From Marinobacter sp. (GTDB lineage: Bacteria; Pseudomonadota; Gammaproteobacteria; Pseudomonadales; Oleiphilaceae), in NCBI GenBank assembly GCA_029264995.1, contig JAJUKC010000012.1:1-42789 (forward strand): DNA of 42,789 bases, read 5' to 3'. Below, piece by piece: positions 1 through 42,789 of this stretch (within the stretch, counting starts at the first letter, position 1; each line of letters opens with the position of its first letter). The position numbers were made by a program, and so were the translations under genes. Under the pieces are notes generated by a model that was not told where the DNA came from, did no database searches, and saw only the letters and a list, made by a program, of their open reading frames with translations.

Positions 1-1239
1 GAAGGCTTCTTCGGTGGCGGTCGGGTTCTTCAGGTAGCCCTTCATCACGGTGTTACCGCGCAGGAAGATCTCGCCGATGGTCTTGCCGTCTTTCGGCACC
101 GGCTGCATGGTGTTGGGGTCGGCCACCATGGTGCCGCCCAGGGTGTGGTAACGCACGCCCTGGCGCGCTTTGATCTGGGCGCGATCATGCAGGGGCAGCT
201 CGTCCCACTCGGATTTCCAGGCACACACAGTGACCGGTCCATAGACTTCGGTCAGGCCATACACGTGAGTAACCTTGATGCCCATTTCTTCGATGGAGCC
301 AATCACCTGGGCAGGGGGCGCAGCGCCGGCAGTCATGGACTTCACTTCGTGGTCGATGCCCGCCTTGGCTTCCGGGGAGGCATTCAGCAAGGCATTGAGG
401 ACGATCGGGGCACCACACATGTGGGTAACCTGATGATCGCGAATCAGCTGCAGAATCTTCTCCGGGTCTACCCGGCGCAGGCACACGTGGGTACCGGCCA
501 TGGCGGTAATGGTCCAGGGGAAACACCAGCCATTGCAGTGGAACATCGGCAGCGTCCACAGGTACACCGGGTGCATGTCCATGGACCACACCGTCTGGTT
601 GCCCAGCGAGTTAATGTAGGCACCACGATGGTGGTAAACCACGCCCTTGGGGTTGCCGGTGGTACCGGACGTGTAGTTCAGGGAAATAGCATCCCACTCA
701 TTATCCGGGAAGCTCCACTGGAACTGCGGGTCTCCTTCCTGCAGGAAGGCCTCGTAATCCAGATCGCTGACCTGAACGCCCTCACCATACTCCGGGTCAT
801 CCACGTCAATCACCAGCGGCTTGTGCTCCAGATGGCGCACCGCATCCTTAATCACCTGACCGAACTCCCGGTCAGCAATCACCACCTTGGCTTCGCCATG
901 CTCCAGCATGAAGGCGATGGCCTCGGCATCCAGACGAACGTTCAGGGTATTGAGCACGGCACCGATCATGGGCACACCAAAGTGGCACTCCACCATGGCC
1001 GGTATGTTCGGCAGCATCACGGCAACGGTGTCGCCCCGGCCAATTCCACGGCCTTTCAGGGCAGATGCCAGGCGCAGACAACGGTCGTAGGTTTCAGCCC
1101 AGGTGCGGCGGATAGCACCGTGAATGATGGCCGGGTAATCCGGATACACACTGGCCGTGCGCTCGATAAAATCGATGGGGGATTGAACAGCGTAGTTCGC
1201 GTCCCGGGGCTCTAGGCCCTGGTCAAAGATCGACGTCAT
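1..1239 (-). CDS. Acyl-CoA synthetase (AMP-binding), C-terminus cut by window edge
   Basis: ATP-dependent acyl-CoA ligase of the ANL superfamily: it adenylates a carboxylic acid and transfers the acyl group to CoA. The start at 1239 reads MTSIFDQGLEPRDANYAVQS, and the frame stays open for 413 codons to base 1. The family is usually about 540 residues, so roughly 130 C-terminal residues, including the mobile lysine domain, lie outside. The P-loop YTSGTTGNPKG sits near residues 189-199, followed by the LPMFHCNGWCFPW block and the adenine-binding segment THVYGLTEVYGP. The sequence resembles the PRK08162-type group annotated as medium-chain or general acyl-CoA synthetases; the substrate cannot be read from it. 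It is transcribed away from a PAS histidine kinase and response regulator, which could control it (inference). Confidence 0.93.
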   Translation of the reverse strand, partial: MTSIFDQGLEPRDANYAVQSPIDFIERTASVYPDYPAIIHGAIRRTWAETYDRCLRLASALKGRGIGRGDTVAVMLPNIPAMVECHFGVPMIGAVLNTLNVRLDAEAIAFMLEHGEAKVVIADREFGQVIKDAVRHLEHKPLVIDVDDPEYGEGVQVSDLDYEAFLQEGDPQFQWSFPDNEWDAISLNYTSGTTGNPKGVVYHHRGAYINSLGNQTVWSMDMHPVYLWTLPMFHCNGWCFPWTITAMAGTHVCLRRVDPEKILQLIRDHQVTHMCGAPIVLNALLNASPEAKAGIDHEVKSMTAGAAPPAQVIGSIEEMGIKVTHVYGLTEVYGPVTVCAWKSEWDELPLHDRAQIKARQGVRYHTLGGTMVADPNTMQPVPKDGKTIGEIFLRGNTVMKGYLKNPTATEEAF

Positions 1240-1387
1240 TGGCGTGGTCCTCTAACTCGGATGTTGTTCTTATGGCGTATTCAGAAGAATCGCTAAAGCA
1301 GCTATACTCAGCATTGCCGAAAATGGTAGACCACAGCAAAATTACTAGAAACTCTACCATGGTATTATGGGAATACTTCTATAATAT
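1240..1387. promoter_or_regulatory. Divergent promoter region with inverted repeat
   Basis: This 148-bp gap separates the acyl-CoA synthetase from the two-component genes. It holds an inverted repeat, ATGGTAGA (1323-1330) and TCTACCAT (1353-1360), separated by 22 bp. The right arm overlaps a TACCATGGTA palindrome. TATAAT at 1380-1385 lies only two bases before the kinase ATG, too close to serve as its -10 if that start is right; TATTAT at 1363-1368 is an alternative. No regulator can be assigned from sequence. Operator function is inference. Confidence 0.35.
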
Positions 1388-2899
1388 ATGACAAATCCCA
1401 ACAATTCTCGACAAATCAGTCTCCTGCTGGACAGCGACCCGCAACCCACGCTGATTCTGGCAGCCAACGCAACGGTATCCGACTGCAACCGTGCCACCCG
1501 TGAGTTGCTCACTTCCAGTAAAGCACCTTCACCGGATACTTTGTTGCCGGTAAACACTCCGGCGCTGGTGCAGGCGGCCATCAGCCAGGGCCGGGCCATT
1601 GAGGATGTGGAGTCACGGTTCAGTGACCGAATCGTCCTGTGGAGCTTTATTCCCTTGCCGGAAGGTATGCAGGTTCTGGTGCGCGGGCGCGATGCCACCA
1701 ACGACATTCTGGATCAGGAGCGGGCGGTGCGCTCCAACCGGCTTTACCGCCTGATCACCGAAAACACCACCGACCTGATCTCCCGCCATGCCCCGGATGG
1801 CCGTTTTATCGACGCCACGCCCGCCTCCTGGCGGCTACTGGGATACTGGCCCGAAGAGCTGCGCGGCAAGGCCCTGGAAGACGTCTTCCAGGGGGAGAAT
1901 CTGGCCGAGGAGCTGGCACAGACCCGCCACCGGCTGCGGGAAGACGGCTACGCCACCCTCACTCTGGAACTCCATCACCGGGATGGCAGCCGCCGCTGGT
2001 TCGAGATTGCCAGCCGGGCCATTCGCGAGACATACACCGGTGCCGTAGTCGAAGTGATCAGTGTCTCCCGTGATATTACGGCCCGGGTAGAATCGGAAGA
2101 GCAGAACCGACGTCTGGCAGACGAGCTGGCCCACACCGCCCGTCTGGCAACCCTGGGCGAACTCGCCTCGAGCATTGCTCATGAGATGAACCAGCCGCTG
2201 GCCTCCATCGTCAATTTCGCCAGCGCCAGCCAGCGTTTTCTCAAGGAAGCCGACAAGCATCCGGACCGTCTCCTGAAAGTGGACGACGGTCTGCAGAAGA
2301 TCGTACATCATGCCAACCGGGCCTCAGAGGTCATCAAACGGCTGCGAGCTTTCCTGCGCAAGGGCCAGAAGCGCATGGCACCGGTCTCGCTCAATGCCGT
2401 TATCAGCGACGTGGTAAAACTGTGCCAGTGGGAAGCTGAAAAAAACGGGGTCCGGTTACAGGAGTATCTCGCCGCCGATTCTCCCGTGATTACCGCAGAC
2501 CCGGTTCTGTTGGAGCAGGTGTTGATCAACCTGGTCCGTAACGGCATAGAAGCCAATGTCGAAGCCCGTGGCGAAACCGGCCGGCTGTCTCATATCGTGG
2601 TGACCACCTGCATCAACGATCAGCGCGAAACCCTGATCCAGGTCACTGACGAGGGTACGGGCCTGGATAACGAAGGCATACGCCAGATGTTCCAGCCGTT
2701 TTTCACCAGCAAACCCAAAGGCCTGGGGCTCGGGCTTTCCATGAGCCGTTCCATTATCGAAGGTTTTGGCGGCTTTCTCGACGCCATACCCGCCGAAACC
2801 GGCGGGCTGTCATTGATCTGCCGGTTCCCGCCCAACCAGCACCGACCCGCCCCAAATCGCGCCGCAGATTTCGCACATCCGCCAGGAGAAAAACCCTGA
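1388..2899 (+). CDS. Soluble PAS-domain sensor histidine kinase
   Basis: This is a 503-residue histidine kinase with no predicted membrane segment, so probably a cytoplasmic sensor. A weak PAS-like region spans about residues 10-105 and a clearer PAS domain about 118-235 (DGRFIDATPASWRLLGY, then RDGSRRWFEI and VSRDITAR). The dimerisation and phosphoacceptor helix follows, with SSIAHEMNQPL placing the phosphorylated histidine at about 265. The N box is LVRNGIEA and the glycine boxes are TDEGTGLD and GLGLGLSMSR. The architecture is that of FixL/TodS-like soluble kinases. The stop overlaps the next start (TGATG), so it is coupled to the response regulator. No good ribosome-binding site precedes 1388, but the fold begins almost at once, which supports this start. 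The signal is unknown. Confidence 0.93.
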   Translation: MTNPNNSRQISLLLDSDPQPTLILAANATVSDCNRATRELLTSSKAPSPDTLLPVNTPALVQAAISQGRAIEDVESRFSDRIVLWSFIPLPEGMQVLVRGRDATNDILDQERAVRSNRLYRLITENTTDLISRHAPDGRFIDATPASWRLLGYWPEELRGKALEDVFQGENLAEELAQTRHRLREDGYATLTLELHHRDGSRRWFEIASRAIRETYTGAVVEVISVSRDITARVESEEQNRRLADELAHTARLATLGELASSIAHEMNQPLASIVNFASASQRFLKEADKHPDRLLKVDDGLQKIVHHANRASEVIKRLRAFLRKGQKRMAPVSLNAVISDVVKLCQWEAEKNGVRLQEYLAADSPVITADPVLLEQVLINLVRNGIEANVEARGETGRLSHIVVTTCINDQRETLIQVTDEGTGLDNEGIRQMFQPFFTSKPKGLGLGLSMSRSIIEGFGGFLDAIPAETGGLSLICRFPPNQHRPAPNRAADFAHPPGEKP

Positions 2900-3549
2900 T
2901 GCCAGACACGCACAACACTGTCTACGTGGTCGACGACGACGCCGGCATGCTTGAATCCACCCAGTGGCTGCTGGAGTCAGTGGGACTGAAAGTGAAAGCC
3001 TACAGCGATGGCCGCCAGTTTCTGGATGCGGTGGAGGACCAGCGGCCTGGCTGCGTGGTTCTGGATATCCGTATGCCGGGGCTGGGAGGGTTGAACGTAC
3101 AGGAAGAGTTGCAGAAACGAGGCCTGGACGTGCCGATCATCTTTGTGTCCGGCCACGCCGACGTGCCCATTGTGGTACGGGCCTTCAAATCCGGGGCCTT
3201 TGACTTCATCGAAAAACCATTCAACGAACAATTGTTGCTGGACAGTGTGCAACAAGCCCTTCAGGACGCCGACGATCCTGTACCAAACGCAACGCCTGCT
3301 GCCAGTACCGAAGCATTGATTGCCAGCATGACCCGCCGGGAAAAGGATGTATTCCTGCCCCTTGCCCAGGGTTACACCAGCAAGGAAATTGCCGAGCAGC
3401 TGGATGTCAGCGTCAAGACCATCGACCTGTACCGGGCCCGGGTGATGAAGCGCCTTGGTGCCGAGCGCCTGCCAGACGTGACCGGTCTGGCCATTGCCGC
3501 GGGTCTGTTGAACCCGCTCGAACTCAGGCAGCCCGCTCAGCCAGAATGA
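2899..3549 (+). CDS. FixJ/LuxR-type response regulator
   Basis: This 216-residue cognate regulator belongs to the kinase immediately upstream, whose stop it overlaps by one base. The receiver domain spans about residues 7-120, with the acidic pair in YVVDDDAG, phosphoacceptor D56 in VVLDIRMPG, the switch region FVSGHAD and the lysine in IEKPF. A LuxR-type helix-turn-helix follows at about 140-205 (MTRREKDVFLPLAQG, then SKEIAEQLDVSVKTIDLYRA). The IEKPF and TSKEIAEQL style is typical of the FixJ/NarL-like branch paired with PAS kinases. Its target is unknown; the divergent acyl-CoA synthetase and its own operon are natural candidates. The last 13 bp overlap the convergent MocR gene. Confidence 0.94.
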   Translation: MPDTHNTVYVVDDDAGMLESTQWLLESVGLKVKAYSDGRQFLDAVEDQRPGCVVLDIRMPGLGGLNVQEELQKRGLDVPIIFVSGHADVPIVVRAFKSGAFDFIEKPFNEQLLLDSVQQALQDADDPVPNATPAASTEALIASMTRREKDVFLPLAQGYTSKEIAEQLDVSVKTIDLYRARVMKRLGAERLPDVTGLAIAAGLLNPLELRQPAQPE

Positions 3550-4952
3550 CGCTGGACTTCGTGGGCCAGGGAGCCAAGTCGTATCACCGCGGTCTCCAGC
3601 CGGTCTGTCCAGGGATTGCCACCGTTCAGTCGCAGGCAGTTCTCGAACTTGTTGGTGGTTGAGAACATCAGCCCCGGTGCCACGTTGATGTTTTCGGCCC
3701 GGGCGCGCCGATACACTTCAGTACCGGACACACCGTCCGGCAGCTGCACCCAGAGCACAAACCCACCCTGTGGCCGGCTGACCGCCGTGCCCTCCGGGAA
3801 CGACCGGGCCACGGACGAACGCAGCCGTTCGGTCGCCTCACGGTAGTGTTGGCGGGCAGCGCGCAAATAACGATCGTAACCACCCTGCTCCAGAAAATGC
3901 GCCACCGCCAGCTGAGGAATGGACGAGGTTGCCAGGTTGACAAAATATTTGTGCTGGCGGGCACTGGCCATGTGTCGGCCGGGGATCATCCAGCCCAGTC
4001 TCAGGCCCGGTGAAATGGTTTTGGAGAAGGAGCTGCAGTAGATCACGTTATCGGCGCGATCAAAAGCCTTGGCCGGCCGCGGGCGCTCACCCGTGTGGTA
4101 CAGATCGCCATAGATATCGTCTTCAATCAACGGCACATTGGCGGCCGCCAGCATGGCCACCAGTTGTTGCTTGCGCTCGTCCGTCATCCTGGCACCCATA
4201 GGATTACTGTGATTCGGCACCACCACGCAGGCTTTCAGAGGCCACTGCTCCAGGGCCAGCTGAAGCCCCTCCAGGCTGATACCATCGGAGGGATGGGTTG
4301 GAATCTCAATCACCCGGAGCCCCACCACTTCCAGCGCCTGCAGGATTCCCGGAAAGGAAGGCGATTCCACGGCCACAATGTCGCCGGGCTGGGTGACCGC
4401 TCGCAGAGCCAGGATGATGGCCTCCTGGGCACCATTGGTGGCTAGTACATCGTCTGGCGAGATCAGCACGCCGAGGCTGGCCATGCGCTGGGCAATCTGC
4501 CGGCGAAAGGATTCCTTGCCGGGGAAGGCGTAGTCCAGGGTTTCCAAGCCCCGCCGGGCAGCCCACAGGGTGCTCTGCTGGATCTGCCGCAGCGGCAGGT
4601 AATCCGGGTGTGGTATGGCGGTTGCCAACGGCACCATGCGCTTCTGCTCGTCCGCGCACAGATCCAGTGTCATTTCCCGTGCAGACACCGGCAGCGGCTG
4701 GCTGCGTTGTTCCGACATTCTGGGTTCCGGCACGTCCCTGGCAGGCAACCTTACGAAATAGCCACTACGCTCCCTGGCCTGCAGATAGCCACGGGCTTCC
4801 AGCGTCTGGTGGGCCTGAAGCACTGTGGAAATGCTGACACCAAACTGACGGCTGAGCACCCGAACCCCGGGCAAACGCTCACCCTCCCGGTAAACGCCAT
4901 CACGGATCAGCCCCTGCAGCTGATCTGCTACCTGGTTATAAAGCACACCCAT
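3537..4952 (-). CDS. MocR-family PLP-dependent transcriptional regulator
   Basis: This is a GntR-type winged helix fused to a fold-type I aminotransferase domain, the MocR/PdxR/GabR architecture. I chose the ATG at 4952 (MGVLYNQVADQLQGLIRDGV) because GGGAGAAGACC precedes it and the helix-turn-helix begins there; a longer frame reaches 5066 but adds 38 atypical residues. From 4952 it is 471 residues. The DNA-binding domain covers about 1-75. The aminotransferase domain carries NHSNPMG and the PLP-binding lysine K311 in SSFSKTISPGLRLGW. These proteins sense PLP or amino compounds and usually control a divergent gene. Here that is the 101-residue protein and PhzF-family pair starting at 5158, so it is probably their regulator. 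Confidence 0.93.
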   Translation of the reverse strand: MGVLYNQVADQLQGLIRDGVYREGERLPGVRVLSRQFGVSISTVLQAHQTLEARGYLQARERSGYFVRLPARDVPEPRMSEQRSQPLPVSAREMTLDLCADEQKRMVPLATAIPHPDYLPLRQIQQSTLWAARRGLETLDYAFPGKESFRRQIAQRMASLGVLISPDDVLATNGAQEAIILALRAVTQPGDIVAVESPSFPGILQALEVVGLRVIEIPTHPSDGISLEGLQLALEQWPLKACVVVPNHSNPMGARMTDERKQQLVAMLAAANVPLIEDDIYGDLYHTGERPRPAKAFDRADNVIYCSSFSKTISPGLRLGWMIPGRHMASARQHKYFVNLATSSIPQLAVAHFLEQGGYDRYLRAARQHYREATERLRSSVARSFPEGTAVSRPQGGFVLWVQLPDGVSGTEVYRRARAENINVAPGLMFSTTNKFENCLRLNGGNPWTDRLETAVIRLGSLAHEVQRHSG

Positions 4953-5018
4953 GGTCTTCTCCCTGTTTGCAGTGGCCAATCGAGGTCTATTGCAGCAGAT
5001 CCGGCGCCAATTCAGGCA

Positions 5019-5072
5019 GTACAGATTGGCTACTTTTCGGCCAGCACAGTTCAGATTATAGATCATCTGTAC
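5019..5072. promoter_or_regulatory. Candidate MocR operator (inverted repeat)
   Basis: GTACAGAT at 5019-5026 and ATCTGTAC at 5065-5072 are exact reverse complements, centred 46 bp apart, in the 205-bp gap between the MocR gene and the divergent small gene. A TATAGA-like -10 element (about 5056-5061) lies between them. MocR regulators bind paired half-sites in the divergent intergenic region, so these are the best candidates. This is inference from sequence symmetry. Confidence 0.35.
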
Positions 5073-5157
5073 CGTTTCAATGCCTGGTTAACTGAATCTG
5101 TTATGGCAACACGGATAAGCGAACAATAGAGCCATCCACTGAAGAGGGAGTTTCACC

Positions 5158-5463
5158 ATGGCACACGCACAGCAAGCCCACGAGTGTTTTAATCAACAAC
5201 CGGATAGACCCAGAGCCAGTCGGAAGGATCTGTTCAACCTTGCCGGTGCAGACGCTACTACAGGCAACGGTCTCCACCTCAAAACCATACAAGGGCTGGC
5301 CCGGGATGGTATCCGGGTAATCTCGGCCGGCCACAACCACTGGATTCTCACCGGCAACCGCCCGCTGCCGGAAGTCCACTGCTACAGTGAGCAGGAATTA
5401 CAGCGCTTCGCCCGTTCGCCAGCCAGACATTATCTGACCAACCTCAACAGGGAGAACCTATGA
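5158..5463 (+). CDS. Unknown 101-residue protein, first gene of a phzF operon
   Basis: I do not recognise this protein. The frame is 101 residues, starts at an ATG preceded by GAGGGAGTTTCACC, and its end overlaps the PhzF-family start by four bases (ATGA), so the two are translationally coupled. It is soluble-looking, has no signal peptide or membrane segment, and is rich in His, Arg and Asn. The C-terminal half (SAGHNHWILTGNRPLPEVHC, then YSEQELQRFARSPARHYLT) looks like a compact folded domain. The N-terminal 35 residues look disordered. The operon position and divergent MocR regulator suggest it works with the PhzF-like enzyme, as a partner or a second step. No function is claimed. Confidence 0.75.
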   Translation: MAHAQQAHECFNQQPDRPRASRKDLFNLAGADATTGNGLHLKTIQGLARDGIRVISAGHNHWILTGNRPLPEVHCYSEQELQRFARSPARHYLTNLNRENL

Positions 5464-6269
5464 ACACCACACCGATTTATCAGGTCGATGCCTTTACCAA
5501 CACCCTGTTCGGCGGTAATCCGGCGGCCGTTATGCCGCTGGACCAATGGCTGCCAGACGAGCGGATGCAGGCAATAGCGCTGGAGAATAACCTGTCGGAG
5601 ACTGCGTTCCTGGTGCCGTTGCCAGAGTCTGACCGGGCGGATTTTCACATCCGCTGGTTCACCCCTGCGGTGGAAGTACCGTTATGTGGCCATGCCACAC
5701 TGGCCTCGGCGTGGGTGGTGTTCAACCGGCTGAGCTGGCCGGCCGACACCGTGCACTTTCACTCCAAAAGTGGTCCATTGGCCGTTACCCGCCGGGCAGA
5801 AGGCTGGCTGGAGCTGGATTTCCCGAACCTGCCCTTCGAGCACAGGCCAACGCCGGCGCTGATTCTGGAGGCTTTGCCCGGGGCGCCGGCCGAGTCTTTC
5901 TACGTGCCTAACGACACCAATTACATGGTGGTGCTGGGTTCCGAAGACGAGGTACGGAACGCAAACCCGGATAACCGCAAACTGGCCGAGCTGGGCAACC
6001 AGGGCCTGATTGTGACCGCGCCGGGAACGGACTGCGATTTTGTCAGCCGCTATTTCGCTCCCGGCGCCGGTATCGACGAGGACCCCGTGACCGGCTCCAT
6101 CCACAGTGTGTTGGTGCCCTACTGGGCTGAGAAGCTCGGTAAAACGGGACTCAGGGCCCGCCAGGTTTCTGCCCGCGGCGGCGAACTGCGCTGCGAGCTC
6201 CGGGGCGAGCGGGTGGCCATTTCTGGCCAGGCAGCCTTCTACATGGAAGGCTCCGTTCACCTGCCGTGA
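5460..6269 (+). CDS. PhzF-family isomerase/epimerase-like protein
   Basis: This 269-residue member of the PhzF (diaminopimelate epimerase-fold) family has the N-terminal signature YQVDAFTNTLFGGNPAAV. The conserved glutamate is E47 in NNLSETAFL, the residue that acts as acid/base in PhzF. The second-half motifs are FTPAVEVPLCGHATLASA and DEDPVTGSIHS. Length matches the family (about 260-290). No other phenazine gene is present, so a phenazine role is unlikely; most relatives have no known substrate. It overlaps the 101-residue gene upstream by four bases. Control by the divergent MocR protein suggests an amino-acid-like or PLP-linked substrate, which is inference. Confidence 0.92.
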   Translation: MNTTPIYQVDAFTNTLFGGNPAAVMPLDQWLPDERMQAIALENNLSETAFLVPLPESDRADFHIRWFTPAVEVPLCGHATLASAWVVFNRLSWPADTVHFHSKSGPLAVTRRAEGWLELDFPNLPFEHRPTPALILEALPGAPAESFYVPNDTNYMVVLGSEDEVRNANPDNRKLAELGNQGLIVTAPGTDCDFVSRYFAPGAGIDEDPVTGSIHSVLVPYWAEKLGKTGLRARQVSARGGELRCELRGERVAISGQAAFYMEGSVHLP

Positions 6270-6314
6270 GGCTGGTATACTGCCCGGCGTTCTTCACCAA
6301 CGGCGGGTAGTATC

Positions 6315-7505
6315 ATGGCAGGTTCATCCTCAGCGTATGACGTAATCATCATCGGCGCCGGCGCAGCAGGGCTGATGTGTGCGGCAACCGCCGGCTACCG
6401 GGGCCGGCGTGTGCTGGTGCTGGACCATGCCAACAAACCGGGCAAGAAGATTCTGATGTCCGGCGGCGGGCGCTGTAATTTCACCAATCTGAACAGCACA
6501 CCCGCCAATTTCCTCTCGGATAATCCCCATTACTGTATCTCGGCGTTGAAGCGGTACACGCCCCAGGATTTCCTGGAACTCGTGGATCGCCACGGCGTCG
6601 AGTACGAGGAGAAAGCGCCCGGTCAGTTGTTTTGCCGGAACAGCGCCAAAGACGTCCTCAATGTTCTGCTGACCGAATGTGAATGGGCGGGCGCGGAGAT
6701 CCGGCTGAAGACCCAGATTCAGAAGGTACGGGAGGTGAACGGTGGCTATCAGGTTGTGACCGGCAGCGGCGTGCTGAGCTGCGAATCTCTGGTGGTTGCC
6801 TGCGGCGGCCTGTCCATTCCCACCATGGGCGCGACCGGATTCGGTTATGAGCTCGCCAAAACGTTCGGGTTGAACGTCCTGCCGACCCGGGCCGGGCTGG
6901 TGCCCTTTACCCTGCAACCGGAGTTGAAACAGCAACTGGCGCCACTCTCGGGGGTCAGTTGTCCGGTCGATGCCCACTGCCATAACGAGCACTTCCATGA
7001 GCCCATGCTGGTGACGCACCGGGGGCTGAGTGGCCCGGCCATGTTGCAGGTGTCCAGCTACTGGAGGCCGGGGGATGAGGTGCACATCAACCTGTTACCC
7101 GGCCAGCCAATTCAGGAGGACCTGCTGGCACTTCGCAAGCAAAAGCCGCAATCCACTCTGGCGCAGTATCTCAACCAGCATCTGCCAAAACGTTTTGCCC
7201 AGGCATTTAATGAACTTCAGGGCTGGCATGGTCCACTGCAGGGCTGCAGCAATCAGGACATCGAGCAGATTGCCGACACTCTGGGCAACTGGACGGTGAA
7301 ACCGGCCGGCACCGAGGGTTATCGAACCGCAGAAGTGACCTTGGGCGGAGTTGATACACGCCAACTCTCTTCCAAAACCATGGCGGTTCTGGATCGGCCG
7401 AATCTGTTTTTTATTGGCGAAGTGGTGGACGTGACCGGGCACTTGGGTGGTCACAATTTCCAGTGGGCCTGGGCGTCCGGTGTGGCTGCCGGCAACGGAG
7501 CCTGA
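6315..7505 (+). CDS. YhiN/BaiN-family FAD-dependent oxidoreductase
   Basis: This 396-residue flavoprotein belongs to the HI0933/YhiN family. The N-terminal dinucleotide-binding motif is DVIIIGAGAAGLMCA (about residues 8-22). The family hallmark KKILMSGGGRCNFTN follows at about residues 44-58. The C-terminal FAD-contacting block is FIGEVVDVTGHLGGHNFQWA, with TLGGVDTRQLSSKTM before it. Length agrees with the family (about 390-420). Most members have no assigned substrate; a few reduce bile-acid or other enoate intermediates in gut bacteria, which should not be transferred here. It stands alone, 45 bp after the PhzF gene, and ends 6 bp from the convergent lipoprotein gene. Confidence 0.92.
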   Translation: MAGSSSAYDVIIIGAGAAGLMCAATAGYRGRRVLVLDHANKPGKKILMSGGGRCNFTNLNSTPANFLSDNPHYCISALKRYTPQDFLELVDRHGVEYEEKAPGQLFCRNSAKDVLNVLLTECEWAGAEIRLKTQIQKVREVNGGYQVVTGSGVLSCESLVVACGGLSIPTMGATGFGYELAKTFGLNVLPTRAGLVPFTLQPELKQQLAPLSGVSCPVDAHCHNEHFHEPMLVTHRGLSGPAMLQVSSYWRPGDEVHINLLPGQPIQEDLLALRKQKPQSTLAQYLNQHLPKRFAQAFNELQGWHGPLQGCSNQDIEQIADTLGNWTVKPAGTEGYRTAEVTLGGVDTRQLSSKTMAVLDRPNLFFIGEVVDVTGHLGGHNFQWAWASGVAAGNGA

Positions 7506-7511
7506 GCCCCG

Positions 7512-9032
7512 CTACAGGTATTTCTCGATAGGTAACCACGACAGCATCCGCGACATGGCCCGGCGCCAGAAACCCACCTCCGGCTCGTGCTGCACCTCCT
7601 GCCCTTCTGACCGCCAGACCAGCTCATCCTGGCCATTCAGCTCAACCCCCCAGCTGTTCCGGGGCTCCATAGCGTAACGGATATCGTCCGCCACGGCACC
7701 GGCGAGCTCCGGGCTTTTGATCACCAGCACCGTCTCGCCATTGAGATAAATGGAACGCAGATTCACGTTAAAGGACCCGATAAACAGGGTTTGCCGATCA
7801 AACACCACCGCTTTGGAATGAAGGCTTACCTCACCGCCTTCACAGGCTGCGCTAGCGGCCACCCAACGTTGGCATGCAGGGGCATCCGGTCGTAATTCGT
7901 GTAGCTCAATACCCTGCTCCAACATCGCCCGGCGCCAGCGGGCATAACCTGAATGATTGGTCACCAGATCATTCGTCGCCAGGGAGTTGGTCAGTGCAGC
8001 GACCTCCAGGCGACCGTTGCCAATTCCGTCAACCGCTTTCAGCTGGTTGTCGGTGAGGATCAGATACGCCGATTCAATCAAAATCTCGGAGCGAGCATCC
8101 TCTACCAGATCATACAGGGCTTGTGCGGTTCTCTGGGGAGTCTCTGCCGGTGCATCCGGGTCTTCGGGAGGCGGATCGAACACCAGTTCGGCGGGTGCAG
8201 AAACGGTGTTAGCAAAAAAAGTCTCCAGATAGCCCCTTGCCGTTTCCCGGTCTCCAGGCGGCTCGACCTGGTAATGCCTGGATGCGGCGGACTCGATCAG
8301 GGCGCTGAGTTTCGATTGCGGCTGCTGAGGCTTCGAATAAAGCTCTGCCAGCGGCAAGGTCCAGGGACTGTCCCAGTAGGCCTCAAAATTGGCGGTCATG
8401 TCCTCCGCCAACGGCCCCAGCACCAGAACATCGCGGTCCCGGAAGTTCAGTGTCGGATGCTGATCGAAGTACTCATCCCCGATGTTCCTGCCCCCGGCAA
8501 TACCCACAAGACCATCCACCACAAAGGTTTTGTTGTGCATGCGCCGGTTGATGCGATCAAAGTCAGTGATAAACGAGAGCCAGCGACCGAATCCATCCCG
8601 GGACCGGGATGGATTGAATATACGCACACGGATATTGGCATGGGCATCCAGCAGGGCGAACAGGGATTCCTTGCCAGCAACATTAATGTCATCCAGCAGC
8701 AGGCGAATCACCACTCCGCGATCCGCAGCCGCAACCAAGCGGCTGGCCAGGTAGCGGCCGCTGTCATCGTCGTTCCAGATGTAATACTGGGCGTCGATGC
8801 GCTGGCTGGCAGTCTCGATCAGTGCGGCCCGGGCCAGAAAGGCGTCCTGGCCTGTGTTCAGCAGCTTCACCGCCGGCAGCCCGGCGCCGACCCGCTCCTG
8901 GCTCTGCGACTGCAGAAAAGCGTCTGGCTCCGAGGCGACCGGTATTGCCGGCCCGTGTTCCATCGGCTTGATCCCTCCTGCACAGCCAGCAAGGACAACC
9001 AGGGATATCAGGGGCAGTAACCTTCTGATCAT
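7512..9032 (-). CDS. Phospholipase D-family lipoprotein (cardiolipin synthase-like)
   Basis: This is a two-HKD phosphatidyltransferase-like protein. I start it at 9032 (MIRRLLPLISLVVLAGCAGG), preceded by AGAGGGGAAG; a longer frame starts at 9062 but would bury the signal. The lipobox LAGC puts the lipidated cysteine at residue 17, and the following A-G residues do not suggest inner-membrane retention. The first HxKx4D motif is MHNKTFVVDGLVGIAGGRN and the second is SLHSKAVVFDRQTLFIGSFN. At 506 residues it resembles the ClsC-like and YmdC-like branch more than ClsA. It probably acts on phospholipids at the periplasmic or outer-membrane face. The exact reaction, synthase or phospholipase, cannot be told from sequence. 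Confidence 0.92.
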   Translation of the reverse strand: MIRRLLPLISLVVLAGCAGGIKPMEHGPAIPVASEPDAFLQSQSQERVGAGLPAVKLLNTGQDAFLARAALIETASQRIDAQYYIWNDDDSGRYLASRLVAAADRGVVIRLLLDDINVAGKESLFALLDAHANIRVRIFNPSRSRDGFGRWLSFITDFDRINRRMHNKTFVVDGLVGIAGGRNIGDEYFDQHPTLNFRDRDVLVLGPLAEDMTANFEAYWDSPWTLPLAELYSKPQQPQSKLSALIESAASRHYQVEPPGDRETARGYLETFFANTVSAPAELVFDPPPEDPDAPAETPQRTAQALYDLVEDARSEILIESAYLILTDNQLKAVDGIGNGRLEVAALTNSLATNDLVTNHSGYARWRRAMLEQGIELHELRPDAPACQRWVAASAACEGGEVSLHSKAVVFDRQTLFIGSFNVNLRSIYLNGETVLVIKSPELAGAVADDIRYAMEPRNSWGVELNGQDELVWRSEGQEVQHEPEVGFWRRAMSRMLSWLPIEKYL

Positions 9033-9072
9033 CGGCTTCCCCTCTCGGCTGCCTGTGAGCAAAGGTTGCTCC

Positions 9073-10011
9073 TTATCTGAGAATAACCAGCGGCTTGTGC
9101 GCGGTTTTCAGCATGGTGGTTGTTGTACTGCCCACCAGAAACTGGCGGATTCGCGAGTGGCCGTAAGCGCCCATCACCAGAATGTCGATGCTGTGCTCTT
9201 CCTGATAGGCGTGCAGCGTGGGCTCCACATCGCCAGCGCGGATAGCCAGCGTGATCTCAACACCGAGGCCTTCCAGCATTTTTTCCGCTTTTTTCAGTTG
9301 TTCCCAACGATCGGTCGTGTCGGCTCCAACCATCACCAGGTGCAAAGGCATGCCCCGTAACACCGGGCTGACCGCAATCATCTCAATGCCCTTGAAGGCG
9401 GTCGCGGAACCATCAAAGGCCACCATGGCACTTTTCGGCTCGCTGTATTCATCTGGCACCAGTAGAATCGGACGATGCACACTACGGATCACGGTCTCAA
9501 GCTGGCTACCGATGTGCACATCGCGATCGGAACTGCTTTCACCGTGCAACCCCATCACAAATAGCCGGGTTTCTTTTTCCAGCGCGGTCAGAGCCTCGGC
9601 CAGGTTGTCATGGCGCTGGCGCTTGACCGTCTCGCCAATACCCGCAGTTTTTACCCTGGCCTCTGCTTCGTCCAGCATGTGGTGGCCATGCTCCAGGGCA
9701 AGCTTGGAGCGCTTACGGTCCAGCTCCGCCAGCTCATCCAGCAAATGCTCGCGGCTGCCAAGACCGATGCTGCCAGCCAGATCCGGCTCGGCCGGATACC
9801 GTTCTTCATCCAGAACATGCAGCAGCATCAGCGGCGTGTCCATGTGGCGGCTGGCCCAGGCGGCAAAGTCGCACACCGCGGGGGCAGCCCGTGAACCGTC
9901 AATACACGCCACAATTTTCAGTTTGTCTGCCGTCATAGCTGCCTCGCCTTGCGCCTGATTCTGGCTGTTATTATTGCTGCGAATGTCAGAGTTTTCTTTG
10001 GTCTGAGTCAT
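9073..10011 (-). CDS. Tandem universal stress protein
   Basis: This 312-residue protein has two UspA domains. Domain one covers about 28-170 (KIVACIDGSRAAPAVCDFA to HRPILLV) and domain two about 178-312 (AMVAFDGSATAFKGIEM to HKPLVILR). Both carry the nucleotide-binding pattern: GLHGESSSDRDVHIGS in the first and GAYGHSRIRQFLVGST in the second. The start at 10011 lies directly after the SulP stop (TGA-TATG), so the two are coupled; a second possible start is M26 (MTADKLK), preceded by GAGGCAGCT. The 25-residue Asn/Gln-rich leader before M26 is low complexity and may not be translated. USP domains attached to SulP operons are common; a regulatory or stress-linked role for the transporter is inference. 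Confidence 0.92.
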   Translation of the reverse strand: MTQTKENSDIRSNNNSQNQAQGEAAMTADKLKIVACIDGSRAAPAVCDFAAWASRHMDTPLMLLHVLDEERYPAEPDLAGSIGLGSREHLLDELAELDRKRSKLALEHGHHMLDEAEARVKTAGIGETVKRQRHDNLAEALTALEKETRLFVMGLHGESSSDRDVHIGSQLETVIRSVHRPILLVPDEYSEPKSAMVAFDGSATAFKGIEMIAVSPVLRGMPLHLVMVGADTTDRWEQLKKAEKMLEGLGVEITLAIRAGDVEPTLHAYQEEHSIDILVMGAYGHSRIRQFLVGSTTTTMLKTAHKPLVILR

Positions 10012-10012
10012 A

Positions 10013-11500
10013 TCAGTGCCCCATCAGCTGGTCAACGGCGTCGGGCTTGTCGTGCACGCCGAAGCGGTCAACGATGGTGGCACTGGCCTCATTCAGGCCA
10101 ATCACTTCCACATCCGCACCCTCACGGCGGAACTTGATCACTGCCTTGTCCAACGCGCCAACGGCGGTAATGTCCCAGAAGTGCGCGCGGCTGAGGTCTA
10201 TCACAACATTGTCCACCGCTTCCTTGAAGTCAAAGGATTCCAGGAATTTTTCCGAGGAACTGAAAAACACCTGGCCCACCACGGTATAGCGACGGGTGTC
10301 CGTTGCCTCGTCCAGCTCGGAGGTCACCAGCATATAATGGCCAACCTTGTTGGCGAAGAACAGCGCCGCCAGCAGCACACCGGCCAGCACGCCGAAGGCC
10401 AGGTTGTGGGTGGCCACCACCACAATCACGGTGACCAGCATCACAATGTTGGTGGACAGGGGATGTTCCCTGAGGTTGCGAATGGATTCCCAGCTGAAGG
10501 TCCCGATGGAGACCATAATCATCACTGCTACCAGTGCCGCCATAGGAATCTGCACCAGCCACTTGTCCAGAACCAGCACCAGAATCAGCAGAAACACACC
10601 GGCCGTGAGCGTGGACAAGCGTGTGCGACCACCCGATTTCACGTTGATGATGGACTGCCCGATCATCGCACAGCCGGCCATACCACCCAGCAAGCCGGAA
10701 CCGATGTTGGCAATACCCTGGCCCTTGCACTCGCGGTTGCGGTCGCTGGTCGTGTCGGTCAGGTCATCGACAATGGTGGCCGTCATAAGGGATTCCAACA
10801 GGCCCACAACGGCCAGGCCGAGCGAGTACGGCAGGATGATCATCAGGGTTTCGAGAGTCAGCGGCACGTCCGGCCACAGGAAAACCGGCAGGGTATCCGG
10901 CAGTTCACCCATATCCCCGACGGTACGGATATCCAGGCCCAGAACCATGGCCACAATGGTCAAGCCAACAATGCAGACCAGCGGTGACGGAATCACTTTG
11001 CCCACGGTGGGGATCAGCGGAAACAGATAGATGATGGCCAGGCCGGCGGCGGTCATGGCGTAGACGTGCCAGGTCACGTTGGTGAGCTCCGGCAGCTGGG
11101 CCATAAAAATGAGGATGGCCAGGGCATTCACAAAACCGGTCACTACCGAGCGGGATACAAACCGCATCAAGCCACCCAGTTTCAGATAGCCGGCGGCAAT
11201 CTGAAACACGCCGGTCAGCAGGGTCGCCGCCAGCAGGTATTGCAGGCCATGCTCTTTCACCAACGTGACCATCAGCAGCGCCATGGCGCCGGTGGCCGCC
11301 GAGATCATTCCAGGGCGGCCGCCCACGAAGGCAATAATCACGGCAATACAGAAGGAGGCATACAGGCCTACTTTAGGATCGACACCGGCAATAATGGAGA
11401 AGGCAATCGCCTCCGGGATCAATGCCAGGGCCACCACGATACCGGCGAGCAAATCGCCACGAATGTTCGAAAACCAGTTTTGCTTGAGTGCATTCACCAT
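10013..11500 (-). CDS. SulP-family anion transporter with STAS domain
   Basis: This 495-residue inner-membrane transporter starts with [20 protein letters not shown], the SulP signature, and has about 10-12 hydrophobic segments up to residue 390. A C-terminal STAS domain follows (about 395-490), including [20 protein letters not shown]. SulP proteins carry sulfate, bicarbonate or other anions, with Na+ or H+; the substrate cannot be assigned. SulP members paired with other genes can be BicA-like bicarbonate carriers, but no carbonic anhydrase is nearby. It is the first gene of a two-gene unit with the universal stress protein. An FNR/ANR-like half-palindrome lies 165 bp upstream. Confidence 0.93.
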
Positions 11501-11820
11501 AGTCGGGGAAGTCCAGTCTGTTCAGAAAAAGAAACGGTCTGCTCGCGCGCCCACGGGCCGCCAGGCAAACACAGGAAAGTCTGCTCGGGATACTGACGCA
11601 AGCCAGTGAAGGAAAGATGAAACGCTAGGGCGGAAGGATCGTCACGGTTTTGGCGAGCTACGCTTTGATTAAAATCAGGTTACGTTGAAATCAGGGCCGC
11701 GAAGCTTACCAGAACACCGCACTCAAAGTAAGGCGATACGGGTAATCCCTGTCCAGAAGGATGCCCCGGGGCCGCTAATTGCCTAGAATGCGGTTAAATA
11801 ATCTTTTTGGTGACAAGTAC
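11501..11820. promoter_or_regulatory. Divergent intergenic region with FNR/ANR-like site
   Basis: This 320-bp gap lies between the SulP gene (minus) and the MgtC-family gene (plus), and I see no coding potential in it. TTGAT-TAAA-ATCAG at 11665-11678 matches the FNR/ANR consensus TTGAT-N4-ATCAA at nine of ten defined bases. It is 143-165 bp from both starts, so it could serve either side. Universal stress proteins are known FNR/ANR targets in Pseudomonas, which makes the SulP-USP side more likely. No convincing -35/-10 pair was found. Confidence 0.35.
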
Positions 11821-13101
11821 ATGGATGATGTAGCAAGCCAGTTCCTCACTGCCAACCAGACCACCATCAATCTGGCTGTAGCCTTGCTGCTCGGGGCCAT
11901 CATCGGCCTGGAGCGGGGCTGGGATGCCCGGGAGCAGAAATCCGGAGAACGCATTGCCGGTATCCGAACCTTCTCACTGGTCGGGCTGTTGGGCGGTATC
12001 GCCGCGGTGTTGTCCGAACAGATCACCCCCTGGGCGTTTCCTGTGTTGTTGCTCAGCGTGGTGGCCATGGGGCTGGTGGCCTACAGCGAGCGCCTGGAAC
12101 ACATCCGCAACTTCAGCATTACCGGCATGGTCGGCATGCTGCTGACCTTCTGTTTCGGCGCCGTTGCCGTGGCGGTGGATCCGGTGATCGCCACCGCTGC
12201 TGCGGTGGTCACCGCCATCATCCTGGACAACAAGGAAGAAATCCACGGCTGGGTACACAAGCTTCAGGCCCGCGAACTGGACGCCGCCCTTAAACTGCTT
12301 TTGATCTCGGTGGTGATGCTGCCTCTGCTGCCAAACGAGGCCATGGGCCCGGGCGGCGTGCTCAACCCCCGGGAGATCTGGTGGATGGTGGTAATGATCG
12401 CCTCCATCTCGTTTGTCGGTTACTTTGCCATCCGCGTGGCGGGCGCCCGCAAAGGCATTCTGTTCACCAGCCTGTTTGCCGGGCTGAGTTCATCCACCGC
12501 TCTGAGCCTGCACTTCGCCCGGCAATCGGCGAAAAATCCCGATTTCAGTCCGCAGTTTGCTGCCGGCATCCTGATTGCCTGCGGCACCATGTTCCCCCGG
12601 ATTCTGGTCTACTGCCTGGTCATCAACAAGGCACTGCTGCCCAGCCTGATCTGGCCGGTCGCCATGATGACCACCCTGCTCTACGTACCTGCGCTGATTA
12701 TCTGGCGCCACAATGCCCGGCAACTGCAGGTGAGCCAGCCCACCATGAACCAGAACCCGCTGGATCTCTCTTCAGCACTGGTGTTCGGTTTTTTGTTGAC
12801 CGCCATTCTGTTGCTGGGGGAATTCCTCAAGAATGCCTTTGGCGATGTGGGCATTTACGCGCTGGCCGCCACCTCCGGCGTGGCAGACGTCGACGCCATC
12901 ACCCTGTCGCTTACCCGTATGTCCCACGATGGTCTGGGTATGGACGCGGCGGTGCTGGGCATTGTTATCGCGGCGGCGGTGAATAATCTGGTGAAATCGG
13001 GCATCGCCTGGAGTATCGGCAACCGACAAACCGGTCTGCTGGTGGCTGGCCCGATGGTGTTATCTCTGGCCGCAGGCCTGTTGGTGGCCTGGCTGCAATA
13101 A
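11821..13101 (+). CDS. MgtC/SapB-family membrane protein with DUF4010 domain
   Basis: This polytopic inner-membrane protein of 426 residues starts at ATG 11821 (MDDVASQFLTANQTTINLAV), just after GGTGACAAGTAC. Earlier starts (ATG 11788, TTG 11779) add a charged stretch with no better ribosome site. The N-terminal third has the MgtC/SapB hallmarks LLLGAIIGLERGW and GIRTFSLVGLLGGIAAV. The rest matches the DUF4010 half, with GYFAIRVAGARKGILFTSLF, GLSSSTALSLHFAR and SGVADVDAITLSL. Relatives are annotated only as membrane proteins; the MgtC label should not be read as proof of magnesium transport. It stands as a single gene. Confidence 0.9.
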   Translation: MDDVASQFLTANQTTINLAVALLLGAIIGLERGWDAREQKSGERIAGIRTFSLVGLLGGIAAVLSEQITPWAFPVLLLSVVAMGLVAYSERLEHIRNFSITGMVGMLLTFCFGAVAVAVDPVIATAAAVVTAIILDNKEEIHGWVHKLQARELDAALKLLLISVVMLPLLPNEAMGPGGVLNPREIWWMVVMIASISFVGYFAIRVAGARKGILFTSLFAGLSSSTALSLHFARQSAKNPDFSPQFAAGILIACGTMFPRILVYCLVINKALLPSLIWPVAMMTTLLYVPALIIWRHNARQLQVSQPTMNQNPLDLSSALVFGFLLTAILLLGEFLKNAFGDVGIYALAATSGVADVDAITLSLTRMSHDGLGMDAAVLGIVIAAAVNNLVKSGIAWSIGNRQTGLLVAGPMVLSLAAGLLVAWLQ

Positions 13102-13105
13102 GGTA

Positions 13106-13756
13106 TCAGCCAGCCTTACGGAAGGTCAGATTGTAGCGGGCCGAGCCGGTCACCGGGTGTTCACCGGCTTTCAGAGTCAGAACGCCGTGGTAACGCAAAC
13201 GGGCCGGGCCGCCCCAGACCACCACATCACCATGTTCCAGCAGAATACGCGCGGGGCGGTCGCTGCGCTTGAGTCCACCAAACTGAAACACAATGGGCAG
13301 GCCCAGAGACACCGACACAATGGGCCAGGCAAAGTCTTTTTCGTCCTTATCCTGATGCAAACCCATTTTGGCCCCTGGCTGGTAGCGATTGATCAGGCAG
13401 GCATCCGGATCGAAACCGGGAAACCCCGCCTCCTGTGCTGCAGTGCGGGCCAAGGAGAGAAAGCTTTCGGGCATGGCCGGCCACAGAAGCCCGGATAACG
13501 GATCCTGGGGCTGGTAGCGATACCCTGTCTCGTCGGTCACCCATCCCAGGGGGCCGCAACAGGTCATGGCAGCCGACATCTGATGGCCACCCGGCGTTTT
13601 CATATGGCGAAACGGCGCCTGTCGCGTAACCTTTTCTATATCACGCATCAAGGCCTGCTGGTGCTTCACGGCCTGGCGCCGTAGCACAACCACGCCCTCG
13701 TCAAAGGCTTCCACTGTCGGTTGATCGCTTAACCCGGAGAACAGATCTGGCGTCAT
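13106..13756 (-). CDS. alkB: AlkB-type Fe(II)/2-oxoglutarate DNA dealkylase
   Basis: This oxidative DNA and RNA demethylase removes 1-methyladenine and 3-methylcytosine lesions. The length, 216 residues, equals E. coli AlkB, and the key residues fall at a constant offset of three. The iron ligands are H134 and D136 (GLHQDKDE) and H190 (RLRYHGV). The 2-oxoglutarate and substrate arginines are R207 and R213 in RYNLTFR. The substrate-binding block NRYQPGAKMG precedes the iron site. No ada gene is adjacent. A TCTGA-AA-TCAGA palindrome (13774-13785) lies 18 bp upstream of the start and could be an operator. It ends 5 bp from the convergent MgtC-family gene. Confidence 0.96.
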   Translation of the reverse strand: MTPDLFSGLSDQPTVEAFDEGVVVLRRQAVKHQQALMRDIEKVTRQAPFRHMKTPGGHQMSAAMTCCGPLGWVTDETGYRYQPQDPLSGLLWPAMPESFLSLARTAAQEAGFPGFDPDACLINRYQPGAKMGLHQDKDEKDFAWPIVSVSLGLPIVFQFGGLKRSDRPARILLEHGDVVVWGGPARLRYHGVLTLKAGEHPVTGSARYNLTFRKAG

Positions 13757-13831
13757 AAGCCACCCGTTGATCTTCTGAAATCAGAATAACGCTCGCAGAG
13801 CGTCTACACTTAGAGAACCCTTCATCCGTCG
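13757..13831. promoter_or_regulatory. alkB / HD-GYP divergent gap with two small palindromes
   Basis: Two short perfect inverted repeats lie in this 75-bp gap: TCTGA-AA-TCAGA at 13774-13785 and ACGCTC-GCA-GAGCGT at 13789-13803. Neither resembles a LexA or Ada site. With so short a gap, both must overlap promoters or leader RNA of alkB (minus) or the HD-GYP gene (plus). Function is unknown. Confidence 0.25.
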
Positions 13832-16663
13832 TTGGACCCCGACTCTGTGAGACAGACAAAACCGCCACACAACAATCAGACCGCCCGGGTATCCCTGGCA
13901 TTCCTGATTGCATCTGCCATCACCCTGGGAATGCTGATACTGGCCATCACACTGGTGGCCCAGAGTTATCGGGGCATGGAACAGGCCAAGGTCACCGCTG
14001 CCGCCGCCACTGCCCGACAGCTGGCTCTCAGCGTGGACGATCGTATCAATACCATTACCCAACCGCCGGCTACGGCGCTGGCCTTGTTGCGGCACGACCC
14101 ACTCACCCGGAGTTCCACCCTGGCGCAACGACTGCAACGCCTGCCGGTGATTGCCGATGTGCTCACCAGCAGCGATATTGTCAGTGCGGTATACGCAGGC
14201 TATGACAATGGCGATTTTTTCCTGTTCCGTAAGATTCGCAGCTCGGGCTCGTTGCAGTTTCCGGACGCCCCCGCAAACAGTCGCTATCTGCTGCAAAGCC
14301 TGGAATACCAGGACAACCTGCGCGAGGGTGTCTGGCAATTCTATAACAGCGACCTGGAACTGCTCGAACGCCGCTCGCTGTCAGATTACGACTACGATCC
14401 CCGCAAGAGGCCCTGGTATCAGGCAGCCAGGGCAGGAGATTCGCTGCAGCTATCAGCGCCTTATGTTTTTTTTACCACCCAGGAAACCGGGCTGACCCTG
14501 TCTCAGAGAGCCGCCAGTGCCCCGGGTACCGTGCTGGGTGTTGATGTCACCGTGACCGACCTCGGTTCGCAACTGGCGGAGCTGAAACAGACCGCTGGAA
14601 GCCGGCTGGCCATTGTCAGTGCGTCCGGGGAACTGCTTGCAGACGCCGACGGTAACTCCGAGCCCGATGCCGTGATCCGCCAGGTGCTTGAGCCTGGCAC
14701 CAACCGGGACATCCGCCGCTTCCAGCAGCAGGGCCGTGACTGGTATGGCATGGCCGAGCGACTTGGAACCCTGCCCGATGAAGCACTCTCCGTGGTTGTC
14801 GCCATTCCCTCGGATGAACTGCTGGCCGATGTCTGGGCCGCCCTTGCCCGCCAGACCGCGATCGCCGGCGCCATAGCGCTTCTGCTGTTGATACTTGGCT
14901 GGTTTATGGGTCGCCAGGTGGGCAAGCCCCTTGAACGCCTGACCGACCGGGTCAGCAGCCTCTCCCGCTTCCGCTTTGACACCCCAATCCGTTCGGAGTC
15001 CCATATCCGGGAAGCCTCGGAACTCAGCATTGCCCTGGATGACATGGCCCGCACCATCCGAAGCTTCCAGAACATTGCCACGGTGCTCAACCGGGGCCAG
15101 GACCTGAACCAGCTGTTACGCGACATTCTTGATCAGATCATCGCCATCGTCAGCCAGGAACGGGGCGCTATCTACCTGTACAGCAGCCATGAACAAAAGC
15201 TCGATCTGGCGGTTAACCGCGGACTGGAACTGCCCGCCAGCCTGCCAGCCATCAACCCGGGGGCAGACGATAACGAAATCATTCGCCAGCTCAGAAACCA
15301 CATATCCGGCCATCCGGTGTTTGCCATCCTGCGTAATCGACGCAAGAAGCTCATTGGTGCATTGATCATCGAAATGGAAGTGGGCGACCACACCCACCTC
15401 AGTGATGACCTGATTGTTTTCGTGGATGAAATTGCCGGTTCCGCCGCAGTAGCCATCGAGACCCGTGAACTGATCGAGAGCCAGCAGGCCCTGCTCGATG
15501 GATTTATCCGCCTGGTGGCCAGCGCCATTGATGCCAAGTCACCCTACACCGGCGGTCATTGCGAGCGGGTACCCAAACTCGCCCAGATGATCACGGAGGT
15601 GGCGGAGCAGTCTTCAGAAGGGCCGTTCGCGGATTTCCGCATGAACGAAGACGAACGCTACGAATTTCACCTGGCGGCCTGGCTGCACGACTGCGGCAAG
15701 ATCACCAGCCCGGAATACGTGGTCGACAAAGCGGTAAAACTGGAAACCATCTACAACCGCATTCACGAAATCCGGGCCCGCTTTGAAATCCTGCACCGGG
15801 ATGCCGAGATCCGTTACCTTCAAGCCTGCCTGAATGGAGAAGACCCGACCCAGGCGGCCCGGTACAGAGATGCGGCCCAGGCACAGTTACAGGCTGACTT
15901 TGGCTTCCTGGCAAACGCCAATGTGGGCAGCGAGGCCATGTCCGACGACGATGTGGCTCGCATTCGCCAGATCGGAGCCCAGACCTGGCAGCGCCATTTC
16001 AGTGACCGGCTGGGCCTCTCCGGCGATGAGCAGCAAGCTCTGGCAGGCTTTCCCGAAGCGGCCCTGCCCGCCACCGAGCCACTGCTGGCAGACAAACCCT
16101 GGCATATTCGCGCCTGGGGCGACCGGGTGCCTCCGGTCCAGCGGGACGACCCGCGCAATCTCTGGGGCTTTGACATGAAGCTGCCGGAGTATGCCTATAA
16201 CCGGGGCGAACTCCACAACCTGACCATCCAGTACGGCACCCTGACGGAAGAAGAGCGCTTCCGTATCAACGAACACATTGTACAGACCATCTGCATGCTG
16301 GACGCCCTGCCCCTGCCAGACCGTCTGGCCCGGGTGCCCCGCCTGGCGGGCACGCACCACGAGCGTATGGATGGCAAGGGCTACCCCTTCGGCCTGAGCG
16401 GCGAGGACATGAGCATTCCCGAGAAGATCATGGCCGTGGCTGACATCTTCGAGGCGCTGACCGCCGTAGATCGCCCTTACAAGCAGGGCAAGACACTGTC
16501 TGAAGCGCTGAATATCATGGATAACATGACCCGGCAGGGCCATATAGACCGGGACGTATTTCTGCTCTTTGTCCGCTCTGGCACCTACCGGCGCTACGCT
16601 GATCAGCACCTGAAGGCCGAGCAGATTGATACCGTGGATGAAAGCCTGTTCATGAAGCCCTGA
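13832..16663 (+). CDS. Cache-HAMP-GAF-HD-GYP signalling protein with large insert in HD-GYP
   Basis: This predicted c-di-GMP phosphodiesterase or related phosphohydrolase has up to 943 residues. The frame opens with TTG at 13832, or GTG at 13847; neither has a clear ribosome site, so the start is uncertain by a few codons. Order: a membrane helix (about 20-45), a periplasmic Cache-type sensor (about 50-330, including DYDPRKRPWYQAA), a second helix (about 342-365), HAMP (about 366-420), GAF (about 430-555) and HD-GYP. The HD pair is H619-D620 in WLHDCGKI; the GYP motif is HHERMDGKGYP, its first histidine at 842. The 222-residue spacing is about 150 more than in standard HD-GYP domains. The insert begins after KLETIYNRIHEIRARFE. 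The periplasmic ligand is unknown. Confidence 0.9.
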   Translation: MDPDSVRQTKPPHNNQTARVSLAFLIASAITLGMLILAITLVAQSYRGMEQAKVTAAAATARQLALSVDDRINTITQPPATALALLRHDPLTRSSTLAQRLQRLPVIADVLTSSDIVSAVYAGYDNGDFFLFRKIRSSGSLQFPDAPANSRYLLQSLEYQDNLREGVWQFYNSDLELLERRSLSDYDYDPRKRPWYQAARAGDSLQLSAPYVFFTTQETGLTLSQRAASAPGTVLGVDVTVTDLGSQLAELKQTAGSRLAIVSASGELLADADGNSEPDAVIRQVLEPGTNRDIRRFQQQGRDWYGMAERLGTLPDEALSVVVAIPSDELLADVWAALARQTAIAGAIALLLLILGWFMGRQVGKPLERLTDRVSSLSRFRFDTPIRSESHIREASELSIALDDMARTIRSFQNIATVLNRGQDLNQLLRDILDQIIAIVSQERGAIYLYSSHEQKLDLAVNRGLELPASLPAINPGADDNEIIRQLRNHISGHPVFAILRNRRKKLIGALIIEMEVGDHTHLSDDLIVFVDEIAGSAAVAIETRELIESQQALLDGFIRLVASAIDAKSPYTGGHCERVPKLAQMITEVAEQSSEGPFADFRMNEDERYEFHLAAWLHDCGKITSPEYVVDKAVKLETIYNRIHEIRARFEILHRDAEIRYLQACLNGEDPTQAARYRDAAQAQLQADFGFLANANVGSEAMSDDDVARIRQIGAQTWQRHFSDRLGLSGDEQQALAGFPEAALPATEPLLADKPWHIRAWGDRVPPVQRDDPRNLWGFDMKLPEYAYNRGELHNLTIQYGTLTEEERFRINEHIVQTICMLDALPLPDRLARVPRLAGTHHERMDGKGYPFGLSGEDMSIPEKIMAVADIFEALTAVDRPYKQGKTLSEALNIMDNMTRQGHIDRDVFLLFVRSGTYRRYADQHLKAEQIDTVDESLFMKP

Positions 16664-16712
16664 CCAAAAACACGTATATTCTCAGGACTGTTTACTCAAC
16701 GAAGGATAGAGA

Positions 16713-17495
16713 ATGCTGTTCGCAATCATTTTTGGCGGTCTGATCGGTTATGCCTTTGGTCGATTCCCCGGCTTTCTGGTTGGCGCAGCCATTGTTGCGT
16801 TCCTGTTCCAGCGCATGAAAAGCCGACTGCTGGGCAAGCTTCAGGGCCTGCAGGCCGGTTTCATTGAATCCGTGTTCGCGGTGATGGGCGCCCTGTGCAA
16901 GGCCGATGGTGTGGTCTCACGGGATGAGATTCAGATGGCAGAGGCCATGTTCGTTCGCTTTCGCCTGAACGAATCCCAGAAAGCCATGGCCAAGGAAGCG
17001 TTCAACCGTGGTAAAGCATCGGACTTCGACCTGGACGCCGAACTCCAGCGCTTCATGCAGGCCTCCGGCCGCCAGCCGGTGCTGCTGCAGATGTTTCTGC
17101 AGGTACAGGTGTCTGCGGTTGCCGCAGACGGCCAGGTGCATCCGGCCGAGCACGAAATGCTGGTTCGTATCGCCCGTGGGCTGGGCCTGCCGGAAAGCCA
17201 GGTCGACCAGCTTGAGGCCATGCTGCGTGGCGCCCATGCCGGCCAGGCGGGCGGTACCCGCAATTATTCCAGCAGCCAGCAGATCGATGATGCCTACAAG
17301 GTTCTTGGCGTCTCGCCAGAGGCCTCAGACGCCGAGATCAAGCGCGCTTACCGCAAACTGATGAGTGAAAACCACCCGGACAAACTCGCCGGACGCGGCT
17401 TGCCGGAAAGTATGCGGGAAATGGCGGAAGAACGAACCCGTGAAATCAGCCACGCTTACGACGTGATCAAGGAAGCGCGGAACAAAGCATCCTGA
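16713..17495 (+). CDS. djlA: DnaJ-like co-chaperone DjlA
   Basis: This membrane-anchored J-domain protein has 260 residues, close to E. coli DjlA (271). A glycine-rich N-terminal membrane segment (about 1-28, GGLIGYAFGRFPGFLVGAAI) is followed by a TerB-like domain at about 45-180 (SVFAVMGALCKADGVVSRDE and VSAVAADGQVHPAEHEML). The J domain is at about 193-260, with the DnaK-stimulating HPD in SENHPDKLAG. The start follows GAAGGATAGAGA. It would face the cytoplasm and stimulate DnaK at the membrane. It lies 49 bp after the HD-GYP gene; no functional link to it is evident. Confidence 0.95.
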   Translation: MLFAIIFGGLIGYAFGRFPGFLVGAAIVAFLFQRMKSRLLGKLQGLQAGFIESVFAVMGALCKADGVVSRDEIQMAEAMFVRFRLNESQKAMAKEAFNRGKASDFDLDAELQRFMQASGRQPVLLQMFLQVQVSAVAADGQVHPAEHEMLVRIARGLGLPESQVDQLEAMLRGAHAGQAGGTRNYSSSQQIDDAYKVLGVSPEASDAEIKRAYRKLMSENHPDKLAGRGLPESMREMAEERTREISHAYDVIKEARNKAS

Positions 17496-17504
17496 ACCCG
17501 ACAG

Positions 17505-18113
17505 TCAGAACCAGCGGGGCACGCGTTTGCAATAGGCCTCGTACGGCTCACCAAAACGCCTGGCCAGGGCTTTCTCTTCCTCCCTGGCCTGGCGCATGAT
17601 CACCAGCACGCCCGTCACCAGACACACCAGCGAAAACGCGCTGGGCAACGCCAGAAAGAACCCCACCTGCCCCGCCATCACCGCCAGAAACAGCGGGTTC
17701 CGGCTGCGACCAAAAGGCCCTTCTGTCAGCAAATGGCCACTGCCGTGGTGGTCATCAATGCCGGAACGCCAGTCTTCATGCATGTAAGCCGGCAGGTAAT
17801 TTACCGAGGTATAAGAAACCAGGAGCAAAACGGCGCCCGCCAGTAACACCGGCCAGTGGTACAGCAGGGGGAAAACGCCCAGCCACGCGTCCAGATCAAC
17901 CCAGATCCTGGCCAGGCATATCAGCAGGATCGCCGCCCGGAACAGATTGAAGGTATGACGATGCCACCAGGTGGCCGTGCCGGTCTTGCCATAATTGATG
18001 TGCGAGAAGCCCAATCGCGAATACAGGCCGAGCGCACGGGCGGCAAACTGCAGGCCAATCATCAGAAAAAAGACGCCGAGAAAAACCCGGACAGCAGGCT
18101 CGATCAGATCCAT
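17505..18113 (-). CDS. Isoprenylcysteine carboxyl methyltransferase-like membrane protein
   Basis: This 202-residue inner-membrane protein has about five hydrophobic segments. The C-terminal part carries the ICMT/PEMT-type SAM-binding pattern: TEGPFGRSRNPLFLAVMAGQ, then EEEKALARRFGEPYEAYCKR near the end, with the paired acidic residues and tyrosine typical of this superfamily. Bacterial members act on unknown lipophilic acceptors; protein isoprenylcysteine methylation is not expected in bacteria. It sits alone between djlA (convergent, 9 bp apart) and the amidase gene. Confidence 0.87.
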   Translation of the reverse strand: MDLIEPAVRVFLGVFFLMIGLQFAARALGLYSRLGFSHINYGKTGTATWWHRHTFNLFRAAILLICLARIWVDLDAWLGVFPLLYHWPVLLAGAVLLLVSYTSVNYLPAYMHEDWRSGIDDHHGSGHLLTEGPFGRSRNPLFLAVMAGQVGFFLALPSAFSLVCLVTGVLVIMRQAREEEKALARRFGEPYEAYCKRVPRWF

Positions 18114-18302
18114 TATTCATTCTGGTTCAGTAGGTTGGCAACCAGCTTACTGCGCTTGGCGCTGCATTGAAAGAGACAGGGGGCAATCCTTTCAAACCCA
18201 CCTTTTGCACCTGTTTTGTGACGTCATACCTGAAATGACATGTCGTCACGTTTAAGCCTGAGTTATGTTAGTAAACCTCTGTTTTTGCACTCAGGAGCCG
18301 CC
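18114..18302. promoter_or_regulatory. Amidase upstream region with TGACGTCA-type symmetry
   Basis: This 189-bp gap lies between the divergent methyltransferase-like and amidase genes. GTGACG at 18218-18223 and CGTCAC at 18244-18249 form an inverted repeat. The left arm overlaps the perfect 8-bp palindrome TGACGTCA (18219-18226). This looks like a dimeric regulator site; no regulator gene is adjacent. AGGAGCCGCC before 18303 is the amidase ribosome-binding site. Confidence 0.25.
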
Positions 18303-19748
18303 ATGAGTCAGCCAGCCAGTACCCGCTTCCATTGTTTCCGCAACGACGCGATGGCCGACAACGACGCCACCGCCCTCGCCGAACGGATTCATTCAGGCGA
18401 GGTTTCGGTACAGGAAGTCACGGCGGCGGCGATTGAGCGGGCACGGCTGGCAGCGCCGGTGATCAATGGTGTGGTGGCTGAACGTTATCAGCCAGCGCTG
18501 ACACAGAGCCAGCGACCGGGCGCCCAGACTGGCCCCTTTGCCGGTGTACCTACTTATATCAAGGACAACACGGACGTTGAGGGTTTGCCCACCGGGCACG
18601 GGTCACAGGCGGTCACGCCCCGGGTGGCGAAAAGAACCAGCCCTTTTGCCGAGCAGATGCTGGCCCAGGGTTATGTTTGCCTGGGCAAGTCCACACTGCC
18701 GGAATTTGGCTTTAACGCCTCAACTGAGCCAGCCCAGGGAAACCCCACCCGCAACCCCTGGAACCTGGACTATTCCTGCGGCGCTTCTTCGGGCGGCGCT
18801 GCCGCCCTGGTGGCAGCCGGTGTGGTGCCCATTGCCCACGCCAATGACGGTGGTGGCTCAATCCGCATACCGGCGGCCTGTTGCGGATTGGTGGGCCTGA
18901 AACCGACGAGGGGGCGCGTCGTGGACAATGATGCCGCCCGGGATTTGCCGGTCAACATAATCAGTGATGGCGTCGTCACCCGTTCGGTGCGTGATACCGC
19001 CGGCTTCCTGGCGCACGCAGAGTCCTGGTTCAAAAACCGGAAACTCCCTGCCATCGGGCATGTACATGGTCCCTCTGGCCGGCAACTGCGCATTGGCCTG
19101 GTGCTGGACTCCATCAACGGCCACCCCACCGATACGGAAACCCGGCAAACCGTTGAGCAGACTGCCCGCTACCTGGAAAAGCTCGGGCACATTATCGAGC
19201 CCATGGATGTGCCGGTCGCCAGCTCGTTTCCGGAAGACTTTGCGCTCTACTGGGGGATGCTCGCGTTTGGCGTGAAAGCCCGGGGCAAAAAGCTCTATCA
19301 CCCGGATTTCGATAAAACCCGGGTGGATGGTCTGACCAATGGCCTGGACCGGATGTTCCGGCATCAGTTCTGGCGGCTGCCCGCTGCCATCTGGCGGCTG
19401 AAACGCTCCTGGCACGATTATCAGAGGCACATGAACGATTACGATGCAGTACTGACGCCAGTACTGGGACACACCACTCCGCCTCTTGGCCACCTGAACC
19501 CCGACGTACCATTCGACACCCTGTTCGAACGGCTGACCCGGTACGTGAGCTTTACGCCACTGGCCAATGCCACAGGTGCTCCGGCCATTGCCTTACCGGT
19601 GGGGGAAAGCAGCCAGCATCTGCCCATTTCGGTGCAGTTTATGGGCCGGCACGGTGATGAGCGCACGCTACTTGAACTTGCCTACGCTCTGGAGGCTAAC
19701 CACCCCTGGCCAACGCTGAACCAGGCAACCTGGGCGACTCAGGCCTGA
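18303..19748 (+). CDS. Amidase-signature family amidohydrolase
   Basis: This hydrolase uses the Ser-cisSer-Lys triad to cleave carboxamides. From ATG 18303 (MSQPASTRFHCFRNDAMADN), preceded by AGGAGCCGCC, it is 481 residues. Upstream in-frame codons lack a ribosome site. The catalytic lysine is K87 in YIKDNTDVEG. The cis-serine is S162 in SCGASSGGAA and the nucleophile S186 in DGGGSIRIPAACCGL. The spacings of 75 and 24 residues match fatty acid amide hydrolase and other family members. It is a stand-alone gene without gatB or gatC neighbours, so not a tRNA amidotransferase subunit. The substrate is unknown. The 3' end overlaps the convergent diguanylate cyclase by 10 bp. Confidence 0.93.
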   Translation: MSQPASTRFHCFRNDAMADNDATALAERIHSGEVSVQEVTAAAIERARLAAPVINGVVAERYQPALTQSQRPGAQTGPFAGVPTYIKDNTDVEGLPTGHGSQAVTPRVAKRTSPFAEQMLAQGYVCLGKSTLPEFGFNASTEPAQGNPTRNPWNLDYSCGASSGGAAALVAAGVVPIAHANDGGGSIRIPAACCGLVGLKPTRGRVVDNDAARDLPVNIISDGVVTRSVRDTAGFLAHAESWFKNRKLPAIGHVHGPSGRQLRIGLVLDSINGHPTDTETRQTVEQTARYLEKLGHIIEPMDVPVASSFPEDFALYWGMLAFGVKARGKKLYHPDFDKTRVDGLTNGLDRMFRHQFWRLPAAIWRLKRSWHDYQRHMNDYDAVLTPVLGHTTPPLGHLNPDVPFDTLFERLTRYVSFTPLANATGAPAIALPVGESSQHLPISVQFMGRHGDERTLLELAYALEANHPWPTLNQATWATQA

Positions 19749-21631
19749 CAGACGGCCCGGCCCTGCCCGGCCTGGGTGTTGGCAATAACCCGGTTGCGGC
19801 CCTCCGCCTTGGCCTGATAAAGCGCATCATCGGCGCAGGCGAATAGTGCCTTGGTGGCGTCCGCCTGGCTCGGCGCGCAGCTGCACACACCGATACTGAC
19901 GGTCAGGTGAAGCACCTGATCGGACACCCGGAACGCCATTTTCTGGATATCCTCCCGGATTAGCTCAGCCACTCGACAGGCACCGGCTTCCGGCGTATCC
20001 GGCAATAACACAACGAACTCCTCACCGCCGTATCGGGCCGCCAGATCCTGCGGCCGGGTCACGTGTTGTTTGATACAGTCCGCCACCATTTTCAGGCAGT
20101 CATCGCCCACCAGGTGGCCGTAGGTATCGTTGAAGCCCTTGAAGTGATCAATATCCACTATCAGCAATGACAGCGTTTCCTCGAATCGATAGGCATGCAC
20201 CACGTCGGACTGAAATTTCTTGTCGAAGTGCCCCCGGTTTTTCAATCCTGTGAGGGGGTCAGTCGCGCTCAGTTCCAGTAGTTGCTCGTTCAGGATTTCC
20301 AGGTCACGGGTCCGTTCCTGCACCCTTTCCTCCAGCAGTGCGTTGGCTTCCTGTTGAATACGAAGCGATTTTTCCTGGGCCAGCCGGGCCTTACGCTCCT
20401 CCCGCAACAGCTTCTGCTGGGCAGCAAAGGATTTTTTCTTCTCGCGGTTCAGTCGATCAGCCAGCGCAATGGACAGCAGAATCACGCCAAGAGCCGAGCC
20501 CACCTGGGTGGCATTCTCGGTCAGCAGATTGCGTGGCAACATGGTGAACTTGCTCAGTGCCAGGACAATCCCGCCGAACAGCATGAACACCCAGGCTACG
20601 GTGTAATAACGGGCCGCTGGATCCTTCTTGATCCAGCGCACCACGCTGAGCATCAGCATGGTGGAACAACCTACAAAAGCCACCAGAATGGAGGGAAGAA
20701 TCAACCACTGATAGGGAATCAGGAGACCGGCCAGGGCCAACATGCCCGCCGTCATGATCATGGCCCAGGTCCAGCGGTTGAGCCAGGGGTGGTTCTGCCG
20801 GGTAACACTAATGAAGCGGATACTGAAGGCGCCACCGAACAGCACCACCAGGTTCAGGAAAACAATAATGGACTGGTCATTCCACCAGGTTGCTTCCGGC
20901 CACAAATACTGGAATGTCACACCATGCAGCGATGCCAGGAACAGCGGCATGGCCGCGATGTAGCCAACGTAGTAGAGAAAACTGCGCTCTCCTACGGCCA
21001 TGAACACGAACAGGTTATAGAGAATCATCACCAGGACAATGCCATAGTAAATGCCTTCAAACAGGCTCCGGGCCTGCTCCGCCGAGTAGAAGGCATCCTG
21101 ATTCCAGAGCGTCATGGGTACCTGCATGGAGCTGGTGGTGTCCACGCGTAAATAGACCGTGGTAGCGGATTCCGGAGGTAATGGCAGGGGCACAATGAAA
21201 TTGCGGTGGTGAATCGGGCGATCGTAGAAGGGGCGTTTGTCGCCCAGCAGCAAGGGCTCCTGCATGCTGCCATCGACTTCCCGGTAGACTTCAACGTGGT
21301 CCAGAACCGGGTAGCCAATTTCCAGAAAATTACTGGCTTCGGATTTCAGAGTATTGGTCAGCTCAACGCGGAACCAGTAGATGTCGTCGCCATAGCCAAG
21401 ACTGACGCTGTCGCTCCCGTTTTGGGTCCAGGCCTTCTCCGGTAAACCACGAACGTCTTCGATCGACCGGGCGCCCTCTTCCTTCCAGTAGTCGACGAAA
21501 CGGGAGAGCTCCAGTCGCTTGGAGAACGGGCCCCACTCCACCGATTCGGCACTCGAAAGCGACGGTGCCAGCAAGCAACACAGCAGACTGAATAAGACAA
21601 AGAGCCTTGGCATATGGGTCTCGGGCGTCAT
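19739..21631 (-). CDS. 7TMR-DISM diguanylate cyclase
   Basis: This 630-residue membrane sensor makes c-di-GMP. A signal peptide (about 7-28, LFVLFSLLCCLLAPSLSSA) leads to an extracytoplasmic 7TMR-DISMED2-type beta domain (about 30-180). Seven hydrophobic segments (about 185-390) follow, then a coiled coil (about 392-450) and a C-terminal GGDEF domain. The active site is GGEEF at about 535-539. An RPQD inhibitory site stands exactly five residues before it, so product inhibition is likely intact. SATDPLTGLKNRGHFD marks the domain start. ATG 21631 has AAAGG in front; MPRLF at 21613 is an alternative start. The sensor domain of this family often binds carbohydrate-like ligands; the ligand here is unknown. 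Confidence 0.93.
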   Translation of the reverse strand: MTPETHMPRLFVLFSLLCCLLAPSLSSAESVEWGPFSKRLELSRFVDYWKEEGARSIEDVRGLPEKAWTQNGSDSVSLGYGDDIYWFRVELTNTLKSEASNFLEIGYPVLDHVEVYREVDGSMQEPLLLGDKRPFYDRPIHHRNFIVPLPLPPESATTVYLRVDTTSSMQVPMTLWNQDAFYSAEQARSLFEGIYYGIVLVMILYNLFVFMAVGERSFLYYVGYIAAMPLFLASLHGVTFQYLWPEATWWNDQSIIVFLNLVVLFGGAFSIRFISVTRQNHPWLNRWTWAMIMTAGMLALAGLLIPYQWLILPSILVAFVGCSTMLMLSVVRWIKKDPAARYYTVAWVFMLFGGIVLALSKFTMLPRNLLTENATQVGSALGVILLSIALADRLNREKKKSFAAQQKLLREERKARLAQEKSLRIQQEANALLEERVQERTRDLEILNEQLLELSATDPLTGLKNRGHFDKKFQSDVVHAYRFEETLSLLIVDIDHFKGFNDTYGHLVGDDCLKMVADCIKQHVTRPQDLAARYGGEEFVVLLPDTPEAGACRVAELIREDIQKMAFRVSDQVLHLTVSIGVCSCAPSQADATKALFACADDALYQAKAEGRNRVIANTQAGQGRAVCQA

Positions 21632-21761
21632 GCGCCTTTGTTATTGGTTATGAACCTACAAAAGAGTATGCACCAAGGTGAACGAAGCGTCTGCCGAGGC
21701 TACTATTTGTCGCAAATTGACATAAAAAGCTACACAAGTTGGCCTATTCGGAAACGCTACG

Positions 21762-22499
21762 CTATCGCCACAGAGGAAGGTCGTTCCCGTCAAAAATAGC
21801 CAATACCCGCAAGAAACTGCGCTCAGGGTGGGCCTTCAGACACAGGGGTTCATCGGTTACCGGATGTCGCAGTCGCAACTCCGTCGCTGCCAGCATCAGG
21901 CGCCCCTGACCGAAGCGCTCGGCGAAATACCGGTTGTGCCTGCCCCGACCATGGTTGGCATCACCAATGATCGGGTGGTTGATGTGTTTCATATGTCGGC
22001 GCAGCTGGTGTTTCCGGCCGGTTTCCGGCTTCAGTTCCACCAGGCTGTATCGACTCGTGGGGTAACGCTCAATCGCCACCGGCAATTCGGTCGTTGCCAG
22101 CCGGCGATACCGGGTGAGCGCATCACGAACCGGCTGCTCCTGACCTTTGAGACGTCGGTCTTCCGGCTCTTCCCGGAGCGGGTGGTCGACCACCCCCTGC
22201 TCCGGTGCCCAGCCCCTGACCATCGCCAGATAGGTTTTGCTCACCGCCCCGGCCATCATCGCCAGACCAAGCGTACGCGCGGTCTCCGGATCCCGGGCAA
22301 ACAACAAAACGCCCGAGGTGGGACGATCCAGCCGGTGCACGGGGTAGACATGCTCACCGCCGTTCATGGCCCGGGCATACTGCAGGGCAAACTCGGTTTC
22401 GTGCTTGTCGATGGGGCTACGATGCACCAGCAATCCGGCCGGCTTGTGCACGGCCAGCAGCCAGTCGTCCCGATAAATTTCAGTGAGAGGGTTCAGCAT
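21762..22499 (-). CDS. truC: tRNA pseudouridine(65) synthase TruC
   Basis: This RluA-family pseudouridine synthase modifies U65 of tRNA. It has 245 residues, near E. coli TruC (260). The catalytic aspartate is D58 in the family motif [31 protein letters not shown] marks the N-terminal strand, and [20 protein letters not shown] is the RluA-type C-terminal motif. No S4 domain precedes the catalytic domain, which separates it from RluC and RluD. It diverges from the chemoreceptor gene. The preceding 130-bp gap (21632-21761) holds no feature I can support. Confidence 0.92.
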
Positions 22500-22597
22500 G
22501 TAAAATGGCAGCCGATAAACAGATCAGGAAAGCCGGCCGGCTTCCAATGAAGCGTTATCTTACCCCCACCCCCCGGATTAAAACAGGAACCCCACCC

Positions 22598-24223
22598 ATG
22601 AACTGGTACTTCAAAAGTATCCTTAACCGGATCCTTACCATTATTGTGGTGTCCAACCTCGTGATTGCCGTTGTTGCAGGCATCTACTTCAACCGTTCGC
22701 TGGCCACCCAGAATGAGTATGATCATCTGGTGAGCGAGGAAATGGTCCAGGCACTTCAGGCCCAGGACATTCTCAGCGACTTCAAAACCCAGGTTCAGGA
22801 ATGGAAAAACGTGCTGATCCGGGGCGCCGATACCGGCCAGCGTGAAAAATACTGGCAGCGTTTCCAGGCGGTGGAAGCGGATATCCAGCAACAACTGGGC
22901 GCATTGATTCCTGAACTGAATGACAACCAGGCACAAACCCTGATGACACAGTTCCGAACCGCTCACCAGCGTATGGGCGAAGCCTATCGCAGAGGGTTCC
23001 GCGATTTTGTCTCCTCGGGTTACGACCACACCGCAGGCGATCAGGCCGTTTCCGGCATAGACCGGGAACCATCCAAACTGATTGAAGAGGCATCCGCCAG
23101 AATCCGGGATACCGCCGTAGCCCATTCCGCCGAGCTTCGTGACGAAGCCACCAGCACCACCTGGCTGATGGGAGGCCTCCTGCTGGCCGCCATTATTCTC
23201 GGCACCCTGGCGTGCCTGAGCGTACTGGTTCGCTCTGTGGTTCGACCCACTCAGGAACTGATCGGCAAGCTGGATCGCATCGGCAAAGGCGATCTGACCG
23301 ACCCGGTCACGCTGAAGCGCCCGGATGAGTTGGGCCGGCTGGCAGACACCGCCCGCGCCTTGCACCGGTTCCTGCAGGAAACCGGCGAAATGATGAAACA
23401 CAACGCCGAACAACTGGCAGACACCGGCGCCATGATCCGGACCAACGCCGATGCCGTGTCTTCCCAGTCGAACCGGGCTCATCAGCGCATCGACCAGATC
23501 GCAACCGCCATGAACGAGATGTCCGCCACCGCTCAGGATGTTGCTCAGCATGCGGCCTCAGTGGCCAGCCAGGTCGATGAGACCACGAACCAGACCAGCC
23601 ATGCCGACGAACAGATCAACGATGCCGTCAGCAGCATGAATCGCCTGACAGATCAGATCCGGAGCTCGGCCACCACAGTGGCGGAACTGGCCAAGAGTGG
23701 TCAGCGCGTGGGTGATGTGATGCGAGTCATTCGCGAGATTGCCGATCAGACCAACCTGCTGGCGCTGAACGCAGCCATCGAAGCTGCTCGGGCAGGCGAA
23801 GCCGGCCGAGGCTTTGCGGTGGTGGCCGATGAAGTGCGCAACCTGGCTGCGAAAACCCAGGAGGCCACGGTCGAGATTGATGAGATCATTGCCAGCATTC
23901 AGGGCGGCTCCCGGGATGCCACGGAATACATGCAGGCATCAGAAGTGGTGGCCCGGGAAAGCAGTGAATCGGTGGATGCCGTTCGCAAAACCCTGGAGGA
24001 CATTACCCGGCGGATGGTCAGCGTGAATGATGCCACCACCCAGGTGGCCACGGCCGCCGAGGAGCAGACCAGTGTGAGCGAAGACATCAATCGCAACGTT
24101 ACCGAAGTCGCTGAGATTTCCGAAGCCATGCACAGCGCTGCCGAGGATAACCTGCGCACGGTTCCGGAACTTGAAGCCATGGCCAGCAAGGCCAAAGACC
24201 TGGCCCAACGAATCCGCTACTGA
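22598..24223 (+). CDS. Methyl-accepting chemotaxis protein
   Basis: This is a transmembrane chemoreceptor. I start it at ATG 22598 ([20 protein letters not shown]), preceded by AGGAACCCCACCC, giving 541 residues; an upstream ATG at 22505 adds 31 unusual residues. Membrane helix 1 is at about 9-30. A periplasmic helical (four-helix-bundle-like) sensor covers about 31-185, helix 2 about 188-212 ([18 protein letters not shown]) and HAMP about 213-265. The signalling domain carries the near-invariant hairpin tip [20 protein letters not shown] and [14 protein letters not shown]. No C-terminal CheR/CheB pentapeptide is seen. The ligand is unknown. The last 7 bp overlap the convergent RND gene. Confidence 0.95.
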
Positions 24224-27200
24224 CCGCTCCGGGAAACGCGCCGGATCAGCGCCCTGACCCGCTGGCCGGTGCGTTCACCCAGAACCAGCAGAGCGGGCGT
24301 CAACAATAGCGTCAGCAGGGTCGCAAAGGCTAAGCCACCGGCAATAGCACTGGATAACTGGGTCCACCATTGAGTGGATGGAGCCCCCAGGCCCAATGAT
24401 GGCTCCAGCAGGTTCACATTCACCCCCAACACCATGGGCATCAGGCCAAGAATCGTGGTGACTGCCGTCAGCAATACCGGCCGGAAACGCAGACAACCGG
24501 TCTCCAGGGCTGCCTCGTAGGCGGCTTTGCCTTCCCGCTTCATCTGGTTGAAGGTATCGATCAGGATGATGTTGTTGTTCACCACGATACCCGCCAGCGC
24601 AATAATGCCCATGCCCACCATCACCACGCCGAAAGACTGACCGGAAAACAGCAAGCCCAGAAGCACTCCGGCGGTGGACAACACAATCGCAGACAGGATC
24701 AGCAGGGTCTGGTACAGGGAATTGAACTGGGTCACCAGAATCAGCAACATCAGGCCAACCGCCACCAGGAAAGCGGAGGTCAGGAAGTTTGCGGCCTGCT
24801 GCTGATCCTCGTTTTCACCGGCAAAGCGCACGCTCACCCCCTCCGGTGGTTCCGGCATCTCAGCCTGCAGGGTTCGCAGCAGCTCGTCCATCCGCCGGCC
24901 GGGCGCAACATCCGATTTGATGGTGATCGTGCGCTGGCCATCCACCCGCACGATCGAGCCGGTCTTGTCGCCCGGTTCCAGATCCACGAATTCGGAAAGC
25001 GGTACCTGACCGCGGGGCGTGTTCAGTGTCTGGCGCTCCAGGTGGTCCAGTTCCCGCCAGTTGTTGGGCACCCGCACCGCAATGTCCACTTCATCGCGAA
25101 CGTCTTCCGGCCGATAGGTGGCCAGCACCAGGCCATTGGTCACCAGCCGCACCGCGCTGCCGATGCTCAATACATCGGTACCGAAGCGAGCCGCCGCCTC
25201 ACGATCCACATTCAGGCGCCACTCGATCCCGGGCAGGCTCCGGTCGTCTTCAATATCGACAAAACCGCCGAGTTCGCGCATGCGGTTCTCAATGGTGTCG
25301 ACATAGGCATCCAGCTGGTTGCTGTCCATACTGCTGACCTGCAACTCAATGGGCTTGCCCTCCGCCGGGCCGCCCTCCTGCTTGCGGAACTCCAGCTCAA
25401 TTCCGGCAATGTCTGCCGTTCGCTCCCTGAAGTCTTCCAGAATTTCTGTAGCCGTGCGCCGGGTATACCAGTCTGTGAACTGGAACTGCAGAACGCCGAT
25501 CACATCCGGCGCCATCTGGGTGCTCGTGGTCACCATGGAGCGCGCATACAGGGCCTTTACCTCCGGCATATTCTGCAAGCGTGACTCCACTTCCCGCACA
25601 ATGGCATCCCGTTCCCACACCGACAGATCGCCACGAGCCCGCACCTGAACCTGGGCCGAATCCGGCTCGACACTCGGGAAAAACTCGACACCGTGGTTAA
25701 AGCGCCCATAGGCGGCGTAAATCACCACAATCACCACCAGGGTGCCAAGCAAAGTCAGGCCCGGGCGCTGCAAAAGAGCCGCCAGTACCTTTCGATAGCC
25801 CCGCATGAAACGCCCTTCACTGGCATCCTGATGGTGCCGGCGACCGCCGCTGACACCGCCCATGACCGGCAGGAATACCAGCGCCATGGCAAGCGAGGCA
25901 GTCAGGCAGATCAACACGGTCATCGGCAGGTATTGCATGAACTCGCCCACCACACCGGGCCAGAACAACAGCGGTACGAACACCGCGAGCGTCGTGGCGG
26001 TCGAGGCAATGACCGGCCAGGCCATGCGCGAGGCCGCTTCCACCCAGGCGGTCTTAACCGGCTGACCGTCCGACAGGTTCCGGTCGGCCAGCTCCGAGAC
26101 CACGATGGCACCGTCCACCAGCATGCCTGCTACAAGGATCAGGCTGAACAGCACCACAATGTTGAGCGTCAGGCCCATACTCCAGATCACCAGAATGCCG
26201 GTCAGAAACGCCCCGGGGATGGTGAGCCCCACCAGCACCGCAGAGCGGGGCCCCATGGCCGCGATCACCACGATGATCACCAGCACAATGGCGGTCAGCA
26301 CGTTGTTGAGCAGATCAGAGAGGATATCTCGCACTTCCTCGGACTGATCCATGATGAAGCGTATATCGAGGGTCTCCGGCAACCGGGGCCGGGCTTCATC
26401 AATCAAGGCACGAATCTGCTCAATGGTCTCAATAATGTTGGCACCGGAACGTTTGGAAACTTCCAGTACCAGGGCCGGCTCCCCGTTGATGCGGGCGAAC
26501 CCGGTGGGGTCTTTGAAAGTGCGCTGCAGCATGGCCACATCACCGAAGGTAACCACAGTGTCGCCGTCTACCTTAACAGGCATCGACATCACATCTTCGA
26601 TGGTTTCGATTACTCCCGGCACTTTCAGCGCCATCCGACCATTACCCGTGTCGAGTGAGCCGGCAGCCACCAGCTGGTTGTTCCGGGTAACCAGGGAGGC
26701 AAGCTGATCAAAATCGATGCCATAGCTTTCCAGCACCTGGGGATCCACCACAATTTCCAGCAGATCCTCCCGATCACCGCCAATTTCCACCTCCAGCACT
26801 TCCGGAATGGCTTCAATGGCGTCCTGAAGACGGCGCGCAATGGTGATCAGCTCGCGTTCCGACAGCGGGCCGGACAGGCCTACCGACAACACCGGAAACA
26901 GCGACACATTGATTTCATTCACCCGGGGTTCGTCGGCTTCCTGTGGTAGCTTGCTGCGGGCGGTATCCACCTTCTCCCGGACATCCTGCAAGGCCTTGTC
27001 CGGATCAAAGCCGGCGTCGAATTCCAGCATCACCGAGGCATGGCCTTCCGAGGCGGTACCGCGCATTTCCTTGATGCCTTCAAGCGAGCGCAGCTCCTGC
27101 TCCATGGGCCGGACCAACAGGCGCTCAGCGTCTTCCGGGCTGATGCCTTCGAGCGTCATCGAGACATAGATCATCGGAATGGTGACGTCCGGGTTCGATT

Positions 27201-27306
27201 CCTTGGGAATCACCTGGTAGGCCGCCATACCGCCCAACAGCAGGAACAGGAACAACAACAGCGTGGTGCGGCTTCGGTCCATGGCCGCGGCGATCAATGC
27301 TCGCAT
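24217..27306 (-). CDS. RND efflux pump permease subunit
   Basis: This inner-membrane proton-driven pump of the HAE-type RND family has 1029 residues, the usual length. Twelve membrane helices and two periplasmic porter loops are in the expected places. TM1 is [20 protein letters not shown]. In TM4 the AcrB Asp407-Asp408 pair is replaced by Asp-Gly ([11 protein letters not shown]). In TM10 the position of AcrB Lys940 lies in a run of asparagines ([11 protein letters not shown]). These changes suggest a proton relay unlike AcrB; similar D-N/N-N relays exist in other RND subgroups. It follows its adaptor gene by 5 bp. There is no outer-membrane channel gene or local regulator. The substrates are unknown. 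Confidence 0.94.
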
Positions 27307-27311
27307 GGCGG

Positions 27312-28394
27312 TCAGCCCCGCTGGTCTGAGGTGTCAACAGGGCGCACCTGCTCACCCGGCGAGACAAATCCGGCGCCCCGGGTAATCAGGCGGATCTCCG
27401 GCGGCAATCCGGCAACCCAGGCGCCGTCGGTCGAGACGCTCAGCAACCGTACGGTTTCGAACACCACCCGGTTATCAGCATCGACAAACTTCACGCCGGG
27501 GCGACCGTCGTCATCCAGCCCCAGGTAGGCAGGCGATATGAATGTGGCCTGTTGCTCCGGCAGTTGAATGCTCAGGCTGGCGGAGCCGCCCGCAGCACGC
27601 CTCAGTTCCGGATTTTCCACCACCACTTCCACCGCAAAACCTCGGGTGTCTGGATTGGCAGCACTGGCCACAAAGCTGACGACGCCAGCCAGTCGGGAGC
27701 CATCCAGCAGCTGAATATCCACTGCCTGCCCCGGTTGAACCTGTGCCGCCGATTGCTGGGGGATCTGCCCGGTGGCTTTCAGGCGGTCTATCTGTACCAG
27801 TTCAAACAGAGGGGTTCCCACCTGTACCAGGCTGCCCTCGTCCACTTCGCGGCGATTCACAATGGCATCAAAAGGCGCTACCGGTTTGAGGTGATTCAGT
27901 GCCAGCTCGGCCGAGGCAAGCTCAGCTCTTGCCGCAGCAAGCTCACTCTGCAGGCGCAGTATTTCGGTTTCGGCGGCCAGATTGCTGGAGCGCAGTTTCC
28001 GGGCGGCGGCCAGGTCTGCTTCTAGTTTGCGAATACTGGCCTGCCAGCGCTGAACCACCGTGTCCCGACCGTCCGTCGACAAGGTCGCCAACACCGTACC
28101 CGCTTTCACCTGTTGCCCCAGCTGAACGTTCAGTTGCTCAACAGTACCGGCCACCCGGGCACTGACCTGAACCGACTGCCAGGGCTCCAGCTGGCCCTGA
28201 AGTTTCAGGGTTGGTTGATAAGCCTGGGCGCTGACCGGTGTTACCTCTACCCGGGTTATGGCTACCTGTTCGGAGGCCGGCTCCTCCGGCGCCTCATCAC
28301 TGGCAACTTTTACCTCACCGGTTGCCATCCAGATAACCAATAACACGATGACCAGAAGGGATAATCCCAGGGAGCTCCATTTTGCTCTTGTCAT
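27312..28394 (-). CDS. RND efflux periplasmic adaptor (membrane fusion protein)
   Basis: This adaptor links the RND pump to an outer-membrane channel. From ATG 28394 (MTRAKWSSLGLSLLVIVLLV), preceded by GCGAGTGGTGC, it has 360 residues; the longer frame to 28445 adds 17 residues before the anchor. An N-terminal membrane anchor covers about 9-26 without a lipobox. The lipoyl halves are VSARVAGTVEQLNVQLGQQV and VAPFDAIVNRREVDEGSLV. Between them lies a helical hairpin (about 115-165) rich in Ala, Leu and Arg. Beta-barrel and membrane-proximal domains follow. It is the promoter-proximal gene of the pump operon and diverges from the ilv operon. Confidence 0.94.
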   Translation of the reverse strand: MTRAKWSSLGLSLLVIVLLVIWMATGEVKVASDEAPEEPASEQVAITRVEVTPVSAQAYQPTLKLQGQLEPWQSVQVSARVAGTVEQLNVQLGQQVKAGTVLATLSTDGRDTVVQRWQASIRKLEADLAAARKLRSSNLAAETEILRLQSELAAARAELASAELALNHLKPVAPFDAIVNRREVDEGSLVQVGTPLFELVQIDRLKATGQIPQQSAAQVQPGQAVDIQLLDGSRLAGVVSFVASAANPDTRGFAVEVVVENPELRRAAGGSASLSIQLPEQQATFISPAYLGLDDDGRPGVKFVDADNRVVFETVRLLSVSTDGAWVAGLPPEIRLITRGAGFVSPGEQVRPVDTSDQRG

Positions 28395-28470
28395 GCACCA
28401 CTCGCCGTGAACAGATTCGGTTTGAGAAAGCGGAAAAACCGGCACCGGTTGAATTTCCGGAAATAAGCCC

Positions 28471-28500
28471 TTGCATCCGCCTGAAAACGTGGGTTAGATT
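28471..28500 (+). promoter_or_regulatory. Candidate ilv operon promoter
   Basis: TTGCAT (28471-28476) and TAGATT (28495-28500), 18 bp apart, are the best -35/-10 pair upstream of the leader peptide. They place the start of transcription near 28507, about 38 nt before the leader ATG. Both hexamers are weak matches to consensus, so this is tentative. Confidence 0.35.
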
Positions 28501-28544
28501 CTACACACATTGTTCAACTCAATTCAGAGCAGATTGTCGATTCC

Positions 28545-28637
28545 ATGAATCTCAACGCAGTTATGGTCCTTGTGAAGCTAGTCCTGGTGGTCGTGGTACC
28601 GTCCGGGGGCTTTTGCGTGGACAAGCGGGTGAGATAG
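28545..28637 (+). CDS. ilvL: ilv operon leader peptide (attenuation)
   Basis: This 30-codon open frame lies between the promoter region and the terminator hairpin in front of ilvG. It starts MNLNAVMVLVKLVLVVVV and ends CVDKRVR followed by TAG. Ten of 30 codons are valine and four leucine, most of them in codons 6-18; there is no isoleucine codon. E. coli ilvL has runs of Ile, Leu and Val codons and controls ilvGMEDA by ribosome stalling. This frame has the same position and composition, so I read it as a functional analogue. The ribosome-binding site is weak (AGAGCAG about 13 nt upstream); ATG codon 7 is an alternative start. Stalling on scarce Val or Leu aminoacyl-tRNA would free the downstream antiterminator. 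Confidence 0.85.
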   Translation: MNLNAVMVLVKLVLVVVVPSGGFCVDKRVR

Positions 28638-28671
28638 CGACAACCTGACAACGACACCAGAAACCCCCGGC
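28603..28671 (+). promoter_or_regulatory. Candidate ilv antiterminator pairing
   Basis: CCGGGGG (28603-28609), followed after one base by TTT, lies inside the leader frame just after the valine codons. It can pair with AAACCCCCGG (28661-28670), the 5' arm of the terminator, with one bulged C. A ribosome stalled on the Val/Leu codons would leave this segment free and block the terminator. This is the classic attenuation geometry; the competing pause hairpin was not worked out. Confidence 0.55.
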
Positions 28672-28699
28672 ACCGCAAGGTCCCGGGGGTTTCTTTTTT
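28660..28699 (+). terminator. ilv attenuator terminator hairpin
   Basis: The 11-bp perfect stem GAAACCCCCGG (28660-28670) / CCGGGGGTTTC (28683-28693) is capped by ACC-GCAA-GGT, a GNRA-type tetraloop on three more pairs. Six T residues follow at once (28694-28699). This is a textbook intrinsic terminator lying between the leader peptide and ilvG, only 27 bp before its ATG. Confidence 0.9.
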
Positions 28700-28726
28700 G
28701 CGGCAAAGAAAAAGGGAAAAACGACC

Positions 28727-30424
28727 ATGAACGGCTCACAGCACATTCTTGAAGCGTTCCACCGCCATAACATCAGCACGGTTTTCGGGTATCCGGGTGG
28801 CTGCATCATGCCCCTGTACGACGCGCTGGTGGATGACGTGGGTGTGGAGCATGTGCTGTGCCGCCACGAACAGGCCTGTGCCCTGGCGGCAGACGGTTAC
28901 GCCCGGGCCAGTGGCCAACTGGGAGTTTGTATTGCCACCTCCGGCCCCGGCGCCACCAACCTGATCACTGGCGTTGCCAATGCCTACATGGATTCCATCC
29001 CCCTGCTGGTGATCACCGGGCAGGTCCCCTCCGGATTGATTGGTACCGACGCCTTTCAGGAAACCGACATCCTTGGCATGACCCTGGGCATCGTCAAACA
29101 CAGCTACCTGGTGGATGACCCCGAAGACCTGCCGGGCATTCTGGAGGAAGCCATCGACCTGGCCCAGGCTGGCCGCCCCGGGCCGGTGTGGATTGATATT
29201 CCCAAAGATATTCTGTTGTCCGAGATTGAGGCTCCAGCCCCGGCCTGCACCGAGGCACCGCCAGCGCATTGCCCGGAGATCGGCCCGGCCCTGGCCATGC
29301 TGAGATCAGCCAGGCGGCCCCTGCTCTACAGCGGTGGTGGTGTGTCTCTGGCCGGAGCCGAAGACCGTTTTCGTACCTTTGCCGAAGTCTCGGGGCTGCC
29401 GGGCGTCGTTACCCTCAAAGGCATAGGCAACGCCGGCCGAAACAACCCGAATGATCTGGGCATGCTCGGCATGCACGGTTCCCGGGCGGCCAACAAGGCG
29501 GTTGACGAGTGCGACCTTCTGGTCGTGATCGGCGCCCGGCTGGATGACCGTGCCACCGGCAAGCTGGACGGGTTCGCGCCCAATGCCAGGATGATCCACG
29601 TTGATGCCGATGCCGCCGAGATCAACAAACTGCGGCCGGCAGACCTGTCTCTGCGTGGTGACCTGAACGCCATCCTGGCGGCATTAACCGATGCCATTGC
29701 GGCTGAGCCACTGGCCATCGACGCCTGGCAGAAACAATGCCGCACCTGGCATACCACCGGAGGCTTTCGCGCCGCAGATAACGAGGAACCGTTGGCCTCC
29801 ATTACCGGCCCCGCATTCATTCGTCAGCTTTCCGGCATTACCGGCGACAACACCATCATCGCCTGCGATGTTGGCCAGCACCAGATGTGGGTTGCCCAGT
29901 ACTACCAGTTCGCCCATCCACGCCACCACCTGACCAGTGGTGGTCTGGGCACCATGGGCTTCGGGCTTCCGGCGGCCATCGGCGCCCAGTTCTCGGACCG
30001 AACACGAACCGTCATCAACGTGACCGGTGATGGTTCGTTCATGATGAACGCACAGGAACTGGCCACCATACGGCGCTACAACCTGCCGTTGAAGCTGATC
30101 ATTCTGGACAACCAGTGCCTGGGCATGGTTCGTCAGCAACAGGAACTGTTCTACAACAACCGCGAAAGCCAGATCGATCTGGATGACAATCCGGACTTTG
30201 TCGCCATGGCCCGGGCGTTCGATATCCCGGCCCTGCACATTGAGCGGACCGACCAGATCCGCCGCGGCATCGAAACCATTCTGGCTTACAACGGCCCGAT
30301 GCTGCTGCACGTTGCCATCAGTCGTGAAGAGAACGTCTGGCCCATCGTCAAAGCCGGCGCCAGCAACAAGGAAATGATTGACGAACCCCGTAAAACGAAC
30401 AGCCGCAAGGAGCAGGTAGCATGA
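28727..30424 (+). CDS. ilvG: Acetolactate synthase large (catalytic) subunit IlvG
   Basis: This ThDP- and FAD-dependent enzyme condenses two pyruvates to 2-acetolactate, or pyruvate with 2-oxobutyrate to acetohydroxybutyrate: the first common step to valine, leucine and isoleucine. The 565 residues match E. coli IlvG (548) in order. The ThDP-activating glutamate is E48 in CRHEQACALAADGYAR. SGPGATNLITG follows at about residues 71-81. The metal-ThDP motif begins GDGSFMMNAQELATIRR at G434. The start is preceded by AAAGGG. Identification as IlvG rather than IlvB or IlvI rests on the ilvM-type small subunit and the leader. Transcription is set by the attenuator upstream. The stop overlaps ilvM by four bases. 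Confidence 0.95.
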   Translation: MNGSQHILEAFHRHNISTVFGYPGGCIMPLYDALVDDVGVEHVLCRHEQACALAADGYARASGQLGVCIATSGPGATNLITGVANAYMDSIPLLVITGQVPSGLIGTDAFQETDILGMTLGIVKHSYLVDDPEDLPGILEEAIDLAQAGRPGPVWIDIPKDILLSEIEAPAPACTEAPPAHCPEIGPALAMLRSARRPLLYSGGGVSLAGAEDRFRTFAEVSGLPGVVTLKGIGNAGRNNPNDLGMLGMHGSRAANKAVDECDLLVVIGARLDDRATGKLDGFAPNARMIHVDADAAEINKLRPADLSLRGDLNAILAALTDAIAAEPLAIDAWQKQCRTWHTTGGFRAADNEEPLASITGPAFIRQLSGITGDNTIIACDVGQHQMWVAQYYQFAHPRHHLTSGGLGTMGFGLPAAIGAQFSDRTRTVINVTGDGSFMMNAQELATIRRYNLPLKLIILDNQCLGMVRQQQELFYNNRESQIDLDDNPDFVAMARAFDIPALHIERTDQIRRGIETILAYNGPMLLHVAISREENVWPIVKAGASNKEMIDEPRKTNSRKEQVA

Positions 30425-30699
30425 AGCCGAATCATGAAAGCGCCAGTCAACGATATACCCTGAATTGCCGCATGAACCAGGAAGCGGCAGCTCTGGAGCG
30501 GCTGTGCCGGGTGGTGCGGGTACGCGGCTTCCGGATTTCCAGGATGGCCATGGAATCAACTGGCGACACCCTCGACATTGCCCTCACACTGGAGGGTTCC
30601 CGGCCAGTTGCTATGCTTCAATCTCAGCTGGAGAAACTGCATACCGTTGCCGGAGTTGAACTGGTCTCCGATACCATGGCACGGTCGCGATCAGCTTGA
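30421..30699 (+). CDS. ilvM: Acetolactate synthase small subunit IlvM
   Basis: This 92-residue regulatory subunit consists of a single ACT-type domain, as in E. coli IlvM (87 residues) and unlike the longer IlvH and IlvN-plus proteins. The typical pattern is RYTLNCRMNQEAAALERLCR, then VVRVRGFRISRMAMES and a second strand-helix unit ending in GVELVSD. It overlaps ilvG by ATGA, which suggests coupled translation and equal amounts of the subunits. ilvD follows 21 bp later. Whether the enzyme is feedback-resistant, as AHAS II is, cannot be read from sequence. Confidence 0.92.
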   Translation: MKPNHESASQRYTLNCRMNQEAAALERLCRVVRVRGFRISRMAMESTGDTLDIALTLEGSRPVAMLQSQLEKLHTVAGVELVSDTMARSRSA

Positions 30700-30720
30700 A
30701 ACGACGGAGAGGGATAACGC

Positions 30721-32397
<1,677 letters not shown>

Positions 32398-32441
32398 TTA
32401 GGGTTGGGCTCGCAGCCTTGTTGTTATGGGGCAGGCACGGC

Positions 32442-32522
32442 GGGTATGGGGTATTTTTCTTCGGGAAAAAGAACTCGCTTCGCTCAGACACCTTTTTCCT
32501 GTCAGAAAAATACCCCATACCC
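32442..32522. repeat. Hairpin repeat, copy 1
   Basis: The outer stem is 19 bp and perfect: GGGTATGGGGTATTTTTCT at 32442-32460 pairs with AGAAAAATACCCCATACCC at 32504-32522. The inner stem is GGAAAAAG (32464-32471) with CTTTTTCC (32492-32499), enclosing a 20-nt loop that contains the mirror-like CTCGCTTCGCTC. The inner 36 bp recur in inverted orientation as copy 2. The outer stems of the two copies differ in sequence. Confidence 0.85.
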
Positions 32523-32593
32523 CCCTACCGACGTGCAGAACAGATATAGCCTTTTTGAAAGACATCACTGCGTTACCCGTAGTGCCCGTCGGC

Positions 32594-32680
32594 GCGGGGT
32601 GGTTGGTGGGTTTTTCGCCGGAAAAAGGTGTCTGAGCGAAGCGAGTTCTTTTTCCAAGACAAATCCACCGGCCACCCCGC
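32594..32680. repeat. Hairpin repeat, copy 2 (inverted)
   Basis: The outer arms at 32594-32613 and 32661-32680 pair over 20 positions: 17 Watson-Crick and 3 G-T. In plus-strand RNA the three would be G-U pairs, in minus-strand RNA A-C mismatches, which suggests the structure acts in plus-strand (ilv) transcripts. The core at 32620-32655 is the exact reverse complement of copy 1. The right arm continues into CCGGCCACCCCGCAAGCC (32668-32685), which recurs at 38642-38659. Confidence 0.8.
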
Positions 32681-32734
32681 AAGCCCGCCCCGCAGCCAGA
32701 AGGCTAGGAACGAGGCAAACTCAAAGTCCGACGA

Positions 32735-33178
32735 CTACCAGGCCTTGTAAGGCAGAAACTTCCCGTTCATGGTAACCACCACCCGGTCGCCCTTGGGATT
32801 CTCTTCCTTCTCAATGTCCATGGTGAAGTCAATGGCACTCATGATGCCATCCCCGAATTTCTCGTGAATCAGCGCTTTCATGGTATCGCCATACACCCCT
32901 ACCACTTCATACAGGCGATAGATCAGCGGGTCTTGGGGAACAGCGCCATCCCACGCTTTTTTGGGGCAGACCTGCAGGGCTTCGGCTACCGGCTTGTCGA
33001 GGCCGAGGGTTTCGCAGAGGGCGAAAGCCTTGTCCTCGGTGAGGCTGTTCATCCCGAGAGCCGCAGAGGTGGTGAACACCGGCGACAGCCCCACTGCCTC
33101 GGCAATCGCTTCCCAGGTCATGCCCTTGGCAACTTTGGCTTCAAGGATTTTTGCGGTCATCAGTTCTTTGTTCATCAT
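32735..33178 (-). CDS. cynS: Cyanate hydratase (cyanase)
   Basis: Cyanase converts cyanate and bicarbonate to carbamate and CO2; carbamate then yields ammonia and CO2, so cyanate serves as a nitrogen source. The frame has 147 residues. The catalytic residues R88, E91 and S114 lie in PLIYRLYEVVGVYGDTMKAL and GDGIMSAIDF, at a constant offset of eight from E. coli CynS (R96, E99, S122). The N-terminal helical domain (TAKILEAKVAKGMTWEAIAE) and the C-terminal end GKFLPYKAW also match. It starts after AGAGGAACCAACC and is the last gene of the transporter operon, 27 bp from the ATPase. No carbonic anhydrase (cynT) is nearby. Confidence 0.97.
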   Translation of the reverse strand: MMNKELMTAKILEAKVAKGMTWEAIAEAVGLSPVFTTSAALGMNSLTEDKAFALCETLGLDKPVAEALQVCPKKAWDGAVPQDPLIYRLYEVVGVYGDTMKALIHEKFGDGIMSAIDFTMDIEKEENPKGDRVVVTMNGKFLPYKAW

Positions 33179-33205
33179 GGTTGGTTCCTCTCTTCACTTT
33201 TAACG

Positions 33206-34114
33206 TCAGGCATTCACCGCACGAGCGGCAGTTTCGGATTTGGTTTCAGGTTCGGCCGCCGCCGGTTCCGGCTGAGCGATACCTTTGGCAGGCTCGACAA
33301 CTTTCGGGCTGCCGTCTTGTTCCGGCAGGGCCGAGCCGCTTCGGTTGACCAGGAAGTCAACCAGGTAGTCCCGGGTCTTGTGGTAAGCCGGGTTCTGGAA
33401 AATGGTGGCCCGCGCCCGCGGATGCGGGATGTCCACTTTCACACTCTCGGCGATGCGAGCATTGGGGCCGTTGGACATCAGAAAGATGCGGTCGGACAGG
33501 AGAATGGCTTCATCGACATCGTGGGTGATCATGAACACGGTCTGGCGGGTTTCTTCCCAGATCTTCACCAGTTCATCCTGAATCACTCCTCGCGTAAGGG
33601 CATCCAGCGCGCCGAAGGGTTCATCCAGCAGCAGGAGTTCCGGCTGGGTAGCGAAGGCCCGGGCGATGCTCACCCGTTGGCGCATGCCGCCTGAGAGCTG
33701 CGAGGGCTTGCGGTTCATGGCGTGCTCCAGGCCCACCATTTTCAGGTAGCGCTCGCTGTGCTCCCTCACCTTTTCCTTGGACCAGCCGGGCCAACGGGCT
33801 TTCACCGCAAATACGATGTTGTTCAGGGCGGTTTTCCAGGGCAGCAGGCTGTAGTTCTGAAACACCACGCCGCGCTCCAGGCCCGGGCCCTTTACTTCCT
33901 TGCCGTTCATCACCACGTTGCCGGCGCTGGCTTCGTCCAGGCCAGCCAGCACGTTCAGGATGGTGGATTTGCCGCAGCCGGAGTGGCCGATGATGCAGAC
34001 GAACTCGCCTTTTTCCAGGGCAAAGCGGATATCCTCGAAGACGGTCAGCTCACCGCCCTGGCCATCCGGATAGACTTTGGACAGGCCATCTACTTCCAGG
34101 AATGGTTTACTCAT
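33206..34114 (-). CDS. ABC transporter ATPase, nitrate/cyanate type (CynD/NrtD-like)
   Basis: This 302-residue ATP-binding subunit belongs to the nitrate/sulfonate/taurine importer class. Walker A is GHSGCGKST (about 43-51), the Q-loop VVFQNYSLLPW, the signature LSGGMRQRV, Walker B LLLLDEPFGALD and the switch histidine MITHDVDEA. A 35-residue Ala/Pro/Glu-rich tail follows the catalytic fold and is unusual for the class. A GGAGACCTGTT site precedes the start. The gene order (binding protein, permease, ATPase, cynS) matches cyanobacterial cynABDS, so cyanate is the favoured substrate; nitrate or nitrite cannot be excluded from sequence. Confidence 0.92.
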   Translation of the reverse strand: MSKPFLEVDGLSKVYPDGQGGELTVFEDIRFALEKGEFVCIIGHSGCGKSTILNVLAGLDEASAGNVVMNGKEVKGPGLERGVVFQNYSLLPWKTALNNIVFAVKARWPGWSKEKVREHSERYLKMVGLEHAMNRKPSQLSGGMRQRVSIARAFATQPELLLLDEPFGALDALTRGVIQDELVKIWEETRQTVFMITHDVDEAILLSDRIFLMSNGPNARIAESVKVDIPHPRARATIFQNPAYHKTRDYLVDFLVNRSGSALPEQDGSPKVVEPAKGIAQPEPAAAEPETKSETAARAVNA

Positions 34115-34169
34115 AACAGGTCTCCGTTCGGAGGGTTGAGGCCGGCATCGGCGGCCGGTGCCGGGCCGC

Positions 34170-34997
34170 TCATTCTTTGTACTCCACCAGTTTCTGGGCC
34201 TTGCCCAGGGCGAGGTCCAGCAGCATGCCCACCACCCCGATCATCAGGATGGAGAAGATCACACTGGCCAGATCCAGGTTGTTCCACTCGTTCCACACGT
34301 AGTAGCCAATGCCGGTGCCGCCCACGAGCATTTCCGCCGCCACGATGACCAGCCAGGCAATACCGATGGAGATGCGCATGCCGGTCAGGATGGTGGGCGC
34401 GGCCGCCGGCAGAATCACGGTTAACGCGGTTTTGATCGGCCCCAGTTCGTGGGTTCTGGCCACGTTCACCCAATCCTGCCGGACATTGGCCACACCAAAG
34501 GCGGTGTTAAGCAGCATCGGCCAGATCGAGCAGATGAAGATCACGAAGATGGCCGAGGCGTCCGAGTCCTGGATGATGAACAGGGCCAGGGGCATCCAGG
34601 CCAGCGGCGAAATCGGCCGCAAAACCTGGATGTAGGGGTTCAGGGCCTTGTACATCAGCGGAGACATACCGATCAGGAACCCCAGCGGCAAGGCGATGGC
34701 CATGGCCGCCAGGTAGCCGGTAAGTACCCGGTACACCGAATAGGCCAGCTGGATGCCGATACCCTTGTCGTTGGCGCCGGCGTCGTAGAACGGATTCGAC
34801 AGCTCGGCCCAGGCCAGCTTGATCACCGCTGATGGGGGCGGTACGCGGGATTCCTGGTCAGCGCCACCCATGAGCATTTCGTATTCGCTCATTCCGGTCT
34901 GGGCTTCCGGCGGCTGGGTTGCCATTTCCCACAGCCCCAGGGCCACAATCAGGAACGACACCGACAGCAACGCCGCCCGTATGTTCAGGGAAGCCAT
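34170..34997 (-). CDS. ABC transporter permease, nitrate/cyanate type (CynB/NrtB-like)
   Basis: This 275-residue inner-membrane permease of the importer has one N-terminal helix (about 7-26), then a polar stretch of about 60 residues. Five helices of the BPD_transp_1 fold follow, from YRVLTGYLAAMAIALPLGFL to the C-terminus. The ATPase-coupling loop is in the region TALTVILPAAAPTILTGMRI, as in NrtB and SsuC relatives. LRPISPLAWMPLALFI is a conserved motif of this group. GGGAGGGTG precedes the start, which lies two bases after the binding-protein stop. The polar stretch after helix 1 (MSEYEMLMGGADQESRVPPP) is longer than in SsuC. Confidence 0.91.
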   Translation of the reverse strand: MASLNIRAALLSVSFLIVALGLWEMATQPPEAQTGMSEYEMLMGGADQESRVPPPSAVIKLAWAELSNPFYDAGANDKGIGIQLAYSVYRVLTGYLAAMAIALPLGFLIGMSPLMYKALNPYIQVLRPISPLAWMPLALFIIQDSDASAIFVIFICSIWPMLLNTAFGVANVRQDWVNVARTHELGPIKTALTVILPAAAPTILTGMRISIGIAWLVIVAAEMLVGGTGIGYYVWNEWNNLDLASVIFSILMIGVVGMLLDLALGKAQKLVEYKE

Positions 34998-34999
34998 GG

Positions 35000-36421
35000 T
35001 TACACCCTCCCGATCGCAAAGCTGCGGGCATACTCTTCCGCGCTGTCCGGATCAAAAGTCTTGCCCATGATGATGTGGGTCTTGTAGGTCTTGTCCGGCG
35101 CGCTGTAGCCCATCTCCTCCATGAGCTTGCCGGTTTCTCCAGCCAGGTAGACCTGCTCGGCGATGCCCTTGTAATCCACGTCGCCCTCGATGTAGCCCCA
35201 GCGCTTCATCTGGGTGAGGATCCACACACCCATGGAATGCCAGGGGAACGGATCGAAATCGATGCGATCCGGCACATTCTTCACCTCGCCCAGGCCGTCC
35301 GCGTAGTACCCGGTCAGCACCTGCTGTATTACCGGGACCGGCTGGTTCAGGTAGTTCTTGGGCGCGATGGCTTCGGAAATTTCCTTTCGGTTTTCAGGGT
35401 TGTTGGAGTATTGGGTGGCATCAATGATGGCGCGCAGCAGGGCTCCATAGGTATTCGGATTCTGAGTCGCAAACTGCTGGCTGCAGGCGAAGGCGCAGCA
35501 GGGGTGACCTTCCCAGATATCCTTGGTAAGCATGTGAATGAAGCCCACCTTCTCCCACACGGCACGCTGGTTGAACGGGTCCGGTGACAGGTAGCCATCG
35601 AGGTTACCGGCACGCAGGTTGGCCACCATCTCGGGTGGCGGAACCACTCGGATCTGCACGTCCTTGTCCGGGTCGATACCGTTCTCGGCCAGGTAGTAAC
35701 GCAGCAGGAAGTTGTGCATGGAGTATTCGAACGGCACGCCGAACTTGAAGCCCTTCCACTGCTTGGGATCGCGTTTGTCCTTGTGGTCCACGTGCAGCAC
35801 GATGGCCTGGCCGTTGATGTTCTCCACGGCCGGCATGATGAACGGCTCCGGTGTGGAACCGGCACCCATGGTCATGGCCAGGGGCATTGGGGTGAGCATA
35901 TGGGACGCGTCGTATTCACCGGCCAGGGACTTGTCCCGGGCCACGGCCCAGCCCGCAGTCTTGGTCACGGTCACGTCCAGGCCGTAGCGCTCATAGAAGC
36001 CCATGGGGTGAGCCATAATGATCGGCGTGGCACAGGTAATGGGTACAAAGCCGACGTTCAGTTTGGTCTTCTCAAGCTTGCCGAGGGATTCCTTAACCGC
36101 AGCCTTGGCCTTGTCCATGGGGAACACGCTGCCCAGCAGCGCGGCGGCGGTGCCCGCACCCATCATTTTCATGAAGCTGCGGCGGCTGTGGTCGTTGTGG
36201 CCGAATACGGAGCGGACAACGGCGCTCTCGATGGCTCGGTCCATCATCTCTTCTGAATTCAGTGGCGCCTCCGATGCATCCTGCCTGCTGACGGAAGATT
36301 TTAGGTCCAGCGAAATTGCCGGGGCGTCCTGGCCGGGCTTACAGTCCGGGCAGCCACAGGTTTTGGCGTGGATCAGCGATTTGTCTCCATCAAACGGATT
36401 ACCAAGGCTCTTTGTCGTCAT
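35000..36421 (-). CDS. Tat-exported substrate-binding protein, nitrate/cyanate type (CynA/NrtA-like)
   Basis: This 473-residue periplasmic binding protein feeds the ABC importer. A full Tat signal lies unusually deep: SRRSFMKMMGAGTAAALLG at residues 79-97, with a possible cleavage site near 105-108. Before it is an 80-residue hydrophilic region with a cysteine cluster, CGCPDC, at 22-27. The mature part is NrtA/CmpA-like: LNVGFVPITCATPIIMAHPM, YERYGLDVTV, GVPFEYSMHNFLLRYYLAEN and SPDPFNQRAVWEKVGF. The start at 36421 has AGGAGAG in front, supporting the long form. It is the first gene of the operon, with a sigma-54 promoter about 120 bp upstream. Cyanate is the favoured ligand because of cynS. 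Confidence 0.92.
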   Translation of the reverse strand: MTTKSLGNPFDGDKSLIHAKTCGCPDCKPGQDAPAISLDLKSSVSRQDASEAPLNSEEMMDRAIESAVVRSVFGHNDHSRRSFMKMMGAGTAAALLGSVFPMDKAKAAVKESLGKLEKTKLNVGFVPITCATPIIMAHPMGFYERYGLDVTVTKTAGWAVARDKSLAGEYDASHMLTPMPLAMTMGAGSTPEPFIMPAVENINGQAIVLHVDHKDKRDPKQWKGFKFGVPFEYSMHNFLLRYYLAENGIDPDKDVQIRVVPPPEMVANLRAGNLDGYLSPDPFNQRAVWEKVGFIHMLTKDIWEGHPCCAFACSQQFATQNPNTYGALLRAIIDATQYSNNPENRKEISEAIAPKNYLNQPVPVIQQVLTGYYADGLGEVKNVPDRIDFDPFPWHSMGVWILTQMKRWGYIEGDVDYKGIAEQVYLAGETGKLMEEMGYSAPDKTYKTHIIMGKTFDPDSAEEYARSFAIGRV

Positions 36422-36537
36422 GGGGCACTCTCCTGAAGTACGGGTCGTTTATGCACTCTTGCGGTGCAGTAAAGTGGTGACTCGGCTCCCGGAGAGAATC
36501 TGCTCCCGGGCCGACAACACGTTCTGGAGGAGATATC

Positions 36538-36553
36538 GCAGGGTTTGTGCCAA
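36538..36553 (-). promoter_or_regulatory. Sigma-54 promoter of the cyanate operon
   Basis: On the minus strand the sequence reads TTGGCACAAACCCTGC. The GG (-24, complement of 36550-36551) and GC (-12, complement of 36538-36539) are separated by exactly 10 bp, and TTGGCAC is a perfect -24 element. It faces the binding-protein gene. Transcription would start near 36526, giving a leader of about 105 nt. The divergent gene encodes a sigma-54 activator, which strengthens the call. Confidence 0.8.
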
Positions 36554-36617
36554 CCCCAAAAAAATATTTAACACCTTGTTTTATATTGCTTTTATTTTTC
36601 TTCGGTGCTTCCTGCCA

Positions 36618-36635
36618 ATTACGAACTTTCGTAAT
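36618..36635. promoter_or_regulatory. Palindromic activator site A
   Basis: ATTACGAACTTTCGTAAT is a perfect palindrome of two 8-bp arms and a 2-bp centre. It lies about 100 bp upstream of the predicted cyanate-operon start, the usual place for sigma-54 activator sites. It shares the half-site TTCGTA/TACGAA with site B. Assignment to the divergent activator is inference. Confidence 0.6.
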
Positions 36636-36642
36636 TAACGAT

Positions 36643-36666
36643 ATTTCGTAGCCTCCACTACGAAAT
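36643..36666. promoter_or_regulatory. Palindromic activator site B
   Basis: ATTTCGTAG (36643-36651) and CTACGAAAT (36658-36666) are exact reverse complements with a 6-bp centre, and the arms contain the same TTCGTA core as site A. The site ends eight bases before the sigma-54-like element of the regulator gene, so it may also serve autoregulation. Confidence 0.6.
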
Positions 36667-36673
36667 TTCAGAG

Positions 36674-36690
36674 TTGGCACAAGGTTTGTT
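36674..36690 (+). promoter_or_regulatory. Sigma-54-like promoter of the regulator gene
   Basis: TTGGCACAAGGTTTGT faces the activator gene. The -24 half TTGGCAC is perfect; the -12 half reads TTTGT, with GT in place of the usual GC at the right 10-bp spacing. It is therefore a weaker candidate. A start near 36700 would leave about 24 nt before the ATG at 36724, which has AAAGGACA in front. Confidence 0.5.
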
Positions 36691-36723
36691 CTGTCTCTGT
36701 CAGGCCAGAGAAAGGACAACCCG

Positions 36724-38640
36724 ATGACAATCAAAGCCGCGATAACATCCACCAGTACCACCAGCTGGATTGACCACCTGCCGGAGGCGGCGCTGCTGGT
36801 GGATGCCGGGCGCGATCTCATCATCGCTGCCAACAGCGCCATGGGGCGGCTGGTCGGAACCGACAGACAGTCTCTGATTGGTACTCCCTGTACCCACCTG
36901 TTCACCGACCAGCGGCCTCAGCTCATCGCCTTTACCGAGGAAACCCTGTTTCGCAGTCATGGCTGGAGCCGGGATTTCATCCTGCAGCATCGGGATGGGC
37001 GCAACGTGGAGCTGGAGATTTCTTCCTCACGGGTGGGTGAAGCCGAATCCCAGAGCCTCCTGCTACTGCTTCGGGACCGGCGCCAGCTGCGCACCTTGCG
37101 GGAACGACACGACGCCAACCACTACCACCGGGGTGGCCTGCTGGAATGGCGGCGGGTAGAAGAACTGTTCAAGGACATGGAGCGGGAAAACCAGTTGATC
37201 CTGCACGCGGTGGGCGAAGGCATTTACGGGGTGGATGCCGAGGGACGGACGACCTTTGCCAACCCGGCAGCGGAACGCATGCTGGGCTGGCGCATTGACG
37301 AACTGATGGGAAGGGTGATTCACCGGGTGGTGCACCACTCCCACGAAGACGGCAGCATCTTCCCCCTGAAAGAATGCCCTATCTATGCCGCGTTTCGGGA
37401 CGCCAGTGTAAAACGGGTTGGCGAGGACTGGTTCTGGCGCAAGGATGGCACCGGCTTTCCGGTGGAATACACCAGTACGCCCATTATAGACAATGGCCAC
37501 CCGGTTGGTGCCGTGGTGGTGTTTCGCGATATCTCTGCCCGGCTTGAGACTCAGAAGGAATTGCAAAAAGCACTGGAGGAAGTGGAAACCCTGAAACACC
37601 GCCTGGAAATGGAAAACGCCTACCTTCAGGAAGAACTCAGTGCGGAATACCACTTTCACGAAATTTTAGGCCAGAGCGATGCTATCAAAGCCATCGTGCG
37701 CAGAATCGGAATGGTCGCCCCAACCGATGCCAACGTGTTGATCACCGGGGAATCCGGTACCGGCAAGGAACTCATTGCCCGGGCCATTCATCAGTCAAGC
37801 AGCCGGAGGGATCGCCCCCTGATCCGGGTAAACTGCGCAGCGATTCCCAAGGATCTGTTTGAGAGTGAGTTCTTTGGCCATGTAAAGGGTGCCTTTACCG
37901 GAGCCGTCAGTGACCGGGTTGGTCGCTTCGAGCTCGCCGATGGGGGTACCCTTTTTCTGGATGAAGTGGGCGAGATCCCACTGGAGCTCCAGGGCAAGCT
38001 GCTGCGGGTCTTGCAGGATCAACAGTTCGAACGCGTGGGGGAAAACCACACCCGAGCCGTGGACGTTCGTGTCATTGCCGCCACCAACCGCGACCTGAAA
38101 ACCGAGGTCCGGGACAAAAACTTCCGGGAGGATCTGTACTTTCGCCTGAATGTGTTCCCTATTGAGTCGGTGCCGTTGCGCCGACGTATCGAGGACATTC
38201 CCATTCTCGCCCAGGAGTTTCTGAACCGGGCGTGCCAGAAATTCAACCGGCCACCGCTGGCACTCCGGGAGCGGGACGTGGAAACGCTCAAAGCTTACCC
38301 GTGGCCAGGCAATGTTCGGGAGCTGGAAAACGTTATTGAACGTCAGGTAATCACAGCCGATGGCCGGCTGGATCTGGACCTGCAGGGTCCGGATTCTGCC
38401 GCCAGACACACGCTGGAACCCATGCCGCCAGCCAGGCATTTCGACGGTGAACTGATGACAGAGCACGAACTCAGGGAGCTTGAGACAAACAACCTGAGAC
38501 GAGCCCTGAAAATCAGTGGCGGCCGGGTGTTCGGCGACGATGGCGCCGCTGCGCTGCTGGGTGTCAAACCGACCACCCTGTCCTCACGCCTGAAAAAGCT
38601 GAAAATCGAACCGCGACAATTCCAGGAACGGGATCTTTAA
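36724..38640 (+). CDS. PAS-domain sigma-54-dependent activator (bEBP)
   Basis: This 638-residue NtrC-class activator has PAS input in place of a receiver domain. The first PAS-like region is about 15-125. A second, clearer PAS at about 155-275 contains HHSHEDGSIFPLKECPIY and VEYTSTPI. A short coiled coil (about 277-308) leads into the AAA+ domain at about 312-545. Walker A is GESGTGKE (342-349), the sigma-54 contact loop GAFTGA (389-394) and Walker B GGTLFLDEVGEI. A Fis-type helix-turn-helix (about 590-630) ends the protein (DGAAALLGVKPTTLSSRLKK). It diverges from the cyanate operon, whose promoter is of the sigma-54 type, so it is very probably its activator. The PAS signal is unknown. Confidence 0.95.
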   Translation: MTIKAAITSTSTTSWIDHLPEAALLVDAGRDLIIAANSAMGRLVGTDRQSLIGTPCTHLFTDQRPQLIAFTEETLFRSHGWSRDFILQHRDGRNVELEISSSRVGEAESQSLLLLLRDRRQLRTLRERHDANHYHRGGLLEWRRVEELFKDMERENQLILHAVGEGIYGVDAEGRTTFANPAAERMLGWRIDELMGRVIHRVVHHSHEDGSIFPLKECPIYAAFRDASVKRVGEDWFWRKDGTGFPVEYTSTPIIDNGHPVGAVVVFRDISARLETQKELQKALEEVETLKHRLEMENAYLQEELSAEYHFHEILGQSDAIKAIVRRIGMVAPTDANVLITGESGTGKELIARAIHQSSSRRDRPLIRVNCAAIPKDLFESEFFGHVKGAFTGAVSDRVGRFELADGGTLFLDEVGEIPLELQGKLLRVLQDQQFERVGENHTRAVDVRVIAATNRDLKTEVRDKNFREDLYFRLNVFPIESVPLRRRIEDIPILAQEFLNRACQKFNRPPLALRERDVETLKAYPWPGNVRELENVIERQVITADGRLDLDLQGPDSAARHTLEPMPPARHFDGELMTEHELRELETNNLRRALKISGGRVFGDDGAAALLGVKPTTLSSRLKKLKIEPRQFQERDL

Positions 38641-38641
38641 C

Positions 38642-38659
38642 CCGGCCACCCCGCAAGCC
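38642..38659. repeat. Fragment of the hairpin-repeat flank
   Basis: CCGGCCACCCCGCAAGCC is identical to 32668-32685, in the same orientation, and similarity continues loosely to AGGCTA in both places. As at the first locus, it sits between the ends of two converging genes (the sigma-54 activator and the thiolase). The hairpin core itself is absent here. Confidence 0.6.
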
Positions 38660-38696
38660 GCCCCAGAGCTGACAGGCTACAGGGAATATAAGCCGA

Positions 38697-39878
38697 TCAG
38701 ATCAGCTCAATAGCCACAGCCGTGGCTTCACCACCACCGATGCAGAGCGAGGCTACACCACGCTTAAGCCCACGCTGTTTCAGCGCATTGATCAGGGTGA
38801 CGATGATCCGGGAGCCGGACGAGCCGATCGGATGCCCCAGCGCGCAGGCACCGCCGTGCACGTTGACCTTCTCCGCAGGAAGCTTCAGCTCATTGATCGC
38901 AGCCAGGGTGACCACGGCAAAGGCTTCGTTGATCTCGAACAGATCCACATCATCCACACTCCAGCCTGCTTTCTTCAGCACCTTTTCGATGGAACCGATA
39001 GGCGCGAGGGTGAATTCAGCCGGTAAACGGGCGTGAGTCGCATGCGCCACGATGCGGGCCTGCGGGGTCAGGCCCCGGGCATCGGCTTCGGCGGCGGAGG
39101 CCAGTACCAGCGCGGAAGCTCCATCACTGATGGAGCTGGAGTTGGCGGCGGTGACAGAACCGTCCCTGGCGAACGCGGGTTTGAGATGTGGAATTTTCTC
39201 CGGTTTGGCGTTGCCCGGCTGTTCATCGGTATCCACTTCGGTGTCACCGCCCCGGCCCGGGACCGTTACCGATACGATTTCGTCCCGGAACCAGCCGTTT
39301 TCGATGGCCGCCAGGGATTTCTGCAGGGAGCCGATGGCGAATTCATCCATGGCCTGGCGGGTGATGTCGAATTTGTCAGCCGTGCGCTGCGCGAAGACGC
39401 CCATCAGCCCACCCTCGTAGGCATCCTCCAGACCGTCCAGGAACATGCTGTCGAGTACCTGGCCATGGCCCATGCGCATGCCGGCGCGGGCTTTCGGCAA
39501 CAGGTACGGCGCCTGGCTCATGTTTTCCATGCCGCCGGCGATCATGATGTTATTGGTGCCAGCTTTGATCTGGTCGTGAGCCATGATGACGGCTTGCATT
39601 CCGGAGCCGCACATTTTGTTGATGGTGGTACAACCTGAGCTGTCAGGGATGCCAGAGGCCCTTGAGGCCTGGCGAGCTGGTGCCTGGCCCAGACCGCCGG
39701 GCAATACGCAGCCCATGATCACTTCCTGGATGTCTGCCGGCTGAAGGCCAGAGCGCTCAATGGCGGCCTTTATGGCGACGGCACCCAGGTCCGGTGAACG
39801 CACCGAGCTCAGAGAGCCCATCATTCCGCCCATGGGGGTTCGGGCGGAGCCTGCTATAACGATGTCATTGTTGTTCAT
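38697..39878 (-). CDS. Acetyl-CoA C-acetyltransferase (thiolase)
   Basis: This thiolase has 393 residues, the standard length. The nucleophilic cysteine is C90 in INKMCGSGMQAVIMA. The HGGACALGHPIGSSGSR motif carries the catalytic histidine, and the C-terminal cysteine is in SLCIGGGEATAVAIE. NEAFAVVTLAAI provides the NEAF block. It may be biosynthetic (acetoacetyl-CoA formation) or degradative; the neighbours (acyl-CoA dehydrogenase, short-chain dehydrogenase, liu genes) favour a role in branched-chain or fatty-acid breakdown, ending in acetoacetyl-CoA cleavage. GGAGA precedes the start. It is separated from the next gene by a long inverted repeat. Confidence 0.94.
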   Translation of the reverse strand: MNNNDIVIAGSARTPMGGMMGSLSSVRSPDLGAVAIKAAIERSGLQPADIQEVIMGCVLPGGLGQAPARQASRASGIPDSSGCTTINKMCGSGMQAVIMAHDQIKAGTNNIMIAGGMENMSQAPYLLPKARAGMRMGHGQVLDSMFLDGLEDAYEGGLMGVFAQRTADKFDITRQAMDEFAIGSLQKSLAAIENGWFRDEIVSVTVPGRGGDTEVDTDEQPGNAKPEKIPHLKPAFARDGSVTAANSSSISDGASALVLASAAEADARGLTPQARIVAHATHARLPAEFTLAPIGSIEKVLKKAGWSVDDVDLFEINEAFAVVTLAAINELKLPAEKVNVHGGACALGHPIGSSGSRIIVTLINALKQRGLKRGVASLCIGGGEATAVAIELI

Positions 39879-39905
39879 TGAATCTGGTCTCCATGTTGGG
39901 AGTCA

Positions 39906-40021
39906 GGTTCGATCAGGGGGGATACCTTTCCGAGACACGCTGCGAATACATCCCTGTACGCTCGACAAAAGCCATCCATGGCTTTTGACGGTCCCGGAAA
40001 GGTATCCCCCCTGCTCGAACC
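39906..40021. repeat. Long inverted repeat with internal hairpin (MITE- or REP-like)
   Basis: Two 31-bp arms (39906-39936 and 39991-40021) are reverse complements with only two mismatches; both contain CAGGGGGGATACCTTTCCG. Inside, CAAAAGCCAT-CC-ATGGCTTTTG (39966-39987) forms a perfect 10-bp hairpin. The element is 116 bp and carries no frame. I see no clear flanking target duplication, so transposition is unproven. It lies between two genes of the same strand (acyl-CoA dehydrogenase, then thiolase) and would fold in their transcript, perhaps separating their expression. Confidence 0.8.
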
Positions 40022-40072
40022 CCATACATTTCAGTCGCCTTCAAAAAGAATTAGCGCTGGATTCAGGAGGTA

Positions 40073-41230
40073 CTATCTTCCGAGTACCGACCGGGCAATG
40101 ATTTCCTTCATTACTTCCGACGTGCCGCCGTAAATCCGCTGCACCCGGGCATCAATAAAGTTCCGGGAAATCGGGTACTCCGTGGTGTAGCCATAGCCGC
40201 CAAACAGCTGCAAACAGCCATCAGCAACACGACACTGCATCTCGGTAGCGCTGTACTTGGCCATGGACGCCGTGGGGGCATCCAATTTGCCCTCTTCGTA
40301 TTCCCGGATGCACTGGTCCACAAACGCTTTGTTGATGCGGTAATCCGTTTCCATGCGGGCAATTTCGAAGCGTGTGTTCTGCAACTGGCTGAGCTTCTGG
40401 CCAAACAGCTCACGCTCCTGGGCATACTGGATGGTCATGTCCAGCGAGCCCCGGGCCGCTGCCACCCCCAGCGCTCCGATCACCAGTCGCTCACGGGGCA
40501 GTTCGCGCATCAGGTAAACGAAACCCTGGCCTTCCTCACCCAGCAGAGCCGAGGCGGGTATGCGCATGTCGGAGAAAAACAGCTCGGAGGTATCGCCAGA
40601 GTGCTGGCCAATCTTGTCCAGGTTCCGGCCTTTGCTGAATCCTGGCAGCGAGGTATCCACCAGGAACAAGCTGATCCCTTTTGCTCCGGCTTTGGGATCG
40701 GTTTTGGCGGCGACAATCACCATATCGGCGTGTTGGCCGTTGGTGATGAAGGTCTTGGAGCCATTGAGGATGTAGTCGTCGCCGTCTTTCACAGCGCTGG
40801 TGCGCATGGCCTGCAAGTCGCTGCCGGCGCCCGGCTCGGTCATGGCAATGGCGCCCACCGCCTCACCGGATACCATCTTCGGCAGCCACTGCTGTTTCTG
40901 CTCGTCGTTGCCGATGTGGCTGAGATAGGGCGCGACAATGTCGGAATGCACCATCACGTTGGTGGAAAGCGCACCGAATCCCAGCCGGGCAAGCTCCTCA
41001 CCCACCACGACCGAGTACTGGAAGGGTGCACCGCAGCCGCCACAGTCTTCCGGCACATCGACGCACAGCATGCCTGCATCGCCCAGAGTGTTCCAAAGCT
41101 CCCGTGGCACAATGCCGCTTTTTTCCCAAGCTTCGTAATGCGGGGCCACTTCGGTTTCCAGAGCCTTGATCACAGACTCCCGGAAAAGAGCCAGTTCTTC
41201 CTGATCGACAGGGTTAGTCATATCACTCAC
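40073..41230 (-). CDS. Acyl-CoA dehydrogenase (LCAD/IVD-type active site)
   Basis: This FAD-dependent alpha,beta-dehydrogenase of acyl-CoA thioesters has 385 residues. The FAD and substrate motifs are IAMTEPGAGSDLQAMRT and NGSKTFITNGQHADM. The C-terminal signature is LFGGYGYTTEYPISR, then RVQRIYGGTSEVMKEII. At the MCAD Glu376 position it has glycine (YGGT, not YEGT). The likely base is E247 in LPRERLVIG, as in long-chain and isovaleryl-CoA dehydrogenases, where the glutamate sits on the other helix. AGGTGAG precedes the start. The substrate is unknown. It probably shares a transcript with the short-chain dehydrogenase 68 bp upstream. Confidence 0.94.
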   Translation of the reverse strand: MSDMTNPVDQEELALFRESVIKALETEVAPHYEAWEKSGIVPRELWNTLGDAGMLCVDVPEDCGGCGAPFQYSVVVGEELARLGFGALSTNVMVHSDIVAPYLSHIGNDEQKQQWLPKMVSGEAVGAIAMTEPGAGSDLQAMRTSAVKDGDDYILNGSKTFITNGQHADMVIVAAKTDPKAGAKGISLFLVDTSLPGFSKGRNLDKIGQHSGDTSELFFSDMRIPASALLGEEGQGFVYLMRELPRERLVIGALGVAAARGSLDMTIQYAQERELFGQKLSQLQNTRFEIARMETDYRINKAFVDQCIREYEEGKLDAPTASMAKYSATEMQCRVADGCLQLFGGYGYTTEYPISRNFIDARVQRIYGGTSEVMKEIIARSVLGR

Positions 41231-41298
41231 CTGTGGTTCCCGGTTCGCTTTTGGCGAACGCCATTACAAAAACCCGCTTTTGGCAGGTTGTTTCAATG

Positions 41299-42060
41299 TC
41301 ACTTTGGCGCCATCCGCAGGGCACAATCAAGCCGGATGACTTCGCCATTCAGAATCGGGTTGCGCACCATCTGGTCCACCATCATCCCGAACTCTTCCGG
41401 TTTACCGAGGCGTTTCGGGAACGGCAACGTGGCTGCAAGGCTGTCCTGCACTTCCTCGGGCATACCCGCCAACATTGGTGTCATAAACAGGCCAGGAGCA
41501 ATGGTATTCACCCGAATCCCTTCACGGGCCAGCTCACGGGCCGCCTGCAGGGTCAGGGAAACCACACCACCTTTGGATGCGCTGTAAGCCGCCTGGCCAA
41601 TCTGGCCTTCGTAGGCAGCAACCGAAGCGGTATTGATGATGACACCGCGCTCGCCGTCATCGTTGGGTTCCCGTTGCGCCATGTCGGCTGCCGCCAGCCG
41701 CAGAATATTGAAGGTACCAATCAGGTTGACCTGGACCACCTTACTAAAACTCTCCAGTGGCATGACGCCTTCCCGGCCCAGAATCTTCGCCGCTGGCGCA
41801 ATACCCGCGCAGTTCACGGCGACACCGCAGGGGCCATGAGCCTCTCGCGCAGCAGTGACAGCAGCCTCAGCACTGTCAGCCGAGGTCACATCGCAATGCA
41901 GGAAGATGCCGCCGAGCTCAGCCGCAACCTTCTCGCCCTGTTCCTTGTTCACATCAAGAATCGCAACCTTGCAGCCAGCCGCCGCCAGAGCACGGGCAGC
42001 GCCCTCACCCAGACCGGAGGCACCGCCTGTTACAATTGCCGGCACATTCTGGAATTCCAT
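41299..42060 (-). CDS. Short-chain dehydrogenase, 3-hydroxyacyl-CoA dehydrogenase type II-like
   Basis: This NAD-dependent SDR has 253 residues from ATG 42060 (MEFQNVPAIVTGGASGLGEG), which has AAGGAGTACCCG in front; a frame to 42126 would add 22 unlikely residues and cover the regulator site. The cofactor motif is TGGASGLG, NCAG is the structural motif, and the catalytic set is a serine in IINTASVAAYEG and YSASKGG. The sequence is close to the HSD10 (type II 3-hydroxyacyl-CoA dehydrogenase) group, with LPFPKRLGKPEEFG and the end RLDCALRMAPK. That group oxidises 3-hydroxyacyl-CoAs, including branched ones. It diverges from liuR and has the LiuR-like site in front. Confidence 0.93.
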   Translation of the reverse strand: MEFQNVPAIVTGGASGLGEGAARALAAAGCKVAILDVNKEQGEKVAAELGGIFLHCDVTSADSAEAAVTAAREAHGPCGVAVNCAGIAPAAKILGREGVMPLESFSKVVQVNLIGTFNILRLAAADMAQREPNDDGERGVIINTASVAAYEGQIGQAAYSASKGGVVSLTLQAARELAREGIRVNTIAPGLFMTPMLAGMPEEVQDSLAATLPFPKRLGKPEEFGMMVDQMVRNPILNGEVIRLDCALRMAPK

Positions 42061-42126
42061 CGGGTACTCCTTATTAACAATGATCGAAGTCTGATCCGCG
42101 GGTATCCATTCGGACCACAAAAACAC

Positions 42127-42142
42127 TTTACGTTTACGTAAA
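42127..42142. promoter_or_regulatory. LiuR-like operator
   Basis: TTTACGTTTACGTAAA is a perfect 7-2-7 inverted repeat in the 117-bp gap between the short-chain dehydrogenase (minus) and liuR (plus). It fits the published style of LiuR sites in gammaproteobacteria (TTTACGT arms), recalled from knowledge rather than searched. The position suits control of both directions: autoregulation of liuR-liuA and regulation of the dehydrogenase side. Confidence 0.75.
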
Positions 42143-42177
42143 CTTTAACTAACCTTGGTGAAAAAAGGAAATCCGTC

Positions 42178-42597
42178 ATGAGCGAAAAACGAACTTTCAG
42201 CATCAGCGAGCTTTCCCAGGAGTTCGACGTAACCACACGAAGCATCCGCTTCTACGAAGACCAGGGGCTTCTGAACCCCACCCGGCGCGGGCAGACCCGC
42301 ATCTTCAGCAACAAAGACCGGGTACGCCTGAAGCTAATCCTGCGCGGCAAGCGCATGGGTTTTTCCCTGGCCCAGACCAAGGAGCTGTTCGACCTTTGGG
42401 ATGAAACCCTCACCGGCAACGAAAAGCAGCTGCTGAAAATGCTCGAAATCCTGGGCGACCGGCGTGCGCACCTTGAACAACAGAAAGACGACATCGCGCA
42501 GGCGGAGATGGAAATAGACACCGCAGAAACCCGATGCCGCGAAGCCCTGGAAGAACTTCAGAAAAAGAAAGAACAACAAAGCCTGGCCACCGACTAG
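42178..42597 (+). CDS. liuR: MerR-family regulator LiuR
   Basis: This 139-residue MerR-type regulator has an N-terminal winged helix at about 7-75, starting FSISELSQEFDVTTRSIRFY, the EDQGLLNPTRRGQTRIF wing and a coiled coil (about 80-130) without the cysteines of metal sensors. It is typical of LiuR, which controls branched-chain (leucine/isovalerate) catabolism and responds to pathway intermediates. It is followed 64 bp later by an isovaleryl-CoA dehydrogenase-like gene and preceded by a LiuR-style palindrome, so the context agrees. The long Glu/Lys/Gln-rich tail (to residue 139) is normal for the group. Confidence 0.93.
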   Translation: MSEKRTFSISELSQEFDVTTRSIRFYEDQGLLNPTRRGQTRIFSNKDRVRLKLILRGKRMGFSLAQTKELFDLWDETLTGNEKQLLKMLEILGDRRAHLEQQKDDIAQAEMEIDTAETRCREALEELQKKKEQQSLATD

Positions 42598-42661
42598 GGC
42601 AACAACCGGCAGCGGGCCGCTTAACGACACACACTAGCAAGAACAAAAAAGGCAGCACACC

Positions 42662-42789
42662 ATGAAATCCCAATACAGCGAACTCAACTTCGGCCTTGGC
42701 GAAACCCTCGACAGCCTGCGTGAACAGGTCAACCGCTTCGCCGCCGATGAAATCGCCCCCCGGGCCGAGGAAATCGACCGCACCAACGA
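42662..42789 (+). CDS. liuA: Isovaleryl-CoA dehydrogenase, N-terminus (cut by window edge)
   Basis: Only 42 codons are present, starting MKSQYSELNFGLGETLDSLR and ending FAADEIAPRAEEIDRTN. The LNF-LGET-D-LR pattern and PRA-EID are characteristic of the N-terminal helix of isovaleryl-CoA dehydrogenases (LiuA), which oxidise isovaleryl-CoA in leucine breakdown. The position right after liuR supports this. The catalytic and FAD-binding parts lie beyond the window, so confidence rests on this short stretch and context. Confidence 0.85.
   Translation, partial: MKSQYSELNFGLGETLDSLREQVNRFAADEIAPRAEEIDRTN

Follow-up and report, generated by a model that had tools for sequence, protein, structure and literature searches.

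The 42,789-nucleotide (nt) stretch of Marinobacter sp. DNA analysed here (contig JAJUKC010000012.1; hereafter referred to as the window) very probably contains the Marinobacter copy of a CynF-controlled cyanate assimilation locus, in which CynF acts from three palindromes on a sigma-54 promoter. Both in the sea and in waste polluted with cyanide, cyanate serves as a nitrogen source. The CynF switch known from a single Pseudomonas occurs widely, as many loci, that of the window among them, show. Sequence analysis and comparison establish the cyn genes, their promoter, an array of operators and the link between this array and CynF, and the control region, as judged from these comparisons, is real and well conserved within a known kind of locus. 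The conserved operator array allows prediction of the cyanase genes under CynF control, names the exact bases to mutate, and connects the use of cyanate with that of cyanide through a single family of regulators. As far as the literature found goes, the predicted operators, the candidate NtrC-type site and the cynF-facing element add to the published description of CynF.

The published system is that of Pseudomonas pseudoalcaligenes CECT5344 (now P. oleovorans), in which the genes are laid out as cynFABDS and CynF is essential for cynABDS expression, as shown by a mutant (passages of PMC6627978). The same passages report a predicted sigma-54 promoter before cynA, induction of cyn expression by cyanate and its repression by ammonium, and similar cyn arrangements both elsewhere in Pseudomonas and among Alpha-, Beta- and Gammaproteobacteria. 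In addition, a 2025 survey of sigma-54 regulons found cyanate lyase to be enriched in Alpha- and Gammaproteobacteria (passages of PMC12316311). The original prediction proposed sigma-54 control of the cyanate genes by a dedicated, divergent PAS-type activator and regarded this wiring as little described. The former is well supported by the conserved promoter and the CECT5344 genetics, whereas the latter fails because CECT5344 has the same layout, a predicted promoter and a CynF mutant, and the wiring is thus not new.

In the window, a 302-base pair (bp) gap (36422–36723) separates a minus-strand operon, encoding a binding protein, a permease, an ATPase and a cyanase, from a plus-strand bEBP gene (Table 1). 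Pfam and the translation confirmed the predicted arrangement of a bEBP with GAFTGA and PAS domains, lacking a receiver domain, divergent from a binding protein–permease–ATPase–cynS operon. The genome containing the window is incomplete (72.85% complete), and both the RpoN and NtrC genes were found in it (NtrC at C82). Among the matches listed, the closest named relatives by CynF sequence are Marinobacter. Genes resembling those for acetolactate synthase and dihydroxyacid dehydratase, as judged by eye from the translations, occupy 28727–32397 and are oriented toward cynS; an acetolactate-synthase-like gene is also close to cynS in L031.

Table 1 Predicted genes and control elements of the cyn locus in the window
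Feature	Position	Strand	Sequence	Basis or remark
cynS, cyanase	32735..33178	-		Pfam Cyanate_lyase; exceeds TIGR00673 and NF002773 cut-offs
cynD, ABC ATPase	33206..34114	-		Pfam ABC_tran; exceeds NCBIfam ntrCD cut-off
cynB, ABC permease	34170..34997	-		Pfam BPD_transp_1; exceeds NCBIfam ntrB nitrate permease cut-off
cynA, NMT1_2-type binding protein with TAT signal	35000..36421	-		Pfam
NtrC-type palindrome in cynA leader (candidate)	36452..36468		TGCACTCTTGCGGTGCA	Centre about +66 from inferred start
Sigma-54 promoter of cynABDS (predicted), GG-N10-GC	36538..36553	-	TTGGCACAAACCCTGC	Sequence and conservation
Operator 1 (predicted)	36620..36633		TACGAACTTTCGTA	Palindrome, comparison
Operator 2 (predicted)	36637..36650		AACGATATTTCGTA	17 bp from operator 1
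Operator 3 (predicted)	36659..36672		TACGAAATTTCAGA	Degenerate, 2 mismatches; 22 bp from operator 2
Imperfect sigma-54 element facing cynF	36675..36690	+	TGGCACAAGGTTTGTT	T replaces C of the -12 GC
cynF, two-PAS bEBP	36724..38640	+		Pfam PAS (two stretches) and Sigma54_activat

CynF comprises two N-terminal PAS domains and a Sigma54_activat AAA+ domain, as assigned by Pfam, which lists no receiver domain for it, and GAFTGA is present in its translation. The C terminus contains a helix–turn–helix (HTH)-like stretch (GAAALLGVKPTTLSSRLKK), which was read by eye, is similar in relatives and matches no Pfam HTH family at E 0.001. A structural model of residues 1 to 321 shows two PAS-like units with a helix between them (mean pLDDT 82.7, pTM 0.47). 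The protein is 56–57% identical to the Pseudomonas cyn-linked regulators compared, a set apart from the CECT5344 protein itself, and falls in one family with such regulators, P. mendocina included, in our tree. Other identities were considered and rejected: the regulator scores below the cut-offs for NorR (366.2 bits versus 476; PAS domains are listed and GAF is not), FhlA (372.9 versus 830 bits) and NtrC (320.7 versus 558.6 bits; no receiver is listed, and the genome has its own NtrC at C82). It is not NitA, as its neighbours are cynABDS rather than nitB–nitH and the tree sets the window in a cyn clade.

CynF and NitA cluster in the tree as a single starred group, apart from other PAS bEBPs, and the window lies inside a cyn clade. 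The NitA rows are compact (100, with L158) among cyn-linked rows, although their precise position lacks starred support (85). The tree was built without 20 rows judged by eye to be close kin, two short rows, two intended outgroups lacking a usable open reading frame (ORF), L100 and L102, and the first-set cyn loci described below. The regulator of L158 (Pseudomonas fluorescens C2), which groups with NitA, has three palindromes upstream, and neither nit nor cyn genes were found in its locus.

A cyanate-dependent signal would enter through the PAS domains of CynF; for CECT5344, the passages name neither a ligand nor a sensing domain. It is possible, though unlikely, that CynF instead responds to another signal, such as cyanide, nitrogen starvation or redox state, and that cyanate acts indirectly: the CynF relative NitA sits at a cyanide–nitrilase cluster with the same operator type, and PAS2 shows a generic similarity to solved PAS domains, including those of FixL and DosP. 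The solved relatives of PAS2 form a mixed group of PAS domains in which FixL is one of the weak matches, and PAS2 alone is also matched by other bEBP-sized proteins. Candidate haem- or metal-binding residues in PAS2 are H200, H204 and C218, which are invariant, and H205 and H207, which are nearly so (42 rows). Arguing against another signal, cyanate raises CECT5344 cyanase about 15-fold over starvation (2677 versus 176; Table 1 of PMC6627978, the part concerned), and CynF remains with cynS across transporter changes, as seen in the comparison of loci.

The cyanase family is present in 68 of the 293 genomes of the order. We fetched 68 cynS loci of 73 listed places (first set), with the window's own locus and four partial ones excluded. 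A CynF homologue with an N-terminal PAS region is linked to cynS in 20 of these 68 loci (truncated at a contig end in L034) and is missing from the other 48, which are most of the cyanase loci fetched for the order. Fifteen of the 20 CynF–cynS loci contain cynABD, three have cynS directly divergent from cynF, and two have an intervening gene. This intervening gene encodes a formate/nitrite-family (FNT) transporter, which also follows cynS in two of the three directly divergent loci. The FNT assignment is based on Pfam for L074, L084 and L091 and on likeness of the N terminus for L078. An FNT gene adjoins cynS under CynF where CynABD is missing in these four loci and in L130, L131 and L132. FNT genes next to cynS have already been noted in nitrifiers (passages of PMC10753782), and the FNT protein beside cynS is a candidate cyanate channel. 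In L122, L126, L129, L149, L155, L174 and L031, cynF is directly divergent from cynS and no CynABD match was found; the first six of these also have no FNT match at the threshold used. The transporter looks exchangeable while CynF and cynS stay together.

A search of the 293 genomes with the N-terminal 300 residues of CynF returned 26 matches spanning both PAS domains, of which 21, the window included, lie at cynS; the same bEBP therefore adjoins cynS in other genomes, which was a proposed check of the original prediction. Another match (L100) lies at cynABD on a contig end, and two adjoin nit-type genes, with nitrilase, radical SAM, GNAT and AIRS in L103 and nitrilase in L099 (Pfam). L101 is nit-like by ORF layout alone, and the remaining match is L102. 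The second set (named loci) consists of the best 80 of at least 563 confirmed candidates and is skewed to close kin, Marinobacter above all; it overlaps the cynS-drawn set, as seen from contigs of equal length (for example, L031 and L126, and L091 and L132). Among these best 80 of at least 563, 69 loci are cyn, eight are nit and three are neither. The 69 cyn loci comprise 54 with cynABD and cynS, six with cynABD and no cynS in the locus, six with cynS directly divergent and three with cynS and FNT. Counts over 81 regions below refer to the best 80 of at least 563 plus the window, and counts over 78 regions additionally exclude L113, L147 and L158, in which a recognised neighbour is absent.

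The predicted operator array consists of three ACG-N6-CGT palindromes, spaced 17–18 and then 20–23 bp, between the divergent genes. With three or fewer mismatches of 18, the triple was found in 75 of the 81 regions (best 80 of at least 563 plus the window), as compared with 2 of 810 shuffles preserving base content only; the regions without it are L137, L138, L139, L142, L147 and L164. Its commonest spacings in the same regions are 17+22 (36), 17+23 (17) and 17+21 (10). Of the 78 regions, 67 contain two or more exact palindromes, where dinucleotide shuffles average 0.31 (at most 2), and an exact 17-bp operator pair occurs in 44 of 78 versus none in 100 dinucleotide shuffles. Elsewhere in the same named loci (best 80 of at least 563), this pair was not found in 1,080,204 bp, and in the genome containing the window it occurs once, at the cyn gap. 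A stricter ACGA-N4-TCGT pair has a match in 13 of the 41 genomes of the genus, one each, with the place established for the window and G169.

The array accompanies CynF. Among the cynS-drawn loci, scanned in both orientations, the triple at two or fewer mismatches is present in 18 of the 20 with CynF and in none of the 48 without it, and L096 is the only one of the 48 with a triple at three mismatches. The two CynF-bearing loci in which no triple was found at three or fewer mismatches, L035 (apparently the same contig as L139) and L079, have kept the sigma-54 promoter; by eye, L079 lacks palindromes and L035 has variant half-sites. On this comparative evidence, the three-palindrome array is probably the code that CynF reads in many related bacteria. 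Our literature search, which covered listings and passages, found no published account of these palindromes. The main text of PMC6627978 mentions none of enhancer, UAS, palindrome, inverted repeat and NtrC, and passages of PMC5333837, PMC6504805 and PMC6368324 added nothing on operators.

The cynA leader contains a candidate NtrC-type site, TGCAC-N7-GTGCA, which is the core of the NtrC enhancer listed in passages of PMC4987338. The motif has zero mismatches in 17 and one mismatch in another 17 of the 81 regions (best 80 of at least 563 plus the window), whereas shuffles preserving base content yielded 0.85 of 81 at one or fewer mismatches and none at zero. Among these 34 sites, 27 lie 73–86 bases from the promoter element, and those in L127, L135, L138, L148, L151, L164 and L172 lie outside this range. 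The genome containing the window has five exact sites; the other four lie upstream of gltB, upstream of ntrB, in the interior of an open frame and on a short contig. The sites preceding gltB and ntrB (position 1501 in both L185 and L188) are as expected for the Ntr regulon.

It is conceivable that the cynA sigma-54 promoter is activated chiefly by NtrC, acting from 36452–36468, and that CynF merely modulates it, as the site recurs well beyond the shuffled count, mostly 73–86 bases from the promoter element, and exact sites are rare in the genome. We consider this very improbable. The CynF mutant of CECT5344 shows no cyanase under any of the nitrogen regimes tested, including starvation (Table 1 of PMC6627978, the part concerned), and in the window the NtrC-type site is downstream of the inferred cynA start. 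Moreover, Marinobacter accounts for 25 of the 34 regions with the site, the window included. Of the 47 regions in which it is lacking (more than one mismatch), 34 are cyn loci having the CynF array, among them all ten from Pseudomonas and Stutzerimonas (best 80 of at least 563 plus the window). The site was not found at two or fewer mismatches in any of these ten, and it therefore cannot explain ammonium repression in Pseudomonas. The leader site would account for ammonium control of the cyn genes in Marinobacter.

The GG-N10-GC promoter predicted upstream of the cyn operon, on the minus strand at 36538–36553, is present as described, and its position places the putative transcription start of cynABDS near 36526. 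A relaxed -24/-12 search of the window yielded 230 matches, as compared with 235.65 expected, and we therefore dropped the notion that such a match is significant on its own. Because the window has no motif excess, the case for the promoter rests on conservation. A cyn-facing GG-N10-GC scoring at least 9 of 11 is present in all 21 loci of the first set (20 cynS-drawn CynF loci and the window). In the second set (best 80 of at least 563 plus the window), 74 of the 78 gaps between the divergent genes have a site at this score, where dinucleotide shuffles gave a mean of 2.32 and a maximum of 5. The motif thus exceeds chance, as it is conserved on the cyn-facing strand across both of these overlapping sets. 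That it is a chance match and that a sigma-70 promoter drives the operon, as its lack of enrichment within the window might suggest, is scarcely credible in view of this same-strand conservation and of the result that no sigma-70-type promoter matched in 36400–36750, the cynF side included.

A second, imperfect sigma-54 element faces cynF. This TGGCAC-N5-TTG motif lies 3–5 bp past operator 3, or at the matching distance where operator 3 is degenerate, and scores at least 7 of 9 in 51 of the 81 regions (best 80 of at least 563 plus the window), with the threshold picked after viewing these regions. With the loci classed by record title, it is present in 50 of 58 gammaproteobacterial loci (the nit group, L147 and L158 apart), in one of 13 alphaproteobacterial loci (L170, in which it is oddly placed) and in none of the eight nit loci. 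The canonical -12 element has a C. In the cynF-facing element, the base after TTG is T in 25, A in 15, G in 10 and C in one, so that C is absent in 50 of 51 (same regions). The element may start cynF weakly, hold polymerase or merely compete.

Collectively, these observations suggest a model in which CynF would bind the three palindromes, which precede the inferred cynA start by about 100–140 bp, assemble on the array and remodel the sigma-54 RNA polymerase waiting at the promoter. The cynABDS genes would then be transcribed, and cyanate would be taken up and cleaved to ammonium and CO2. In Marinobacter, nitrogen status would be added via NtrC at the leader site. We propose, only tentatively, a wider scheme in which CynF and NitA are one family reading a common three-palindrome code in Alpha- and Gammaproteobacteria and thereby governing the use of nitrogen from cyanate and from cyanide or nitriles, Marinobacter and several other Gammaproteobacteria have a two-input cyn gate (CynF upstream and NtrC in the leader), and the cynF-facing element holds polymerase without strong firing and tunes cynF.

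A comparison with known systems places the locus among sigma-54-dependent switches. The E. coli norR–norVW region resembles the window in having three enhancer sites, a divergent gap and one sigma-54 promoter (passages of PMC2941729), whereas NorR differs from CynF in its GAF domain, NO signal and GT-N7-AC enhancer (passages of PMC4987338). The FhlA enhancer, CATTTCGTACGAAATG (passages of PMC4987338), shares the TTTCGTA/TACGAAA halves of the CynF operators in reversed order; FhlA differs from the window regulator in the genes controlled and in the below-cut-off model score. NitA of the nit1C cyanide cluster is described as a sigma-54 regulator of the Fis family whose gene runs opposite to nitBCDEFGH (passages of PMC11049912). 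It belongs to the same two-PAS bEBP family as CynF, with the same palindrome type and triple and a divergent sigma-54 promoter. By contrast, NitA loci adjoin nitrilase genes, their operator 1–2 spacing is 18 bp in all eight named loci versus 17 bp in most cyn loci, and none of the eight has a regulator-facing element scoring at least 7 (best 80 of at least 563). Triple palindromes of the same type as in the cyn loci, together with a NitA-type regulator and a sigma-54 promoter, are present in the nit loci L156, L171, L175, L176 and L179–L182 and in L099 and L103, in which the palindromes were recognised by eye. The closest likeness of arrangement is to cynFABDS of CECT5344, which shares the divergent sigma-54-type regulator, the ABC transporter and cyanase in one operon, and the predicted promoter before cynA; the cynF–cynA gap of 268 bp is similar to that of the window. 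A sigma-70 promoter is predicted for cynF in CECT5344 (passages of PMC6627978), whereas no match to one was found in the gap region of the window. Unlike the ten Pseudomonas and Stutzerimonas cyn loci, the window has an NtrC-type site in the cynA leader.
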